The position numbers and the translations under genes were made by a program. From positions 744,001 to 808,000 of the forward strand of contig NC_014012.1 of assembly GCF_000091325.1 (NCBI RefSeq): a stretch of 64,000 nucleotides of DNA, in the 5' to 3' direction. How positions within the stretch are numbered: position 1 is the first letter of the stretch; each line of letters starts with the position of its first letter. Under the pieces are notes generated by a model, which made no database searches, had not been told where the DNA came from, and saw nothing but the letters and a program-made list of their open reading frames with translations. This DNA comes from Shewanella violacea DSS12. Its GTDB lineage: Bacteria; Pseudomonadota; Gammaproteobacteria; Enterobacterales; Shewanellaceae. Positions 1 to 64,000 of this stretch are shown here, one piece after another.

Positions 1-2
1 AA

Positions 3-533
3 TCTGATTGGCATACTAATGTTCATGCAGTTCCATTTTTGAGAGAGTTAACTCCATTAAGATCGAGTGATTGCACATTTGTGTCAAGAGAAGCTCGTAA
101 TGTTGCCTATTTTGGTGACTGGGGCGACGGTCTCGCAGCCCCAGATACACAGGTTATAAAGCAAGTGTTATTAGATTTGTTTTCTGGTTCCCCCCCAATA
201 GATATAGAAAGAAAACTTCGCTTAGGTGATTATTTTCATAACACTCCTCCTTTTTTTGAGGCGTTAGTTTTAGATGATAGCGAGTGGAGTGTTGTTTCAT
301 CTGTCGACAAAGGCTGTGTCGAGTGTAGTATCAGATTTAATGAGTCTGTGAATGGGAAGTATCAATTTGCCTTTTATTTTATTGTTGATGGAGTTAAGAA
401 TGATATTAGAGGGTATGATAACTTAAATATGGCTGTGTTTAAGTTACCAGAAAGTTATGAGTCTATCGAAGTCGTTGGCTTTGCTATGGATGTACATGGA
501 AATAGGTGGGTAAATAAATCTAGACTTATTTAA
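3..533 (+). CDS. hypothetical protein, 5' end outside window (capsule locus)
   Basis: The frame is open from the first full codon of the window to a TAA at 531-533, so the gene very likely begins upstream; an in-frame TTG at 39 is the only internal start near the edge and has no good ribosome binding site. I do not recognise the family. The visible 176 residues are soluble, with no membrane segment or signal peptide, and end in a beta-rich stretch (FAFYFIVDG ... GFAMDVHGNRW) resembling small beta-sandwich modules at the ends of polysaccharide-related enzymes. It lies upstream of glmM and capsule genes on the same strand, so a role in surface polysaccharide synthesis is inferred from context only. 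Confidence 0.55.
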   Translation, partial: SDWHTNVHAVPFLRELTPLRSSDCTFVSREARNVAYFGDWGDGLAAPDTQVIKQVLLDLFSGSPPIDIERKLRLGDYFHNTPPFFEALVLDDSEWSVVSSVDKGCVECSIRFNESVNGKYQFAFYFIVDGVKNDIRGYDNLNMAVFKLPESYESIEVVGFAMDVHGNRWVNKSRLI

Positions 534-992
534 ATCGTTTGATTATTACTGTGCGAGTCTTAAATTTAATGGTTATATGTTTTAACGCAACGTTACTATT
601 AAGTCTGATATTTGTAATGTTATTTTAGTTTGGTTTGGTTTAGTTTGATCATAAGATGAAGTAAGATTATTTCTTATATATCCGTTTATTTATTTGGACT
701 AGCATCATTGTTTTAATAGTTTATTATTCAGCAGTGACTACAGTACTTATTATGAAAAGTTTCTCAATACAATTATCAGTCAAAACTCAGTGTGAATGAG
801 TGTGAAACGCGATTTTTTTAGCATATTTAATTTTTTTCGTTGAAGATTTTTAGTGAATTAGTATCATCTATATCCTCTGATATATTTCTATCATAAGACC
901 TGTATGATTAACGTTCTGTCAATGCTGTTGTTTTACCCTCAAAGATATTCCAATAACCTCCAAAGTTACAATAAACCTATAATAGGTAAATA
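534..992. other. AT-rich intergenic region, no gene seen
   Basis: About 460 bases without a convincing ORF or RNA gene. It is very AT-rich and presumably carries the promoter of the downstream glmM-type gene. No clear terminator hairpin or operator was seen. Confidence 0.5.
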
Positions 993-2351
993 ATGAATCA
1001 AAAATACTTCGGTACTGACGGTATTCGCGGCAAGGTTGGTAATTTTCCGATCACCCCAGACTTTGCTCTTAAGCTTGGCTGGGCTGTCGGTAAAGTGCTT
1101 GCCGGCAATGGCACTCAGGAAGTCCTGATAGGTAAAGATACTCGATCAAGTGGCTATATGCTTGAATCTGCAATTGAAGCTGGTTTGTCTGCCGCGGGTG
1201 TCAATGTCGCCCTAGTTGGCCCAATGCCTACTCCTGCAATTGCTTATTTGACCTCAACCTTTAGGGCTAATGCCGGTGTTGTTATCAGTGCATCCCACAA
1301 CCCATTTTATGATAATGGCATTAAATTTTTTTCTAAAAATGGCACTAAGCTCACTTGTGCTCAAGAGCAGGAAATAGAAGACCTGCTGGATAAGGCCTTG
1401 AATCATAATGCCATGCAGTGTGTTGAGTCGAGTAAGCTGGGCAAGGTGCGCCGCATAGACGATGCTGCTGGTCGCTATATTGAATTTTGCAAAGGTTCTT
1501 TTCCAACTAAACTGTCTCTCAAAGGTCTTAAACTTGTCATAGATTGTGCTAATGGTGCAGCCTATCAGGTTGCTCCTGCTGTGTATCGTGAGCTGGGCGC
1601 AGAGGTCATAGCGATTCATGTTGAGCCTAATGGCATTAATATTAATCATGAATGCGGTGCGACCCATATGCATAGCTTGCAGCAAGCAGTACTTGAGCAT
1701 AAGGCCGATATTGGGATTGCCCTTGATGGCGATGCTGACCGAGTCATGTTGGTCGATCATTGCGGTGCAGTAGTCGATGGTGATGAGATCCTGTATATCC
1801 TGGCGCGGGCGCAGCAAGCTAACGGCACTTTAAAGACTGGCGTTGTTGGTACACTTATGTCGAACCTCGGCCTGGAGTTGGCACTGCAAGCCATTAATAT
1901 TCCTTTTGTGCGTGCCAATGTGGGTGATAAGTTCGTCGTTGAGCAGTTACTTAAACATGGCTGGCAACTTGGTGGTGAAAACTCAGGTCATATTCTAGCG
2001 TTAAACCACACAACAACCGGTGATGGTATTATCGCGTCGCTAAAAGTACTTAAGGCTATGCTTGAATCAGGATCAAGGCTTGCTCAGCTCAAACTTGGAA
2101 TGACCAAGTTACCTCAAGTATTGATTAACGTCCGTGTGAGCGATAAGCAAGCGGATGATGTATTGCTGTCAGATATTGTAAAGAATGCAGTAAATGAGAC
2201 CGAGCGTTCCCTAGGTACTAATGGCCGCGTTTTACTGCGTAAATCTGGTACCGAGCCACTTATACGGGTGATGGTTGAAGCTAAAGATCCATTACTGACT
2301 CGAGCTAAAGCTGAGTATATAGCGGAGGCGGTTCAACTCGCTGGCAGTTAA
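993..2351 (+). CDS. glmM: phosphoglucosamine mutase (GlmM type)
   Basis: Predicted to convert glucosamine-6-phosphate to glucosamine-1-phosphate on the way to UDP-GlcNAc in the cytoplasm. The 452 residues match the usual GlmM length. The N-terminus (YFGTDGIRG) and the four alpha-D-phosphohexomutase signatures are present: phosphoserine loop ISASHNP with Ser about 101, metal loop DGDADR about 246-251, sugar-binding GENSGH about 329-334, and phosphate-binding RKSGTEP near the C-terminus. ATG at 993 follows AGGT six bases upstream. GlmM in this group normally sits beside folP/ftsH; here it lies in a capsule locus, so it may be a second copy serving polysaccharide precursor supply (inference). 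A phosphomannomutase is less likely given the GlmM-like N-terminus. Confidence 0.9.
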
Positions 2352-2354
2352 TTT

Positions 2355-2408
2355 TAGTTCTAGTTCTAGTTCTAGTTCTAGTTCTAGTTCTAGTTCTAGT
2401 TCTAGTTC
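2355..2408. repeat. hexanucleotide microsatellite (TAGTTC)9
   Basis: Nine perfect tandem copies of TAGTTC start three bases after the glmM stop codon and end about 70 bases before the glycosyltransferase start. Perfect copies suggest recent slippage. It is intergenic, so copy number would change spacing, not a reading frame. Confidence 0.95.
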
Positions 2409-2479
2409 TATTGTTCTTGGTATTAATAATTAACCCCCGCGCACAGTTGGCAGTTTTTTATCTAGGATGTTAATTACCT

Positions 2480-3589
2480 ATGCAAAGTGTACTCCCTTTG
2501 GTTTCATTCATTGTGCCATTTACCGAACGTTCGTATTTGCCCTTCGATGCTCGGCTCAGCTTATTATTAACTGAACTTTGTTCGCTGGCCAATTGTGAGG
2601 TGATTTTGCATGTCACTGGCGTCATAAGCGATAAATACAGTCAAGTTATACGTCAATTAGAGTCGTCATTAGTTGTTGTACAACAAGTCAAAAGCGATAA
2701 CGACACTTACTCTGCTGGTCAAGCCAGAAATCATGCTGTCACAGTGGCAAAAAGCGACTATATATTTTTTATCGATGCTGACTTGGCTGTTGCTCCTGAG
2801 TTATTTTCCCAATTGAAAGCCAGAGTACACAAGCTTGCAACTATCGGCCCTTTTGCGTTTGAAATGTACCCTTGTTTGTATTTAAGCCAGCAGGCAACAG
2901 TTAATTTTAAAAGTGACTTTAATGCGTATCTTGATTCATTTATGCAAGGCCACAACGACATGGCTGAAGGCATTGCCCTTGCAAGCAGTTGTCTGTTGCT
3001 CAATCGCAATTGGTTTTTACAGCTAGGTGGTTTTGATATTGAGTTTATTGGTCATGGTGGTGAAGACTTTGGGCTTATCCATAAGTTGTGTCTGCATTAC
3101 CCTATAAGTTCATTTCCAGCAGATTACGCTGATAATATCAAGGGGCAGCATCCTGGAGGATATCTGGGCTGTCGTAGATATTTTAGTTTGTATGCGTTGC
3201 AGCATTTATTTGAAGGACGTTTTTTAGTGCATTTGTGGCACTCAAGACCGCTAACTCATCATTATCATAAGCGTCGTGTGGTTAACGATAAGTTACTCAG
3301 TGATAAATTACGCCAAGTTAGGCTTATCCAACAAACGGTAACCCTTGAAAGTACAAATTCGCTACAAGCATCGTGTAAAGTAACAGGTAAGGTAGTTGCT
3401 GATCTTAATGCCAATTTTACATCATGGATGGAGTCGAACCAGATTCAGAACGGTTACCCAATTGAGAATTATCCGGGCCTGTTTAAGTGGGCTGATAATG
3501 TGGTGATAAAGCGAACATTTCGGCGGAAGTTACGCAAGCTTTATCTTAAACCAATCCTATTTTTTAAGGATATGGTCTTTAAAACATAG
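2480..3589 (+). CDS. capsule-type glycosyltransferase family 2
   Basis: Predicted cytoplasmic sugar transferase. The N-terminal GT-A fold starts with VSFIVPFTER, followed by AGQARNHAV at about 83-91 and the nucleotide/metal-binding FIDADLAV (DAD at about 97-99). A later GGEDFGLIHKL (about 194-204) resembles the C-terminal acceptor region of galactosyltransferase-like and chondroitin/capsule polymerase enzymes (predicted 'glycosyltransferase involved in capsule biosynthesis' family). There are no membrane segments. It lies between glmM and the CMP-Kdo synthetase gene, which fits capsule repeat-unit assembly. Donor and acceptor cannot be read from the sequence. The upstream region has AGGA about 13 bases before the ATG, a weak site. 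Confidence 0.75.
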   Translation: MQSVLPLVSFIVPFTERSYLPFDARLSLLLTELCSLANCEVILHVTGVISDKYSQVIRQLESSLVVVQQVKSDNDTYSAGQARNHAVTVAKSDYIFFIDADLAVAPELFSQLKARVHKLATIGPFAFEMYPCLYLSQQATVNFKSDFNAYLDSFMQGHNDMAEGIALASSCLLLNRNWFLQLGGFDIEFIGHGGEDFGLIHKLCLHYPISSFPADYADNIKGQHPGGYLGCRRYFSLYALQHLFEGRFLVHLWHSRPLTHHYHKRRVVNDKLLSDKLRQVRLIQQTVTLESTNSLQASCKVTGKVVADLNANFTSWMESNQIQNGYPIENYPGLFKWADNVVIKRTFRRKLRKLYLKPILFFKDMVFKT

Positions 3590-3703
3590 GCATATATTTC
3601 ACCTTACGGTGAGTTAAGTTGGATGTTTAATCATCTGTTCCCCCATACACATTCATTCAAATCTAGTACACCTTACATTTATCACTATTTAGTTTTTGTG
3701 GTT

Positions 3704-3718
3704 AAGGAGTCTCCCCTG
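3704..3718 (+). promoter_or_regulatory. ribosome binding site with probable CTG start of kdsB
   Basis: AAGGAG at 3704-3709 is followed after six bases by CTG at 3716-3718, in frame with the CMP-Kdo synthetase. No in-frame ATG with a ribosome binding site lies near the conserved N-terminus; the only upstream ATG (3623) would add 31 unusual residues. Starting at CTG gives MKAPNYKIIIPAR, matching the family N-terminus. Confidence 0.6.
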
Positions 3719-4510
3719 AAAGCACCAAATTATAAAATAATAATACCTGCACGAATGAAATCGACACGTTTGCCAGGTAAGCCTTTAGCGCTTATCTGTG
3801 ATCAGCCCATGATATGGCATGTATATCAGCGGGCATTAGAAACTAACATTGGCCAAGATAATATCGTTATCGCTACGGACAGTGAGCAGATTTGTGAGGT
3901 AGCCAGAGGTTTTGGTGCCCAAGTCTTAATGACGTCAGACTCTCACTCTAGTGGTACCGAGCGATGCGCCGAGGTAGTATCTTTACTCGATTGGCATGAC
4001 GATGAGATAGTGGTTAATTTACAGGGAGATGAGCCCCTGGTTACAGCCGATTTGATTAAGCTGACAGCCTCAACGCTGGCGAGTTCTTCTGCGGCTGGAA
4101 TGGCAACCTTAGCCTGTGCTATCAAGAGCCAGTCCGAACTGGTGGATCCTAATTATGTAAAACTAGTCACAGATATCAATCGAAAAGCTATGCTATTTTC
4201 ACGCCAGCCTATGCCAGCATCGATAACGGCTAATGCCGATGAGGAAGCTTGCATTGGTGGCGACTTTGGACCTTGGCTCAGGCATATAGGCATGTATAGT
4301 TATCGTGTTGAGACTCTCAAAATTTTAAGTGCCTTACCTGAGACTGAACTTGAGAAGTATGAACGCTTGGAGCAGCTTAGGGCTATGTGGCATGGTATCC
4401 ATATTCAGGTAGCTTGTGTCGATGATGCCCCCGGTCATGGTGTCGATACTCCAGCTGATCTGCAAAGGGTTAGAGCAATAGTGAAAGCTAATGCATCAGT
4501 TTGTGCTTAA
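3716..4510 (+). CDS. kdsB: 3-deoxy-manno-octulosonate cytidylyltransferase (CMP-Kdo synthetase)
   Basis: Activates Kdo with CTP to CMP-Kdo in the cytoplasm. Signatures: IIPARMKSTRLPGKPL at the N-terminus, ATDSEQI, NLQGDEP (metal/nucleotide site), LFSRQPMP, and HIGMYSYR followed by LEKYERLEQLR. From the CTG start the protein is 264 residues, near the usual 245-255; an ATG at 3623 gives 295 and is unlikely. Order kdsB-kpsC-kpsS mirrors kpsU-kpsC-kpsS of Escherichia coli group 2 capsules, so this copy probably supplies CMP-Kdo for the capsule linker and could equally be named kpsU. Whether the genome has another kdsB for lipopolysaccharide cannot be seen here. Confidence 0.9.
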   Translation: MKAPNYKIIIPARMKSTRLPGKPLALICDQPMIWHVYQRALETNIGQDNIVIATDSEQICEVARGFGAQVLMTSDSHSSGTERCAEVVSLLDWHDDEIVVNLQGDEPLVTADLIKLTASTLASSSAAGMATLACAIKSQSELVDPNYVKLVTDINRKAMLFSRQPMPASITANADEEACIGGDFGPWLRHIGMYSYRVETLKILSALPETELEKYERLEQLRAMWHGIHIQVACVDDAPGHGVDTPADLQRVRAIVKANASVCA

Positions 4511-4516
4511 ATGCTT

Positions 4517-4668
4517 CGAGAATACGAGAAAGCGAGAATACGAGAAAGCGAGAAAGCGAGAATACGAGAAAGCGAGAATACGAGAAAGCGAGAAAGCGAG
4601 AATACGAGAAAGCGAGAATACGAGAAAGCGAGAATACGAGAAAGCGAGAATACGAGATAACGAGAAAG
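4517..4668. repeat. 19-unit tandem array of an 8-bp repeat (CGAGAATA / CGAGAAAG)
   Basis: Nineteen consecutive octamers, mainly alternating CGAGAATA and CGAGAAAG with one CGAGATAA, fill the gap after kdsB. The array is open in several frames on both strands, producing spurious ORFs of Arg/Glu/Lys-rich composition that should not be annotated as genes. It is followed by short hairpins (GCAAC-GAA-GTTGC and GCTGC-TTT-GCAGC) up to about 4755. Confidence 0.95.
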
Positions 4669-4802
4669 AGCAAAAGCTTTTCCTCGAACGAACTCTGTTC
4701 CGCTCTCGTTTTCTCGCAGCAACGAAGTTGCCTCTCGAAGCTGCTTTGCAGCGTTCTCGCAGTACATGCTTAGACTTTGTTTAATTACAGGAATTATCCA
4801 TA

Positions 4803-7064
4803 TTGATTCAGGTTACACATCAGCTTTGGACTGCTTCTCGCGGCATTGCTAGGGATCCTCATTTAGCTAAATTCTTTGACCCTGAGTTAAATTCAGGCTC
4901 AGAAAAATGCGACTCAGGCGCAGCTAGCTCATACAAGATAAAGAAGCTGAGCCCAACTAGCCTGCCAGAGCAAGATGATATTGTGCTGGGCTGGGGCAAT
5001 AAGGCCAATACCCTGAAGGCGAAGCAGTTTTCTGGTAAATATGGCTTAAGCTACTTACGTCTCGAAGATGGGTTTATTGGATATTTAGGCCATCCGCTGG
5101 ACAAGTCGCCGCGATTGTCACTGATTAAAGACAGTTCAGGGATCTATTATGATGCCCGTAGTCAGAGCGATTTAGAGGCCTTGTGCCTCACTGCCGATGA
5201 CTGGTTTACCGATGAACATATGCGCCGAGCCAATAAGCTGCAATTGCTATGGACTCAGCATGGGATCTCTAAATACAACCATAGGCGTTGTGAGTTGCCA
5301 GCTTGGCTAGATGAGCAAGCGCCCCACTCGGTGATCTTAGTGGTGGATCAGACCTTCGGGGACTGCTCCGTCAACCAAGGTGTAGGTAGTAAACCCGAGG
5401 GCTCGCCACTTAACACGCCAGAGCAAGATGAACGCGAAGGGCGCGAGCGCTTCGCCGCCATGCTTACCGATGCGCTTGTAGCTCATCCGAATCAATTGAT
5501 TGTACTGAAGACACATCCAGATGTGATCAAGGGCAGCAAGCAAGGTTTTCTTGATATTACCGCCTGTTCAAACCCTAGAGTTCGTCTGTTGGGTGACGAT
5601 TGCAGCATAGACAAACTCATGGCCAAGTCTGAGTGTGTCTATACAGTGACGTCTCAGCTTGGCTTCGAAGGCCTGCTCTATGGTTTACCTGTACATTGCT
5701 ATGGCATGCCATTTTATGCGGGTTGGGGACTGACCATAGACAAGCAGGTATGCCATAGGCGTAGGGCTAATTCGGTGAATAAGCCCTTGTCTCTGGCTAA
5801 ATTAATCGCTGCAGCATTGATTGAATACCCTCATTATCTAAATCCGGAAACTCAAGCTCCCTGTGAAGTCGAAGACCTGCTCGATTGGCTTATTGTGCAG
5901 TTGAATGATGGCCAGTATGGGGTTGATACCTGTTATGCCTTCGGCTTCTCCTTGTGGAAAAGGGCATTTATTAAGCCTTTCATAGGCCGTATGGCCGGAC
6001 GAGTGGTGTTTATCGGTAACAAGAACAAACTCGATAGCTTGATAAAAGCCGACGCTAGGGCTAACTGCACAAGCTCGGTATTGCTTTGGGGTAAGCGTCA
6101 AAGATCATGGCTTGAGGAGTTGAAACAAGGCTGCCCGGTCTGGTTTATGGAAGATGGTTTTATTCGCTCGGTGGGCCTGGGCGCCGATCTGCGTCGCCCT
6201 TCTTGTTTGGTTATCGATAGGCAAGGCATGTATTACGCGCCAGATGGACCGTCTGATATTGTAGACCTGCTCAATAACATCAGCCTGAATGAGAGCCATA
6301 CACGCCGCGCCGAACATCTAGCTCAATCCTTGGTTGAGCGGGCCATGAGTAAGTATAACGTTGGCCAGACATCGGCGGCGAGTACGCTACTGGATGAGAT
6401 AGCTGAGCTTGCTAACTTAGGTAGCGATAGCAAGTCAACCGCGGGCAAGCGGGAAATTATCTTAGTACCGGGTCAGTTTGAACAAGATCAATCTATTGCA
6501 GCCAGTCGTGGTCAGATTAAGACTAATTTGCAACTGTTACACCAGGTGAGGTCCGATTATCCCCAGGCCTATATCTTGTATAAGGAGCACCCGGATCTCT
6601 ATTCTGGAGTTCGCCCAGGCGCTCTGGGCGAGCAGGCAGCCTTGCAATATGCCGACCGTTACCTCAGCGATGTGGATATCGTGTCCGTGTTAGCCCTGTG
6701 CGATCGAGTGTGCACAATTACCTCTCTGACCGGATTTGAGGCTCTACTGCGACATAAAAATGTGACCACTTATGGATCACCTTTTTATGCCGGATGGGGA
6801 CTCACTGAGGATGCGTTAACGTTTAGCGATCGAACCAATCTCTTGAGTTTGTCTCAGTTGGTGTATGCCACTTTAGTGAGTTACCCAAGGTATGTGGATT
6901 GGTCTACTGGCTTGCTAACAACGCCTGAACGTGTAATTGAGCAACTGAGTGAAGAGCGTGCACGTTATGAGCAGCTCGGCGAGCGTGGTCAGCAGCTAGG
7001 TAGCTCTTGGTGGTCGCGTCTAGGCAGAAAAGTGAAATATTTTTATCAGGCCTATGGCATGTAG
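4803..7064 (+). CDS. kpsC: capsule Kdo transferase KpsC (two-module)
   Basis: Builds the beta-linked poly-Kdo linker on phosphatidylglycerol that anchors group 2 capsules; acts at the inner face of the cytoplasmic membrane with KpsS. The 753 residues contain two homologous halves, each ending with the same signature: TSQLGFEGLLYGLPV...PFYAGWGLT at about 280-310 and TSLTGFEALLRHKNV...PFYAGWGLT at about 640-665. Other paired motifs are LVLKTHPDV and ILYKEHPDLY. This matches the known dual-transferase layout of KpsC. The start is TTG at 4803 after AGGA; no better ATG exists nearby. The gene is 61 bases upstream of kpsS. A length slightly above the E. coli protein (about 675) is due to inserts in the first half. 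Confidence 0.92.
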   Translation: MIQVTHQLWTASRGIARDPHLAKFFDPELNSGSEKCDSGAASSYKIKKLSPTSLPEQDDIVLGWGNKANTLKAKQFSGKYGLSYLRLEDGFIGYLGHPLDKSPRLSLIKDSSGIYYDARSQSDLEALCLTADDWFTDEHMRRANKLQLLWTQHGISKYNHRRCELPAWLDEQAPHSVILVVDQTFGDCSVNQGVGSKPEGSPLNTPEQDEREGRERFAAMLTDALVAHPNQLIVLKTHPDVIKGSKQGFLDITACSNPRVRLLGDDCSIDKLMAKSECVYTVTSQLGFEGLLYGLPVHCYGMPFYAGWGLTIDKQVCHRRRANSVNKPLSLAKLIAAALIEYPHYLNPETQAPCEVEDLLDWLIVQLNDGQYGVDTCYAFGFSLWKRAFIKPFIGRMAGRVVFIGNKNKLDSLIKADARANCTSSVLLWGKRQRSWLEELKQGCPVWFMEDGFIRSVGLGADLRRPSCLVIDRQGMYYAPDGPSDIVDLLNNISLNESHTRRAEHLAQSLVERAMSKYNVGQTSAASTLLDEIAELANLGSDSKSTAGKREIILVPGQFEQDQSIAASRGQIKTNLQLLHQVRSDYPQAYILYKEHPDLYSGVRPGALGEQAALQYADRYLSDVDIVSVLALCDRVCTITSLTGFEALLRHKNVTTYGSPFYAGWGLTEDALTFSDRTNLLSLSQLVYATLVSYPRYVDWSTGLLTTPERVIEQLSEERARYEQLGERGQQLGSSWWSRLGRKVKYFYQAYGM

Positions 7065-7124
7065 GACCTGTGTTATCGCTCTCCGCCTAGGGGATTTTCG
7101 TGCCATTTTGAGTAATTTATATTT

Positions 7125-8327
7125 ATGAATATTTTGTTTTTACAGGGGCCTTTAGGGCCATTCTTTAACTTGTTAGCGGCTCATTTCTCTTCGATGGGTC
7201 ATGATTGTCATAAGATAAATTTTAATGGTGGCGATAAACTCTATAGCGGCGCCGATCATATTGTCGATTACTCAGGAACTTGTGCAGATTGGCCTGAGTT
7301 TCTCAGGGACTACATCGAGAGGTACAAGATAGACTCCATAGCCGTCTATGGCGATTGCCGTTTATATCATAAGGCCGCTCATCAGGTATCACTCGAACTT
7401 GGGCTTAATTTTTGGGCCTTCGAAGAAGGTTATCTGAGATCAGGTTTCGTGACCTTAGAGCTTGGAGGCTGTAACGCCAACTCTTTATTGTTCAACAACA
7501 TAGAGGCCTTACCCCAGATTGATTGCCAAGATACCAAAAATATTCAAGGCGTTAAAAGCGTGGGTAGCACCTTTGGTCTACGAGCCTGGTTCGCCGGTCG
7601 TTACTATTTTGCGATGAGTTTATCGGCAAACCAATTTGCCTCATATGCTCATCACAGACCTTGGACCACCATAGAGGAAGCTGTTTTCTGGATAAAAAGT
7701 TTGGCTCAGAAGTGGTGGTCAAAACTTATGGACCCTCCGCGTTACAGGCGTTTTATTCGTCGCTACGATGGGCAGTTTTTCTTACTGCCTCTACAGGTGG
7801 AGGTTGATTTTCAGCTGAGGGACCATTCCCGCTTCGAGTCCGTAGAGCAAGTCATCATCGAGGTTCTAGGCTCATTTTCGGCTCATGCCAGTAGCGATCA
7901 AGCCTTGTTGATTAAACACCATCCGCAGAATCGAGGCTTCGTTCATTATGGCGACTTGATAGACAAGTTAGTATCCGAGTTAGGCTTAGAGGGGCGTGTG
8001 CTTTATGGCCATGATTTTAATCTTCCAGATGTATACCGCCATGTTAAGGGCGTGGTGACCGTTAATAGCACAGTGGGGCTCTCGGCCTTATTGCATCATC
8101 TGCCTACTGTGGTGCTTGGAAAATCTATCTATGATATCCATGGCCTCACTTATGAGCATGGTTTAGACCGTTTTTGGCGGGATAATTACAGTGTAGATCA
8201 AGATCTGTTTGCCCGCTTTAGAACCTATCTTTGCCTGCAGACCCAAGTACCCGGTGATTTTTACAAGAATTCTGCCCCCTTAGTTGCGAGTGCCTACCAG
8301 AAGATCACTGCACAAGGTAAACAATAA
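7125..8327 (+). CDS. kpsS: capsule Kdo transferase KpsS
   Basis: Predicted to add the first Kdo to phosphatidylglycerol before KpsC extends it. The 400 residues match KpsS: N-terminal MNILFLQGPLGPFFNLLA, YGDCRLYHKAA at about 98-108, FWAFEEGYLRSGFVTLE at about 118-134, LIKHHPQNRGF at about 262-272, and the C-terminal VNSTVGLSALLHHLPTVVLG (about 308-327). No membrane segments. ATG at 7125 lacks a strong ribosome binding site. It is the last recognisable capsule gene in the window; the ABC exporter genes (kpsM/T/E/D) are not here and would be expected upstream. Confidence 0.9.
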   Translation: MNILFLQGPLGPFFNLLAAHFSSMGHDCHKINFNGGDKLYSGADHIVDYSGTCADWPEFLRDYIERYKIDSIAVYGDCRLYHKAAHQVSLELGLNFWAFEEGYLRSGFVTLELGGCNANSLLFNNIEALPQIDCQDTKNIQGVKSVGSTFGLRAWFAGRYYFAMSLSANQFASYAHHRPWTTIEEAVFWIKSLAQKWWSKLMDPPRYRRFIRRYDGQFFLLPLQVEVDFQLRDHSRFESVEQVIIEVLGSFSAHASSDQALLIKHHPQNRGFVHYGDLIDKLVSELGLEGRVLYGHDFNLPDVYRHVKGVVTVNSTVGLSALLHHLPTVVLGKSIYDIHGLTYEHGLDRFWRDNYSVDQDLFARFRTYLCLQTQVPGDFYKNSAPLVASAYQKITAQGKQ

Positions 8328-8370
8328 AATACCGTAAACCACTCCTATAATGCTGACTTATTTAGCAGAG

Positions 8371-8394
8371 ATTTGGCATAAATCAATGCCAAAT
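8371..8394 (+). terminator. hairpin after kpsS
   Basis: ATTTGGCAT and ATGCCAAAT form a perfect 9-bp stem with a 6-base loop, 44 bases after the kpsS stop. There is no strong T run, so termination is only probable. Confidence 0.45.
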
Positions 8395-8526
8395 TCACAA
8401 TTTATCTTGATTGATTTTGTACGTTTTCCATCTATTTTTAAATGAGACGATGTTTGTCTCAGTCCAAGTAAAACAGCATTTTTACTCGGGCGGCCAGTGT
8501 TTGGCTTAATAAAAATGGGGGAGAAG

Positions 8527-9054
8527 ATGAATTCAACTTGTCATTTAAGTGCGATCTTATTTTTTACTATTGTTACTCCTCAATGTGTTGCTAACAGTAT
8601 GCCTTTTAGGTGTCTGGCGTCGACTCCCATGATTAAACAAAACGTCGATATAAATTTGGTGGAATGTAGTTATTTAATGCTGTTAGATTCAGGAGATATC
8701 AATGATTCCTGGTACTGGTATCCGGTGGGTACTTTGGGACTCTTGGTTACCAACAGTGATGATGGCTTTTATTTGGGGGGAGGATTGGGCCTTGGCTGGC
8801 ATATTAACGATAATATCCTGATTTTTTCCGAGGGCGGTGTGGACTGGTTCAGTGATTATCAATATGGCGAGCGGGGTAAGGCGTATAAAAATTATGGTGG
8901 GCCTTGGCAATACTTTTTGAAGTTGGGTTCTAGCTACAAATTTTCAACTCGTTGGCGTTTAGGTTACGCCTATATGCATATCTCAAATGGGCTTAGATAT
9001 GAAGTAAACCCAGCTTTCGATGGTCATAGTGTGTTTTTAAGTTTTAAGTTTTAA
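8527..9054 (+). CDS. PagL-like outer-membrane lipid A 3-O-deacylase family protein
   Basis: Likely an outer-membrane beta-barrel of the PagL family, which removes the 3-O acyl chain of lipid A. The C-terminal YMHISNGLRYEVNPAFDGHSVFLSFKF region carries the family pattern H-x-S-N ... NP ... ending in an aromatic residue, where His and Ser are the known catalytic pair. ATG at 8527 gives MNSTCHLSAILFFTIVTP, a signal peptide, and lies just after GGGGGAG; upstream GTG (8497) and ATG (8515) lack a proper site. Length 175 fits PagL (about 150-175). The third catalytic acid cannot be assigned confidently, so activity is inference. Location after capsule genes suggests a surface-modification role. Confidence 0.65.
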   Translation: MNSTCHLSAILFFTIVTPQCVANSMPFRCLASTPMIKQNVDINLVECSYLMLLDSGDINDSWYWYPVGTLGLLVTNSDDGFYLGGGLGLGWHINDNILIFSEGGVDWFSDYQYGERGKAYKNYGGPWQYFLKLGSSYKFSTRWRLGYAYMHISNGLRYEVNPAFDGHSVFLSFKF

Positions 9055-9397
9055 CTGTCTCAGACATAGCCTGAGATACCATGAAAGCGGGATAACTCAG
9101 TATCACTTGGCTAGCCTCTCCTTGAGGCACAAGTGGTTTTAGCTGCCCACTTTCAGTGCTCCTGATCCCTGCAAAAATTTAAATTTCCGCTTGCTAGTCC
9201 AATAGCTAAACTTTCATCCCCAATTCCTCCTCAACTCCTCCTCAATTTTTCAATTATCCAATTCTTCAATTCTTCCTCATCACCACCATACCTCCCAGTT
9301 TTCTTACTGAACTCATCCCTTGGTTAAGCTCTATACGCAGGCATGCCCAATTGGATGATCTAAATAGGTCATTGTTGAAACTTGCTAACAATTATAC
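9055..9397. other. intergenic region with CT-rich degenerate repeats
   Basis: No gene seen. A small hairpin (TCTCAG 9058-9063 with CTGAGA 9071-9076) directly follows the PagL-like gene. Positions about 9217-9290 hold degenerate TCCTCAA/TTCAATT-type repeats. Confidence 0.5.
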
Positions 9398-9419
9398 TTG
9401 TGTGATCTCAGTCACGCTT
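9398..9419 (+). promoter_or_regulatory. CRP-like binding site upstream of rbs operon
   Basis: TGTGA (9401-9405), six bases, TCACG (9412-9416) matches the CRP consensus TGTGA-N6-TCACA except for the last base. It is centred about 110 bases before the rbsD start and 56 bases before the operator pair, as expected for catabolite control of ribose use. Confidence 0.6.
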
Positions 9420-9458
9420 ATGGGCTGGATATCCTAGATGAGGTGCATTAGTATTCAC

Positions 9459-9482
9459 GCAAACGTTTGCGCATACGTTTGC
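9459..9482. promoter_or_regulatory. tandem LacI-family operators (probable RbsR sites)
   Basis: GCAAACGTTTGC at 9459-9470 is a perfect 12-bp palindrome of the classic LacI/PurR/RbsR operator type; the abutting GCATACGTTTGC at 9471-9482 is a near copy. They lie 37 bases upstream of the rbsD start, so a bound repressor would block the promoter. The regulator is probably RbsR encoded at 14609. Confidence 0.75.
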
Positions 9483-9518
9483 GCAGTTATTTCACCGTTT
9501 GTAAGTAAGGTTTGTGAC

Positions 9519-9941
9519 ATGAGAAAAGGTGCACTGCTTAACAGTGATCTGGCGCGGGTTATTGCCCTGTCGGGTCATACCGATGAGATCACCATAGCCG
9601 ACGCTGGTCTACCTGTGCCTGAGTGCTGTGAACGCATAGATCTGGCGCTGACCCATGGGGTGCCCGCGTTTATTGATACCCTAAGGATTGTGGCCACCGA
9701 GCTACAAATTGAATCTGTGGTGATTGCCGAAGAGATGTTGGTTCATAATCCAGGCATGCACACTCAGCTGCTGCAACTATTAGATGAGATAGGGCAAACG
9801 CAGTCTCAGCCTATTAGCCTTAGCACAGTCAGTCATCAAGCCTTTAAGAGCCAAACCGCCAACAGCCGCGCTGTGGTTCGTACCGGTGAATGTACCCCTT
9901 ACGCTAATATCATTCTGCAAGCGGGAGTGGTCTTCAAATGA
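9519..9941 (+). CDS. rbsD: D-ribose pyranase
   Basis: Interconverts pyranose and furanose forms of ribose, giving RbsK its substrate. Family motifs: [22 protein letters not shown] at the N-terminus (catalytic His about 20), [24 protein letters not shown], and the C-terminal [17 protein letters not shown] at 9519 gives 140 residues, matching RbsD (139 in E. coli); starting at 9438 would add 27 residues that overlap the operators, so that start is rejected. TAAGG precedes the ATG. The stop codon overlaps rbsA by four bases (ATGA), implying translational coupling. Confidence 0.93.
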
Positions 9942-11422
9942 CAGCACTCCTGAGCCTAAGTGGTATAGATAAATCTTTCCCTGGGGTGAAAGCCTTAGAC
10001 GGTGCTCAAGTTAACGTGTATCCCGGTCAGGTGATGGCTCTGATGGGGGAGAATGGTGCGGGTAAGTCCACCATGATGAAAGTGATGACGGGTATTTATC
10101 AAGCCGATGCCGGTGAGATTATCTTAAACGGCGAGCCTGTGCGTTTCTATGGTCCTCGTCAGTCCCAGGCGGCGGGGATCAGCATCATACATCAGGAACT
10201 GAATCTGATTGATCATCTGTCCATTGCCGAAAACATCTTTCTTGGCCGTGAGCCGAAAAATATTATCGGCCTCATAGACTGGCGCAAGATGTTCAGTGAA
10301 GCCGATGCCCTCTTGGCGCGTTTGAATGTGCAGCGCAGCAGCCGCGAGAAAATGGGCACCTTGCCTCTGGGTGAACAACAGATGATAGAGATAGCCAAGG
10401 CCCTGTCGTTTAAGTCCAACATCATAGTGATGGACGAGCCCACAGATTCCCTCACCGAGCGTGAGACAGCTAGCCTGTTCAAGGTTATCCGCGAGCTAAG
10501 GGAACAAGGGGTGGGCATAGTGTATATATCCCATCGCCTGCAAGAGATATTTACCATCTGCGATCGCGTCACTGTGATGCGAGATGGTCAGTTTATTGCT
10601 GAATCAGATGTGTCTGACCTCACCGAAGAGAGCCTGATCGAGTTGATGGTCGGTCGTAAGCTTCAAGACCTGTATCCACGTATCGAACACAATACGGGTA
10701 AGGTGTCGATGAAAGTGCGTAACCTGTCTGGTGAGGGAATAAGTGATATTAGTTTCGACCTACATGAGGGGGAGATCTTAGGCTTCAACGGCTTGATGGG
10801 CGCGGGACGGACCGAGTTGATGCGTATCTTGTTTGGCGATGCTAAGCGCACCAGCGGTGAGGTGGAACTGTACGGCAAACCTGTGCACCCGACTCATCCA
10901 AGCGAAGGCATAAAAGCCGGTATTGCTTACATTTCCGAAGACCGTAAGGGTGACGGCCTAGTGCTGGGAATGTCGGTGAAACAGAATATGAGCCTAAGTT
11001 CTATGACTGCATTGTCTTACATGGGAGCAATCAAGGCCGATGCCGAGCACGAATTGGCGAGCCATTTCAAACAGGCTTTCAATATAAAGACACCATCATT
11101 GGACCAGCCCATAGGCAAGTTATCCGGTGGCAATCAGCAGAAGGCGGCGATAGCCAAGGGTTTGATGGCCAATCCAAAAGTATTGATCTTAGATGAGCCC
11201 ACCCGGGGAGTCGATGTGGGTGCGAAGAAAGAGATTTACCAACTGATTAACCAGTACAAGAAAAAGGGCATGAGCATCATTCTTGTCTCTTCCGATATGC
11301 CGGAGGTGATGGGGATGAGCGACCGGATAATGGTGATGAGCGGAGGTCGTATCAGCGGCGAATTCGACGCCACCCAAGTGACTCAGGAACAACTCTTGGC
11401 TGCGGCCATCGGCAACCACTGA
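9938..11422 (+). CDS. rbsA: ribose ABC transporter, ATP-binding protein
   Basis: Energises ribose uptake on the cytoplasmic face. Two fused ATPase domains: the first has Walker [10 protein letters not shown] (about 36-44), signature LPLGEQQM and Walker [14 protein letters not shown]. The second has the degenerate Walker [10 protein letters not shown] (about 286-294), LSGGNQQK and [12 protein letters not shown], as usual for sugar transporters of this class. 494 residues, close to E. coli RbsA (501). It overlaps rbsD by ATGA and is followed 16 bases later by rbsC. In the first Walker B region the residue after DEPT is D rather than the more usual A. Confidence 0.94.
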
Positions 11423-11438
11423 TTAGAGAATCATTACA

Positions 11439-12410
11439 ATGAATCAAACTGCAACTTATAACGCTACAGGCACAAAAACCTTTGCATGGCTGAAGCAGCA
11501 AAAAGCACTCATCGCCTTGTTCGTCTTGATTGCCGTGGTCTCGATATTAAATGACCAGTTCTTCACCATGGGCAACCTGATGAACATACTGCGTCAGACT
11601 TCGGTTAACGCCATCATCGCCGTGGGTATGACCTTAGTGATCTTGACCGCAGGTATAGACTTGTCTGTCGGTGCGATTCTGGCCCTGACTGGGGCACTTG
11701 GTGCGTCCATGGTGGGGGCCGAGTTACCCCTAACACTGGCATTACCTCTGACCTTGTTGCTAGGGGGAGCGCTCGGTGCCATGAACGGTTTGCTGATATC
11801 TAAAGGTAAGGTGCAGGCGTTTATCGCCACCTTGGTGACCATGACGGCTATTCGTGGCCTGACTATGGTCTATACCGAGGGGCGTCCTATCTCTACCGGC
11901 TTCACCGATACCGCCGACAACTTTGCCTTTATCGGCACCGGCTGGTTGGCTGGAGTACCCGTACCTGTCTGGATGATGTTGATCACTTTCGTGCTGGTTT
12001 GGGTCATGTTGACTCACACTCGGCTGGGTCGCTACATCTACGCCATAGGCGGTAATGAATCCGCTGCGCGCTTATCAGGCATCAATGTCGATAGGGTTAA
12101 AGTCGCGGTCTACGGGCTCTCGGGCATGATGGCGGCGCTGGCGGGTCTGATAGTGACCTCACGCTTGTCTTCGGCTCAGCCGACGGCAGGGACCTCCTAT
12201 GAGCTAGATGCCATAGCGGCCGTGGTTGTTGGCGGTGCTTCTCTGGCTGGTGGTCGTGGCTTTATCTGGGGAACTCTGGTTGGCGCGCTGATCATAGGTT
12301 TTCTTAACAACGCTTTGAATCTGCTGGATGTGTCCTCTTATTATCAGATGATCGCCAAGGCAGGAGTAATTTTACTGGCGGTACTCGCCGACCGAAAATC
12401 CAACACATAA
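11439..12410 (+). CDS. rbsC: ribose ABC transporter, permease
   Basis: Inner-membrane channel subunit for ribose import. The 323 residues contain about eight to ten hydrophobic segments. Family motifs: VGMTLVILTAGIDLSVGAILALTGA (about 62-86), the coupling loop IGGNESAARLSGINVDRVK (about 203-221), and VVVGGASLAGGRGFIWGTLVGALIIG near the C-terminus. ATG at 11439 follows rbsA by 16 bases, and rbsB begins 31 bases after its stop. Confidence 0.93.
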   Translation: MNQTATYNATGTKTFAWLKQQKALIALFVLIAVVSILNDQFFTMGNLMNILRQTSVNAIIAVGMTLVILTAGIDLSVGAILALTGALGASMVGAELPLTLALPLTLLLGGALGAMNGLLISKGKVQAFIATLVTMTAIRGLTMVYTEGRPISTGFTDTADNFAFIGTGWLAGVPVPVWMMLITFVLVWVMLTHTRLGRYIYAIGGNESAARLSGINVDRVKVAVYGLSGMMAALAGLIVTSRLSSAQPTAGTSYELDAIAAVVVGGASLAGGRGFIWGTLVGALIIGFLNNALNLLDVSSYYQMIAKAGVILLAVLADRKSNT

Positions 12411-12441
12411 AGATAACTAATCCGGAAACAAGGTAACTAAT

Positions 12442-13320
12442 ATGAATAAGCTACTTAAATCAGCCGCAGCCCTAGCTTTAGCGCTGGGCCTAACCGCTCC
12501 GGCCATGGCACAAGACACCATAGCCCTGGTGGTATCGACCCTGAACAATCCGTTTTTCGTGTCGATGAAAGAGGGTGCACAGCAGAAGGCCGAAGAGCTG
12601 GGCTATAAGTTGATAGTACTCGACTCTCAGAACGATCCGTCTAAGGAGCTGAGCAATATTGAAGACCTGACGATTCGTCAGGTAAAGGCTATCTTGCTGA
12701 ACCCAACTGATTCCGATGCAGCCTCGAATGCGGCTCGCATGGTGAACCGAGCTGGCATCCCATTACTGACACTTGATCGCGGCGTAACCCGAGGCAAGGT
12801 AGTGTCCCACATAGCTTCTGATAATGTGGCTGGTGGTAAGCTTGCTGGTGACTTCATCGCAGGCAAGCTAGGTAAAGGCGTTAAGGTTATCCAACTCGAG
12901 GGGGTGGCGGGTACCTCGGCTTCCCGTGATCGTGGTGAAGGCTTTGCCCTCGCCGTTGCGGCTCACGGCTTTGAGATGCAAGCGTCGCAACCCGCAGATT
13001 TCGATCGTACTAAAGGCTTGAACGTTACCGAGAACTTGTTGGCTTCTAAGCCCGATGTGCAGGCCATATTTGCCCAGAACGATGAGATGGCTTTGGGGGC
13101 TCTGCGGGCAGTTCGTGGTGCCGGTAAAGAGGTGTTGATTGTAGGTTTCGATGGTACAGACGAAGGTATTGAAGCCGTTAAACGTGGCCTATTGAGCGCA
13201 ACTGTAGCGCAGCAGCCAAAATTGATTGGCGAGCTGGGTGTGGAGACTGCAGTTAAGGTGCTTAAAGGCGAAACCGTTCCCGAGTTTCAACCTGTGCCTC
13301 TGCAGATTATTACTCAATAA
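12442..13320 (+). CDS. rbsB: ribose ABC transporter, periplasmic binding protein
   Basis: Captures ribose in the periplasm for RbsAC. Signal peptide [25 protein letters not shown], cleaved after AMA. Mature protein starts [22 protein letters not shown] and carries [40 protein letters not shown] and [13 protein letters not shown], all typical of RbsB (ligand-binding Asn, Arg and Asp). 292 residues compare with 296 in E. coli. AAGG lies 13 bases before the ATG. The following intergenic hairpin may protect this end of the mRNA. Confidence 0.94.
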
Positions 13321-13327
13321 TCCGTTA

Positions 13328-13358
13328 GCGGCCCATGGTAAAATAAGCCATAGGCCGC
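13328..13358. other. strong hairpin after rbsB
   Basis: GCGGCCCATGG (13328-13338) pairs with CCATAGGCCGC (13348-13358) over 11 positions with one mismatch, 9-base loop. No T run follows, so it looks like an mRNA-stabilising or attenuating hairpin between rbsB and rbsK, not a full terminator. Confidence 0.6.
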
Positions 13359-13463
13359 CGACTTAAGTTACTAATACTAGGTTATTTATATTAGGTTACT
13401 TATATTAGTTTGCTCATTCAGCGCTAAGTTATTATGAAACTGCCGATTATTCGGTACTTGCTG

Positions 13464-13482
13464 GGCCGCGGTGTAGGCGGCC
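13464..13482. other. second GGCCGC hairpin before rbsK
   Basis: GGCCGC (13464-13469) pairs with GCGGCC (13477-13482), 7-base loop, ending 30 bases before the rbsK ATG. Its arms share the GGCCGC/GCGGCC core of the hairpin at 13328-13358, so the two could swap partners. Confidence 0.5.
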
Positions 13483-13512
13483 TGTTATCCAATTAAGCAA
13501 AGAGAGACTCAG

Positions 13513-14427
13513 ATGGCCAAATTATCCGTATTGGGCAGCATCAACGTAGATCACCTGATGCAAGTCGGCGCCGCGCCAAGAGGCGGGCAGACTATTCAAG
13601 CCAAACAGTACCAAATAGTAGCGGGTGGCAAGGGTGCAAATCAGGCTGTGGCCGCGGCCAAGCTGGGAGCTGACGTGGCTATGATAGCCTGTATCGGCAC
13701 TGACGCCATTGGCGAGCAGATGAAACAAGGTCTCGCCGATATAGGTATAGATACCAAGGGCATCACTACAATTACCGGTGAAAATACCGGCGTGGCGATG
13801 ATTTACGTCGAGGACTCGGGTGAAAACCGTATCGGTATCTGGCCCGGTGCTAACGCTTCCCTGACTGAGACTGTGATGTCTGAGCATAAGGCCAGTATTC
13901 AAGACTCAGACTTGCTCTTGCTCCAGCTGGAAACGCCTGTTGAGACTTTAGTCGCGGCGGCTAAAATAGCCAAAGCTGCCGGTACTCGAGTGGTGTTAAA
14001 TCCCGCCCCTGCTAAGGCGTTACCGGAGGCTTTATTATCTAATGTTGATATCATTACGCCCAATGAGACCGAAGCCGAGCAGCTGACCGGCGTGGCCATC
14101 AGTGAGTTATCAGATGCTGATATGGCGGCTAATAAGCTGCACACTAAATTTGGTATCGAAACTGTGCTGATCACCTTAGGCGAACGTGGTGTATGGTTGT
14201 CACATAAGGGCGAGGGTAAGCACATCGCCGGTTTCGTGATGCAGGCCATAGATACAACGGCTGCCGGGGACACCTTTAACGGCGGTTTCGTTACCGGATT
14301 ACTGGAAGGTCAATCTATGCTGGATTCGGTGCGTTTTGGTCAGGCGGCCGCGGCATTGTCCGTGACTCGCATGGGGGCACAAAGTTCAATTCCGACTCGG
14401 GTAGAAACCTTGGCCTTGCTAGCTTAA
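13513..14427 (+). CDS. rbsK: ribokinase
   Basis: Phosphorylates ribose to ribose-5-phosphate in the cytoplasm. PfkB-family motifs: LGSINVDHLMQV at the N-terminus, GGKGANQAVAAAKLGADV (about 38-55; signature 1), NPAPAKALP, ITPNETEAEQLTG, LITLGERGVWL, and the catalytic DTTAAGDTFNGGFVTGL (about 250-266; signature 2 with catalytic Asp in AAGD). 304 residues, as usual. GAGAGAC precedes the ATG. A 190-base gap separates it from rbsB, so it may have partly separate expression. Confidence 0.94.
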   Translation: MAKLSVLGSINVDHLMQVGAAPRGGQTIQAKQYQIVAGGKGANQAVAAAKLGADVAMIACIGTDAIGEQMKQGLADIGIDTKGITTITGENTGVAMIYVEDSGENRIGIWPGANASLTETVMSEHKASIQDSDLLLLQLETPVETLVAAAKIAKAAGTRVVLNPAPAKALPEALLSNVDIITPNETEAEQLTGVAISELSDADMAANKLHTKFGIETVLITLGERGVWLSHKGEGKHIAGFVMQAIDTTAAGDTFNGGFVTGLLEGQSMLDSVRFGQAAAALSVTRMGAQSSIPTRVETLALLA

Positions 14428-14608
14428 CGGCTAATTTTACAGGTTTTTAGCATTAGCTTTAGTTCTGGATTTTAGTTTTAGTATTAATTTTTAGTATTAA
14501 TTTTTAGTACGATTTTGAGTAATAGTTTTTAGTAATCGTTTTTCATAAAGAGTCGAATTATATGACCAGCATACGAAGCATTTTGGCCAAGCCCAGGGGA
14601 TCTTTATT

Positions 14609-15616
14609 ATGACCACCATACGTGACGTTGCTAAGCTGGCTGGTGTATCAACTACTACCGTTTCTCATGTGCTCAACAAGACTCGGTTTGTCTCAGTCGA
14701 GGGCAAGGCCAAGGTTGAGGCGGCTGTTATCGAGCTTAACTATGTGCCAAATACCATAGCACGTAGTCTCAAAGGTGGCAGCAGTCGAGTCCTAGGCATG
14801 TTGATCACAGATGCGAATAATCCATTCTACGCCGATCTTATTCAGTGGGTGGATCAGGTAGCATATCGATATGGTTACAACCTGATCTTGTGTAATACCC
14901 AGGGCAATATACAGAGGGCCAAGGATTACTTGGTCATGCTCAGCCAGAGGCAGGTCGATGGCATGCTAATGATGAGTTCAGATGCCCGTCAATTACCTGT
15001 GTCTTCCTATGGCAGTATGCCCATGGTGATGATGGACTCAGGTCCAGAGCAGGCGGGTTATGATCGCATTCTGGATGATTCTGAGCAGGGCGGCTATATG
15101 GCGACCAAGCATCTGTTAGAGTCGGGCCATAAGAGTATTGGCTTATTAGCCGGGCCACTGGATAAGTCCAATAGTCAGAACCGTATTGCGGGATACCGCA
15201 GAGCAATGGCTGAAGCTAAACTTGAGGTGGATGAATGCTGGATCCAATCCGGTGAATTCACCTATGAAGGTGGCGCAGAGGCCATGAGCAGATTACTTAA
15301 CCAGTCCAGCCCAGTGACAGCGATATTTGCTTCGAATGATCTTATGGCCATGGGTGCTATACGGGTGGCAGGCAAACAGGGGCTGACTATCCCTGAGGAT
15401 CTGTCGATTATCGGTTATGACGATATTCCTGGGGCTAAGTATTTCAATCCACCACTGACAACTATGAGCCAGCCATTGGAACAGCTAGCTGAGCAGGCGA
15501 TCGCTATGTTACTGGCACGGATAGAGACTCCTAAACGGGAAGGCCAGCGTACCTTGTTACCACCTAGCTTAATCATCCGCGATTCTGTTGCTGTGCGCAA
15601 ATCAGCTGAGAACTAG
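14609..15616 (+). CDS. rbsR: LacI-family ribose operon repressor
   Basis: DNA-binding regulator predicted to repress rbsDACB-K until ribose binds. N-terminal helix-turn-helix TTIRDVAKLAGVSTTTVSHVLNKTRFVS (about 2-29) followed by the hinge NYVPNTIARSLKGG, then a periplasmic-binding-protein-like effector domain (VLGMLITDANNPFYADL, FASNDLMAMGAIRVA, IIGYDDIPGAKYFNPPLTTM). 335 residues, matching RbsR. The tandem operators at 9459-9482 are its likely target. The 180-base upstream gap is AT-rich with TTTTAGTATTAA repeats and shows no such operator. Confidence 0.9.
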   Translation: MTTIRDVAKLAGVSTTTVSHVLNKTRFVSVEGKAKVEAAVIELNYVPNTIARSLKGGSSRVLGMLITDANNPFYADLIQWVDQVAYRYGYNLILCNTQGNIQRAKDYLVMLSQRQVDGMLMMSSDARQLPVSSYGSMPMVMMDSGPEQAGYDRILDDSEQGGYMATKHLLESGHKSIGLLAGPLDKSNSQNRIAGYRRAMAEAKLEVDECWIQSGEFTYEGGAEAMSRLLNQSSPVTAIFASNDLMAMGAIRVAGKQGLTIPEDLSIIGYDDIPGAKYFNPPLTTMSQPLEQLAEQAIAMLLARIETPKREGQRTLLPPSLIIRDSVAVRKSAEN

Positions 15617-15649
15617 TTCAGCCATCTTTTCGGTATAACAGACAAAATA

Positions 15650-15674
15650 AAGGGGTCGAATTAATCGACCCCTT
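15650..15674. terminator. bidirectional terminator between rbsR and the carbonic anhydrase gene
   Basis: AAGGGGTCGA (15650-15659) and TCGACCCCTT (15665-15674) form a perfect 10-bp stem with a 5-base loop between convergent genes; T-rich flanks lie on both sides (TTATT on +, TTATTTTGTC on -). Confidence 0.85.
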
Positions 15675-15702
15675 ATTCAGGCTTGATTTAAACGAGTTCT
15701 AG

Positions 15703-16566
15703 TTATTCACTGTCTGACAGTAGAGCTGGATTAACCACTAGATTTCTGACGCCGTGGGCATGATCTTCATCGAAGGCGTTACCCTCTAACCACTTGCCTA
15801 CAGTGTGAATATCTACCTTCATTACCTGAGGGCGCACGCTCCAGCTCACCTGTAGAGGCGATGCTATTTCGTTATATCCTGGACCTGTGGTTGAACCTTC
15901 ATATTGCACCGGCTTACCAGTATTGCTTGGAATGTTTAGGGCCTGATTGAGTCCATTTTTCATGCCTAACTTAGTCAGCTCCATAAAGCTCATGGCTTTA
16001 GTGTCATTCACCAGCACGAATACCTGAGTTTCTACACGTAACTGAGGGTTGCTATTTGCTTCACTGAGGCAAGATCCTAGCGTTGCGCCTGGGCCAACTT
16101 GAGCAGTTGAGTGGACATAGTGAACTTCAATTGTATCGCCAGGATGTAGGCTACCGTGCTTACTGACTCCTATCTTATTTTTAAGGGGAGTTAACTCTTT
16201 TTTAGATAACTTGCCAGTATATTGATACCCGCTGTTATAGCCGTGACCATCACCATTGCCTGCATACTTAGTGAATTCGCCGCCTTTGTGCTCGGCATTA
16301 ATATGGAAATGTATATTACATAAATTCATTTCCGTGTAGTCAGGCGCCTCGCCAAAAATACGTTGGTTACTACCTTGGATAGTGTCGATATCTCTTGGTG
16401 ACTGAGGACCATAACCTTTACCTTGAGTATTGGTGGCCAATGCTGCTCTTTGCTTTTCTATCACTTTATCTGAGACGCTATGACCAGTATCGGCTGCTGT
16501 CGCGGCATTAACTAAAAGTGGGAAAAGTACCGCAGTGGCACATAATACTCGTGTCTTATTTATCAT
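15703..16566 (-). CDS. delta-class carbonic anhydrase-like secreted protein
   Basis: Likely hydrates CO2 to bicarbonate in the periplasm. Signal peptide MINKTRVLCATAVLFPLLVNAATA. The conserved block GYGPQSPRDI (about 51-60), FGEAPDYTEMNLCNIHFHINAEHKGGEF (about 70-97) and GYNSGYQYTG matches bacterial proteins labelled delta-class/putative carbonic anhydrase; the H-F-H ... EH pattern is the expected zinc-ligand arrangement. Two or more cysteines (NLCN, GSCL) could form a disulfide. ATG at 16566 follows AAGGA. It is transcribed alone toward the shared terminator at 15650-15674. Enzyme activity is inferred from family resemblance. Confidence 0.72.
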   Translation of the reverse strand: MINKTRVLCATAVLFPLLVNAATAADTGHSVSDKVIEKQRAALATNTQGKGYGPQSPRDIDTIQGSNQRIFGEAPDYTEMNLCNIHFHINAEHKGGEFTKYAGNGDGHGYNSGYQYTGKLSKKELTPLKNKIGVSKHGSLHPGDTIEVHYVHSTAQVGPGATLGSCLSEANSNPQLRVETQVFVLVNDTKAMSFMELTKLGMKNGLNQALNIPSNTGKPVQYEGSTTGPGYNEIASPLQVSWSVRPQVMKVDIHTVGKWLEGNAFDEDHAHGVRNLVVNPALLSDSE

Positions 16567-16613
16567 GTCATTTGTCCTTTTTATTAGTATGTAGAATCGG
16601 CATCTTAGGTCCT

Positions 16614-16627
16614 ATACCTATAGGTAT
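16614..16627. promoter_or_regulatory. 14-bp perfect palindrome upstream of carbonic anhydrase gene
   Basis: ATACCTATAGGTAT is a perfect dyad 48 bases upstream of the carbonic anhydrase start, in the promoter zone. It could be an operator, but no regulator is known for it. Confidence 0.35.
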
Positions 16628-16826
16628 TAGAGTCGAACCAGAATCAATCGGTATTAAGCCATTGGCTATTTCAATAGGGTTACAAGCTAGCTTAGATTGA
16701 AGCTATATGCTATTTCGCTAAAGAATTATTGAGATGGCTAGCCTGTCATCTAAGTTACAAGTACCATTGATTATAGTTTAAGTACAAGCTTTTGTTTTAA
16801 CGTTGTATTTTTGTTAATCGCAAGTC

Positions 16827-17810
16827 CTATTCCGAGTCTGAATTCAAACTTAAATCTAGGGCTGCTTGGAATAATTGAAAATGCACTGGCACGAGATCCT
16901 TGTGCTTGGCTCGGTAACCTCCACCGACGACGGCAGCAACAGGAATATGATTATCTTGCATGGTCTGCAGTAGAAATAGATCCCTTAGATAGATGGCTTG
17001 GGTGCTTATATCGAGATAACCCAGCTCATCGTCTCGATGAAGATCCACTCCGGCATCGTAAATAACCAGATCTGGGCGGTGTAAATTAATGGCCATTTGT
17101 ACCACTTGTTGAAAACAGGCTAAAAAAGTCTCGTCACCTGTGCCTCGTGTGAGAGGCACATCAAGATCTGAGTCAGGTTTACGCGCTGGGAAGTTTTTAT
17201 CACAGTGGAAAGAGAGGGTAATGATGTCATCCCTTCCCTGGCATAGGGTCGCCGTGCCATCGCCATGGTGAACATCACTGTCGATGATCAATACCTTATG
17301 GATATCATCTTTTTGCAAGGAAAAGTGAGCCGCTAATACCAGATCGTTAAATAAACAAAAGCCGCTGCCAAAATCATTATGGGCATGGTGATAACCACCA
17401 CTTAGGTGAATAGCGACTCCTGACTCTATGGCTTTATGGGCTGTTAACACAGTGCCCGCGGCCGAAGTCAGGGTGCGCTGCATCAGGGCTTCACTCCAGG
17501 GAAAACCGATACGGCGCATCTTATTGGCCGGCAACTGACCACAGGCCAACATATCCACATAATCAGCATCATGGACCTGTTTGATATCTTGCAAGGTTAA
17601 GGCTTGGGGAGAGAAGAAGGTGATTTCTTGCTGCCAATTGGTGTCATTTTGTGTTTTCTCCATGATCGCGTCATACAAGAATTGATACTTCATGATGGGA
17701 TATCTATGTCCCTCAGGTAGAGGCAGCTGAGAATAGATGGGATGATAGATCAGTGGCAGCATGGCAAAGTTAGATAGTGAGCAGTGAGCGGATAGTAGCA
17801 GCTTGGTCAT
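16827..17810 (-). CDS. histone deacetylase-family (AcuC/AphA-like) hydrolase
   Basis: Zinc-dependent deacetylase of the arginase/deacetylase superfamily, probably acting on acetylated amines or acetyl-lysine in the cytoplasm. Motifs: LPEGHRYPIMKYQFLYD (about 33-49), LSGGYHHAHNDFGSGFCLFND (HH pair about 138-139), IDSDVHHGDGTA with zinc-ligand Asp/His about 176-180, DVPLTRGTGDETFL, and IYDAGVDLHRDDELGYLDIS with the second zinc-ligand Asp. 327 residues from ATG 17810; an internal Met 17 residues later (MLPLIYHP) matches family N-termini better but has no visible ribosome binding site, so the start is uncertain. Confidence 0.85.
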   Translation of the reverse strand: MTKLLLSAHCSLSNFAMLPLIYHPIYSQLPLPEGHRYPIMKYQFLYDAIMEKTQNDTNWQQEITFFSPQALTLQDIKQVHDADYVDMLACGQLPANKMRRIGFPWSEALMQRTLTSAAGTVLTAHKAIESGVAIHLSGGYHHAHNDFGSGFCLFNDLVLAAHFSLQKDDIHKVLIIDSDVHHGDGTATLCQGRDDIITLSFHCDKNFPARKPDSDLDVPLTRGTGDETFLACFQQVVQMAINLHRPDLVIYDAGVDLHRDDELGYLDISTQAIYLRDLFLLQTMQDNHIPVAAVVGGGYRAKHKDLVPVHFQLFQAALDLSLNSDSE

Positions 17811-17833
17811 CTCATAATAAAGGGCTATGGTCT

Positions 17834-18328
17834 TTACTTAATCAGGTTACCTTCACTTCTTTTAGCTGTTACGTCTCTTCTATCAGGCTTTTTTACCCTT
17901 AAGTTTTTCTCACCGAAGGCACCAAATAGCTCGCGTGTTATACCAAAGCCGACGCGGCGTTCCAGGTTTTCGCTTCTTCTGTCTTGGTAGTGTTTGTAGT
18001 GACACTGACATTTCATCGCATCGCAATGAGCTATAGGGATAGATGGGGCATCTTTAGATAAAAAATGTATGCCTTGTAGCTTTTTAACCGCATTACAAGA
18101 ATGTGGGGTTAGTTCAATGGTGACATTGTGATAGGGATGTATTGTCTGCCTATTAGTATGTGAATCCTGATGCACATCAGGCAGGACTTCATAGATATGA
18201 CTAGTAGGCTTAAAGTGGGGATGATGTCTCATCTTATTGTAAAAGCGCGGCGGAAAGCGCAGATACACTAAGATACTGATGATGGCCGCGGTTAAAAAAA
18301 GTGCGAATAAAAGCTGGTTTATTGTCAT
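17834..18328 (-). CDS. small membrane-anchored protein with CxC and DRR motifs
   Basis: I recognise this only as a conserved uncharacterised gammaproteobacterial type. One N-terminal membrane segment (LLFALFLTAAIISILVYL, about 5-22) is followed by a soluble part containing SCNAVKKLQGIHFLSKDAPSIPIAHCDAMKCQCHYKHYQDRR, with four conserved-looking cysteines and a DRR...ERR tail. ATG at 18328 follows GGAG by six bases; the upstream ATG at 18346 has no site. The stop lies 23 bases from the deacetylase start, so the two are probably co-transcribed. No function is proposed. Confidence 0.65.
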   Translation of the reverse strand: MTINQLLFALFLTAAIISILVYLRFPPRFYNKMRHHPHFKPTSHIYEVLPDVHQDSHTNRQTIHPYHNVTIELTPHSCNAVKKLQGIHFLSKDAPSIPIAHCDAMKCQCHYKHYQDRRSENLERRVGFGITRELFGAFGEKNLRVKKPDRRDVTAKRSEGNLIK

Positions 18329-18576
18329 CTTGGTCTCCAATTCCAACCGCGAGCTTAGGTAATGTTATTTTAAGTTTTCAATTTCAGCTGATAGCTTCTG
18401 TTTAATACCAATCGGCATAAGCTCCTTCTTTCGCCCTTGAGAACACAAAAATCACTAATTTTTTTCAGGGGAATCCACCTTAGTCGATGCTCTCGGTAAA
18501 GCAGATTATGTGATAACGTTTATTATTAATGATATTAATTCTGGCCCTTAGTGCTTATCTTGTTCGCTGGCAAGAA

Positions 18577-18608
18577 TAAGAAAACAAGCCCAAGTTCACC
18601 CTAGGCTT
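18577..18608 (-). terminator. intrinsic terminator of the metalloprotease gene
   Basis: Read on the minus strand, AAGCCTA (18608-18602) pairs with TTGGGCTT (one G-U pair), followed by GTTTTCTT (18585-18578). It lies about 30 bases after the protease stop. The remaining gap to the gene at 18328 (about 250 bases) holds nothing recognisable. Confidence 0.65.
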
Positions 18609-18638
18609 ATTCGTTATCGACTCGTCACTGCTCCTTGG

Positions 18639-20549
18639 TCATTTACATGTTTTTGAGCCCGGTTTTCCCTTACATTTATCTGAGCAACACTGTGAATTTG
18701 AAGTACAACTGCTGCCAAGGTCAAGTAAGGGGCAGCTTCCACCGTTGTTACTGCTGATAGTGCAGGTGAGAGATAAGTTAGTGTATGCGCTAAAGCCATG
18801 AACAGCTGCGTTGAGGGTGCTGCCATCACTGGATGCCGCGCCTGTGGTACAGGACTCATTCGAATTAGTGGAATAGCTTCCGCACTCATTGAGACCGCTA
18901 TTGGGATTTGTTTCTGCTAGCCCATTGAAGCGTAAATAGAGATCGGCATCACCATTGTCACAAGATGTGGTACAGGTGACCGTTTCTCCGCTGTTGACCC
19001 CAGATAATAGGTAATATTGGATGTCACCGATTTCCCCGTCCTTAGGGGCGGTAGCTACATCATTCTGCAATTGAATGGGAGGATGGTTAGGTACTCCAAC
19101 TGCATCCCAAGCTAGATTTACGGCGGCTTCATTGCTGCCAGCGAAGATCGCCGTACAGTATCTGGCAGTGGCGAAGTTTGAGCTAGGGGTTAAGCAACCG
19201 ATATTGGCGGCATAAAATATATCCGCAGCGGCATCAAAGCCTATAGGGGTAACATTAACAGACGTTTCTCCCCTAGGGTGTGTGCCACCAGTTACCAGAA
19301 GTTTAAACGCCAGATTGGCGATTCCTGAGTTCCAGTGCACCCCGCCGTTATCTGCACCGCCCATATAACGTGTGGGGTAATAATCGTAATCACCAAAGGC
19401 GGCTGGATCAGCCATGTTACGTAGGGCATCTCCAGGTATCATTGGAGTATAAATATCTTCACCTATAAACCAGATATCGGCACCTGTAGCACCTTCCTGC
19501 CGGTCGACCATGGCGCCGAATATATCTGACCAAGCCTCACTCAGAGCCCCTGACTCGTTTTGGTAGATAAGGCCTGAAGATCTCTCGGTAACGCCGTGGG
19601 TGAGCTCATGGGCGACCACATCTGCATCTTGCGACAGTGGGATGAAGTTCACGCCATCGCCGTCACCATAGGTCATCTGGCTACCGTCCCAGAAGGCATT
19701 ATTGTAGTTGAGACCGAAATGTACACGGGACTTGAGGGTCATACCCTTGTCATCGATGGAGTCTCGACCATGGTTATTTAAGTAGTAATTGTAGGTGGCG
19801 ATAGCGTAGTTATGGGCGGAATTGATAGCAAGGTCGCTAGTATTGATTACATTTGAGCTTCTTGAAACCGTTTTACAACGTCTGGTTCTTTGCTGACAGT
19901 CTTGAGTATTCAGCTTACGGGCATACAATATTTGCGGGTGTCTTGCGGCAATCTTACCTGTACTCGCGTCGACAAAGACAATGTCACGCTGAGGCCCCTC
20001 TTCATTGATGTACTCGAAAGTCGCTTTCCAGGCTAGATGGCCAATACCGTCGCTACCGAGTACATAGCTGAGCTCAGGTTTGCCGTTTTTAGTGCCCTTT
20101 ATGTCGTTGAGGCCAAAGGCTTCGATTGCACTTAAGTCAGGCTTTAGGGGGAGGTCACCGCTGGGGACGAAATCCCCATTGACAGCAAAAACTGAACCAT
20201 GGATATCGGCGTGAATAACCATGCCTGTACCCGCAACAGGTAGGCCATTGAGCTTCTGTTCGAAGCGTATATGATGCCCGCCAATTTTATCTTCGATGAC
20301 TTTAGTGACAATCATCTCTTCACGTCCATCGGCCTCGTATTGTTCATTTAAGACAAGTTGCAGTGCACTCTTAGCTGAAGCATGTAAGCTTGCCTGGGAG
20401 GATGCATTAATACTGCCTAAGTCTCCGGTGACAAATGTGGGTCTGTTGGCTTCACCTTGGTTGCTAGCTTTGTCTTGAGCTATTGCAGGTGAGGTGAGCA
20501 CTGCTGCAAACAATAGCAGTAGGGCAGACGAGTTGAGTCGAATGGACAT
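18639..20549 (-). CDS. secreted M4 (thermolysin/vibriolysin-type) metalloprotease with PPC domain and cysteine-rich tail
   Basis: Extracellular neutral protease. Order: signal peptide ending AIAQD (about 1-25); FTP/PepSY propeptide (MIVTKVIEDKIGGHHIRFEQKLNGLPVAGTGM, about 79-110); catalytic domain with zinc motif VAHELTHG (about 311-318), third ligand in SEAWSDIFG, and HWNSGIANLAFKLL; a PPC domain (YYLLSGVNSGETVTCTTSCDNGDADLYLRF); and a final tail of about 30 residues with six cysteines (GSSCTSNSQCCSDKCKGKPGSKTCK). 636 residues. ATG at 20549 follows AAGGAG. The gene is monocistronic with its own terminator. The Cys-rich end resembles small disulfide knots and is unusual for M4 enzymes. Confidence 0.92.
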   Translation of the reverse strand: MSIRLNSSALLLLFAAVLTSPAIAQDKASNQGEANRPTFVTGDLGSINASSQASLHASAKSALQLVLNEQYEADGREEMIVTKVIEDKIGGHHIRFEQKLNGLPVAGTGMVIHADIHGSVFAVNGDFVPSGDLPLKPDLSAIEAFGLNDIKGTKNGKPELSYVLGSDGIGHLAWKATFEYINEEGPQRDIVFVDASTGKIAARHPQILYARKLNTQDCQQRTRRCKTVSRSSNVINTSDLAINSAHNYAIATYNYYLNNHGRDSIDDKGMTLKSRVHFGLNYNNAFWDGSQMTYGDGDGVNFIPLSQDADVVAHELTHGVTERSSGLIYQNESGALSEAWSDIFGAMVDRQEGATGADIWFIGEDIYTPMIPGDALRNMADPAAFGDYDYYPTRYMGGADNGGVHWNSGIANLAFKLLVTGGTHPRGETSVNVTPIGFDAAADIFYAANIGCLTPSSNFATARYCTAIFAGSNEAAVNLAWDAVGVPNHPPIQLQNDVATAPKDGEIGDIQYYLLSGVNSGETVTCTTSCDNGDADLYLRFNGLAETNPNSGLNECGSYSTNSNESCTTGAASSDGSTLNAAVHGFSAYTNLSLTCTISSNNGGSCPLLDLGSSCTSNSQCCSDKCKGKPGSKTCK

Positions 20550-20944
20550 GAACCTTTCTCCTTCCTGAGCGACAGAAGTGGTTGCATATATGACAGATGT
20601 AAACAGGAATCAGCCGTAGATGAACTGGAGCCTAGCCTATGTCGCTAACAGGACTACCCATAGCTAGATCCTTAACACTAAGTATAGTCAAAATAAGCGT
20701 GAAAATGCCTATTTATCTAGGTTTGATAGGCTAAGATAACCAAGATTTTAGTTAGCTTTAATTCCTTGGTTATATTGAAAAAAGACTAAGGTAAACAATC
20801 GAAAATATAGCTGGCTTAATCTTTGTGGACTAAAATGTAAGCTAGTTTTATTCAATGCAGATTAGATAAACTATAATTTGGATTAATAGCTTCTTTCTTA
20901 CACTGCTCTATCTAACGATGAAGCGGCGAATCTAGGTGATACTA
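20550..20944. other. divergent intergenic region, no gene seen
   Basis: AT-rich region between the divergent protease and antitoxin-like genes; it must contain both promoters, but no clear operator or RNA was found. Confidence 0.5.
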
Positions 20945-21151
20945 ATGACTGAACTCAAGATTAGAAATGTGGGTAAAGGCTTGGGGTTAGAGTTACCACA
21001 AGATCTAGTTGAGCGACTGCACCTAGGTGCCGGAGACAGTATCTGTCTCGAGAAAATGGCACATGGTAACTATCGACTCGTGTCAAAGAATGATGAGTTA
21101 GAGGAGCAGATGGCACTTATCGAAGGCTATATGCATGAAGAAGATGCCTGA
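20945..21151 (+). CDS. AbrB/MazE-type antitoxin-like protein, apparently orphan
   Basis: A 68-residue SpoVT/AbrB-fold DNA-binding protein: MTELKIRNVGKGLGLELPQDLVERLHLGAGDSICLEKMAHGNYRLV. This type usually sits before a Doc/Fic or PemK toxin gene and ends with an acidic helix. Here the end (DELEEQMALIEGYMHEEDA) looks shortened and no recognisable toxin follows within 500 bases. ATG at 20945 has AGGTGA eight bases upstream; the GTG at 20936 overlaps that site. Probably a remnant of a toxin-antitoxin pair, or a stand-alone regulator. Confidence 0.7.
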   Translation: MTELKIRNVGKGLGLELPQDLVERLHLGAGDSICLEKMAHGNYRLVSKNDELEEQMALIEGYMHEEDA

Positions 21152-21665
21152 TCCCATTTTTTAAATACTAGGCCTGAATCAAACTGATATGGGCAGCCTA
21201 GTATCCTTTTCGCCTATATGGACCAAGCTTTATCCATTGACGAATATGCCTCAACTCTCATCTGTTTTTTCGGCAAGCTTATGCATGCTCGTGGGAAATT
21301 TTATGTACTGACGAATGACTGTAAACCTATAGATAAACTTCGTCGGCATTCCCTATATCATCACTCTAGCTATTTAAATACCTAGTTTAATAATATATTC
21401 CACCTCGAAATTAGGCTTAACGCTAAAGTTCTCTTTATAAATTAACAGAACAAGGGTAACTTTATACTTACCTTACTCGTTATTAGTTAACAAGGGTAAT
21501 CAAGTTTATTTCAAATGTATCTTTTATTGGTTTGATTCGTCTTGAGGGACTTCATGTAAATCAGATTTATTGTGATTCAATTCAAACAATAAAAGTATAA
21601 GTGTTGATAATGAGAGGTGACTCCCTAAGCTCTAGTACTTTATTTTTTAAGTTTGGATGTTATTG
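21152..21665. other. intergenic region; a 55-codon ORF at 21218-21385 is unsupported
   Basis: The position where a toxin gene would be expected holds only a 55-codon plus-strand ORF (ATG 21218, stop 21385) without a ribosome binding site and without resemblance to Doc, Fic, PIN or PemK motifs. The rest is AT-rich. Confidence 0.4.
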
Positions 21666-21995
21666 ATGAAAGTTAAAGTATTATCTGCAGTTATGCTGTC
21701 AGTGTTGTTATCGGGTTGTGCTGGTCAAATGGCTGTAAGCAATGCAACTATGAAATTTAATATGGATGTTGTAGATAATCGTTACGCAAGAGGCGGTCTA
21801 ACAATACTTATGGCTCCAGTATATGCAGTTACTACTATTGCTGACTATGGTCTATTTAACCCTATCGAGTTTTGGACTGGTGAAAACGTTCTTACAGATA
21901 AGAAATCAATCTATGATATGAAAGGTAAAAACTATATAGAAATAAATGATAGTTTAGATGAAGCATTAAAAACTGCTCCAATTAAATTAGATTGA
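21666..21995 (+). CDS. DUF3332-like lipoprotein
   Basis: Small outer-membrane or periplasmic lipoprotein: MKVKVLSAVMLSVLLSGCAGQ with lipobox LSGC (Cys about 18). The mature part contains VDNRYARGGLTILMAPVYAVTTIADYGLFNPIEFWTGENVL, which resembles the DUF3332 family core (VDNRYGR...SPVYG...FNTIEFWTG). 109 residues from ATG 21666; an ATG at 21657 is equally possible. Stand-alone gene between two long non-coding stretches. Function unknown. Confidence 0.7.
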   Translation: MKVKVLSAVMLSVLLSGCAGQMAVSNATMKFNMDVVDNRYARGGLTILMAPVYAVTTIADYGLFNPIEFWTGENVLTDKKSIYDMKGKNYIEINDSLDEALKTAPIKLD

Positions 21996-23561
21996 TTTTA
22001 TAAAGTTTAAAGTGGGTACCTTCTAAATATCCACTTAATAAGTCTGAGTGGTAATATAATAAAATCTACATTCTATTATATACCCTCAGGTTTAGTATTT
22101 TTAATATCAAATGCGAGCCTAATCAATTCAATTTTTAAGTTATGATGTCTATCCAGAATATCATACAGCCCATTAGACGAGCCAGTTAAACGGCTTCTTT
22201 TTACAAACCTTCCATATAAATAATCTAGTGACTTATGCACTCGATAACCCTGCACATAATTTAGTGAGTTTATTTCGTCATTTTGATTAATCAGACCTCT
22301 ATTCTTCGTTAAAATGAAGGTCTGTAATCTTAGCTGAATCCCACCTTAAATTAACCAATAATAGAGAGTATTACCTACAAGCTATTGTCTAGGCATCACT
22401 CTGTAGTTAGCTTGACTTAAATGTTATATCTTTACAGCCACAAGCTATGTTTTGGCTCTAATCAGCAAATGAGGTATGGCTAAATAATTAGGTGTGACAT
22501 CGATAAAAATAGTTATTTCTAGGTTTATGCTGCTATCTGAGTATGTGTGGTAATAAGTTTAATTTAGGTGTGCTTAATTCTCAGGGTGAGTGGTTTTAAA
22601 TTAAAATGCATATCCGTTTAATCTTCTTTAATTACAGTAGCTTGGGCGCCTCATAACTGTATGTGCATATTTTAATATAGAGGCGTAAGGTCAAAGGTGT
22701 TTATTATTTTAGTATCCAAGATTACTGTTTTATTGAATCAAATATTGAGATGTATTGTCATTATTGTTAATGCTTAACTACCACTTCAGGCTGTAACTTA
22801 CGCCTCGTATAAGTGTGCCTGTCGCTATTTTATTAACTTCCTAGGCATTGCCTGAAATATCCATTTTATTACCATTATTTATATGATCTAAATTAAAAAA
22901 CCAAATTTTGTTATTTATTTTTTGTACTTATGTTACCCTTGCGTGTGCTGCGATTAAGGGGAATGGAGCTAGTATTAATTAAATAGCGAAATATCTGCTT
23001 TAAGGCACAGTCGGCAGTTTAAACTTCTGTTTGAAATGGTATTTACTGGGGTATCTAAGTGATATAGGTGGACAGCCTGTATACAGGAGGTTATCTTAAC
23101 TGTCGAAAATATAAACATATATAAAAGAAACAAGGATGATCCCCAAAGCGCGTCAGTAGCTAACTTAGTTGTTAGCAATCGTTACTAGTAATAGTTACAG
23201 CATTAGACGCAAAGCAGCTTAGGCGGAACCTATATCAGGATGATATACCCACTTTTTATTCTCCATCTCACTCTAGTTTTCAACCTGAAAAATAGAGAGG
23301 AAGAACTAAAGAGTTCCGTTACCCGTATCAAGCCGCTACTGTTTTAATGGTTGGCAACTACTTGATGCAAAGCAATAAATCTCCTGATATCGATCCTGGC
23401 TCCGCAACATATGTAGTTTAACAATAACTATGGGTGTCTGGGCTCTACATCTCTACATCTCTACATTTTTACAGTTCTATATTTCTACATTTAACAGTTT
23501 TATACGTTCAGGCTTGCTATAACGCCCTGAATAACAACCAAAATAATAAAATGGAGAAAAA
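21996..23561. other. 1.5-kb gene-poor AT-rich region
   Basis: No convincing gene on either strand apart from a possible gene remnant at 22076-22345 (minus). Short CTACATTT/CTACATCT repeats lie at about 23450-23492 before the dehydrogenase gene. A 67-codon minus-strand ORF at 22975-23178 has no ribosome binding site or family resemblance. Confidence 0.5.
22076..22345 (-). pseudogene. possible gene remnant without a start codon
   Basis: The minus strand is open for 89 codons between stop codons, with protein-like composition (YVQGYRVHKSLDYLYGRF ... NGLYDILDRHHNLKIEL), but with no ATG and no ribosome binding site. I do not recognise it. It may be the C-terminal end of a lost gene or chance. Confidence 0.25.
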
Positions 23562-24743
23562 ATGAATATCACCATAATTGGAGCCGGTAATGCTGGTTCT
23601 GCTTGTGCGTTTATGGCTGCTGAGGCAGGACATAAAGTCAGTTTATTGAAGACTTCGAACCGTATTACCCATGATGACCATTTTGAAGCTATGGTCAGAA
23701 ATAAGGGAATATATTGCATCGATAACACCCAAAAAGGGCACTTTACAGACAGTGCCGACGATGCCGAAAAAACCTTTCAACCATTGGAATTGATTACTCG
23801 AGACCCTGAAGCTGCAATAGAGGGGGCGGATGTAATCATGATTTTTATTCAAACTACATATCATCCGGCTTTAGCAGAAAGAATTGCAAAGTATTTTAAA
23901 AGTAATCAATTGGTTATTCTAATACCTGGGTACGCAGGTAGTATTTTCTATGATAAATATTGTGATAATAATCCAATATTTGCTGAAGGTGAGTCAACCC
24001 CTAATGACGCAAGAGTGGTTGAGCCTGGTACGGTAAAAGTCTTATTTAAAAATGCCAGAAACTCACTGTCGTTCTTTCCAGCGATAAGAACGGCAGAAGG
24101 AATGGCCATAGCATCCCGCTTGTTTCCTGCCTACGACATTGAAATGAGTCAGGTGAGAAAAAACATATTCGACTCGGCGCTACATAACCCCAATATCATA
24201 GTCCACACTGTGGGTCTGTATGTCATGTATCCAATGCTTGAGTATTGTGCCAAGCATCATCCTGATGAAGTTCCATATATGTACAGAGATGCTCTTTCAA
24301 CTGAAATGGCATGGCTAATGATTGAAAAGTTGGACGCGGAAAAAATGGCGGTGTTGAGTGCCCTAGGATGTGAACCCATTCCCTATCTTGAAGCCTGTTT
24401 ATTTAGAAACGAAGAAGACCTTAATCAAGACCCTAGAGAGGTTTTTGAAAGCTATAAAATCTCATCACCTCCAGGGCCTTATAGTTTCGATAATCGATAT
24501 GTGACTGAGGATGTTCCTATGGGGTTGGTTTTATTATCCTCATTAGGCGAGAAGTTAGGTATTGATATGCCCGAGTGTCATCGTTTAATCGAGATGTGTG
24601 GCGGTATTTTATCAAGAGATTTTTATGCAGAAGGCAGAACTTTAGCTACGTTAGGTTTAGGTGATCTAACTAGGGAAGAGTTATTGAATTTTGTGGAAAG
24701 TAGGGATTGCCCCGACGAAGTTAGAGCATCTGCCCAAGCTTAG
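23562..24743 (+). CDS. opine/nopaline dehydrogenase-family oxidoreductase
   Basis: NAD(P)-dependent enzyme of the octopine/nopaline dehydrogenase superfamily, which reductively couples an amino acid to an oxo acid. N-terminal Rossmann fold MNITIIGAGNAGSACAFMAAEAGH (GxGxxG at 7-12). The helical C-terminal domain contains NIFDSALHNPNIIVHTVGLYVMYPM (about 205-229; conserved His/Asn of the catalytic region) and YRDALSTEMAWLMIEKLDAEK. 393 residues. GGAG six bases before the ATG. It has no operon partner: no metallophore synthase, transporter or amino-acid gene lies nearby, so substrates cannot be inferred. 6-phosphogluconate-dehydrogenase-like relatives are the main alternative. Confidence 0.75.
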   Translation: MNITIIGAGNAGSACAFMAAEAGHKVSLLKTSNRITHDDHFEAMVRNKGIYCIDNTQKGHFTDSADDAEKTFQPLELITRDPEAAIEGADVIMIFIQTTYHPALAERIAKYFKSNQLVILIPGYAGSIFYDKYCDNNPIFAEGESTPNDARVVEPGTVKVLFKNARNSLSFFPAIRTAEGMAIASRLFPAYDIEMSQVRKNIFDSALHNPNIIVHTVGLYVMYPMLEYCAKHHPDEVPYMYRDALSTEMAWLMIEKLDAEKMAVLSALGCEPIPYLEACLFRNEEDLNQDPREVFESYKISSPPGPYSFDNRYVTEDVPMGLVLLSSLGEKLGIDMPECHRLIEMCGGILSRDFYAEGRTLATLGLGDLTREELLNFVESRDCPDEVRASAQA

Positions 24744-25372
24744 GGATAATAATTCCATAAGACTCAAAAAGTCCGTATAAGAGACTAGAAGAGTCTAGAA
24801 AATTTTGGGCGTAGCAATGACAGCCTGACTCTGAACATCTTAGAGTCGGGCTATATGGCAATAACTAGAGGATGGTTTACCTTATAGAAAACTCTGCTTT
24901 AATGGACGTTTACATCATGTCCTTGTATCCATAAATAGCATTTCTAAATCATAGGCAATAATTTCCTCATCAGCGTATATACCTCAGTTGTTAATTTAGC
25001 CGTTAGGTTAACTGTGAAGCTTAATGCTTTGCTGTGAGCTTAGTGCCAGTGGTTCAGAATACTCGGAGCGCCGCTCACAAGATCATAGAAAGATTGAATA
25101 TCCTGTTGTGCTAGCATCAAACTCTGGCGGTACCTTGGCCGCAACTCTTGTATTTCTATAGTCGAAGGCGTAGAAAAAATTATGGGAACTATGGTTTTCG
25201 TCTAGTGTTATTCTGGTTATCAGCTGTTAGGCACTCGGTTGCCGATTTGTAATTCCCGCTTAAATCATCTACTCTATTTTCTCATTTTAAGGCCATTGCA
25301 TAACGGTTTAATTAGTATAAATAAAGTCAATAAATCTTAATTATACTCATTGCAAACAGGCACAGGAGAAGC
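24744..25372. other. intergenic region before glnD
   Basis: No gene seen in 629 bases. It holds the hairpin at 24822-24852 near its start; the end is AT-rich and should carry the glnD promoter. Confidence 0.5.
24822..24852 (+). terminator. strong hairpin after the opine dehydrogenase gene
   Basis: AGCCTGACTCT pairs with AGAGTCGGGCT over 11 positions (one G-U), 9-base loop, 79 bases after the stop. No T run follows, so it may be a Rho-independent terminator of weak type or an mRNA-end hairpin. Confidence 0.5.
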
Positions 25373-27979
25373 ATGTCAGGATCTGATATATCACCTCAAT
25401 TCAGTTCAAAAATGAGCATTACTGATTATAAAAAAGTAATCCAAGATGCCGACAACTACCTTAATGAAAACTTTACCCACGTTGCTATCGACGAGATAGT
25501 AAAGTTGCGCGCTGATTTTTTTGATGCCTTGCTTATCCATCTTTGGCAATGTGCCGAGCTCTCTAGCGACAATTTATCTCTCAATGCCGTAGGTGGCTAT
25601 GGCCGTCAAACCTTACATCTACACTCAGATATTGATATTTGTGTGTTATTCCCCGAAGAGCTTAGTTCTCATCAAACCACCCAGATTGGGCTGTTTTTTA
25701 CTCAATTATGGGATTTGGGCCTGGAGCTAGGCCATAGTGTGCGGGCTCTGAACGAAATTGATAATGCCTGTAAAGAAGATATAACCATTGCAACCTCATT
25801 ATTTGAAATTCGCCATCTTGCAGGACCTAAGTCTCACGCTAATCAGGTCTTAGATAGGCTTTATGGCGATGATCTCTGGAGTAGTGAAGCCTTCTTTAAG
25901 GCTAAAGTCAGCGAGCAAGATGAACGCCATCTAAAGGCCCAAGGCAGTGCTTTTAGCCTAGAACCAAACCTAAAAAATAGCCCAGGTGGTATGCGTGATA
26001 TCCAAACTCTGATTTGGGTAACCCGTAAGTATTTTGCAGCTGAGGACATGGCGGCTTTAAGGCGGTTCGGTTTCTTTACTGCCGACGAATATACAGAACT
26101 ATTAGAGTCACAACATTTTATCTGGCGTGCACGTTGGGCACTCCACGCCGCAGCTGAGCGCTCTCAAAATCGATTACTTATTTCTTTGCAAAGTGATGTG
26201 GCTAGGCTGATGGGCTTTGGCGACAACAGTCACTTAGCTATCGAAAAAATGATGCGTCAGTTATACCGGGCTATGAGGCGGATTAGTGAACTTAATCAAA
26301 TGCTATTACAGTATTTCAAAGATGAAATTCTGGTACAAGCAGACAAGAAATCGACCCCGTTAAATCAACATTTCGAAATTAATGGTCGACTGATCAATGC
26401 TCGCCATGATGACGTGTTTGTTGATCGCAAGCAGCTAATCGCTCTGTTTAACCATATAGCAGAAAATTCGAATGATATTGACGGTATTACCCCACTGACG
26501 ATTCGATTAATACGTCAGGTTAGGCGACGATTATTGGGTGATCTACAAGACTTTCATAGCTGCCGCAAAGAGTTTATCGCGCTATTTCGTCATCCTCAAG
26601 GCATGGGACTCGCGCTATCATTAATGCACAAACATGGGATATTAGCCTCCTATCTTCCCCAGTGGCGTGAAATTGCAGGTCAGATGCAATTCGACCTCTA
26701 TCATGTTTACCCCGTTGACGAGCATACTCATAAGTTACTAAAAAACTTATATTCACTGAATGGAAAACCTGAATCTCCTTCTCTGGCGCAGCCTAGCACT
26801 GTCTACAAAGCGATAGAGAATAAAGAGGCATTGTTGTTAGCCGCCTTGTTCCACGATTTAGGTAAAGGACGCGGCGGTGATCACAGTGAATTAGGGGCTG
26901 TGGACGCGCTGCAATTCGCTAAATTTCATGAACTAAAACCTTCGCAAGCTAAGGTGATCGTCTGGTTGGTGAAAAACCATCTATTGCTATCCTTATCCTG
27001 TCAAAGGTTAGATATATATGACCCTTCGGAAGTTAAGAATCTTGCTAAATCCATAGGCACCAAAGCCAGGCTGGATGCTCTCTACTGCTTAACTGTTGCC
27101 GACATTAAGGCTACCAATGATGAATTGTGGACTAATTGGAAGGCAAGCTTACTCAGAGATCTGTATTTGTCGATTAGTTATGCACTGCGCAATGGCTTAG
27201 AAAATGTGCTAGAACAGCGAACTATCGTCCGTGAACATAAAAATGAAGCACTAGAGCTGATGGGGGTGAGTGAAACGCCTGATGTGATTAAGCAGCTTTG
27301 GAAGCGCTTACCGCTATCATTTTTCAGCAACGCTCAACCCCGTGATATCGTCCGTTACTCTAGAGCCATGACGCAACATCCAGTTGAGCACGCACTTATT
27401 TTGCTAGATGAAAGTAGTACTAAAGGTAGCAGCGATCTATTCGTTTATATGAAGGATAAGCCTGGTCTGTTTGTGACACTATTTAATACCTTAGCTTCAC
27501 TACAGATCTCAGTTCAACAAGCTAATATCTCCAAGACCAAAGACGGTTATGTCGTGGAGTCTTTAAAAATACTGGATTATGACCATCACCCAATAAGAAC
27601 CGCAGGGCGACGTGACCGTATTAAGAAAAGGCTCAAACAAGTATTATTTGAAAATAGAAAGGTGCCTAAACAGCGCTTGAATAGCAACATAGGCTCATTC
27701 GTCAGCGAACCCAAAGTTGAGTTCTTACACTCTCGCAAAAAGGATAGAACGCTTATCAGTGTTACCGCACTGGATAATCCACAATTTATGAGTCACTTCT
27801 GTAACGGTTTTAGGCAGTTCGAACTCAATATTCACTCTGCAAAAATAACCACAGTTGGTGAGCAAGTCGATAATGTATTCCTTGTCTCTGACAAAAATGG
27901 TCAATCACTAGATGACGAGAGTAAACAAGCGCTAAAATCCTTCTTTGTCGATATCATTAAAGAACAGGTTCCTATCTGA
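25373..27979 (+). CDS. glnD: [protein-PII] uridylyltransferase / uridylyl-removing enzyme
   Basis: Senses glutamine and adds or removes UMP on PII proteins, controlling nitrogen metabolism. Domains: nucleotidyltransferase GGYGRQTLHLHSDIDICVLF (about 79-98; catalytic D-x-D), PII-uridylyltransferase helical domain, HD domain with LFHDLGKGRGGDHSELG (about 491-507), and two C-terminal ACT domains (FVYMKDKPGLFVTLFNTLA and RTLISVTALDNPQFMSHF). 868 residues, normal. ATG follows AGGAGA. The usual map/dapD neighbours are absent. Its last about 460 bases recur in broken form at 29918-30376. The second glycine-rich motif position reads GRQ where many homologues have GRG. Confidence 0.93.
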   Translation: MSGSDISPQFSSKMSITDYKKVIQDADNYLNENFTHVAIDEIVKLRADFFDALLIHLWQCAELSSDNLSLNAVGGYGRQTLHLHSDIDICVLFPEELSSHQTTQIGLFFTQLWDLGLELGHSVRALNEIDNACKEDITIATSLFEIRHLAGPKSHANQVLDRLYGDDLWSSEAFFKAKVSEQDERHLKAQGSAFSLEPNLKNSPGGMRDIQTLIWVTRKYFAAEDMAALRRFGFFTADEYTELLESQHFIWRARWALHAAAERSQNRLLISLQSDVARLMGFGDNSHLAIEKMMRQLYRAMRRISELNQMLLQYFKDEILVQADKKSTPLNQHFEINGRLINARHDDVFVDRKQLIALFNHIAENSNDIDGITPLTIRLIRQVRRRLLGDLQDFHSCRKEFIALFRHPQGMGLALSLMHKHGILASYLPQWREIAGQMQFDLYHVYPVDEHTHKLLKNLYSLNGKPESPSLAQPSTVYKAIENKEALLLAALFHDLGKGRGGDHSELGAVDALQFAKFHELKPSQAKVIVWLVKNHLLLSLSCQRLDIYDPSEVKNLAKSIGTKARLDALYCLTVADIKATNDELWTNWKASLLRDLYLSISYALRNGLENVLEQRTIVREHKNEALELMGVSETPDVIKQLWKRLPLSFFSNAQPRDIVRYSRAMTQHPVEHALILLDESSTKGSSDLFVYMKDKPGLFVTLFNTLASLQISVQQANISKTKDGYVVESLKILDYDHHPIRTAGRRDRIKKRLKQVLFENRKVPKQRLNSNIGSFVSEPKVEFLHSRKKDRTLISVTALDNPQFMSHFCNGFRQFELNIHSAKITTVGEQVDNVFLVSDKNGQSLDDESKQALKSFFVDIIKEQVPI

Positions 27980-28043
27980 TTGTTCATTATGTGACTGGGA
28001 CTGATGGAATTAATGCTGTGAAGCACATGACTGTTGAAATAGA

Positions 28044-28070
28044 AGAGAGAACTATAAAGTTCTCTCTTTG
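28044..28070. terminator. terminator between glnD and the convergent chemoreceptor gene
   Basis: AGAGAGAACT (28044-28053) and AGTTCTCTCT (28058-28067) form a perfect 10-bp stem with a 4-base loop, followed by TT. It serves glnD and possibly the convergent gene. Confidence 0.8.
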
Positions 28071-28093
28071 TTTGATCGCCAGCTGGAGAGAAC

Positions 28094-29719
28094 TTAGAGT
28101 TTAAACTGACCCACCTGTTCACGCATGCTTTCCGACAGGCTGCTTAGTTCGGTCACTGATGTTGTCAGTTCTTGGGCCGCCATGGTGGATGCCTGTGCGA
28201 TATCGCTTATAGCAATAATGCTTCGATTTATGTCTTCGGCCACACTGCTTTGCTCTTCGGCAGCGGTGGCTATCTGAGTATTCATGTTGCTGATATTATC
28301 AACCGAAAGCACTATCTCATTAAGGGCACCTCCTGCCATGTGCGCTTTTTCATTTGCATCATAAACCTGTTCAGTCCCGATCTTCATGGCGCCAACAGCT
28401 TCTTGAACCCCTTTTTGCAACCCATCGATCATAGATTCTATCTCTTGAGTCGATTCTTGGGTACGTTGTGCCAGAGTTCTTACTTCGTCGGCCACAACGG
28501 CAAATCCGCGGCCTTGCTCACCTGCTCTAGCCGCCTCAATGGCTGCATTTAACGCTAGTAAATTGGTCTGCTCGGCGATCCCTTTAATCACATCCAGAAC
28601 GCTGCCGATGTTGTTACTTTCACTAGCCAAATGAGTGATCACCTGTGAGGTTTGATCTATCTGTTTAGAGAGCAGAGTCATGCTGGCAACTGATTGTTGA
28701 ACGATATCATTTCCCTTAGTTGCATTAGCTTCAGCATCTTTTGCCGAATCAGCGGCGTTAGTGGCACTCTGAGCAACTTCGGCCACCGTTGCTGTCATCT
28801 GATTCATTGCCGTAGCAGTCTGCTCTGTCTCCGCTTGCTGTTGATGCATCCTGTCATTAGTTTGCTGAGTAAACTCGCTCAATTTTACGGTCGAATCACC
28901 GACTGTGTTAGCTGCCAGCGCGATAGAATTTAGAATGCCACGTAGATGTTCAATCACTAGTGTTAGATTGGTTGATATCTGCCCGAGTTCATCGTCGTTA
29001 AAGGTCTTAAATGTCACGGTTAAGTCAGAGTCGACCCGAACCGTGTTTAGCGTGCTGACAATATTATCTATGGGACGCATTACAGCCCGAGTCACCCAAA
29101 GCCCAATTATTACGCTTGTTACTATGGCTATCAGCGTCAACAGGATAAAAATGGTCATAGAAGATGAGTAAATTTCATCGACTTTATTTTTTTCTTCACC
29201 GGCGACTCGTAACTGAAGGCTAATCAGTTCAGAAATTTTTCCGCTAATAGGATCTATTACGTCATAGAGAGGAGCGATATCATCATTCAACTGTCCGCTA
29301 GGCGACCCTTGCATGCTATTAAGCTTATTCACAAGTTGCGAGATTTGTTGATTTGCTGGCATGAATAACCGATTGGCTTCTTTGGTTAACCTCGACTCTT
29401 CATCGGTTAAGGTCGTTGCCATGTAAGCATTCCATTTCTCGCTGATATTTCGGCTGGATTCAGTCATTGCCCGACTCGCTTCAGCGGCGCTGAACATTCC
29501 GGCATTGGCTTTGTTGACCGCATCGATAACCGAAACCGCATAGTCATCTCCAATGATTTTAAGGTCTTTCAGAGGAACCACTCTGTCGTTATATATGCTG
29601 GTGACACCCGCTTCGATTTTCCCCATCATGTTAATAGCTAAAAAACAGATGCTAATCAGTAGTATTAGCGGGACTAACAACCCAAGGGTCATTTTTTGCT
29701 TGATTTGTAAGTTAACCAT
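28094..29719 (-). CDS. methyl-accepting chemotaxis protein
   Basis: Inner-membrane chemoreceptor. Transmembrane helix 1 ([24 protein letters not shown], about 10-33), a roughly 150-residue helical periplasmic domain of four-helix-bundle type, transmembrane helix 2 ([22 protein letters not shown], about 188-209), HAMP ([14 protein letters not shown]), and a cytoplasmic signalling domain with the hairpin tip [43 protein letters not shown] at 29719 ([10 protein letters not shown]) chosen; a TTG at 29734 would add five residues. It is flanked on both sides by glnD 3' sequence, evidence that this gene sits inside a duplication. No C-terminal CheR-binding pentapeptide. Confidence 0.92.
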
Positions 29720-29917
29720 TAAGGTACCTATCAAGTCAGTTTGATCATCTCCTTTGTCACGGCTCTGACATTCCTTTTTTCGAGCCTTGAATTAAGCATA
29801 ACAAACAATAAAAATGACTGGATAAATTCTGCGGTTATTATCAATTACTCAGCAAGCGTTAACGCTAATTTCAGAGTGGAAGGGTAATTAACGCTGCCAT
29901 ATATGGCACGATTTTTT

Positions 29918-30376
29918 AGCTAATATCTCCAAGTCTAAAGATGGTTATCTGGTGGAAGCTTTAAAAATACTGGATTATGACCATCATCCAATAAGAACCG
30001 CTCGGCGACGTGACAGAATCAAGAAAAGGCTGAAACAGGTATGGTTTGAAAATAGAAAGGTGCGCTAAACAGCGCCTGAATAGCAATGCTGGCTCATTTT
30101 CAAGCAAGACTAAAGTCGAGTTCTTGCACTTTGGTAAAAAGGATAGAAGGCTTATCAGTGTACCGCACTGGATAATCCACAATTTATGAGTCACTTCTGT
30201 AACGGTTTCAGGCAGTTTGAACTCAATATTTACTCTGTGCAAATAACCACGCTTGCTGAGTAAGTCGATAATGAATTCCTTGTCTCTGACAAAAATGGTC
30301 AAGCATTAGGTGACGAGAGTAAACAAGCGCTAAAATCCTTCTTTGTCGATATCATTAAAGAACAGGCCCCAGTTTG
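29918..30376 (+). pseudogene. broken second copy of the glnD 3' end
   Basis: About 460 bases match 27521-27979 of glnD nearly base for base, from the ANISK(S/T)KDGY region of the first ACT domain to the stop codon. It carries an added base near 30064 (GTGCGCTAAA against GTGCCTAAA), a lost base near 30160 (CAGTGTACC against CAGTGTTACC) and a CAA-to-TAA change near 30259. It has no start and cannot be expressed as GlnD. It lies just upstream (in plus orientation) of the second chemoreceptor gene's 3' end. Confidence 0.92.
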
Positions 30377-30485
30377 ATTTATCCTAGATAAACCTGTCCA
30401 TATGTGGCTTGATTTAGGTGCCCCAATTAAGATTAATTGGGACACCTATCTTCTAAATACTAAGATACCTTATATCCCCTAAAGG

Positions 30486-32465
30486 CTAAGAGACTTTAAA
30501 TTTAGAGGTGAGTTCGTTTAGCGTACTGGCAATATGACTGATGTCGCTGCTAGCAGTTGAAACCTGTTCTGCACTGGTTGAATTTTGATGAGCAACGTCA
30601 CTAATTACCGTAAGGCTTTGGCTTATTTCAATGGATGCACAAGATTGTTGCTCAACGGCAGTAGCAATCACCTCGGTCATTTGGGTAATGCTATCTATGT
30701 CGCTATGCATAGTTTCAATCATTTGAGCCATATTGTGTGCATTTGAAATTGTTTGCTCACAAACATTACGACTCGCTGCCATTCCCTTAACTGCCTTATC
30801 TGACGCATTTTGCAGTTTGACTATCATGCCCTCAATATTCTTGGTCGAATCTTGAGTTTTTGATGCCAGTGTACGGACTTCATCGGCGACAACCGCAAAT
30901 CCCCGTCCCTGCTCTCCGGCTCGGGCCGCTTCAATTGCAGCATTGAGTGCTAATAGATTGGTTTGGTCCGCAATTCCCCTGATAACTTCCAATACAGAAC
31001 CAATCTCATAGGAGTCTCTTTCCAGTTCTTGAATAACGTCACTGGCCTGGCTGATTTCTTGATCTAACAGGCCTAAATCATCAATGGTTTGGTTTAATTT
31101 TTTGTTCGCTTCAGCTGATGAAGACTGTGCGGACAGTGAAGAGCTGGCAACATCGGTAGCATTTTTTGCGACGTCACTAATGCTGGTTGACATCTCTTCT
31201 ACTGCCGTCGAAATTTGCTCTATGCTCGCTTGTTGCTCTTGCAAGCTGGTTACCGACTGTAAACTTGATGCGCTTGTCTCTTCGGCCACGCTTGCCAGGC
31301 TAATGCTATCTTGAATAATTTCGCCCATAACAGTACGCAGCTGTTGGGCCATTTTTTGCATTGCCCCATACACGCTCGCAGCTTCACGACCCCGTTCAAA
31401 AGCAAAGGTTAAGTCACCAGCCGCAATGGTTTCTGAAATAAATTGCATTTCACTTGGTTCACCACCTAAAGGTTTTAAAATTGATGATGAGATGACAAAT
31501 GCAACCGTAATAATACCCAAGATAGCGAGGAAAATAACGATAGCTAGGTTCCAATAGAGAGTGTGTATCGGCGCAAAGGCTTCTGCGGCATCAATTTCAG
31601 ATATTACAGCCCAACGTATGCCATGAATATCTATGGGGGTAAATGCTGATAATACTGAGTTACCGTTATAATCGATAATCACTTTATAGCCATCCTTGCC
31701 ATTGATAGCCAGTTTGGCGGCCTCAGTATCGACGCCATTATCTTTAACATTGCCGGCGAATGATGCTAAGACAGAGTGGTCCTGTGGACTCAAAAATGAG
31801 TCTGAACGCATTAAGTAATCACCACCTACCAAATAACTCTCACCAGTATCTCCCATCCCTTCTCTTTGCTGCATGAGTTCATTAACTTTGTCTATGGATA
31901 ACTGCAGCGCGATAATGACTGGGCTTCCCTCACGATTGTTCAATGGTAAAGCAATGAATGCCGCAGGCTCATTATTACTCGGTGCATAACGAATAAAATC
32001 AGACATACCGAAAGTGTCTCTGTTTTTAACCTGTTTGAACAAGGTGCCTAAACCTGAGTTGCTGTAGCTACCCGTTACTAAGTTGGTTTGATAATCTGCC
32101 TCTTTAGCAACGGTATAAAAAATTTCACCCTTATCTTGGATCAAGAAAAAATCATAATATCCATATACCTTAAGAAACTCTTCAAAATAAGCTTGGTTGT
32201 CATGGGCGGTACGAGTTAAAGAATCAGCAGAGCTAAAATCAAGGGTTTTATTGATCGTACTGGCCAGTATTGTTATGTCGCCTTGTCGCTCTGAAAAGTA
32301 ATTTTTTATTTGTGTTTTCTTTGTGTCTCTAACCGCAACTAGCTTAGAGGATACCTCGGCTTCGATAGAAGAACTTGCGGTGTAACTGGCAATAAATCCA
32401 AGCGCTAATATTGGCACTAAAGCGATTAATAAAAACGTGATTAGCAGCTTATTCTTTAATTTCAT
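30486..32465 (-). CDS. methyl-accepting chemotaxis protein with dCache-type sensor
   Basis: Second chemoreceptor, 659 residues. Transmembrane helix 1 ([20 protein letters not shown]), a large periplasmic Cache-like domain of about 250 residues ([62 protein letters not shown] typical), transmembrane helix 2 ([21 protein letters not shown]), HAMP, then the signalling hairpin [40 protein letters not shown]. Start ATG at 32465 follows AAAGGA by six bases; ATG at 32486 has none. Ligands of such sensors are usually amino acids or small organic acids; the ligand here is unknown. Confidence 0.92.
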
Positions 32466-33057
32466 GAATGTTCCTTTAAATCTCATGTTTATTCGTTAAC
32501 TGTCACCATTCACACTGCCAAGATAAATAATTGTATTTATTAGCCAGCTGAAAATAAGTCAATAAATAATATGACGTGCAAGTGTTCAGGGTAAAACGCG
32601 CGCAAATAGTAAGTCTTTTGTTGTACGCAAGTAAAGCGATTTAACATTAGCAGCTGCTAATCTCATGAATATTTACAATCGAGGCGTTGTTAATCTGAGG
32701 CAACCTCATAAATTTAATTATACGTTTGTGGACTGAGCACTAAGCTCAGCAAGGATAAATTAGCTCATCCATTGCTTTAATACTTCTTGTTATCGATTTT
32801 AAAGCAGCTATTTAGCTTCTCGATTGGATTTATAGACATCTAGGTCATTGATACTTTTCCATCGGATTGATATATGAACGATTATAATTTCAGGCTTGAT
32901 TTTTGTGTGGCTTCACAGTGAAAAGATAGGCGGAAGGGTTAGAGCTAATTAATCTTAGCTCTAACAAAATATATCCATGTCTTTAGTGAGTTTTTGTTTT
33001 TAAATAATTAGCTGGTGTTTAGCTATATAAGGTTATTACATTTAAATACTGTTGGTT
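32466..33057. other. intergenic region with one hairpin
   Basis: No gene seen. GTTAGAGCT (32938-32946) and AGCTCTAAC (32957-32965) form a perfect 9-bp stem, about 95 bases downstream of the TonB receptor stop, a candidate terminator without a T run. Confidence 0.5.
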
Positions 33058-35160
33058 TTACCATTTGTAGTTTAAGCCAACATAAGCTGTAATTGGAGTT
33101 CCTGGAGAATATAGTGTTTTCCCATATCGATATGAGGCTTGCTGTACATATTCATTATCAGTAATATTTAATACTCTGGCATTGAATGAAAGCTGTTCAG
33201 ACACCTGATAAAGCGCTTTTACATTGGCGATAGTGTATCCATCTTGGATACGGTCAATACCATCATCATCTTGGCTGTTAGCGTCATCTAACCAATATTT
33301 ACCAATAGATTGCACCTCTAGCATAACAGTTAAGTCTTCAATAAATTCAGGTGTGTAGCGTAACCTTACATTGGCTATGTAGTCGGGTGAAGCCGCCATT
33401 TCATTACCAGAATAATCATCATGCTGATCAAATTCATGCTTAGACTTGCTATATGCTGTACTGATATTAACTTGTTCATTAATTTTCCATGCCACAGATA
33501 TTTCTATGCCTTTATGGATAACACGAGTCGCATTGGTTAAATACCTTTGCCCTGAATCGTTATAGGCATAAACAATTCCATCATCAACATCCATATAATA
33601 AACTGCAGTATCGAAAGAAATTGATTTCCAATTAGATTTGTAGCCAAGTTCATAAGTATCGGAGATTTCTGGGTCGACAGCTTTGGCATCGCCATCATCT
33701 TTAATCGTTAAGTGATATAAGCTTCCAGCGGTTGGTAAGCGAAAACTATTGGCATAACGTAAATAAACACTGCTATCTGGTGTTAAATGATAATTTAAAC
33801 TTGCCTTAGGGCTAAAATGGTTAAAATTATCCGTTCTATCTTCAAGACTTTGTTTGCCGTGGCCAATATCACCATAAAGACTTAAATGGTTTTTAAAGTC
33901 GTAATGCGCATAGTCGTAGCGTGCACCTAAGGTTAAATCCAGATTTTTTGCTATATTTCGCTTATGTTGAATATATGGAGAAAGACTGATGTATTGAGTG
34001 GTGTCATCAAAAAACTTCTCCCCTTTAATAAAGGTATCTGCTTTCCAACCTGTGGTTGAATAATCAAGAATCTGGTAAGAAAATAGATCCCCTTGGGTAA
34101 GCTCTATATCCAAACCAATACTTGTATCGCTATCATTAGAGTGTTCAAAGTTTGCTAATGCTAATAAGCCTAAGGTTTGTACTTTAGACTCTATTTTGGG
34201 CATATTTTGATTCCAAGTTGCCGTGTAATCATTGGTACGGTAACGATAATAAGGAATCAATGAATAATAATTATCGCCGGCAGTTTTGTCCCACTGGCTA
34301 GAGAGTCTCATATATTGAGTTTTACGTAATGGATCACTGGCTAAAACATCATCAGATAACCCAGAGTTAGTCTTGTCATTGTTATACAAATCTTCAGTTA
34401 AATTTCCAGCCATTTCTTGTTCAAGATCTGAAATCACCAAAGAAGTCACTAAACGTTCATTATCACCTAGGTCTAGTTCATGGCGAAGTGTTAACTCAGC
34501 GCGCTTCGATCCTGTATGGTCACGCCAGCCTTCATTGTTTAGATATGAAGCCGACACTCTGAAACCTTGGGTATCAGACAGTATATTGCTGTGACTGAAT
34601 TGCACCTTAGAATACTCATCTTCCCCGAGCATCAAATTGATATCTGTTTCAGGTGACTCAGCCACCTCTTTTGATAAAATATTAACGGTTGCCGCGACAG
34701 CACCAGAGCCATATAAGGCAGTACCGGCGCCTTTCAACACTTCCATTCTGGCAATATTCGAATTAAAACTGGACCACCAAAGTGCGTTATGGTTAAAAAA
34801 CGCAGGGGATTGCAGCGGAATATTATCCTGCAAATACAAATAGTAACCACTGGTATTCATTGGCATTCTAATTGCCGCTTTGTGACCTTGCCCGCCAGAT
34901 AACTGGTCAATTAACACACCTGAAATACTGTTAAGTGATTCAGCTGCATGCTGACCATTATCAATAGCTAGTTCTTCTTTGCTGATCCCTTGTAGCGACA
35001 TTGCCAGATCAGTATCTAACGACTCCTGACGTGTTGCCGTTACGCTAATACGTTCAATGTTACCCTGGTCATACAAGGGGGATAAAGTGTCAGCTAAAGC
35101 TGGGTTGCAATATTGAATAACAAGAAGAGAAAACAGACAATATTTTACTTTTTTAGTCAT
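33058..35160 (-). CDS. TonB-dependent outer-membrane receptor
   Basis: Outer-membrane gated barrel, 700 residues. Signal peptide MTKKVKYCLFSLLVIQYCNPALA; plug domain with SVTATRQESL (TonB-box-like region near mature N-terminus) and MEVLKGAGTALYGSGAVAATVNILSKEV (about 133-160); barrel signatures SPKASLNYHLTPDSSVYLRYANSFRLPTAGSLYHL and C-terminal YKNYGKTLYSPGTPITAYVGLNYKW-like end with a final aromatic. The plug lacks any substrate signature that I can name; proximity to B12 genes is over 10 kb, so a siderophore or B12 role is open. No operon partner. A dyad lies 62 bases upstream of the start. Confidence 0.88.
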   Translation of the reverse strand: MTKKVKYCLFSLLVIQYCNPALADTLSPLYDQGNIERISVTATRQESLDTDLAMSLQGISKEELAIDNGQHAAESLNSISGVLIDQLSGGQGHKAAIRMPMNTSGYYLYLQDNIPLQSPAFFNHNALWWSSFNSNIARMEVLKGAGTALYGSGAVAATVNILSKEVAESPETDINLMLGEDEYSKVQFSHSNILSDTQGFRVSASYLNNEGWRDHTGSKRAELTLRHELDLGDNERLVTSLVISDLEQEMAGNLTEDLYNNDKTNSGLSDDVLASDPLRKTQYMRLSSQWDKTAGDNYYSLIPYYRYRTNDYTATWNQNMPKIESKVQTLGLLALANFEHSNDSDTSIGLDIELTQGDLFSYQILDYSTTGWKADTFIKGEKFFDDTTQYISLSPYIQHKRNIAKNLDLTLGARYDYAHYDFKNHLSLYGDIGHGKQSLEDRTDNFNHFSPKASLNYHLTPDSSVYLRYANSFRLPTAGSLYHLTIKDDGDAKAVDPEISDTYELGYKSNWKSISFDTAVYYMDVDDGIVYAYNDSGQRYLTNATRVIHKGIEISVAWKINEQVNISTAYSKSKHEFDQHDDYSGNEMAASPDYIANVRLRYTPEFIEDLTVMLEVQSIGKYWLDDANSQDDDGIDRIQDGYTIANVKALYQVSEQLSFNARVLNITDNEYVQQASYRYGKTLYSPGTPITAYVGLNYKW

Positions 35161-35221
35161 AGAAACAAATATTTTTTGATTAGCTTAATTGTTGCCATTG
35201 TAAGTGTTTTGGTTTTTTACT

Positions 35222-35242
35222 TGTGCGACAAAGTGTCGCACA
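35222..35242. promoter_or_regulatory. dyad in the TonB receptor promoter region
   Basis: TGTGCGAC (35222-35229) and GTCGCACA (35235-35242) form a perfect 8-bp inverted repeat with a 5-base spacer, 62 bases upstream of the receptor start. It does not resemble a Fur box (no GATAAT pattern), so a different regulator or a leader hairpin is suggested. Confidence 0.45.
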
Positions 35243-35340
35243 TGTGTGATTCTCGTGTCAGCCATGGCATATCTAGTGTGTCTGGTATGTATAGCGTGGT
35301 GAGAGTGGCGAATTTGCAGACTTAAATGTAAGGGGGAAAC

Positions 35341-35812
35341 CCCCCAATAATTTAAGCTGAAGACATGACCTCAAGATACAATCAGTTATATGTGCCTATC
35401 TTGTCTTTTTCCATAAGCCCATGGGTGGGAGCTAGGGGGATATTGCCTAGCCATAAGCTGATGAACGAGAAGCATGGAAGCTGAACTGGCCTTTTTGTAT
35501 GGACATAATTGGCGAACTGGCTAAATAAATGGGTTTGCTTGTCTCAATAGGGCGGCTTTGACTGGGCGTTATAGGTGCTTTAGATAACATAAAGAGACAG
35601 ATCCCGGCCTAAAAGAACACCGGGATGACAGGCTATTTCGTTTAGGCCTAAAAACTGCTGAATGACGGGGGCGACACAATAGATTTCGGTCTAAATATCA
35701 CCGGAATGACTGTGGGCGGCACAATGGATTCCGGCTAAACCCTTGCCGGAATGACCAGGGAAACTCTGGGCTGCCCTGTTATTTATTGCATGCTCAGGCT
35801 CAAGCTTTGGAA
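35341..35812. repeat. intergenic region with three copies of a CCGG...CCGG hairpin repeat
   Basis: Non-coding. Copies of a roughly 32-base element, consensus GATTCCGG-C-TAAA-(n)-CCGGAATGAC, lie at about 35599-35630, 35682-35713 and 35726-35757; each forms a stem between its CCGG-containing arms. A fourth copy is at about 36450-36480. They look like short palindromic intergenic repeats of the REP kind. Confidence 0.7.
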
Positions 35813-36076
35813 CTAGCTGGTTGTAATCGGACTGTCGTGATGAGCTTTCAACTGCTGGAACAAGAGGTCTTTCAAGTTCGCGCGTTGTAATTTTAGCTGA
35901 TGCATATGCTCGTCATCGGTTGGACTACCGTCAATTTCTAGCTGACGAATATCATAATCGAGTAGGTGATACTGCTTGGATAATGTTGTGAATGTTTCGT
36001 CTTTATAATTCAAATAAACAATGTCTTGTTTATATTCTGGAAAGTCGAAAATAAGCGCATGATTCTCATTTAGCAT
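35813..36076 (-). CDS. YdcH-like (DUF465) small protein
   Basis: 87 residues: MLNENHALIFDFPEYKQDIVYLN...FTTLSKQYHLLDYDIRQLEIDG...LKLQRANLKDLLFQQLKAH. This matches the DUF465/YdcH pattern of a short helical hairpin starting M-L-x-E-N-H and ending with a K-x-x-L-K-D-x-L helix. Such proteins are small, cytoplasmic and of unknown function. It is isolated between repeat-rich intergenic regions. Confidence 0.75.
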   Translation of the reverse strand: MLNENHALIFDFPEYKQDIVYLNYKDETFTTLSKQYHLLDYDIRQLEIDGSPTDDEHMHQLKLQRANLKDLLFQQLKAHHDSPITTS

Positions 36077-36712
36077 AGGTAACCCCTGAATGGTGAACTG
36101 AAACTATTATTCGGAACGTATTTAGGAACTTATGTCGGTAATTATGTTTGAAACTTGTTTTGCTACTGTAGCCACTATAGCACTATGAAGTTTAATAAGA
36201 AGTGGGGCTAGATCATACTTACCTCATTTGATCTAAATGCAGCAGCAGGCATTTATCCCCAAGGCACGTAAGACCCACAGGGTCTTTCTCGTGCATCTGT
36301 TCCATAGGGTTATGGGAAATGTCTTATGTATGTCAGGAATATGCAAGACCATTCACATCATACGAGCAGTCCTCCTTGCCCTAGTCTTGATTACGAGAAG
36401 GGGTGGACCTTGGGATCTACATCCAAACGGAGTTTGGAAAGTGAAAACTAGATCCCGGCCTAAAAGAGCACCGGGATGACAATCAAAAAGAGTAAACACT
36501 CCTTACTCCCGCTCAGGGCTGCATTCTTTGTTTTAGACCTCTGGTCACCAGACGGACAAGTCCGCCTTCCGGTTCAGGGCTATACTCTTTGTTTTAGGCC
36601 GTTGGCCACCGAGCAAACAAGTTTGCTCTCCCGCTCAAGGCTGTGGCCTTAATAAAAACTAATCAGTCCGCGACCAGGGTAATCCAAGATCCCGATTATT
36701 CGGAATCACTCC
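36077..36712. other. repeat-bearing intergenic region before metH 3' end
   Basis: No gene. It holds one CCGG hairpin repeat (about 36450-36480) and the 61-bp repeats at 36513-36640. Short ORFs here follow the repeats and have no family resemblance. Confidence 0.6.
36513..36640. repeat. 61-bp tandem repeat, two copies and a partial third
   Basis: Units begin TCAGGGCT at 36513 and 36574, and TCAAGGCT at 36635, exactly 61 bases apart. The shared core is TCTTTGTTTTAG. The last part of each unit forms a hairpin with different bases: CGGAC-AA-GTCCG in the first and GAGCAAAC-AA-GTTTGCTC in the second. Confidence 0.8.
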
Positions 36713-39700
36713 CTATTCTGGATCATAGTCCAACACCGGAGAGAGCCATCTCTCGGTTTCTTCTATACTCATACCCTTACGCTGCGCATAATCCTCTACC
36801 TGATCTTTGCCGATATTGGTCACGCCAAAGTAACGTGACTTAGGATGGGCGAAGTACCAGCCAGAAACTGCAGCTGTGGGGTACATGGCGTAGCTCTCGG
36901 TGATATTAAGACCTATGGTCTCATCAGGCTTTAATAGATCCCAAAGCAGGCCCTTCTCTGTGTGGTCGGGGCAAGCTGGGTAACCAGGCGCCGGTCGTAT
37001 GCCTTTATACTTCTCACGAATAAGCGCTTCGTTATCTAACACTTCATCAGATGCATAACCCCAGAACTCCTTACGCACGCGTTCATGCATGCGCTCGGCG
37101 AAGGCTTCGGCCAAACGGTCGGCCAGACACTTGAGCATGATGGCGCTGTAGTCATCGTGGTCTGCTTCGAAGCGTGCAATATGCTCGTCGATACCATGAC
37201 CTGCGGTAACTGCGAAGCCGCCCATGTAGTCGGCAACCCCTGAGTCTTTCGGCGCGACAAAGTCGGCCAGACAGAAGTTGTCGTTGCCCACACGCTCTAT
37301 CTGCATGCGCAGGTGATGTAGGGTTATTATTGGTTTGTCGCGAGACTCATCCGTTCCATCACAAGAGTACAGCTCAATATCGTCATGATTGACGGTATTA
37401 GCCGGAAACAGGCCAATAACGCCCTTGGCGGTAAGCCATTTCTCGTCGATGATTCGCTTCAACATGGCCTTGCCATCGGCAAACAGCTTAGTGGCTTCCT
37501 CGCCTACGACCTTATCGGTTAAGATTTTAGGGAAGTGTCCATGTAGCTCCCAGCTGCGGAAAAATGGCGTCCAATCGATACGATCTACTAGGTCTTCTAA
37601 TGGATAGTCATCGAATACCTGACGCCCTAGCTGATTGGGGATAAATGGGGTGTAGTTGTCCCAGTCATACTTGCAGCGATTATCACGGGCCGCTTCGATA
37701 GTGGTGATGATCTTACGTTTGGTCTGTGACAGGCGCTTCTCGCGCATCACATCATATTCCTCATAGGCGGCGTCTATGGTGGCCTGACGAGTCTCGTTAT
37801 TAATCAGCTTTGACACCATAGGCACGGCGCGGGAGGCGTCGGCGATATAGATGGCGCCCGTCGGTGAGTGAGGGGCAATTTTCACAGCTGTGTGAATTTT
37901 CGAGCAAGTTGCGCCGCCGATAATCGTTGGAATGGTTAAGCCCGCCTTATGGAAGCTCTTAACGTTATGCACCATCTCATCCAGACTTGGGGTGATAAGC
38001 CCTGACATGCCTATGATGTCGACGTTCTCGGTAATGGCCACATCGATGATCTTCTCCACCGGCACCATGACTCCTAAATCAATAACATCATAGCCGTTAC
38101 AGGCCAGTACCACGCCGACGATATTCTTGCCGATATCGTGCACGTCGCCCTTAACTGTGACCATTAAGATCTTGCCGTTCGATTGACCTGGGGTCTTCTC
38201 TTCTTCGATATAAGGGTTGAGGTAAGCCACGGCTTTTTTCATCACCCGGGCCGATTTAACGACCTGGGGCAGGAACATCTTGCCCGAGCCGAACAGGTCA
38301 CCGACCACATTCATGCCGTCCATCAAGGCACCTTCGATCACATCCAGCGGACGGCTCGACGCCGCTCGCGCCTCTTCTGTGTCTTGGACGATATAATCTG
38401 TGATGCCTTTAACCAGGGCGTGAGACAGGCGTTTATTGACCTCCCAGCTGCGCCATTCGAGATCTTCTTTCTTGGCTGTTTGACTGCCGTCGCCGCGGAA
38501 CTTCTCCGCAACTTCTAATAAGAGTTCTGTGTTATTAGTGGCATCACCATTCTTATCCACTGCGGTGCAAGGCAAGTTGCCGACTATGGCCTCAACCCTT
38601 TCCTTAAGTTCAGGGTCGATGTCGTCATAGATGGATAATTGACCTGCGTTGACGATGCCCATGTCCATGCCAGCTTGAATGGCGTGGTAGAGGAACACGG
38701 CATGAATAGCCTCTCGTACCGGGTTGTTACCACGGAAGGAGAAGGAGACGTTAGATACACCGCCGGAGATCATGGCGTGGGGCAAGGTGCGTTTTATCTC
38801 GGCGGTGGCTTCGATAAAGTCGACGGCATAGTTGTCGTGCTCTTCGATACCTGTGGCAATGGCGAAAATATTGGGATCGAAGATGATATCTTCCGGCGGG
38901 AAGCCCACCTTATCCACCAATACTCGATAGGCGCGGGTACAAATCTCTATCTTGCGCGCCTTTGTATCGGCCTGACCCTGTTCGTCGAAGGCCATGATGA
39001 TAGCTGCGGCGCCGTAGCGTTTAACTAAGGTGGCCTGCTGGATAAACTTCTCTTCTCCCTCTTTAAGCGAGATAGAGTTAACGATACCTTTACCTTGAAT
39101 ACACTTGAGGCCGGCCTCGATCACTTCCCACTTGGAGGAGTCGATCATAATCGGCACACGTGAGATGTCCGGCTCGGAGGCGATAAGGTTGAGGAACTTG
39201 TGCATGATCTCCACGCCGTCGAGCATGCCCTCATCCATGTTGATATCTATGATCTGCGCGCCATTCTCTACTTGATCGCGGGCAACAGATAACGCCTCTT
39301 CGAACTCTCCTGTCTTGATAAGACGTAGAAACTTGGCCGAGCCGGTGACATTGGTACGTTCACCCACGTTAAGAAACAGCGAGTTTTCATCTATAGTCAG
39401 TGGCTCAAGGCCAGACAGACGACAGGCCACCGGGATATCCGGCAGCTGACGGGCAGGGTGCTTGATCACGGCTTCGCGAATAACGCGAATATGATCTGGC
39501 GTGGTACCACAACAGCCACCGATGATATTAAGGAAGCCTTCCTCGGCCCACTCACCAATAATATCGGCCATCTGCTTGGGGGTTTCATCATAGCCACCGA
39601 ACTCATTGGGTAGGCCAGCATTTGGGTGAGCCGAGACGAAACACTCGGAAATCTTAGATAGCTCTTCCACATAAGGGCGCAGCTCTTTAGGCCCCAAGGC

Positions 39701-40483
39701 GCAGTTAAGGCCAATCGATAGCGGCTTAACATGGCGTAGTGAGTTGTAGAAAGCTTCGGTGGTTTGTCCGGTCAAGGTGCGGCCTGATGCATCGGTAATG
39801 GTGCCGGAGATCATTATGGGTAAGCGTGCACCTAGATCGTCATAGACGGTCTCGACGGCAAATAGGGCAGCCTTGGCGTTTAAGGTATCGAAAATGGTTT
39901 CTACCATTATGATATCCGCGCCGCCTTCAATCAGGGCATTGATGGACTCGACATAAGCCTCCACCAGCTCATCGAAGCTGACATTACGGTATCCGGGGTC
40001 GTTCACATCTGGGCTAATAGAACAGGTGCGGTTAGTCGGGCCCAGTACACCGGCAACATAACAGCTGCGGCCAGTCTCTTGCTCGACTTCATCGGCAGCG
40101 GCGCGGGCTAGGCGGGCTCCCTCAAGGTTTATCTGGGCCGAGAACTCCTGCATGTCGTAGTCGGCCATGGCGATGCGCGTCGAGTTGAAGGTGTTGGTCT
40201 CGATAATATCGGCGCCGGCCAGTAGGTATTGTTTATGAATGCCCTTGATGGCAGCAGGCTGAGTGAGCACCAACATGTCGTTGTTGCCCTTTACATCTTT
40301 ATGCCAGTCTTTGAACTGTTCGCCGCGAAAATCTTCCTCTTCCAACTTAAGATCTTGGATCATGGTGCCCATGGCACCATCGAGAATTAGGATCTCTTGC
40401 TCGAGTTGTCGGGTCAATTTTAAGGTGAGCTCTTGACCTTTCTCTTTGGTTATTATTGGGGTACTGAGGGTGTCATTGGCCAT
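36713..40483 (-). CDS. metH: cobalamin-dependent methionine synthase
   Basis: Transfers the methyl group of methyltetrahydrofolate to homocysteine through bound B12. 1256 residues (E. coli 1227). Domains in order: homocysteine-binding with zinc cysteines in GLNCALG (about 255) and GGCCGTT (about 318-319); pterin-binding domain ([25 protein letters not shown]); B12 cap and Rossmann domain with DVHDIG (axial His about 776) and [11 protein letters not shown]-terminal reactivation/AdoMet domain ([15 protein letters not shown]). The upstream 5' flank carries a MetJ-like operator. The B12 it needs could come from the btu/cob genes located 4 kb away on the other strand. Confidence 0.95.
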
Positions 40484-40555
40484 AAGTTCTACCTACCTTA
40501 ATAGATCTGCGCTGCATCTCTATTGAAACCATATGCTGGTTTCGTTTGGATGTTT

Positions 40556-40571
40556 ATACGTATAGACGTCT
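40556..40571. promoter_or_regulatory. MetJ-like operator upstream of metH
   Basis: Two adjacent 8-bp met boxes, ATACGTAT (40556-40563, 6 of 8) and AGACGTCT (40564-40571, perfect consensus), lie 73-88 bases upstream of the metH start. MetJ binds such tandem boxes with AdoMet as co-repressor. No metJ gene is in the window. Confidence 0.7.
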
Positions 40572-40714
40572 ATACTAAACCAGACACGTTTCTGTGTCGA
40601 GTCGCCATATTGTGTGTTCTATCGCCTTGTATATTGACTTATTTCTTAATGATTTCGCCACTCTTTTTAAGGTCTGAACTATGCTTTAAACAGGCTCTTT
40701 ACAGGAGAAATGTG

Positions 40715-40891
40715 GTGTGGAGGAAAAATAATAATCAAGCAGCCTTCAGGCTGTTGGCCCTAGTCACTTGGTTTTTTATCGTCTCATGGCCAGTTGCCAG
40801 CAACATAGCATTTAGCCTATCTAGCATGTTACTAAGCATTACACTGATTTGGCTGTCTTTAATTCTATTTTTATATGCTTTGACTAAGTAG
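40715..40891 (+). CDS. small two-segment membrane protein
   Basis: A 58-residue product (start read as Met) with sequence WRKNNNQAAFRLLALVTWFFIVSWPVASNIAFSLSSMLLSITLIWLSLILFLYALTK: two hydrophobic helices (about 11-27 and 34-54). Starts at GTG 40715 (or GTG 40712) after AGGAG at 40703-40707; the long ORF from 40523 would start inside the metH promoter. It is upstream of a symporter-kinase gene. It may be a small partner of that symporter module, but I do not recognise the family. Confidence 0.6.
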   Translation: MWRKNNNQAAFRLLALVTWFFIVSWPVASNIAFSLSSMLLSITLIWLSLILFLYALTK

Positions 40892-40899
40892 CTTGGTCG

Positions 40900-41094
40900 A
40901 TGATGTCTAGATATGAATTTGAGTCAAACGTACCTCTCCAGTCTCTCGTTGAGACGCTAAAACCTGTGCTTTTCACTTCATACATCCCAATTGTTTATGA
41001 CTCCTTTTGCTGTGACAGTGCAATTACTCAACATTGCGCCGCTAGTTTAAAGATCACTAGTTACACTCACCTTATTGCTGAGGTGACTGCATGA
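40900..41094 (+). CDS. short ORF leading into the start-region repeats (doubtful)
   Basis: A 64-codon ORF starting eight bases after the small membrane protein, without a clear ribosome binding site. Its last nine residues (THLIAEVTA) come from the repeat unit, and its TGA overlaps the first repeat ATG as ATGA. It may simply be the reading frame that runs into the array, but translation through it would couple to the repeated ORFs downstream. Confidence 0.35.
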   Translation: MMSRYEFESNVPLQSLVETLKPVLFTSYIPIVYDSFCCDSAITQHCAASLKITSYTHLIAEVTA

Positions 41095-41520
41095 TTAGTG
41101 CTACGAGTCTGTTGTTAATCATATTCGCTTATGTCGGCTTGCTGTTCGGCACTCACCTTATTGCTGAGGTGACAGCATGATTAGTGCTAGGAGTCTGTTG
41201 TTAATCATATTGGCTTATGTCGGCTTGCTGTTCGGCTGTCACCTTATTGCTGAGGTGACAGCATGATTAGTGCTAGGAGTCTGTTGTTAATCATATTGGC
41301 TTATGTCGGCTTGCTGTTCGGCTGTCACCTTATTGCTGAGGTGACAGCATGATTAGTGCTAGGAGTCTGTTGTTAATCATATTCGCTTATGTCGGCTTGC
41401 TGTTCGGCTCTCACCTTATTGCTGAGGTGACAGCATGATTAGTGCTAGGAGTCTGTTGTTAATCATATTCGCTTATGTCGGCTTGCTGTTCGGCTCTCAC
41501 CTTAAAGGCGAGGTGACAGC
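41091..41520 (+). repeat. five 86-bp tandem copies of the symporter-kinase gene start region
   Basis: ATG codons at 41091, 41177, 41263, 41349 and 41435 precede the true start at 41521 at exactly 86-base steps. Each unit holds the first 19-20 codons of the downstream gene (MISARSLLLIILAYVGLLFG type), then a hairpin (TCACCT...AGGTGA, up to 8 bp) containing the Shine-Dalgarno AGGTGA, then the next ATG. Because 86 is not a multiple of 3, each copy encodes a closed 29-residue ORF ending ...EVTA, whose TGA overlaps the next ATG (ATGA). Units two and three are identical; others differ by a few bases. Confidence 0.97.
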
Positions 41521-44343
41521 ATGATTAGTGCTACAAGCCTGTTATTAATCATATTCGCTTATGTAGGCCTCTTGTATGTCATTGCTGCTTGGGCAGAATC
41601 CGGTAGTAAAGCCGCCGAAAGAATCACCACTAGTGCCGTGGTTTATGCCCTGTCATTAGCCATATATTGTACCAGTTGGACCTTCTTCGGCAGTGTGGGT
41701 ATCGCGACTCGATCCAGTATCTTAATGCTCTCTATCTACTTGGGGCCGACTCTGTTGATGATAGTTATCTGGCCCTTGATGCAAAGAATATTGCTGATTA
41801 AGCAGATCTATAGGGTGACCAGTATCGCTGATTTTCTCTCGGCACGGTTTAACCGCAGTGTGTCCTTGGCAGGTCTCGCGGCTCTAGTGGCCATGATAGG
41901 CATAGTGCCTTATTTAGCCCTGCAACTTAAGGCGATAAATACGTCTATCGATTTACTTCTAGGGGTGCAAACCGAGGTTAAGCTCACCATAGCTTGGCTG
42001 GTTTGGCTGGGCGTCGCCCTGTTTACCATAGTGTTCGGTATTCGCCATCTGGATCCCACCGAGCGCCACCCGGGTATGATGTTAGCCTTAGCCGTGGAAG
42101 GCTTGGTTAAGCTGGCAGCCATGTTATCTGTGGGGGTGTTTGTCTGTTTCGTGATGTTCGACTCTCCCCTGGATATCTTTGCTCAATTGGAGCAGAAGAT
42201 GCCAGAAGCGGCGGCTAAAATGTCTTCTAAGCCCGCATTTGTCACCTGGTTTAGTTATCTAGTGTTAGCAGGTTCTGCCTTTATGTTACTGCCGCGCCAG
42301 TTCCATGTGATGGTGGTGGAAAACCCAGATCCTAATCACGTTAAAAAAGTCCAGTGGTGGCTACCTGTCTATCTTATTCTGATGACTCTGTTTGTCACTC
42401 CTATCGCGGCGGCAGGCTTGCTGTTATTAGGGCCGGACACAGCCGATAGCTACATGTTGTCTATTCCCATGTTAGCCGGCCAAGAGCTATTGACCATATT
42501 CGTGTTTATTGGCGGTTTCTCGGCCTCTATGGCCATGCTAATGGTGTCGGGAATGACCCTATCTACCATGTTTAGTAACCATCTGGTGTTACCGCTTATT
42601 CAGTGGTTTCGGCCCGAAAGTCGCTTGAAAAAGTATCTGCTGCAATCACGTTGGTTGGCGGTATTTGTCGTGCTCGGTGCCGGACAGGTGTTTTACCTTT
42701 ATTTAGGTGAATCTTACATGCTGGTGAACATGGGTATGATCTCATTTGGCGCCGTGTTGCAGTTTTTGCCCTTGGTTATAGCCGGCCTTTACTGGCCCCA
42801 AGTGACATCGAAAGGCGCATTTTCGGGTCTGTGCGCCGGCTTTGGCATCTGGGCATATTGCCTCTTGTTGCCTGCAATAATGAAGAGTGGCTGGATCAAC
42901 GCCGATATCTTGTTAACCGGCCCCTTCGGCGTAGGCTGGCTGCACCCAGAGCATTTATTTGGCACTGAGATGCATAAGATCAGTCATGGGACCTTCTGGT
43001 CAATGGCGGCAAACATCTCGGCGCTGGTATTGGGAAGTTTGTACTCTAAGATGTCCGGAGAGGAGAAGCGTTACAATGCCGAATTTATGGATGTTATGGC
43101 AGAGCGTGTGGCAGAAGATGAAGCCATCATGGATACCTTGCCCAGAGATATCGAGCTTAAGCCCAAACTTGAGCTGCTAAAGGCTATTTTTAGTCAGTAC
43201 CTGTCACCTGAATTTGCCGATATTAAGTTGTCAGCCTGCTTAGGTGAGGCGGGCTTGAGTCAGGCCGAGCTTATCAATGTGCAGGAATTGGCCAATCTAG
43301 AGCGCGCTACCGAGCGGCTATTGAGTGGTATTACTGGGGCTGCAGTGGCTCATATGGTGGTGACTCAGTCGAATATTTATTCTAAGCAGGAGACTCAAAC
43401 CTTAGAGCGATATTATGGCCAGTTACTGGCTCAGTTAAAAATCAGTCCGGCTCAATTGAGGCAACAACTTAACTATTCGAAAGAGAAAGAGTTGTTGGCC
43501 AAGCGGTACTCAGAGCAGATGCAGGGCATAGTCGATGACAGAACCCGTGAGCTTCAATCGACCTTAGATAAACTCAAGAGTGCTCAGGCTCATCTGGTTG
43601 AAACCGAGAAGCAGGCATCGTTGGGCAAAATGGTGGCTGGGATAGCCCATGAGATCAATACCCCTATTGGTGTGTGCGTGACAGCCGCATCCCATCTACA
43701 CGATGAGGTGGTCGCTTTGAAGAAGATGTTTGCCGCCGGAGACTTGAGTGAAGAGGAGTTTCAAGGCTTTATGCAGACTTGTACCGAGGCGATGGATATT
43801 ATTCTCAAGAATAATGCTCGGGCATCTAGCTTGATCCAGAGTTTTAAGCGGGTCGCAGTGGATCAGTCCAGTGAACAGATTAGAGAGTTTAGCCTTAAAG
43901 AATATCTCGAGGAGATCTTAATGTCTCTGCGTCCCACATTGAAAAAAGTGCCCCATGAGGTGAAGATCATATGTTCGGATAAACTCATCTGTAATACCTA
44001 TCCCGGGATCCTGTCTCAGGTGGTGACTAACTTGATAATGAATAGCATGCTGCATGCTTTCAAGCCTGAGCAAGTAGGGGTAGTCACCATAGAAATATCT
44101 GTCAAAGAGGGCACAATATTAATGGATTATAGGGATGATGGCGTCGGCCTAGATGAAGATGGTGAGAAGAATCTATTCGATCCCTTCTATACCACTAAGC
44201 GTAATCAGGGAGGCAGTGGACTGGGCACACATCTGGTGTATAACTTAGTTACCCAGAAACTCAAGGGCGAAGTCGACGTGGAAACCTCACCAGGCAAGGG
44301 ACTCTGTTACCATATACGCTTCCCGCAAAATGTGGAGGACTAG
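41521..44343 (+). CDS. sodium:solute symporter-like sensor histidine kinase (CbrA/PutP-type fusion)
   Basis: A 940-residue inner-membrane protein. About 1-500: 12 to 13 membrane segments of the SSS transporter fold (SIADFLSARFNRS at about 101-113 and GIVPYLALQLKAIN typical). About 500-660: linker. About 660-700: coiled coil (ELQSTLDKLKSAQAHLVETEKQ). Then HisKA with phospho-acceptor His in GIAHEINTPIG (about 708) and HATPase with NLIMNSMLHAF (N box), DDGVGLDEDG (G1), and GGSGLGTHLV (G2). No receiver domain is fused and no response regulator is adjacent. Start ATG 41521 has AGGTGA upstream inside a hairpin. Ligand unknown. Confidence 0.9.
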   Translation: MISATSLLLIIFAYVGLLYVIAAWAESGSKAAERITTSAVVYALSLAIYCTSWTFFGSVGIATRSSILMLSIYLGPTLLMIVIWPLMQRILLIKQIYRVTSIADFLSARFNRSVSLAGLAALVAMIGIVPYLALQLKAINTSIDLLLGVQTEVKLTIAWLVWLGVALFTIVFGIRHLDPTERHPGMMLALAVEGLVKLAAMLSVGVFVCFVMFDSPLDIFAQLEQKMPEAAAKMSSKPAFVTWFSYLVLAGSAFMLLPRQFHVMVVENPDPNHVKKVQWWLPVYLILMTLFVTPIAAAGLLLLGPDTADSYMLSIPMLAGQELLTIFVFIGGFSASMAMLMVSGMTLSTMFSNHLVLPLIQWFRPESRLKKYLLQSRWLAVFVVLGAGQVFYLYLGESYMLVNMGMISFGAVLQFLPLVIAGLYWPQVTSKGAFSGLCAGFGIWAYCLLLPAIMKSGWINADILLTGPFGVGWLHPEHLFGTEMHKISHGTFWSMAANISALVLGSLYSKMSGEEKRYNAEFMDVMAERVAEDEAIMDTLPRDIELKPKLELLKAIFSQYLSPEFADIKLSACLGEAGLSQAELINVQELANLERATERLLSGITGAAVAHMVVTQSNIYSKQETQTLERYYGQLLAQLKISPAQLRQQLNYSKEKELLAKRYSEQMQGIVDDRTRELQSTLDKLKSAQAHLVETEKQASLGKMVAGIAHEINTPIGVCVTAASHLHDEVVALKKMFAAGDLSEEEFQGFMQTCTEAMDIILKNNARASSLIQSFKRVAVDQSSEQIREFSLKEYLEEILMSLRPTLKKVPHEVKIICSDKLICNTYPGILSQVVTNLIMNSMLHAFKPEQVGVVTIEISVKEGTILMDYRDDGVGLDEDGEKNLFDPFYTTKRNQGGSGLGTHLVYNLVTQKLKGEVDVETSPGKGLCYHIRFPQNVED

Positions 44344-44434
44344 ACTTTTTTTGGATTAAAAGAATAGGCGTTAGAATCCAGATTCTAGGAAGTAGTACTA
44401 GAAATAGAAACGGGAAACCAGCAAAGGAGCAAAT

Positions 44435-45103
44435 ATGTCTGACGAGTATCAAGATGACAACAAAAACTGCGCTGAGAATATGGCCGAGTGCACCACTGTC
44501 TTCTATCTTCTCCGTCATGGCGAATGTGAAGGCGGAAATATACTCAGAGGACATACCGATGTCGCCGTGAGTCAGACGGGACGAGCATCTATGACCGCAG
44601 CCATAGATCGCCTCGTGGAGCGTCACGAGGTGGAGTTTGATCAAATATTCTCATCCCCCCTGCGTCGCTGTAGTGAGTTTGCGCTTAATCTTTACCTGAA
44701 AAATGGGGTGCCATTAAAACTGGAGGAAGATTTAAAGGAGGTTAACTTTGGTGATTGGGATGGTGAGACCCTAGAGAGCCTGTATCAGCACTCATCTGAG
44801 ATGATAGAGAGCTACTGGAAAAATCCCTGGGCCGTGACGCCGCCGAATGGCGAGAGCATGCTTGGGTTTGAATCCAGAGTCGATGCAGTGTGGCAATCTA
44901 TTCTGCAGCAATATAGTGGACAGACCTTACTCTTGATCACCCACGCCGGGGTAATGAGACACTTGATGGCCAATGCCCTTGGCGTGAGTGGCGTCGCAGG
45001 GTTTTATACTCAACTGTCATTGGCTTATGCTGCTGTGGTTAAAATATCTGTATTTACCTCGCCCCAAGGCCACTTCACTAAGCTGCACTGGGGCAATGAC
45101 TAG
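44435..45103 (+). CDS. cobC: histidine phosphatase, probable alpha-ribazole phosphatase
   Basis: Phosphoglycerate-mutase-like phosphatase: FYLLRHGECEGGNILRGHTDVAVSQTG with catalytic RHGE (His about 25), SSPLRRC (about 71-77), EVNFGDWDG and the second catalytic His in LLITHAGVMRHL (about 168-179). This arrangement is typical of CobC, which removes the 5' phosphate of alpha-ribazole or adenosylcobalamin phosphate at the end of the nucleotide loop pathway. 222 residues. AAGGAG lies six bases before ATG 44435. Position just before the B12 riboswitch and btu/cob genes supports the cobalamin role, though family members also act on other phosphates. Confidence 0.7.
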   Translation: MSDEYQDDNKNCAENMAECTTVFYLLRHGECEGGNILRGHTDVAVSQTGRASMTAAIDRLVERHEVEFDQIFSSPLRRCSEFALNLYLKNGVPLKLEEDLKEVNFGDWDGETLESLYQHSSEMIESYWKNPWAVTPPNGESMLGFESRVDAVWQSILQQYSGQTLLLITHAGVMRHLMANALGVSGVAGFYTQLSLAYAAVVKISVFTSPQGHFTKLHWGND

Positions 45104-45277
45104 GCCTTTGAAGCTTGCTCCAAGCTAATGCGCGAGTGAGTCCTGCATATGGGATCTAGAGTCGAAGATTTAACTTCGCTGGTACCATTGCCAAGACGGG
45201 TAAAATCGGCATAATAACGCCCATTAGAACTTGTTATCTATTCCTTTTATTATTTTAAGTGGAAGGTTTCAAGTTCG

Positions 45278-45546
45278 CAAAATGAGGTGTTGGGCATTAA
45301 TCTGGCCGCTTAAATAATCGTGAGCCTGTTTTACTGCTAACTCAAACTTAAAAGGGAATTGGGACAATAGCTTGTGGTATTAGTTTATCGCTTATATTTA
45401 TGGCGTTATCAGACTGAGTCATTAGCTTTTAAAAGCCCAAACTGTGCCCGCAACTGTGAGTGATTTTTAAAGACGTTCCTAGACATTTTCAGCTACAGCC
45501 TAGAAGCTTCTTTAACAACACCAGTCAGGATACCTACCTCATTTTG
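45278..45546 (+). ncRNA. cobalamin (B12) riboswitch
   Basis: Closing stem P1: CAAAATGAGGT (45278-45288) pairs perfectly with ACCTCATTTTG (45536-45546). Inside are AAAGGGAAT (45350s), the GTGCCCGCAACTGTGAG core (about 45444-45460) and the B12 box CAGTCAGGATACCTACCT (about 45522-45539), in the known order. The downstream segment CTCGAG-(7)-CTCGGG can form a hairpin overlapping GGGGGAG, the ribosome binding site of the btuD gene at 45587, suggesting translational control when B12 is bound. Confidence 0.92.
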
Positions 45547-45586
45547 TCGCGATCATACTCGAGCGGGTAACTCGGGGGAGCCATAG

Positions 45587-46513
45587 ATGTCATTAGTTTC
45601 AGGCTTAACGTCACAGAGCACATCTGAGCTTGCCTTGGATGTACAGGACCTCTGCTGGCAGGTCGACTCACGCTCGATTCTGTCCCAAATAAGCTTCTCC
45701 ATCAAACGCGGTCAGATGCTCGGCATCATAGGGCCTAATGGTGCGGGAAAGTCGACCTTACTTCGCTGTATCTATCGATATATCAAGCCAGACAGCGGCA
45801 AGATCCAACTTTTTGGCCAAGAGATAACCCATCTATCCTCTAAAGCCTTCGCGCGTGAGGTGGCGGTAGTGCTACAAGACACGCCCCATCATTTTGAGTT
45901 GACCACTGCCCAGCTGGTGGCTATCGGCTTGACGCCTCATAAGGGGCCGTTCGAACTCACTAACGCTGCCGACAGGATCTTGATATCCGATGCTCTGGAA
46001 AAAGTAGGATTAACTCATAAGGCTAAGCAGAGTTATGAGCATCTCTCTGGTGGTGAAAAGCAAAGGGCCTTGATTGCTCGTGCCATAGTGCAACAGCCTA
46101 AACTGCTGATCCTCGATGAGCCGACCAATCATTTAGATATACATTATCAGATCCAGATCATGGAGTTGTTGCATTCAATTGGGATCACAGTAATCACCTC
46201 TATTCACGATCTCAACCTTGCTAGCGCCATGTGTGACAGCTTACTTCTGCTGGAAGAGGGCAAGTGTATTAGCTACGGTTCTCCAAGCGAGGTGCTGACA
46301 GAGCAGGCAATAGGCGAGGTATTTGGTGTCTGTTCCCATGTTACGCCTCACCCTCAACATGGTAATCCACAGATCTGTTATTACTATGGCTATGAAAAGG
46401 GTTACGACAAGGGTTACGAGCCAGGCCATGAGAATAGCCATGAGAAGGATCGTCAACAGAGTCAGCTTAATAAAAATGGCTCGGCATCTCTCGAGGATTC
46501 AGGTCATGGCTAG
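45587..46513 (+). CDS. btuD: vitamin B12 ABC transporter, ATP-binding protein
   Basis: Energises corrinoid import. FecE/BtuD-type ATPase: Walker A GPNGAGKST (about 49-57), Q-loop VVLQDTPHHFELT, signature LSGGEKQR (about 154-161), Walker B LLILDEPTNHLD, switch His in SIHDLN. 308 residues, longer than E. coli BtuD (249), because of a C-terminal tail rich in Gly, Tyr, Lys, His and Glu (YYYGYEKGYDKGYEPGHENSHEKD), a small degenerate repeat of unknown role. The riboswitch lies directly upstream and GGGGGAG precedes the ATG. The end overlaps the btuC start by eight bases. Confidence 0.88.
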   Translation: MSLVSGLTSQSTSELALDVQDLCWQVDSRSILSQISFSIKRGQMLGIIGPNGAGKSTLLRCIYRYIKPDSGKIQLFGQEITHLSSKAFAREVAVVLQDTPHHFELTTAQLVAIGLTPHKGPFELTNAADRILISDALEKVGLTHKAKQSYEHLSGGEKQRALIARAIVQQPKLLILDEPTNHLDIHYQIQIMELLHSIGITVITSIHDLNLASAMCDSLLLLEEGKCISYGSPSEVLTEQAIGEVFGVCSHVTPHPQHGNPQICYYYGYEKGYDKGYEPGHENSHEKDRQQSQLNKNGSASLEDSGHG

Positions 46514-47663
46514 AAGTATTAAGCTCACCGATGAAATAGAAATGGCTGAAACTGATTCAGTTGCAATGAAAACCAGAGAGATGAAGACAGGTGAAGTCGA
46601 CTTGATAAAGCATGAGCTGTTTGCTCATAAGTGGGTTTTACTCGCCTTGGGCTTATTATCTCTGTTGAGTTTGATGTTCGCCGCGAGTTTTGGTGCCGCA
46701 AACATCTCGTCTATGGACACATTAGATGTGGTCTTGCATCAGGCATTTGGCATAGGTGACGTTCCAAGTATCACCCAACGCATAGTAATGGAACTGAGAT
46801 TCCCTCGAGTCATATTGGCATTTATTGCTGGAGCAGGCCTCTCTATCGCAGGTAGCGTGCTGCAAACAGTCACTCGTAATCCATTGGCAGACCCTTATCT
46901 GTTTGGTATCTCTTCCGGGGCTTCATTTGGGGCGGTCATCGTACTGACGCTCTTTACCGGTTCAGGACTTTTTGCTAGCTCAGGGCTGCTCGCCGGCTCT
47001 GGTCTTTTTGAAAGGTTTAGTTGGATGACGTTGCCCTTAGGTGCTTTTATGGGGGCAGGTTTGTCGGTGGCTATGGTGCTGGCTCTGTGTGGTCGACATA
47101 TGAGTAGTCAGATAGAGCGAATGCTGCTCTCTGGCGTGGCGATATCATTTATGTTCGGTGCGCTAACTAGCTTGTTACTCTATTTTTCCGACCCTCAGGC
47201 GGCCGCTTCTGTGCTGTTTTGGAGTCTGGGTAGTTTCTCGAAAGCCAGTTGGAGCGGATTGATTGCGCCTTTGGTTATAGTCACTGGCTGTACTGGTATT
47301 ATCTTATTGTTTAAACGGCAGATAATGGCCATGCGCGCCGGTGATGAAACAGCCCATACATTAGGGATCAACGTGAGTCGATTGCGGCTACAGATGTTGT
47401 TGCTCTGCTCCATCATCACAGCGATACTCGTTGCCAATTGCGGTGGTATAGGTTTTATCGGTTTAATGGTGCCTCATACCGTGAGAATGTTATTTCCCGG
47501 ACAGTTTCCACTCATCACCACAGCCTTAGTTGGTGGGGTGTTTATGGTGTGGATAGATGTCATAGCGCGGACCATCTTGAGTCATCAGGAATTACCCGTA
47601 GGCATAATCACAGCTGTGATAGGCAGCATCTTCTTCCTGTTCATATTGGGCAGTAGGAAGTAA
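46506..47663 (+). CDS. btuC: vitamin B12 ABC transporter, permease
   Basis: FecCD-type inner-membrane permease. After a charged N-terminal stretch of about 40 residues come about ten hydrophobic segments, with ELRFPRVILAFIAGAGLSIAGSVLQTVTRNPLADPYLFGISSGASFGAV (about 96-144), GVAISFMFGALTSLLLYF, FWSLGSFSKASW and GFIGLMVPHTVRMLFPGQFP typical. ATG at 46506 (MARSIKLTDE) overlaps the btuD stop and gives 385 residues; an ORF open from 46323 would run inside btuD. The 30-40 extra N-terminal residues exceed E. coli BtuC (326), so an internal ATG could be the true start. Confidence 0.88.
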   Translation: MARSIKLTDEIEMAETDSVAMKTREMKTGEVDLIKHELFAHKWVLLALGLLSLLSLMFAASFGAANISSMDTLDVVLHQAFGIGDVPSITQRIVMELRFPRVILAFIAGAGLSIAGSVLQTVTRNPLADPYLFGISSGASFGAVIVLTLFTGSGLFASSGLLAGSGLFERFSWMTLPLGAFMGAGLSVAMVLALCGRHMSSQIERMLLSGVAISFMFGALTSLLLYFSDPQAAASVLFWSLGSFSKASWSGLIAPLVIVTGCTGIILLFKRQIMAMRAGDETAHTLGINVSRLRLQMLLLCSIITAILVANCGGIGFIGLMVPHTVRMLFPGQFPLITTALVGGVFMVWIDVIARTILSHQELPVGIITAVIGSIFFLFILGSRK

Positions 47664-47718
47664 AAACTCTCTTAGTTTTATAAAATAATGAATAACGAAA
47701 ATATACAGGGTGTAGATA

Positions 47719-48747
47719 ATGTTTGATATTAGTCCAGTGAGCCATGAGTTCGATGAAGAGATTCAAAACAAGATCGACCATAAAACCAAACCACTTGGCG
47801 CTCTAGGTGAACTGGAAAATATCGCCATTCAACTGGCGCGAATTTTAGATAAAGATAAGCCAGAAATCATCAAGCCTAAGCTGCTTGTTTTTGCCGCTGA
47901 CCATGGCATAGCTGCATTCGGGGTGTCGATAGCCCCAAGTGAGGTGACCACTCAAATGGTGATTAATTTTATCCAAGGCGGCGCCGCAATTAATGTTTTT
48001 TGTCGTCAGGTCGGCTTTGAGTTAGAGGTGATCGATTGTGGGATCTTACAGCCAGTTCAAGGTGTTGAGGGTATTATCGATCAAAGATTAGGGGCGGGCA
48101 CAAAGCCTATTCACAAACAGCCTGCTATGACTTTAGCTGCGGTAAAGCAAGGGTTCGAGATGGCGGCTAACCGAATCGAATATCATCATCAACAAGGGAC
48201 TAATTTAATCGCCTTTGGTGAGATGGGCATAGGCAATACCTCATCGGCGGCGGCAATTATGGCTTGCATCATGAATATGGAGGGGGCCGAATGCGTCGGC
48301 CGCGGCACAGGTATCGATGCCAGCACTCTAGAGCGAAAGCAGCAGCTGATTGAGCAAGCCTTGCATCTTCATGAGGCTGAATTGACCACACCTATGAATA
48401 TTCTGGCCTGTTTAGGTGGCTTTGAGATAGTACAGATGACAGGTGCCATGTTAGCCGCAGCAGAGAGAAATATGATCTTGGTTATCGATGGTTTCATCGC
48501 AACCGCGGCAGCTATGGTAGCGGTTCAAATTAACCCTAATGTACGTGATTATATGATCTTCGGTCATCAGTCCGATGAGCGGGGGCATTGCTTGATGATA
48601 GAGCACCTCCAGGCTAGGCCTCTACTCAAGTTAGGTATGAGGTTGGGCGAAGGAACTGGTGCAGCACTAGCTTTGCCCATGATCCAGGCTGCTGCGGGTT
48701 TCTACAATGAGATGGCCAGCTTAAACGATGTAGGTATAGACATTTAA
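47719..48747 (+). CDS. cobT: nicotinate-nucleotide-dimethylbenzimidazole phosphoribosyltransferase
   Basis: Makes alpha-ribazole 5'-phosphate from dimethylbenzimidazole and nicotinate mononucleotide for the lower B12 ligand. Motifs: [12 protein letters not shown] (about 22-33), [24 protein letters not shown] (about 58-81), [14 protein letters not shown] (about 172-185), VGRGTGIDA, and the catalytic-glutamate region [13 protein letters not shown] (Glu about 314). 342 residues, close to the family norm of about 350. ATG follows the btuC stop by 55 bases, so these genes form one transcription unit under the riboswitch. Confidence 0.93.
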
Positions 48748-48808
48748 TCAACAGGCTTTAGTTCCTTGGGATCAAAGCCTGAGTGGTAAGTTTTAAGTGG
48801 TAAATAAT

Positions 48809-48849
48809 GCTGTAAGGGTGAAGGCTTTTAACCTTCTCAGCCTTACAGC
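48809..48849. repeat. intergenic hairpin element (cob family copy 1)
   Basis: GCTGTAAGG (48809-48817) pairs with CCTTACAGC (48841-48849), with inner GAAGG/CCTTC pairing, followed by TTTCTTAG. Shares CTTACA-CTTTCTT with copies at 52170 and 54441. Could act as a partial terminator between cobT and cobS. Confidence 0.6.
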
Positions 48850-48910
48850 TTTCTTAGATTTTTCTTGGCCTTCTAGCTTAAAGCTATTGAACTTTTTAAT
48901 GGATAATTTT

Positions 48911-49711
48911 ATGGACGTGTTACGTAGAGAACTGACGCTGTTTTTTATTGCTATGGGCTTCTTTACCCGAATTCCTATGCCGACTTGGGTCAAAGTCGAT
49001 GCTGATAATCTTAATAAGGCTAGCAGATACTTCGGTTTAGTTGGAGTACTCGTCGGTGCTATTTCGGCGCTGGTCTATGAGGTTAGCATGTATGCTCTGC
49101 CAACCTCCATCAGCATAATCTTGGCTTTGATCGCCGGCGTGGCAGTGACTGGGAGCTTTCATGAAGATGGCTTGGCCGATACTGCCGATGGATTTGGTGG
49201 TGGTTGGACAGTTGCCGATAAACTGAAAATAATGAAAGACTCTCGCATCGGTACCTATGGCACGGTAACCCTGTTGTTGTCCATGATATTAAAGTACATG
49301 CTGCTGTTAGAGCTGGCGCTATATGATCCGGAAAATGTTATCGCTGCGCTGATCCTGGGACACTGTCTCAGTCGGGTATTAGCCGCGAGTATTATCTTTA
49401 CCGAAACCTATGTTAGCGATGCTTATGCTAGTGAAGGTGTCAGCGAAGAAAAGAGCAGTAAGAGTAAACCATTGGCTGAAAGCCAAACTGCTAATGAACT
49501 CGCCATTTTACTGGTCACAGGTGCACTGGCCCTATGGCTGAGTGGCCTAGGTGCAGCTATTTTGATCGCGGCAGGTTTATTTGTACTTCGCTGGATATTA
49601 GTGGCACTTTTTCGAAGACAAATTGGTGGTTATACCGGCGACACTTTAGGCGCCGCTCAACAAGTATCTGAACTGGTATTTTATATGCTCTTGTTAGCCA
49701 GTTTGGCATGA
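48911..49711 (+). CDS. cobS: adenosylcobinamide-GDP ribazoletransferase (cobalamin synthase)
   Basis: Membrane enzyme that joins adenosylcobinamide-GDP to alpha-ribazole. Motifs: FIAMGFFTRIPMPTWV (about 12-27), SRYFGLVGVLVGAIS (about 38-52), GSFHEDGLADTADGFGGG (about 83-100; acidic metal site DGLADTADG), MKDSRIGTYG and GYTGDTLGAAQQVSEL. About six membrane segments. ATG at 48911 (MDVLRREL) follows GGA and matches the family start; the ORF opens at 48797 through the hairpin repeat, which is unlikely to be translated. 266 residues. Confidence 0.92.
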   Translation: MDVLRRELTLFFIAMGFFTRIPMPTWVKVDADNLNKASRYFGLVGVLVGAISALVYEVSMYALPTSISIILALIAGVAVTGSFHEDGLADTADGFGGGWTVADKLKIMKDSRIGTYGTVTLLLSMILKYMLLLELALYDPENVIAALILGHCLSRVLAASIIFTETYVSDAYASEGVSEEKSSKSKPLAESQTANELAILLVTGALALWLSGLGAAILIAAGLFVLRWILVALFRRQIGGYTGDTLGAAQQVSELVFYMLLLASLA

Positions 49712-49796
49712 TAGAGCAAGATCTCAGTGATGGTTTGGTTCGCTGTTTAAGAGCGGTTATAACAAGTGTTTATAACAGCATCTCAGGAGGTATAGC

Positions 49797-50351
49797 TTGA
49801 TACATCTAGTGCTAGGTGGGGCCCGCAGTGGTAAGACTGGTTTTGCCACTACCGCGGCTAAGACATATAGTGAAAAAGGTTATCAGTGCGTCTATATAGC
49901 GACGGCCCAAGCCTTAGATGATGAGATGAATGACAGAATCAGTCGTCATCGAAGTGACCGAGAGGCCGACAGTCTAGACTGGATAACAGTCGAGACCCCG
50001 TTAAATCTGGTGGAAACCCTAAGGGAATATGCCAGAGAAGATAGGCTGCTCTTAGTCGATTGTCTGACACTTTGGTTAACCAATCACTTGATGCTCGAAG
50101 ACTCTCCGACGGTATTTACCGATTGCGATTGCAAGTGGAACGACGAAAAGCAGGCCTTACTTTCGGTATTAACCGAATTACCCGGTGAGATTTACCTGGT
50201 CAGCAATGAAGTCGGTTGCGGTATCGTGCCCCTGGGGGAGATTAACCGCCGCTTTGTCGATGAAGCGGGTTGGCTGCATCAAGATATCGCAGCTATTGCG
50301 GATACCGTGACTCAAGTGACAGCTGGATTACCCATGAGATTGAAGGGATAG
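49797..50351 (+). CDS. cobU: bifunctional adenosylcobinamide kinase / adenosylcobinamide-phosphate guanylyltransferase
   Basis: Phosphorylates adenosylcobinamide and attaches GMP. P-loop LGGARSGKT (about 6-14), RISRHRSDREADSLDWITVETP (guanylylation His in the RHR segment, about 49-51), LLLVDCLTLWLTN, and the C-terminal VSNEVGCGIVPLGEINRRFVDEAGWLHQ. 184 residues, matching the family. The start is TTG at 49797, supported by a perfect AGGAGG at 49785-49790 six bases upstream and by the family N-terminus (M-I-x-L-V-x-GG). Confidence 0.93.
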   Translation: MIHLVLGGARSGKTGFATTAAKTYSEKGYQCVYIATAQALDDEMNDRISRHRSDREADSLDWITVETPLNLVETLREYAREDRLLLVDCLTLWLTNHLMLEDSPTVFTDCDCKWNDEKQALLSVLTELPGEIYLVSNEVGCGIVPLGEINRRFVDEAGWLHQDIAAIADTVTQVTAGLPMRLKG

Positions 50352-50353
50352 AA

Positions 50354-50413
50354 GCTTGAAGTTAGCAAGGCATGTATCCTTAATGCCTCCAGCATTTATG
50401 GCTTCTAACAAGC
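50354..50413. repeat. intergenic hairpin between cobU and cobQ
   Basis: GCTTG-AA-GTTAG (50354-50365) pairs with CTAACAAGC (50405-50413) around a two-base bulge. It resembles, in position and TTAG/CTAA character, the hairpins at 48809, 52098 and 54346. Confidence 0.5.
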
Positions 50414-50450
50414 TTACAGCCTCTGGCTTCATACTAAATAAAAGAACAGA

Positions 50451-52076
50451 ATGAACTCTAATAACACGATCGATCCCAAGATGGGCGCAGCCCGTGTGCT
50501 TATGGTGCAGGGAACCACATCCGATGCGGGTAAGAGCACCTTAGTCGCTGGTTTGTGTCGCTTGTTTGCCCGTCAAGGCAGGCGAGTCGCCCCCTTTAAA
50601 CCACAGAATATGGCACTCAACAGTGCGGTAACGGCCGATGGTGGTGAGATTGGCCGTGCCCAGGCACTGCAAGCTGTGGCCTGTGGTTTACCTCTGCACA
50701 CAGATTTTAATCCCATCTTACTTAAACCTAGCTCAGATACCGGTGCTCAGGTGATCGTTCAGGGCCAGGCACTGGATCAGATGGAGGCTAAGACCTTCTT
50801 CGGCCTGTCTAAATATCAGGCTGATGTTAGTGGAGATGAGTGCCAGCCAGGTTATCGGGTTAAGGCCATGTCTGCCGTGTTGGATTCATTTTCGCGTTTA
50901 ACCCATGGCTATGAAATGGTGATGGTCGAAGGCGCCGGCAGTCCGGCAGAAATCAACCTGCGCGAAGGTGATATTGCCAACATGGGCTTTGCCGAAGCGG
51001 TAGATTGCCCTGTGATCATCATTGCCGATATCGATAAAGGTGGCGTGTTCGCTCATCTGGTGGGCACCTTAGCATTATTGTCGGATTCCGAGCAGGCCAG
51101 AGTCAAAGGTTTCGTTATCAATCGTTTTCGCGGCGATATTGCCCTGTTGCAATCGGGCTTAGACTGGCTCGAAGAATACACCAATAAACCTGTTCTTGGG
51201 GTGCTGCCCTATTTGCACGATCTACATCTGGACGCCGAGGATGCGCTGACGCCAGCACCAGATAAATCGACTCAGACTAGACTCAAGGTCTTGGTACTCG
51301 TTTTCCCGCGGATCAGCAATCACACTGATTTCGATCCTCTGCGGCTCAATCCCCATATTGAATTTAATTATGTATCAATGCAGACCCAAGCCGAGAGTCA
51401 ATCTGAGCTTGGTGTACTACCACCCGCGGATCTCATCATATTGCCCGGCAGCAAAAATGTCCGCGGCGATCTGGAGTTTCTACGTCAACAAGCCTGGGAT
51501 ATAGGCATCAAGAAACACTTGAGATACGGCGGCAAGGTGCTGGGGATCTGTGGCGGCTATCAGATGTTAGGTCAGCTTATCGATGATCCCAGCGGAGTCG
51601 AAGGTAGGCCAGGAGTGAGTGCTGGACTGGGTCTATTGCCTCTGTTCACTGAGCTGCAATCCAAGAAAGTGCTACGTCAGGTGACAGGTGAGCTTTCGTT
51701 ACTCGGTGAGCAGGCCGAGGTGAAAGGTTATGAGATCCATTGCGGCGAATCTCGGCAGCAGACCCAAGTAAAAGGCCTAATTCAGCCCCTGAGCTTAACT
51801 CCGCAGAATTCAGTACTTGATGGGGCTAGCACCACAGAAGGGGCGTTTCATGACGGTATGCTCGCAGAAGATGGCCAAGTGTTAGGCACTTACCTGCACG
51901 GCTTGTTCGACTCAGCGGATGCCTGCGCACTATTACTAAAGTGGGCCGGAATGGCGGATGCTAAGCCCATAGATATAGATGCTATTCGTGATCAGCAGTT
52001 AAATCGATTTGCCGATCAGTTAGAGAAAGATTTAGATATGGATAAATTAGAGCAGATCTTAGGGGCTAGAACTTAG
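50451..52076 (+). CDS. cobQ: adenosylcobyric acid synthase (glutamine-hydrolysing)
   Basis: Amidates adenosylcobyrinic acid a,c-diamide at four positions (also named CbiP). N-terminal dethiobiotin-synthetase-like ATP site [19 protein letters not shown] (about 19-37), [24 protein letters not shown], and a C-terminal type 1 glutamine amidotransferase domain with the nucleophile in [14 protein letters not shown] (Cys about 367) and catalytic His in GTYLHGLF. 541 residues, slightly above the usual 480-510. ATG start; separated from cobU by a 99-base gap with a hairpin. Confidence 0.93.
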
Positions 52077-52097
52077 GAACTGTGTGTTACGAGTCAT

Positions 52098-52179
52098 AAG
52101 TTGTAAGTTTTTAGCGGTAAGTTAAGGGCTTAAAACTTAGATATTTTTAGCTCCGACTTGAACTTATAGCTTACAACTT
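52098..52179. repeat. intergenic hairpin element (cob family copy 2)
   Basis: AAGTTGTAAG (52098-52107) pairs perfectly with CTTACAACTT (52170-52179), with inner TTAAG/CTTAA-type pairing, followed by TCTTAGCTTTA. Sits between cobQ and cobO. Confidence 0.6.
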
Positions 52180-52227
52180 TCTTAGCTTTATCCTGAGCTT
52201 ATAACTTATTAAAAATACGGAAATATC

Positions 52228-52881
52228 ATGACAGAGAATAACGAAAACTCGAACTCAATTGATGCAGAGAAGCAGAAGTCCCAGGAAGAGAGAAAAGCCC
52301 AGCGTCATAAGGAGAGACAGCAGAAGGTCAAGGAAGCTGTCGATGCCAAGATTGCGGCGGCCCAAGAGGAGAAGGGTATTCTCTTAGTGCTTACCGGCAA
52401 TGGTAAAGGTAAGTCTACCTCGGGATTTGGCACCATTGCACGCAGTGTCGGCCATGGTAAAAAATCTGCGGTAGTGCAGTTTATCAAGGGCAACTGGGAA
52501 TGCGGTGAGCGTACTTTACTCGAAGGGGCCGGAGTCGAATTTCATGTGATGGGCACCGGCTTTACCTGGGAAACTCAAGATAAAGAGAAGGATACTCAAG
52601 CCGCCGAGAGTGCCTGGGCAGCTGCTGAGACACTACTCAAAGATGAGTCGATAGATTGCCTTATGCTGGATGAACTCACCTATATGGTGAGCTATCACTA
52701 TCTCGAAGTCGACAGAGTCATAGAGGCACTGAAGAATCGTCCGCCTATGCAGCATGTGATCATTACGGGGAGGGCGTGCCATAGGGCGATAATCGAGCTG
52801 GCAGATACTGTGAGCGAGGTGCAATCAGTCAAGCATGCGTTTGATCACGGTATTAAAGCCCAGCCTGGCTTCGATTACTAA
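52228..52881 (+). CDS. cobO: corrinoid adenosyltransferase (BtuR/CobO type)
   Basis: Attaches the adenosyl group from ATP to cob(I)alamin-type corrinoids. P-loop LLVLTGNGKGKSTSGFGT (about 51-68), VQFIKGNWECGERTLL, CLMLDELTYMVSYHYL (about 149-164) and HVIITGRACHRAIIELADTVSEV. The first 45 residues are highly charged (KSQEERKAQRHKERQQKVKEA), as in E. coli BtuR. 217 residues. ATG with GGAA upstream. It completes the salvage set encoded downstream of the riboswitch; a terminator follows at 53005. Confidence 0.93.
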   Translation: MTENNENSNSIDAEKQKSQEERKAQRHKERQQKVKEAVDAKIAAAQEEKGILLVLTGNGKGKSTSGFGTIARSVGHGKKSAVVQFIKGNWECGERTLLEGAGVEFHVMGTGFTWETQDKEKDTQAAESAWAAAETLLKDESIDCLMLDELTYMVSYHYLEVDRVIEALKNRPPMQHVIITGRACHRAIIELADTVSEVQSVKHAFDHGIKAQPGFDY

Positions 52882-53004
52882 ATTTCTGCCTGCTAGCTTC
52901 TGTGGCGTTATTGTCTGCCCGGCTTGCAGTTATAAAGAGTTCACCCAATTACATAGAGCCTTCAGCGTCTTTTGGTAAGAAGCCTTCAGCTTATCTAATA
53001 AAAG

Positions 53005-53022
53005 AGCCGTCAGCGGCTTTTT
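53005..53022 (+). terminator. intrinsic terminator after cobO
   Basis: AGCCG-TCAG-CGGCT followed by TTTT. It is the last of three imperfect AGCC(T/G)TCAGC copies at about 52960-53022, which look like a short tandem duplication of the hairpin arm. Confidence 0.7.
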
Positions 53023-53186
53023 GGTAGAGAGCGTTTGCTCAGGCAGAGTTTTTCTGGGAATGTCTTACGAGAATAGCTTTGGATTCTTAGAGAAGATCTT
53101 GGGGACTGCTTAGGAAGTTTTAGGGGGATTCTTTTTTTGAGGGTGGAGAATGAAGCCGGATAAGTACTTGGATATTAAGATAAGTT

Positions 53187-53273
53187 TGGTACAGATGGAG
53201 AGACTTGAACTCTCACGCCCTTACGGGCACTAGCACCTGAAGCTAGCGTGTCTACCAATTCCACCACATCTGC
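53187..53273 (-). tRNA. tRNA-Leu (anticodon CAG)
   Basis: On the minus strand the acceptor stem GCAGATG pairs with CATCTGT, followed by encoded ACCA. D arm TGGTGGAATTGGTAGACA, anticodon loop TTCAGGT on stem CTAGC/GCTAG, a long class II variable arm (TGCCCGTAAGGGCG), and T arm GAGAGTTCAAGTCTCTC. Anticodon CAG reads leucine CUG codons. 87 bases, standing alone opposite to the cob genes. Confidence 0.97.
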
Positions 53274-53370
53274 ATTGCTTAGAGTCAATAAAATAGTTCA
53301 TTAATACATCTATTTTTCAACTGCTTGCAAGCTAGATATTACTGCTCTATTTTATTACTGTCAACCAATC

Positions 53371-53528
53371 TCAGAGTAATAGAGTCTGGTCTGTCATTGA
53401 ATGAAATTGTTATGCGTATTTTTATAAGAGAAGCTAATGAAAACTATCCTCAGAATAATAGAGTCTGGTCTGTCATTGAATGAAATTGTTATGCGTATTT
53501 TTATAAGAGAAGGTAATGAAAACTATCA
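53371..53528 (+). repeat. 79-bp tandem duplication of the btuF start region
   Basis: Copy one (53371-53449) and copy two (53450-53528) differ at only a few bases and both contain the ribosome binding region and ATGAAAACTATC, the first codons of btuF. The first copy's ATG (53437) opens a 31-codon ORF ending at 53532, out of frame with btuF. Only copy two has the better AAGG (AGAAGGTAATG against AGAAGCTAATG). Confidence 0.95.
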
Positions 53529-54340
53529 ATAGGATCGTCTTGTTATTGGCTGTTTGTCTGCCGATATTTTCGGCCATGGCATCGCCCGCTAAACGAATCA
53601 TAGCGCTATCGCCACACTCGGTGGAGATGCTGTATGCCATAGGCGCCGGAGACTCCATAGTCGCGACCACTGACCATGCTGACTTTCCGAAATCAGCTCT
53701 GGATATTCCACGAATTGGTGGCTATCACGGTATACAGATAGAGCGTGTGCTTGAGCTGCAACCCGACTTAGTGGTGGTCTGGGGAAGTGGCAATAAGGCC
53801 GAAGATCTACAGCGATTAAAGGAACTGGGATTCAATGTGTATAACAGCGATCCCAAAACACTGGAAGCCGTTGCTGACGAGCTAAAGGAGCTGGGAGAGT
53901 TAACCGGTCATCAAGTGGAGGCAAATAAGCTCGCCGATGATTATCTCGCTGGGCTTGAGGCTCTGCGAAAAGAGAATCAGCCTAAGTCTGAGGTGAAAGT
54001 CTTCTATCAGCTCTGGTCTACTCCCTTGATGACAGTGGCTAAAAATAGCTGGATCCAGCAGATCATCAGTGTTTGCCATGGGAACAATGTCTATCTCGAT
54101 GCGGCCAGTGACTATCCTCAGGTAAGCCTGGAGAGTGTACTCTTGAACATGCCCGAGGTTATCCTGCAGAGTCAGGATGAAGGCAATGTATTAGGCATCG
54201 ACTGGAGTGAATGGCAGGAGATCCCAGCGGTGAAGAATAAGCATATTTATCAGCTTAATGCCGATCTCTTACATCGCGCTACCCCGCGCGCACTTCAAGG
54301 GGTTCAAGCCTTGTGTGATGCGTTAGATAAAGCGAGATAG
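53516..54340 (+). CDS. btuF: vitamin B12 periplasmic binding protein
   Basis: Delivers cobalamin to BtuCD. Signal peptide MKTINRIVLLLAVCLPIFSAMAS (about 1-23). The mature part is a class III (helical-hinge) binding protein: KRIIALSPHSVEMLYAIGAGDSIVATTDHADFP, IPRIGGYHGIQIERVLELQPDLVVVWGSG, and VKVFYQLWSTPLMTVAKNSWIQQIISVCHGNNVY. 274 residues (E. coli 266). ATG at 53516 follows AAGG by three to four bases. The gene is preceded by a duplicated start region and lies 600 bases beyond the cob genes, after the tRNA, so it may have its own promoter. Confidence 0.9.
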   Translation: MKTINRIVLLLAVCLPIFSAMASPAKRIIALSPHSVEMLYAIGAGDSIVATTDHADFPKSALDIPRIGGYHGIQIERVLELQPDLVVVWGSGNKAEDLQRLKELGFNVYNSDPKTLEAVADELKELGELTGHQVEANKLADDYLAGLEALRKENQPKSEVKVFYQLWSTPLMTVAKNSWIQQIISVCHGNNVYLDAASDYPQVSLESVLLNMPEVILQSQDEGNVLGIDWSEWQEIPAVKNKHIYQLNADLLHRATPRALQGVQALCDALDKAR

Positions 54341-54345
54341 TAACT

Positions 54346-54452
54346 GAAAGTTATAAGTGTTAAGCCGTAAGTAAGTGCATCTGTGTGTCTGCTTTTAGCT
54401 TAGTCTTGAATTCATACGGTGAGCAGCTTTGTACTTATAGCTTACAACTTTC
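54346..54452. repeat. intergenic hairpin element (cob family copy 3)
   Basis: GAAAGTTATAAG (54346-54357) pairs with CTTACAACTTTC (54441-54452) with one mismatch, followed by TTTGCTTTAATCTT, just after btuF. Shares CTTACAACTTTCTT(A/T)GCTTTA with copy 2. Confidence 0.6.
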
Positions 54453-54470
54453 TTTGCTTTAATCTTGAAC

Positions 54471-54526
54471 TTAAAACTTAAAACTTAAAACTTAAAACTT
54501 AAAACTTAAAACTTGAAACTTGAAAG
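54471..54526. repeat. heptanucleotide microsatellite (TTAAAAC)6 plus variants
   Basis: Six perfect TTAAAAC units followed by TTGAAAC and TTGAAAG end 13 bases before the MAPEG ATG. The last unit supplies GAAAGGA, the nearest possible ribosome binding sequence. Confidence 0.95.
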
Positions 54527-54539
54527 GACTTTGTTCCCT

Positions 54540-54923
54540 ATGACTAGCTTACTTATTTGTTTATGTATTGCCATGCTACTGCCTTATCTGACTAAGGGCC
54601 CAGTAGCCTGGGCCATGGCTAAAGCGGGTGGCTATGATAACTCACACCCCAGAGCGCAACAGGCTAGGCTAACTGGCTTCGGTGCTCGCGCGGTGGCGGG
54701 ACATCAAAATGCCTTTGAATCCTTGCTTATCTTCGGCTTAGCTGTGGTGACAGTTATTGCCACAGAGAAGGTCAACGATACTGTGGTCACCTTGGCCATA
54801 GTGCATGTAATTGCACGTATTACTTATCAGTTACTCTATCTGATTGATAAAGGGACCTTACGTTCTCTGGCTTGGTTTGTGGCTGTGTTCTGCTCTTTTG
54901 GCATCTTATTCCAAGCATTTTAA
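54540..54923 (+). CDS. MAPEG-family membrane protein
   Basis: Small integral membrane protein of the eicosanoid/glutathione metabolism family. Four hydrophobic segments: LLICLCIAMLLPYL, AFESLLIFGLAVVTVIA, DTVVTLAIVHVIARITYQLLYLI and SLAWFVAVFCSFGILFQAF. The second helix has the AGHQNAFESL pattern and helix three the ARITYQ(L)LYL pattern seen in bacterial MAPEG members. 127 residues from ATG 54540; a TTG at 54513 inside the microsatellite would add nine residues and is unlikely. The substrate is unknown. Confidence 0.8.
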   Translation: MTSLLICLCIAMLLPYLTKGPVAWAMAKAGGYDNSHPRAQQARLTGFGARAVAGHQNAFESLLIFGLAVVTVIATEKVNDTVVTLAIVHVIARITYQLLYLIDKGTLRSLAWFVAVFCSFGILFQAF

Positions 54924-54966
54924 TAGAGCATAGGTTTAAATCAGCCTCTGGCGGCGGGATATGAAT

Positions 54967-54998
54967 AAGCGATCTGCATAGATCGCTTTTATTTTTTA
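54967..54998 (+). terminator. intrinsic terminator after the MAPEG gene
   Basis: AAGCGATC (54967-54974) and GATCGCTT (54981-54988) form a perfect 8-bp stem with a 6-base loop, followed by TTATTTTTT. Confidence 0.9.
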
Positions 54999-55018
54999 AG
55001 AGCGACGTACTCATTAAC

Positions 55019-55172
55019 TCGCTAGCATCTAGTCCTAACATCCAGCTCTAACATCCAGCTCTAACTTCTAGTTCTAACACCTAGTGCTACCTTCCATTCC
55101 TAGTATCCAGTTCTAACATCTAGCGCTAACTTCCATTCCTAACTTCCAGCCCTAACATCTAGTCTTAACGCG
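55019..55172. repeat. degenerate CTAACATCCAG-type repeats
   Basis: About ten imperfect copies of a 13-16 base unit with the theme TCTAACATCCAGCTC/TTCTAACTTCCATTC. Together with about 280 further bases up to 55457 it forms a gene-free stretch; the latter part holds nothing recognisable. Confidence 0.7.
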
Positions 55173-55457
55173 TGCTCACAAGTGTCCTTGATAAATATCA
55201 TTATTTAAGCTGTAAATGGCGGTTCATTAGATTTTTATAATAAAAAGAATTCTAATGGACTTGGGGATGTAATAGACTGTACATATATCCTACTAAGCTT
55301 GAGCTTATGTATGCAGGCGTTAGTGATGATTGTGGCTGTGGTTGTGACTAGTGTGCTGAATAGCTGTCAGCTTATGGGATATGTGCGAAACCCAGCTGGG
55401 CTGCGTAGGGCGGGAGCCAAATGCTAGGCTTATTTTAATCTTGTGGAGTATCAACAA

Positions 55458-55892
55458 ATGGACACGTCTTTAGTCGCAGCATTACTCGGTGGCATGCTGA
55501 TAGGGTTATCGGCCATCGCCTTGATGATTTTTAATGGCAGAATCGCCGGGATCAGTGGCATCTTATCCAGAGCCTTGTTTCGCACTGATGCCGAATCTGG
55601 TTCAGGGAAGGCAGCCGCATGGCAATGGTATTTTCTCTTCGGTATTATTTTTTCTGGGGTTATTTACGCCCAGTTTAGTATCTCGATGGGAGCGCCGCAA
55701 TTTGAATTTAATCAAGTGTCGACGCCGTTATTGTGTTTTGCCGGCTTGTTAGTAGGCCTAGGTAACCAGCTTGGCAGTGGCTGCACTAGTGGTCACGGGA
55801 TCTGTGGCATAGGCCGATTTTCTCTGCGTTCAATTATCGCCACATGTGTGTTCATGCTAACTGGCGTGATTTCGGCTGTGTTGCTGCACTAA
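55458..55892 (+). CDS. YeeE/YedE-family membrane protein, first half
   Basis: Predicted inner-membrane transport protein for sulfur compounds (thiosulfate/sulfide type). Four hydrophobic segments in 144 residues, with the conserved NGRIAGISGILSRAL (about 25-39) and the cysteine motif GLGNQLGSGCTSGHGICGIGRFSLRS near residues 96-121. ATG at 55458 follows GGAG by nine bases. It is paired with the gene 68 bases downstream; together they make the usual split YeeE/YedE (DUF6691) set. No rhodanese or sulfur-oxidation gene adjoins. Confidence 0.85.
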   Translation: MDTSLVAALLGGMLIGLSAIALMIFNGRIAGISGILSRALFRTDAESGSGKAAAWQWYFLFGIIFSGVIYAQFSISMGAPQFEFNQVSTPLLCFAGLLVGLGNQLGSGCTSGHGICGIGRFSLRSIIATCVFMLTGVISAVLLH

Positions 55893-55960
55893 ATTAGCCT
55901 GTACCAAGATGGTATATTTTGTGGTTTCTCATAAAGATAAAAGTTAAAGGAGAGTCGGGT

Positions 55961-56428
55961 ATGAATAAAAATGTGGCTGCATTGATTTCGGGTATCTTGT
56001 TCGGTGCCGGTTTATTAATTTCTGGTATGGCGGATCCCAATAAAGTAATAGGTTTTCTCGATATAACCAGATTGCTTGATGGTTCTTGGGACCCTTCGCT
56101 TATGCTGGTTATGCTAGGGGCGCTCTTAGTATACATACCAGTTTTTCACTTTTACGTTAAGCCAAGGGCTGAATCGACAATCAAACTTAAGCCTAAACCT
56201 ATGTTTGATAATGAATATCACTTGCCCGCTGCCAAGAAGCCAGATGGTAAGCTAGTGCTTGGCTCGGCTATATTTGGTTTAGGATGGGGCATCGCTGGCA
56301 TATGTCCTGGGCCTGCACTGGTTAATATTGGCAGCTTAGACATAAGTTTGGGTTTATTTGTTATCTCTATGGTCACTGGGTCATACCTGGGGAAAATGAG
56401 CCTGGCTGCTATTTTAAGTCGTGGCTGA
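55961..56428 (+). CDS. YeeE/YedE-family membrane protein, second half (DUF6691-like)
   Basis: Partner of the upstream half. 155 residues with about four hydrophobic segments. Signatures: ALISGILFGAGLLISGMADPNKVIGFLDI (about 6-34) and GSAIFGLGWGIAGICPGPALVNIG (about 105-128), with the conserved Cys in GICPGP. ATG at 55961 follows AAGGAGA. A start at 55919 would add 14 residues without a ribosome binding site. Confidence 0.85.
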   Translation: MNKNVAALISGILFGAGLLISGMADPNKVIGFLDITRLLDGSWDPSLMLVMLGALLVYIPVFHFYVKPRAESTIKLKPKPMFDNEYHLPAAKKPDGKLVLGSAIFGLGWGIAGICPGPALVNIGSLDISLGLFVISMVTGSYLGKMSLAAILSRG

Positions 56429-56530
56429 AGCTAGCTTGAGTCTTATGTAAGTCTCTATCTTTATTTCTGTCTCTTCATCTTTTCTTCAGTTCATCTTAGT
56501 CGCAGATGTCCCTGCTTACTCTCTTAAGCA

Positions 56531-56638
56531 TCGGACACTTTTAATCCCTCTTTGGCTAAATATCGGACACTTTCTCTCCAATATGGCTCAATGATCGGAC
56601 ACATTCCTTATGTGTCCGCGGACACTTTGAGTGTCCGC
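56531..56638. promoter_or_regulatory. array of GGACAC boxes upstream of a sigma-54-like promoter
   Basis: TCGGACAC occurs at 56531, 56563 and 56595, exactly 32 bases apart. GTGTCCGCGGACAC at 56612-56625 is a perfect 14-bp palindrome of the same half-site, and another GTGTCCG follows at 56631-56637. The array ends about 50 bases before the putative -24 element, a normal enhancer position for an NtrC-type activator such as the one encoded at 62222. Confidence 0.7.
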
Positions 56639-56685
56639 CTGACAGCGATAAACCTTAAGTGCATGAATGTTAGTGAGTATTTATT

Positions 56686-56702
56686 TTGGCACACCTTTTG
56701 TA
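56686..56702 (+). promoter_or_regulatory. sigma-54-like promoter before the MacA-like gene
   Basis: TTGGCACACCTTTTGTA fits the -24/-12 pattern TGGCAC-N5-TTGC except that the -12 GC reads GT. It is 57 bases upstream of the adaptor ATG and downstream of the GGACAC boxes. Confidence 0.6.
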
Positions 56703-56758
56703 TATAAGATTGCAAGATTAGTAATAAAGCTCACCAAGCGGACAGGGACAGGGGTTAG

Positions 56759-58021
56759 ATGATGATTCAGGATACCAGCGGACAGGACACAGCCCTAGAG
56801 CCAAATCTCGGCAAGAAATTGAAGTGGCCTTTAGTGGCCGGAGCGGCTGTGCTTTTGGTTTCGGGTCTGGTTTGGGCCAGTGTCGGCGGCCAAGTGAGTG
56901 AGTCGATTAAAGGCAGTGAGCTTAGACTTGCCACCTTAGAGCGCGGCACACTCACTCGGGACATCACCACCACAGGCAAGATAGTGGCGGCTAACGCGCC
57001 CATCCTCTACAGCACAGATCAAGGCACTGTGACCTTACTGGCAAAGCCAGGTGACAGAGTCGAATTGGGTGATGTGGTGGCCACTATCGAGAGTCACAAG
57101 TTGACCAATAGCCTTAAGCAGCAAGAAGCCTTGCTCGAAGGCATGCTGAGCGCGCTGGAAAGAGCCCGTCTCGATGCTCGCCGTGAACAACTTAAAGCAC
57201 AGCAAACTTTAGATATGGCCAAGGTCGATCTGGAAGCGGCAGACAGAGAGAGCCGCCGCGGTGATGAGCTTATCCAAAATAAACTTATATCGAAAATTGA
57301 TTACGAAAAAGGCAAGGATGACCTGCATAAGGCCAAGTTATTGTCAGCTCATGCTAAGCAGGACACTGAATTGATGCGAGACACCTTGGCCTTCGAGATA
57401 AAGAACAAGGCGTCCCAAGTGAATCGTCAGAAGCTAGTGGTCAGCGAGCTTGAACGTCAGGTGGGTGCGCTAAATATCAAGGCGCCAGTAGGCGGCATCA
57501 TAGGTAACTGGCTCACGGAGCAAAAAGCCCGTATCGGTCAGAGCCAACCCGTACTCACGGTAGTAGATTTAAGTGCCTTCGAGGCCGAGCTTGCTGTGCC
57601 TGAGTCCTATGCCGACGAGTTAGGGCTAGGCATGGCGGTGGAACTAAGTTTTGGTGAACTGACTCTGATTGGCGAACTGTCATCTATCTCCCCGGAAGTC
57701 AGAAATCGTGAAGTCACGGCTCGTGTCAGGTTTGAGCAAGACGAGCGCCTGCATCTACGTCAGAATCAGCGTCTGTCGGCTCGAGTATTACTGGAAAATA
57801 GACCTAATGTCTTGATGGTGAAGCGTGGTGCATTTGTTTCCACCGGTGGCGGCAGAGAAGTCTATGCCATGAATGGTGATATTGCCGAGCAAACAGAGAT
57901 TAAACTCGGTGCCCGTAGCATGAGTCATATCGAAGTACTGCAAGGCGGCAAGGCGGGGGATGTCTGGGTAATTTCCAGTATCCAGGCATTCAACAAAGCA
58001 GAGCAAGTGCTAGTACGCTAA
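56759..58021 (+). CDS. HlyD/MacA-like periplasmic adaptor protein
   Basis: Membrane-fusion subunit of an ABC export system. One N-terminal membrane segment (PLVAGAAVLLVSGLVWASV, about 24-42), then a lipoyl/biotinyl-like part (LLAKPGDRVELGDVVATIESHKLTN, about 92-116), a long coiled-coil hairpin (about 118-230), NIKAPVGGIIGNWL closing the lipoyl domain, and a beta-barrel domain (LAVPESYADELGLGMAVELSF). 420 residues. It starts the operon with a probable sigma-54 promoter. The partners are the ATPase and two FtsX-like permeases downstream. Substrate unknown; export of a peptide or lipid-related compound is only inference. Confidence 0.85.
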   Translation: MMIQDTSGQDTALEPNLGKKLKWPLVAGAAVLLVSGLVWASVGGQVSESIKGSELRLATLERGTLTRDITTTGKIVAANAPILYSTDQGTVTLLAKPGDRVELGDVVATIESHKLTNSLKQQEALLEGMLSALERARLDARREQLKAQQTLDMAKVDLEAADRESRRGDELIQNKLISKIDYEKGKDDLHKAKLLSAHAKQDTELMRDTLAFEIKNKASQVNRQKLVVSELERQVGALNIKAPVGGIIGNWLTEQKARIGQSQPVLTVVDLSAFEAELAVPESYADELGLGMAVELSFGELTLIGELSSISPEVRNREVTARVRFEQDERLHLRQNQRLSARVLLENRPNVLMVKRGAFVSTGGGREVYAMNGDIAEQTEIKLGARSMSHIEVLQGGKAGDVWVISSIQAFNKAEQVLVR

Positions 58022-58031
58022 GGAGAGCAAG

Positions 58032-58529
58032 ATGAATAAATCAAATCAAAAAAGTGGCTTTAGAGCCTTCAGCATACAAAGAGCCTTTAGCGGGAATAGA
58101 GCCCTCAGCATACAAAAAGCCATCAGGCCACAGAAAGCTCTCGACTTATTAGCAGGCTTAAACATGCAGAGAGTCATCACAGTGTCGGCATTGCTGCTCC
58201 TATTAGTCGCCGTTCAGGTATCGACTCAGAGCATAGGTGATTGGTATGTATTTGGCCTTAACGTATTAGAGATGACAACGCCTCTTATGCCTACTACGCC
58301 AGCATTCACTGAAGTATCAAATGTCGCTACTGGCTTAGATACAGACCTAGGCTCTGGTTTAAGCACTGGTTTAAGTACTGGTTTAAGTACTGGTTTAGGC
58401 ACTGGCCTAACTATTAACTCGGAGATAGTGAACATCTTCAGCGATATAGGCGTTTTCACGCAGAAATTTGTCATAGCAATTATCGAGTGTGCCTTGGATT
58501 CACTTCCTAAGTCCGGCTTTAGCCGGTAG
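58032..58529 (+). CDS. unknown protein with GLSTGL repeats inside the ABC operon
   Basis: 165 residues, no recognised family. A membrane segment (VITVSALLLLLVAVQVS, about 46-62) is followed by LDTDLGSGLSTGLSTGLSTGLGTGLT (about 97-122), encoded by a nearly perfect 18-base DNA repeat, then a hydrophobic C-terminal region. The first 45 residues are also repeat-like (FRAFSIQRAFSGNRALSIQKAI), from AGCCTTCAGC-type DNA. It starts 10 bases after the adaptor gene with GGAGAG upstream, so it is translated with the operon. It could be a small partner subunit or the operon's own product; neither is supported by homology. Confidence 0.55.
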   Translation: MNKSNQKSGFRAFSIQRAFSGNRALSIQKAIRPQKALDLLAGLNMQRVITVSALLLLLVAVQVSTQSIGDWYVFGLNVLEMTTPLMPTTPAFTEVSNVATGLDTDLGSGLSTGLSTGLSTGLGTGLTINSEIVNIFSDIGVFTQKFVIAIIECALDSLPKSGFSR

Positions 58530-58540
58530 AGACGAGAATA

Positions 58541-58575
58541 TTAGAACCTAGAACTTAGAACTTAGAACTTAGAAA
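58541..58575. repeat. heptanucleotide microsatellite (TTAGAAC)5, imperfect
   Basis: Five units of TTAGAAC (second CTAGAAC, last TTAGAAA) lie in the 77-base gap before the ATPase gene. It also follows a hairpin, CCGGC-TTTA-GCCGG, at 58513-58526 at the end of the preceding ORF. Confidence 0.85.
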
Positions 58576-58606
58576 CGAATTAAACGATAAAACAGGGAAT
58601 AATGAA

Positions 58607-59389
58607 ATGTTATCGATGAAAAGCATCAGCAAAGTATTTAAAACGGACTTAGTAGAGACACATGCACTGCGAGATTTTAATCTCGAAGTAAAAGAAGGTG
58701 AATTTGTCGCGGTCACAGGCCCCTCGGGATCAGGTAAGACTACCTTCCTCAATATCGCCGGTCTGCTGGAAGGCTTCACCCATGGAGACTACTTCCTCGA
58801 TGGCGTCAATATCTCCAACTTGAGTGATAACAAGAGCGCTGGGATTCGTAACGAGAAAATTGGCTTTATCTTTCAGGGGTTTAACTTAATCCCCGACCTT
58901 AACCTGGCTGAAAATATCGAGGTGCCTCTTCGCTATCGTGGTTTCAACGCCAAGGAGCGCAAGCGTCGTGTACAACATGCACTAGAGCAAGTGGGTCTGG
59001 CGGCACGTATGAAGCATCTGCCATCACAACTGTCCGGTGGTCAGCAGCAGCGTGTGGCGATTGCCCGTGCCCTTGCTGGTGAGCCAAGATTCCTGCTTGC
59101 GGATGAGCCGACAGGTAACTTAGACAGCATGATGGCGCGTCAGGTGATGGAGTTGTTGGAAGATATTAATAAGGCTGGCACGACTATCATAATGGTGACT
59201 CATGATCCTGAGCTTGCACGCCGTGCTCAACGTAATATTCAGATTGTCGATGGCCAAGTCTGTGATTTTACTATGTATCAAGGCGGGGGGTATCAAGGCG
59301 GGGTGGGTCAAGGCGAAGGAGCCGAAAAGCCACACTTAGTAACGGGTGCAGCTTCCGCTGCAAAGCAGACTCAACGAGTCGCTAGCTAA
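58607..59389 (+). CDS. MacB/LolD-type ABC transporter ATP-binding protein
   Basis: ATPase of a mechanotransmission-type ABC system. Walker A GPSGSGKTT (about 38-46), Q-loop IFQGFNLIPDLN (about 87-98), signature LSGGQQQRVAIARAL (about 143-157), Walker B FLLADEPTGNLDS, switch THDPELA. 260 residues, with a C-terminal 35-residue tail (YQGGGYQGGVGQGEGAEK) not usual for the family. ATG start. It lies between the unknown repeat protein and the two permease genes; the latter begins five bases after its stop. Confidence 0.92.
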   Translation: MLSMKSISKVFKTDLVETHALRDFNLEVKEGEFVAVTGPSGSGKTTFLNIAGLLEGFTHGDYFLDGVNISNLSDNKSAGIRNEKIGFIFQGFNLIPDLNLAENIEVPLRYRGFNAKERKRRVQHALEQVGLAARMKHLPSQLSGGQQQRVAIARALAGEPRFLLADEPTGNLDSMMARQVMELLEDINKAGTTIIMVTHDPELARRAQRNIQIVDGQVCDFTMYQGGGYQGGVGQGEGAEKPHLVTGAASAAKQTQRVAS

Positions 59390-59394
59390 GGAGA

Positions 59395-60702
59395 GTGACC
59401 ATGTTTTTTTATTATCTCGATCTAGCCTGGCGCAGCATTAAGAAGACGCCTCTGTTGTCATTGTTGATGGTGTTCGCCATCTCTGTTGGCATCAGCACTA
59501 CCATAACGACTCTGAATGTTTATCAGCTTATGTCTGTCAATCCTGCGGGAGAGCGTTCAGATAAGCTACTTGCAGTCCAGCTTTGGAGTCAGGGCAAGGA
59601 TGCCTGGAAAGAATTTAATGCTCAAGTGACTTACCAGGATGCATTTAACTTACGTAAGAGTGAGTTGCCTGTACGTCAAACCCCTATGTTCGTTACCGGT
59701 TTAGCGGTGCAGACAGAAGACGCTGATTTTTCCCCTCTGCTAGAGACTGTGCGGGTAACTGATAGCGATTTCTTCGGGATGTTTTCTGTGCCTTTTCTCT
59801 ATGGTGGGGCCTGGGATAAGAGTGTCGATACCCAAGCCGCTTATCAGGTGGTGATCAACGAAGACCTCAATAAGCAGTTATTCGCGGGGGAAAACAGTGT
59901 TGGTAAGACCCTGTTCTTAGACAGTAAACCTTATCAGGTTGTTGGAGTGATTAAGACCTGGAGTCCAAGTCCCCAGTATTACGATTTGACCACAGGGGCA
60001 TTCAAAGATAGCGCCCAGCTGTTTATTCCTTTCTCTCTGACGCCTATGGAAGAGTTTCAGAGTTGGGGCAATAATCAAAGCTGGAAGCGAGAATCTATGG
60101 ATACCTATAATGGTCGCCTTAATTCAGAGATGCATTGGATACAGTTTTGGGTCGAAGTGACTGACGATAAACAGCGTGATGAGTATGCCCAGTGGCTGAC
60201 GGCTTATGTGGAGCAACAGCAGCTCTTGGGTCGATTCGAAAGCCCTGAGGCTGGGGCTCAGCTGTCGAATGTTGCTCAGTGGTTGGATCTCAATGAAGTC
60301 GTTCCCGAAGACAACAAAATCTTGGTCGGCCTCAGTGGGCTGTTTTTACTGGTCTGCCTGGTGAACATGTTGGGCTTGTTACTGGCTAAATTTCTCAAAC
60401 GAGCCCCGGAAGTCGGCGTTCGCCGTGCCATAGGCGCGAGCCGTAATCAGATATTTGCTCAGCATATGGTCGAAGTGGGCTTAATTGGCTTCTGTGGTGG
60501 TGTACTGGGCTTAATCTGGGCATGGGGGTCATTGTCTATGCTGTCGGCACGCTTCAACTTGGAAGAGTCACTGACTCACCTGGATCCGAGTATGTGGATA
60601 ATCGCACCGGCTATTGCCATCTGCGCCGCCTTAGTTGCCGGTATTTATCCGGCCTGGCGCATCTGCTCTACCAATCCAAGCGTTCATCTTAAGAGTCAGT
60701 AA
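59395..60702 (+). CDS. FtsX/MacB-like ABC permease 1
   Basis: Inner-membrane permease with one N-terminal membrane helix (LLSLLMVFAISVGISTTITTL, about 19-39), a periplasmic MacB_PCD-like domain (about 45-295), and three C-terminal helices (ILVGLSGLFLLVCLVNMLGLL, VGLIGFCGGVLGLIWAWG, IIAPAIAICAALVAGIYPAW). The cytoplasmic motif RAPEVGVRRAIGASRNQIFAQHMVE (about 340-364) is typical of FtsX permeases. 435 residues. GGAGAG precedes the ATG. It is paired with the gene at 60735 so that one ATPase serves two different half-permeases. Confidence 0.9.
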   Translation: MTMFFYYLDLAWRSIKKTPLLSLLMVFAISVGISTTITTLNVYQLMSVNPAGERSDKLLAVQLWSQGKDAWKEFNAQVTYQDAFNLRKSELPVRQTPMFVTGLAVQTEDADFSPLLETVRVTDSDFFGMFSVPFLYGGAWDKSVDTQAAYQVVINEDLNKQLFAGENSVGKTLFLDSKPYQVVGVIKTWSPSPQYYDLTTGAFKDSAQLFIPFSLTPMEEFQSWGNNQSWKRESMDTYNGRLNSEMHWIQFWVEVTDDKQRDEYAQWLTAYVEQQQLLGRFESPEAGAQLSNVAQWLDLNEVVPEDNKILVGLSGLFLLVCLVNMLGLLLAKFLKRAPEVGVRRAIGASRNQIFAQHMVEVGLIGFCGGVLGLIWAWGSLSMLSARFNLEESLTHLDPSMWIIAPAIAICAALVAGIYPAWRICSTNPSVHLKSQ

Positions 60703-60734
60703 GCGGGCCGTGAAATTAGCAAAAGGAATTCTAC

Positions 60735-61946
60735 ATGTTACACATTAAACCTATCATCAATACCTTGATGCGCAGTAAGAGTGGCCCGATTTTATTGCTG
60801 ATACAGATCATTCTTTCTGTGGCGATCGTGGCTAATGCCAGCTTTATCATAGGTGAGCGTCTTGCCTTGATGGATCGCGAATCGGGAACGGAGGAAGAGC
60901 AGGTGTTCAATTTTCTCCTCTATGCCTTCGATTCTGGTATCGACATAGAGTCTCAGATTCCGCGTGACATACGCGCCATTCGTGAGCTGCCAGGGGTGAT
61001 AGATGCTACCACTACCAGCATGGTGCCCCTGAGCGGTGGAGGTTGGTCTTCCGGTTATACCATAGGTGATAGTGAGGAAACCGCTAAGGATACCGAGAAT
61101 ACCGCCATCTATTATGGCGATGATCATATGGTCAATACCTTAGGTGTGGATCTGATTGAGGGACGTAACTTCTATGAGACGGAGGTTCTTACCGGCAGTC
61201 CGGATCTGGCGACCCATGGCATAGTGTCTAAGGCGTTTGCCAAGAAGACTTGGGGTGATGAGTCTGCAATTGGTCAAATCATGTATGCGGGAGGCTGGGG
61301 CGATAAGCCGATACAGATCATAGGCGTGGTGGATAAACTCCAGGGTGCCTGGGTCAACAGCTCATATCTGGATAACAGTGTGATATTGAATGTCAGGCTG
61401 GTGAACATGTTCAGTAAGGTGTTAGTCCGCGTCGAAGTCGGCACCTTAGCCCAGCTCAAACAGGTTATTCCGGCAATGCTGCATAAAGATGAACCTAATC
61501 GTGTTATCGAAGATTTTACCTTAATCAGCGAGCATAGAAAAAGGGTGTATCGTAATCATGAATTGATGGCGACTGTACTGTCTATGATGGTGATTCTACT
61601 GCTACTTATCACCTCCTTAGGCTTGGCCGGCATGGTGATGTTTAATATCGAGCGACGCACCAAGCAAATCGGCACCAGACGTGCACTTGGGGCGAAACGC
61701 AGGGATATAATTAGCTTGTTTTTAGTGGAGAACTACATCATCTGTATCGTGGGTGGCATCATAGGTGGGCTGGTGGCGGTACAACTGGGTCAGCAGTTGA
61801 TGACCTTCTATAGCTTGCCTAAACTCGAGCTTATTTATCCGATAGTGACGGTGGCTGGCATGATGGTACTCACTACCATAGCTGTCATCTTACCGGCGAG
61901 AAAAGCGGCGAGTATCTCGCCAGCTACGGCGACCCGGAGCGTATAA
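60735..61946 (+). CDS. FtsX/MacB-like ABC permease 2
   Basis: Same layout as its neighbour: N-terminal helix (ILLLIQIILSVAIVANASFII, about 18-38), periplasmic domain, and three C-terminal helices (LSMMVILLLLITSLGLAGMVMF, ENYIICIVGGIIGGLVAVQLG, PIVTVAGMMVLTTIAVILPA). Cytoplasmic motif ERRTKQIGTRRALGAKRRDIISLFLVENY (about 308-336). 403 residues. AAGGAA precedes the ATG. The last about 20 codons recur in decayed form just downstream at 61953-62020. Confidence 0.9.
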   Translation: MLHIKPIINTLMRSKSGPILLLIQIILSVAIVANASFIIGERLALMDRESGTEEEQVFNFLLYAFDSGIDIESQIPRDIRAIRELPGVIDATTTSMVPLSGGGWSSGYTIGDSEETAKDTENTAIYYGDDHMVNTLGVDLIEGRNFYETEVLTGSPDLATHGIVSKAFAKKTWGDESAIGQIMYAGGWGDKPIQIIGVVDKLQGAWVNSSYLDNSVILNVRLVNMFSKVLVRVEVGTLAQLKQVIPAMLHKDEPNRVIEDFTLISEHRKRVYRNHELMATVLSMMVILLLLITSLGLAGMVMFNIERRTKQIGTRRALGAKRRDIISLFLVENYIICIVGGIIGGLVAVQLGQQLMTFYSLPKLELIYPIVTVAGMMVLTTIAVILPARKAASISPATATRSV

Positions 61947-61952
61947 CTAGTT

Positions 61953-62020
61953 ATCTTGCCGGCGAGAAAAGGGGGCTGTTATCGAATTCCCCAGCTAGAG
62001 CGATGCGGAGTGTATAGCAG
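61953..62020 (+). repeat. decayed tandem copy of the permease 2 gene end
   Basis: From ATCTTGCCGGCGAGAAAAG the sequence follows the last codons of permease 2 (from 61887, ATCTTACCGGCGAGAAAAG) at a 66-base offset through GCGGAGTGTATA, matching GCGGAGCGTATA-type sequence at the real gene end, with base changes in between. 66 bases are 22 codons. Confidence 0.75.
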
Positions 62021-62070
62021 TCACTTTATAATGTGTATTTAGCTGGATCATAAATATTGGCTCCTCTGTT

Positions 62071-62079
62071 GGGGGGGGG
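62071..62079. repeat. poly-G run of nine
   Basis: Nine consecutive G lie about 143 bases before the activator gene, in the gap after the permease duplication. Such runs are prone to slippage, but this one is outside any gene and not clearly inside a promoter. Confidence 0.9.
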
Positions 62080-62221
62080 TGCTGAAATAAGCGGGAGAGG
62101 ATTTGCCTTTAATTCTGTTTCGCTTTAAGTTAATTTGAAGTTAACTTGCTGAGCTTAAGCGCTTGTCGCAAACGACTTTAAACGTCATTTAAAACTACTA
62201 AAAGAAGAACGATAAAGCAGT

Positions 62222-63778
62222 ATGGATACGATTCTCATTGTCGATGATAACCAGGCCGTGTGTGATGCATTGGCACTGATGTTGGAACTCCATGGGTATA
62301 AGACCCATAGCTGTTTATCCCCGGAAGTGGCGCTGGAATTGGTTAAAATCCATGATATAGCCCTAGTGATCCAGGATATGAACTTCACTCAGGACACCAC
62401 CTCGGGTGAGGAGGGGAAATCACTCTTCTATGAGCTGCGTTCCTTGCAGCCTTTACTGCCCATAGTGTTGATCACCGCCTGGACTCAGCTGGATATCGCC
62501 GTCGAATTGGTCAAAGAGGGCGCGGTGGATTATATGGGTAAGCCTTGGGACGATGCCAAGCTACTCAACAGTGTGAGTAACCTTATTTCCCTGCATACTC
62601 TGTCCCGGGAAAATACCCAATATCAGCGTGCCGAGAGTCAACGCATGGTGGCCATTAAAGATGCTGATCTGTGTGGCATAGTGTTCGCTAGTGGGTCGAT
62701 GCAGCGCAGTGTCGATCTTGCTCTGCAGATAGCGCGTTCAGATGTGTCTGTGCTGATAACCGGCCCCAATGGCGCGGGTAAAGATAAGCTTGCGGACATC
62801 ATTCATGCTAACTCTCCCTTGAAGAATAAGCCTTTTATCAAGGTGAATATCGGCGCCTTACCCATGGATCTGCTGGAGGCTGAGCTGTTCGGCGCTGAGG
62901 CTGGTGCTTTTACCGGCGCCAACAAGACCCGCATAGGTCGTTTCGAGGCGGCCGATGGCGGTACACTGTTTCTGGACGAGATAGGCAATCTGTCTTTGTC
63001 GGGTCAGATTAAACTGCTGCGGGTGCTGCAAACTGGTGAATTTGAACGTCTGGGTAGTCATCAGACCCGTAAGGTTAAGGTACGCGTGCTTAGCGCCACT
63101 AATGCCGAACTCGCACTCGACATTCGCGAGGGACGTTTTCGTGAAGATCTCTTCTATCGTCTCAATGTTATCGAGCTCGAACTGTCTCCCCTCAATCAAC
63201 GCCAAGATGATATTTTGCCTTTGGTTAGTCACTTTATAGGCCCGAATTTCTCCCTCAATAAACAGACTCAAAGAGCCCTAGAGGCCCATGCTTGGCCCGG
63301 TAATGTCAGGGAGCTGGAAAATGCCTGTAAGCGTGCTGTGATACTGGCACCATCTAAGCTGCTCACCCCATTGGATTTCGGTCTGAGCGCTGAGCCGGTA
63401 CAGGATAATCCTGTGTCTGGCCCAGAGTTAAAACAAGAGTTAACGCTAGAGTTAAAACCAGTACTTAAATCTGAGTTAAAACAAGAGTTAGCGTCTGACT
63501 CTAAACCTGAGTTAAAGCCAGTACTAAAACGAGAGTTGAAGCCAGAGTCTGCAATAGATCAGAAAGCCGATACGCCAAGGGTGCCAGACTCTGCTAGTGA
63601 TAATGCTCATTCTAGTGCCAGTTCTAGCACCCGCTCTAGCATAAGCGTCATAGACAAGACGAGTATACAAGCCGAATTACACAGGCATCACGGCGTTATA
63701 GCCCGTGTGGCCAAATCGCTGGGGCTTAGCAGGCAGGCCCTGTATCGCCGTATGGAAAAGTTTGGTATCAATAAGTAG
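62222..63778 (+). CDS. NtrC-type sigma-54-dependent response regulator
   Basis: Activates sigma-54 promoters after phosphorylation. Receiver domain [13 protein letters not shown] (phospho-acceptor Asp about 52, in QDMNF); AAA+ domain with Walker A GPNGAGKD (about 181-188), sigma-54 contact GAFTGA (about 229-234), Walker [13 protein letters not shown] and arginine finger region in [13 protein letters not shown]; and a C-terminal Fis-type helix-turn-helix [27 protein letters not shown]. Between AAA+ and HTH lies an unusual linker of ELK(Q/P)EL repeats (about 401-445) with repeated codons. 518 residues. It follows the ABC operon and precedes a kinase gene, so it is the likely activator of the promoter at 56686. 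Confidence 0.93.
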
Positions 63779-63849
63779 CTGGTGTCGAATAGCTTGCTAG
63801 TCAAGATGATGCTTGGCTTGATTAACAAAGGATTTAACTATGTGTAGTT

Positions 63850-64000
63850 ATGATGGATGATTGTGCAATGACACTGAGATCTAAGTTGATTCTAGCTAGT
63901 GTTTTAGCCTGTTTCTTGGGCTTAGTTTCGGCAGGTTTACTGTTTAACTGGCTGGGTCAGGACTATCTGGTATTGATCGCCCTGTTGTCATTGGGCTTAG
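63850..64000 (+). CDS. probable sensor histidine kinase, 3' end outside window
   Basis: An ORF starts at ATG 63850 (others at 63853 and 63868) and is open to the window edge. The 50 visible residues (MTLRSKLILASVLACFLGLVSAGLLFNW...YLVLIALLSLGL) are two membrane helices with a short loop, as at the N-terminus of a kinase. Position directly after the NtrC-type regulator, without a kinase elsewhere nearby, suggests its cognate kinase. The kinase domains lie beyond the window, so this is inference from position. Confidence 0.55.
   Translation, partial: MMDDCAMTLRSKLILASVLACFLGLVSAGLLFNWLGQDYLVLIALLSLGL

What the first reader, a model, noticed from the sequence alone, without database searches (positions are those of the whole stretch)
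41063..41560. Six-fold tandem array of a gene's translation start, with chained ATGA-coupled mini-ORFs and a hairpin over each ribosome binding site
Seen directly: five extra 86-bp units precede the symporter-kinase gene. Each contains the gene's first 19-20 codons plus a Shine-Dalgarno AGGTGA inside an inverted repeat (TCACCT...AGGTGA, up to 8 bp) and ends so that its TGA overlaps the next ATG. Every unit encodes a 29-residue hydrophobic peptide matching the first membrane helix of the kinase. Arm bases outside the core differ between copies but the TCACCT/AGGTGA pairing is kept in all. Inference: copy number could tune kinase output by repeated termination-reinitiation, or the peptides could interfere with membrane insertion. 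Such arrays change by slippage, so this may be a variable expression switch.
Basis: partly seen in the sequence, partly recalled or inferred. Interest (0 to 1): 0.85.

Follow-up and report, generated by a model that had tools for sequence, protein, structure and literature searches.

The report
Ribosome relay of repeated gene starts
In front of a membrane sensor-kinase gene of a Shewanella bacterium, the gene's own start has been copied five extra times, each copy a tiny gene whose stop overlaps the next start so that ribosomes could be handed along the chain, and similar copied starts sit at other operon junctions of this genome and of its relatives.

Summary
The array is real: six starts spaced exactly 86 bp (41091-41521), five 29-codon mini-ORFs, each TGA overlapping the next ATG. 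It is not an assembly accident: of 14 Shewanella genomes with the orthologous kinase, five others carry start arrays with different units (116, 125, 137, 137/149 and probably 149 bp) and the same ATGA link; eight have one start. Reading frame is kept but sequence is not: leader ORF and units hold no in-frame stop, while leader pN/pS is 0.76-0.79 against 0.11 for the kinase. The same design, with unrelated sequences, occurs at seven further operon junctions in 1.64 Mb of this genome, and in none of 400 kb of Shewanella G011 or 300 kb of E. coli K-12. Best reading: tandem duplications across stop/start overlaps persist when their length is 2 mod 3, because each unit then passes ribosomes on by termination-reinitiation. 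Peptides are probably by-products. The SD hairpin is real here but not conserved. Copy-number tuning is plausible, untested. Nearest known thing: mycobacterial MIRUs, which differ by being one dispersed element. All evidence is computational.

The parts
40564..40571 (.). AGACGTCT, resembling a MetJ operator half-pair (name recalled), between metH (minus strand) and the small gene; the longer stretch around it is visible in the relatives printed
   Evidence: one match is not more than chance for the 64-kb window (mean 0.53), so weight rests on its conservation by eye only
40715..40891 (+). small membrane-protein gene upstream of the kinase; GTG start chosen by comparison with relatives (a GTG at 40712 is also possible)
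   Evidence: no Pfam match for the 40523-40888 translation
40900..41094 (+). leader ORF, 64 codons, whose TGA overlaps the first unit's ATG; a counterpart is seen in 11 of 13 assessable Shewanella loci
41066..41568 (+). tandem array, period 86 bp
41067..41086 (+). first TCACCT...AGGTGA inverted repeat over the Shine-Dalgarno site; repeats at 41153-41172, 41239-41258, 41325-41344, 41411-41430, 41497-41516
   Evidence: sequence; folding
41091..41180 (+). relay mini-ORF 1, 29 aa
41177..41266 (+). relay mini-ORF 2, 29 aa
41263..41352 (+). relay mini-ORF 3, 29 aa
41349..41438 (+). relay mini-ORF 4, 29 aa
41435..41524 (+). relay mini-ORF 5, 29 aa
41521..44343 (+). symporter-histidine kinase gene, 940 aa: SSF (PF00474) and HATPase_c (PF02518) above their cut-offs, HisKA (PF00512) below its cut-off

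Best explanation
The array is a chain of relay mini-ORFs made by tandem duplication across a translationally coupled junction. The duplicated piece is the end of the upstream coupled ORF plus the first codons of the kinase. If its length is 2 mod 3 and its frame is open, a ribosome that ends one unit on TGA stands on the ATG of the next and can reinitiate, so the ribosome flow from the small gene through the leader ORF to the kinase is kept. Other lengths would break the chain and leave the kinase start far from any terminating ribosome. So the junction can grow and shrink (1 to 6 starts between relatives) while only coupling-preserving units persist. Shown by computation: the anatomy, the 2-mod-3 rule, the open frame, the near-neutral sequence of leader and gltD mini-ORF, recurrence in relatives and at seven further junctions. 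Inferred: that ribosomes actually do this, that selection on coupling is the filter, and that each added unit changes kinase output.
For: (1) Exact ATGA chain in the window. (2) Start arrays at the orthologous kinase in 6 of 14 Shewanella genomes, unit lengths 86, 116, 125, 137, 149, all 2 mod 3 and ATGA-linked; the G027 unit is cut by its contig end and is 149 only if its missing head equals the gene's. (3) The coupled frame is open from just after the small gene to the kinase in 11 of 13 assessable loci; in KT99 the leader is gone but the small gene's own stop overlaps the first unit's ATG. (4) pN/pS 0.76 (leader, 5 genomes), 0.79 (leader, 5 genomes of the second clade), 0.82 (gltD mini-ORF, 6 genomes) against 0.11 (kinase codons 1-80) and 0.06 (gltD codons 1-60); 0 stops of 239, 155 and 165 codons in the coupled frame against 10-25 in each other frame. 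(5) In a third of this genome 8 of 771 candidate 4-nt junctions have a mini-ORF starting with a copy of the gene's start (identity at least 0.72), the other 763 lie below 0.60; 0 of 211 in G011, 0 of 248 in E. coli K-12, 1 of 172 in G010; all eight have an abutting upstream ORF. (6) Phase-blind scan: 17 start duplications outside protein repeats; 8 at abutting junctions (the kinase counted through its leader) are all 2 mod 3 and 7 of 8 chained; of 9 elsewhere 4 are 2 mod 3 and none is chained (grouping by hand, chance figures 0.020 and 0.0004, both post hoc). In relatives 16 of 45 junctions examined had a copied start, 16 of 16 being 2 mod 3 and chained. (7) In Pseudomonas putida translation of the small ORF cbrX, not its peptide sequence, is needed for the symporter-kinase CbrA (PMC6591292, abstract and passages); in E. 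coli coupling falls steeply with stop-start distance (PMC10666635, abstract and passages).
Against: No ribosome profiling, RNA or expression data. The genome is rich in tandem repeats (46 arrays of period 30 or more in 844 kb, against 1 and 3 in 400 kb of G010 and G011), so the copies may be mere by-products. The ispD-like junction (L210, 71 bp) is 2 mod 3 but its mini-ORF stops 41 nt early. Kinase units themselves have pN/pS 0.45, which may reflect copying from the kinase head or some constraint on the peptide. The close relative G003 does without an array. Cases in relatives are partly inherited, so they are not independent events, and the class was defined after the first cases were seen.
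Confidence: 0.7

Rival explanations
1. Adaptive expression dial: the number of relay units is selected because each hand-over passes on only part of the ribosome flow (or adds an entry site), so copy number sets kinase dose and can change by slippage.
For: Copy number differs between relatives: 6, 4, 4, 6, 2, at least 2, and 1 starts; two strains named S. benthica have 4 and 6. Copies within a genome are more alike than between genomes in the four longest arrays (0.93-0.99 against 0.78-0.85 over 57 nt), so they turn over. In G010 long tandem arrays are rare (1 in 400 kb) yet it keeps this one.
Against: No measurement of output against copy number and no within-strain variation seen; the high repeat load of this genome gives a plain alternative.
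Confidence: 0.25
2. Hairpin-gated starts: the SD hairpin, and a second predicted one over the ATG, close each start unless the upstream unit is being translated, making a series of locks or a temperature sensor.
For: SD stems of 7-12 bp at five of six starts here, z -4.46 and -2.58 at two; CCTCC/GGAGG stem in G083. The ATG is mostly paired in 6 of 7 array-clade genomes tested (unpaired 0.01-0.12), below nearly all synonymous recodings in most of them (11 to 25 of 300 as low in five, 55 of 300 in G003).
Against: No SD stem in KT99 or in two DSM 8812 starts; z near zero there and in G003. ATG pairing in KT99 is no lower than recodings (148 of 300). AttH and DUF4266 junctions show no special structure (z 2.39, -0.05). 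So structure is not the common factor.
Confidence: 0.12
3. Functional peptides: the hydrophobic mini-proteins act on the kinase or on membrane insertion.
For: Kinase units keep the first helix in five of six unit types and pN/pS is 0.45.
Against: Same architecture with unrelated, often polar peptides at other junctions; gltD mini-ORF and leader drift nearly neutrally; the G083 unit has charged and polar residues inside the helix.
Confidence: 0.06
4. Plain minisatellite without any role in translation; phase agreement is luck.
For: 54.5 long tandem arrays per Mb in this genome; start duplications away from junctions do not keep phase.
Against: Phase and chain are kept at abutting junctions here and in relatives with different unit lengths.
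Confidence: 0.12
5. DNA operator array: TCACCT-N8-AGGTGA is a repeated binding site for a regulator.
For: It is an inverted repeat present six times.
Against: Lost in KT99 and in most DSM 8812 copies while the chain is kept; no search of the genome for the motif was made.
Confidence: 0.03

Closest known systems
MIRUs (mycobacterial interspersed repetitive units), e.g. in the senX3-regX3 intergenic region
   Same: Short, tandem, copy-variable units between genes, each with an ORF coupled by a 4-nt overlap (PMC12548453 section 11, read); 77- and 53-bp units (PMC4213456, passages), both 2 mod 3 by my arithmetic.
   Different: MIRUs are one repeated, apparently mobile element at many sites. Here each array is made of its own neighbouring genes: the window array has no other match in its genome, and units at the eight junctions are unrelated.
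cbrX-cbrA translational coupling in Pseudomonas putida
   Same: A small upstream ORF whose translation, not sequence, is needed for a symporter-histidine kinase (PMC6591292, abstract and passages).
   Different: cbrX overlaps cbrA by 17 nt and is single copy; here 4-nt overlaps, a near-neutral leader and a tandem array of the kinase's own start.
Termination-reinitiation at ATGA gene overlaps
   Same: ATGA stop/start overlap with SD inside the upstream frame (PMC6728339 and PMC10666635, passages).
   Different: Those are pairs of real genes; here the overlap itself is multiplied into chains of mini-ORFs.
Synthetic upstream 'nonsense' ORF boosters
   Same: A short non-functional ORF with an internal RBS placed before a gene raises its translation up to 20-fold (PMC13255528, abstract only).
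   Different: Engineered single ORF; the natural array has up to five in series.

Membership tests
MIRU | ORF in the unit coupled by 4-nt overlap to the following gene | tested here: met
MIRU | Tandem copies whose number varies between strains | tested here: inconclusive
   varies between species and between two strains named S. benthica; no set of strains of one species was available
MIRU | Same element dispersed at many genomic sites, apparently mobile | tested here: not met
   single match in own genome; units at other junctions have unrelated sequence
Translational coupling by termination-reinitiation | Stop and start overlap or nearly touch, with an SD before the start | tested here: met
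Translational coupling by termination-reinitiation | Downstream translation depends on upstream translation | not testable with these tools
   needs reporters or ribosome profiling; only frame conservation was seen
SLC5-type symporter histidine kinases (CbrA/CrbS kind) | Symporter domain fused to histidine kinase | tested here: met
   SSF and HATPase_c above cut-off, HisKA below its cut-off
SLC5-type symporter histidine kinases (CbrA/CrbS kind) | STAC domain between them | not tested
   no STAC model was reported and none was sought separately
Phase-variable / contingency VNTR locus | Copy number changes within a population and alters expression | not testable with these tools
   no reads, one genome per species

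The most novel reading that the evidence does not exclude
Operon junctions in a clade of Shewanella are an evolving, self-made class of genetic element: coupled stop/start overlaps amplify themselves into chains of non-functional relay mini-ORFs whose length is held to 2 mod 3 by the ribosome, and whose copy number is used to set the ratio between operon partners.
Probability: 0.3. Interest if true: 0.85.

Novelty: new variant of a known kind. Interest (0 to 1): 0.72.

Why it matters
It would be natural evidence, readable from sequence alone, that ribosome hand-over at stop/start overlaps is strong enough to decide which tandem duplications survive inside operons. It predicts a simple rule (2 mod 3, open frame) that can be tested in whole genomes and with reporters, offers ready-made series of 1 to 6 hand-overs to measure reinitiation efficiency, and explains why annotators list many tiny 'hypothetical proteins' at such junctions (three such proteins were found).

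Tried and rejected
Rfam over 40300-41800 gave only two sub-threshold miRNA matches (19 bits against a gathering score of 100). No match of the array in plasmids. Promoter scan: five promoter-like hits on the minus strand, one per unit, are copies of one weak 9-of-12 match; not pursued. Peptide search: 3 proteins from 4 candidates, all of this locus type by sequence (two named S. psychrophila and S. benthica KT99, one from an unnamed 797-base contig), so no wider peptide family. Assembly artefact rejected: arrays in several separate assemblies. Peptide function and SD hairpin as the common principle: see rivals. Tree: the array holders form one clade (with G003 inside, fork 88/96) plus G083, whose place is unresolved; so a loss in G003 and separate gains cannot be told apart. 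DUF4266 orthologs in G003 and G010 could not be read reliably. G140 has a coupled mini-ORF before gltD with only 0.53 start identity and was left out of the counts; G151 was unclear; 28 of the 30 fetched gltD loci were given to the script. Two of eleven stretches folded (L087, L226) were mis-aimed and do not cover a start; they are ignored. In one search, 6 of 51 listed junctions were skipped because my start position was off; those six had been walked. Paper searches that found no description of such junction arrays: (open-licence PMC papers only; the original MIRU papers were not read).
Full report
WHAT IS THERE. The window is G000:C1:744001-808000 of a single-contig, 4,962,103-bp Shewanella genome (the size fits S. 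violacea DSS12, which is recalled and not from a call). Six ATGA starts stand at exact 86-bp spacing from 41091 to 41521. Each of the first five opens a 29-codon ORF whose TGA overlaps the next ATG; the sixth opens the 940-aa symporter-histidine kinase. Upstream lie a small membrane-protein gene ending at 40891 and a 64-codon ORF (40900-41094) that also ends in the first ATGA. So an unbroken chain of touching ORFs runs from the small gene to the kinase.

RELATIVES OF THE KINASE LOCUS. In 129 Shewanella genomes 14 hold an orthologue; a scan of genome contigs added two Vibrio. Six of the 14 have start arrays: the window (6 starts, 86 bp), G010 = S. psychrophila by the name of its protein P0001 (4 starts, 137 bp), G071 = S. 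benthica DSM 8812 (4 starts; 137, 149, 137), G072 = S. benthica KT99 (6 starts, 125 bp), G027 = MAG DT_112 (at least 2; the contig begins inside a unit) and G083 (2 starts, 116 bp) (G071 and G072 matched to names by contig coordinates). The other eight have one start, among them the close relative G003. Every complete unit is 2 mod 3 and ATGA-linked. The units differ in their distal part: they combine the kinase's first codons with the tail of the coupled upstream ORF, as is plainest in G083, where leader and unit end alike. Within the four longest arrays copies are more alike than between genomes (0.93-0.99 against 0.78-0.85 over the first 57 nt), which points to turnover.

FRAME WITHOUT SEQUENCE. 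In 11 of 13 Shewanella loci where the upstream DNA is held, the frame that ends in the kinase's ATGA is open back to just behind the small gene. The exceptions are S. waksmanii and KT99; in KT99 the leader is missing and the small gene's own stop overlaps the first unit's ATG. Vibrio loci have no leader; the kinase follows the small gene directly. pN/pS summed over pairs is 0.76 for the leader in five genomes, 0.79 in five of the second clade, against 0.11 for kinase codons 1-80; the coupled frame has 0 stops of 239 and of 155 codons, the other frames 10 to 23 each. Kinase units give 0.45, between the two, which could come from copying out of the kinase head or from some constraint.

A CLASS, NOT A SINGLE CASE. 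I sampled 1.644 Mb of this genome (and the window) for 4-nt junctions at which a mini-ORF begins with a copy of the downstream gene's start. Of 771 candidates eight reach 0.72 or more in a 36-nt comparison; the other 763 stay below 0.60. G010 gave 1 of 172 (0.69), G011 0 of 211, E. coli K-12 0 of 248. The eight are the kinase (86 bp), a CrtC/lipocalin-like gene (62 x 2), a DUF4266 gene (92 x 3), a MacB/FtsX-like permease (95 x 3), a P-domain protein (161 x 2), a MacB_PCD protein that looks LolC-like (83), gltD-like (92), and an unnamed 252-aa gene (98). In each an upstream ORF ends on or within 8 nt of the first copy (for the kinase it is the leader), and in most the unit is the upstream gene's tail plus the downstream gene's head; for gltD and the LolC-like gene the tails are too diverged to say (0.53-0.57 over 30 nt). 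Simple proportion suggests about 24 in the whole genome.

THE PHASE RULE. A scan that does not ask for coupling found 20 loci with a copied start in this genome; three are protein repeats. Of the remaining 17, eight are at junctions where the upstream ORF abuts (the kinase through its leader): 8 of 8 are 2 mod 3 and 7 of 8 are chained, the exception being an ispD-like gene. Of nine elsewhere, 4 are 2 mod 3 and 0 are chained. Chance figures (0.020 for phase, 0.0004 for chaining) are post hoc. In relatives: gltD has the mini-ORF in 6 of 28 loci read (77, 77, 77, 83, 83, 92 bp), the MacB-like junction in 6 of 9 genomes (95 or 83 bp, 1 to 3 copies), the LolC-like one in 6 of 9 (68, 80, 83 bp, 1 to 4 copies), the CrtC-like one in 4 of 9 (62, 116, 122 bp, 1 to 2 copies). 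A phase-blind pass over 45 of these orthologous junctions found copied starts in 16, all 16 being 2 mod 3 and chained. The gltD mini-ORF has pN/pS 0.82 against 0.06 for gltD and no stop in 165 codons.

HOW IT MOST LIKELY WORKS. Coupling in E. coli falls steeply with stop-start distance: +38 nt nearly or fully abolished reinitiation for three gene pairs (PMC10666635, abstract and passages; that paper also cites reports of weaker distance dependence). A duplication across a coupled junction would therefore cut the downstream gene off unless the added piece is itself a coupled ORF, which needs 2 mod 3 and an open frame. That filter explains phase, open frame, drift of peptide sequence, and the lack of chaining away from such junctions. 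In P. putida the symporter-kinase CbrA depends on translation of a small upstream ORF and not on its peptide (PMC6591292, abstract and passages). Shown: anatomy, phase, drift, recurrence. Inferred: ribosome passage and selection on coupling. Open: whether copy number is neutral or tuned. The genome's very high load of tandem repeats (46 arrays of period 30 or more in 844 kb, against 1 and 3 in 400 kb of G010 and G011) makes a neutral supply of duplications likely; the presence of the kinase array in G010 despite its low repeat load speaks for retention.

STRUCTURE. A second predicted hairpin holds the ATG in 6 of 7 array-clade genomes, moderately more than synonymous recodings. Neither is common to the other junctions tested. 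Both may strengthen dependence on the upstream ribosome at the kinase, but they are not the rule behind the class.

PLACE AMONG KNOWN THINGS. The nearest relative in working is the MIRU: a coupled mini-ORF unit with 4-nt overlaps, thought to insert with little effect on the gene behind it (PMC12548453 section 11), with 77- and 53-bp units in tandem between senX3 and regX3 (PMC4213456, passages). Membership fails on dispersal: the kinase array is found once and other junctions have their own sequences. I call it a new variant of a known kind. Seven paper searches showed no description of such locally made junction arrays; the library holds open-licence PMC papers only.

Noticed in passing
window 53370-53527: 79-bp tandem duplication that copies the start of a periplasmic-binding-protein gene (PF01497; start 53516) out of phase (1 mod 3); a useful contrast to the chained junctions.
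   Followed up: partly
G000 sample, L088-L126 and window: Very high density of long tandem repeats: 46 merged arrays of period 30 or more in 844 kb, against 1 in 400 kb of G010 and 3 in 400 kb of G011.
   Followed up: partly
L090 8807-10219: 181-bp unit repeated 7.8 times, overlapping one end of a 2088-bp minus-strand ORF.
   Followed up: no
window 40523-48747: The kinase lies beside cobalamin-related genes: metH divergent upstream, then a histidine-phosphatase gene and, by my reading of the translations, an ABC transporter pair and a cobT-like gene downstream (only metH and the phosphatase were checked by Pfam). A conserved AGACGTCT-containing stretch between metH and the small gene resembles a MetJ site (recalled).
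   Followed up: partly
L034 2801-3001: In KT99 a deletion joins the small gene's end to the first array unit, so the small gene's stop now overlaps the unit's ATG by 8 nt; coupling geometry is kept by another route.
   Followed up: partly
L230 (G140): A Shewanella outside the clade has a 30-codon ATGA-coupled mini-ORF (89 bp) before gltD with only weak likeness to the gltD start; possibly an older or separate case.
   Followed up: no
L210 15845 (minus strand): ispD-like gene with a 71-bp start duplication whose mini-ORF stops early; a shorter internal ATG frame in the unit may still reach the gene's ATGA (read by eye).
   Followed up: no
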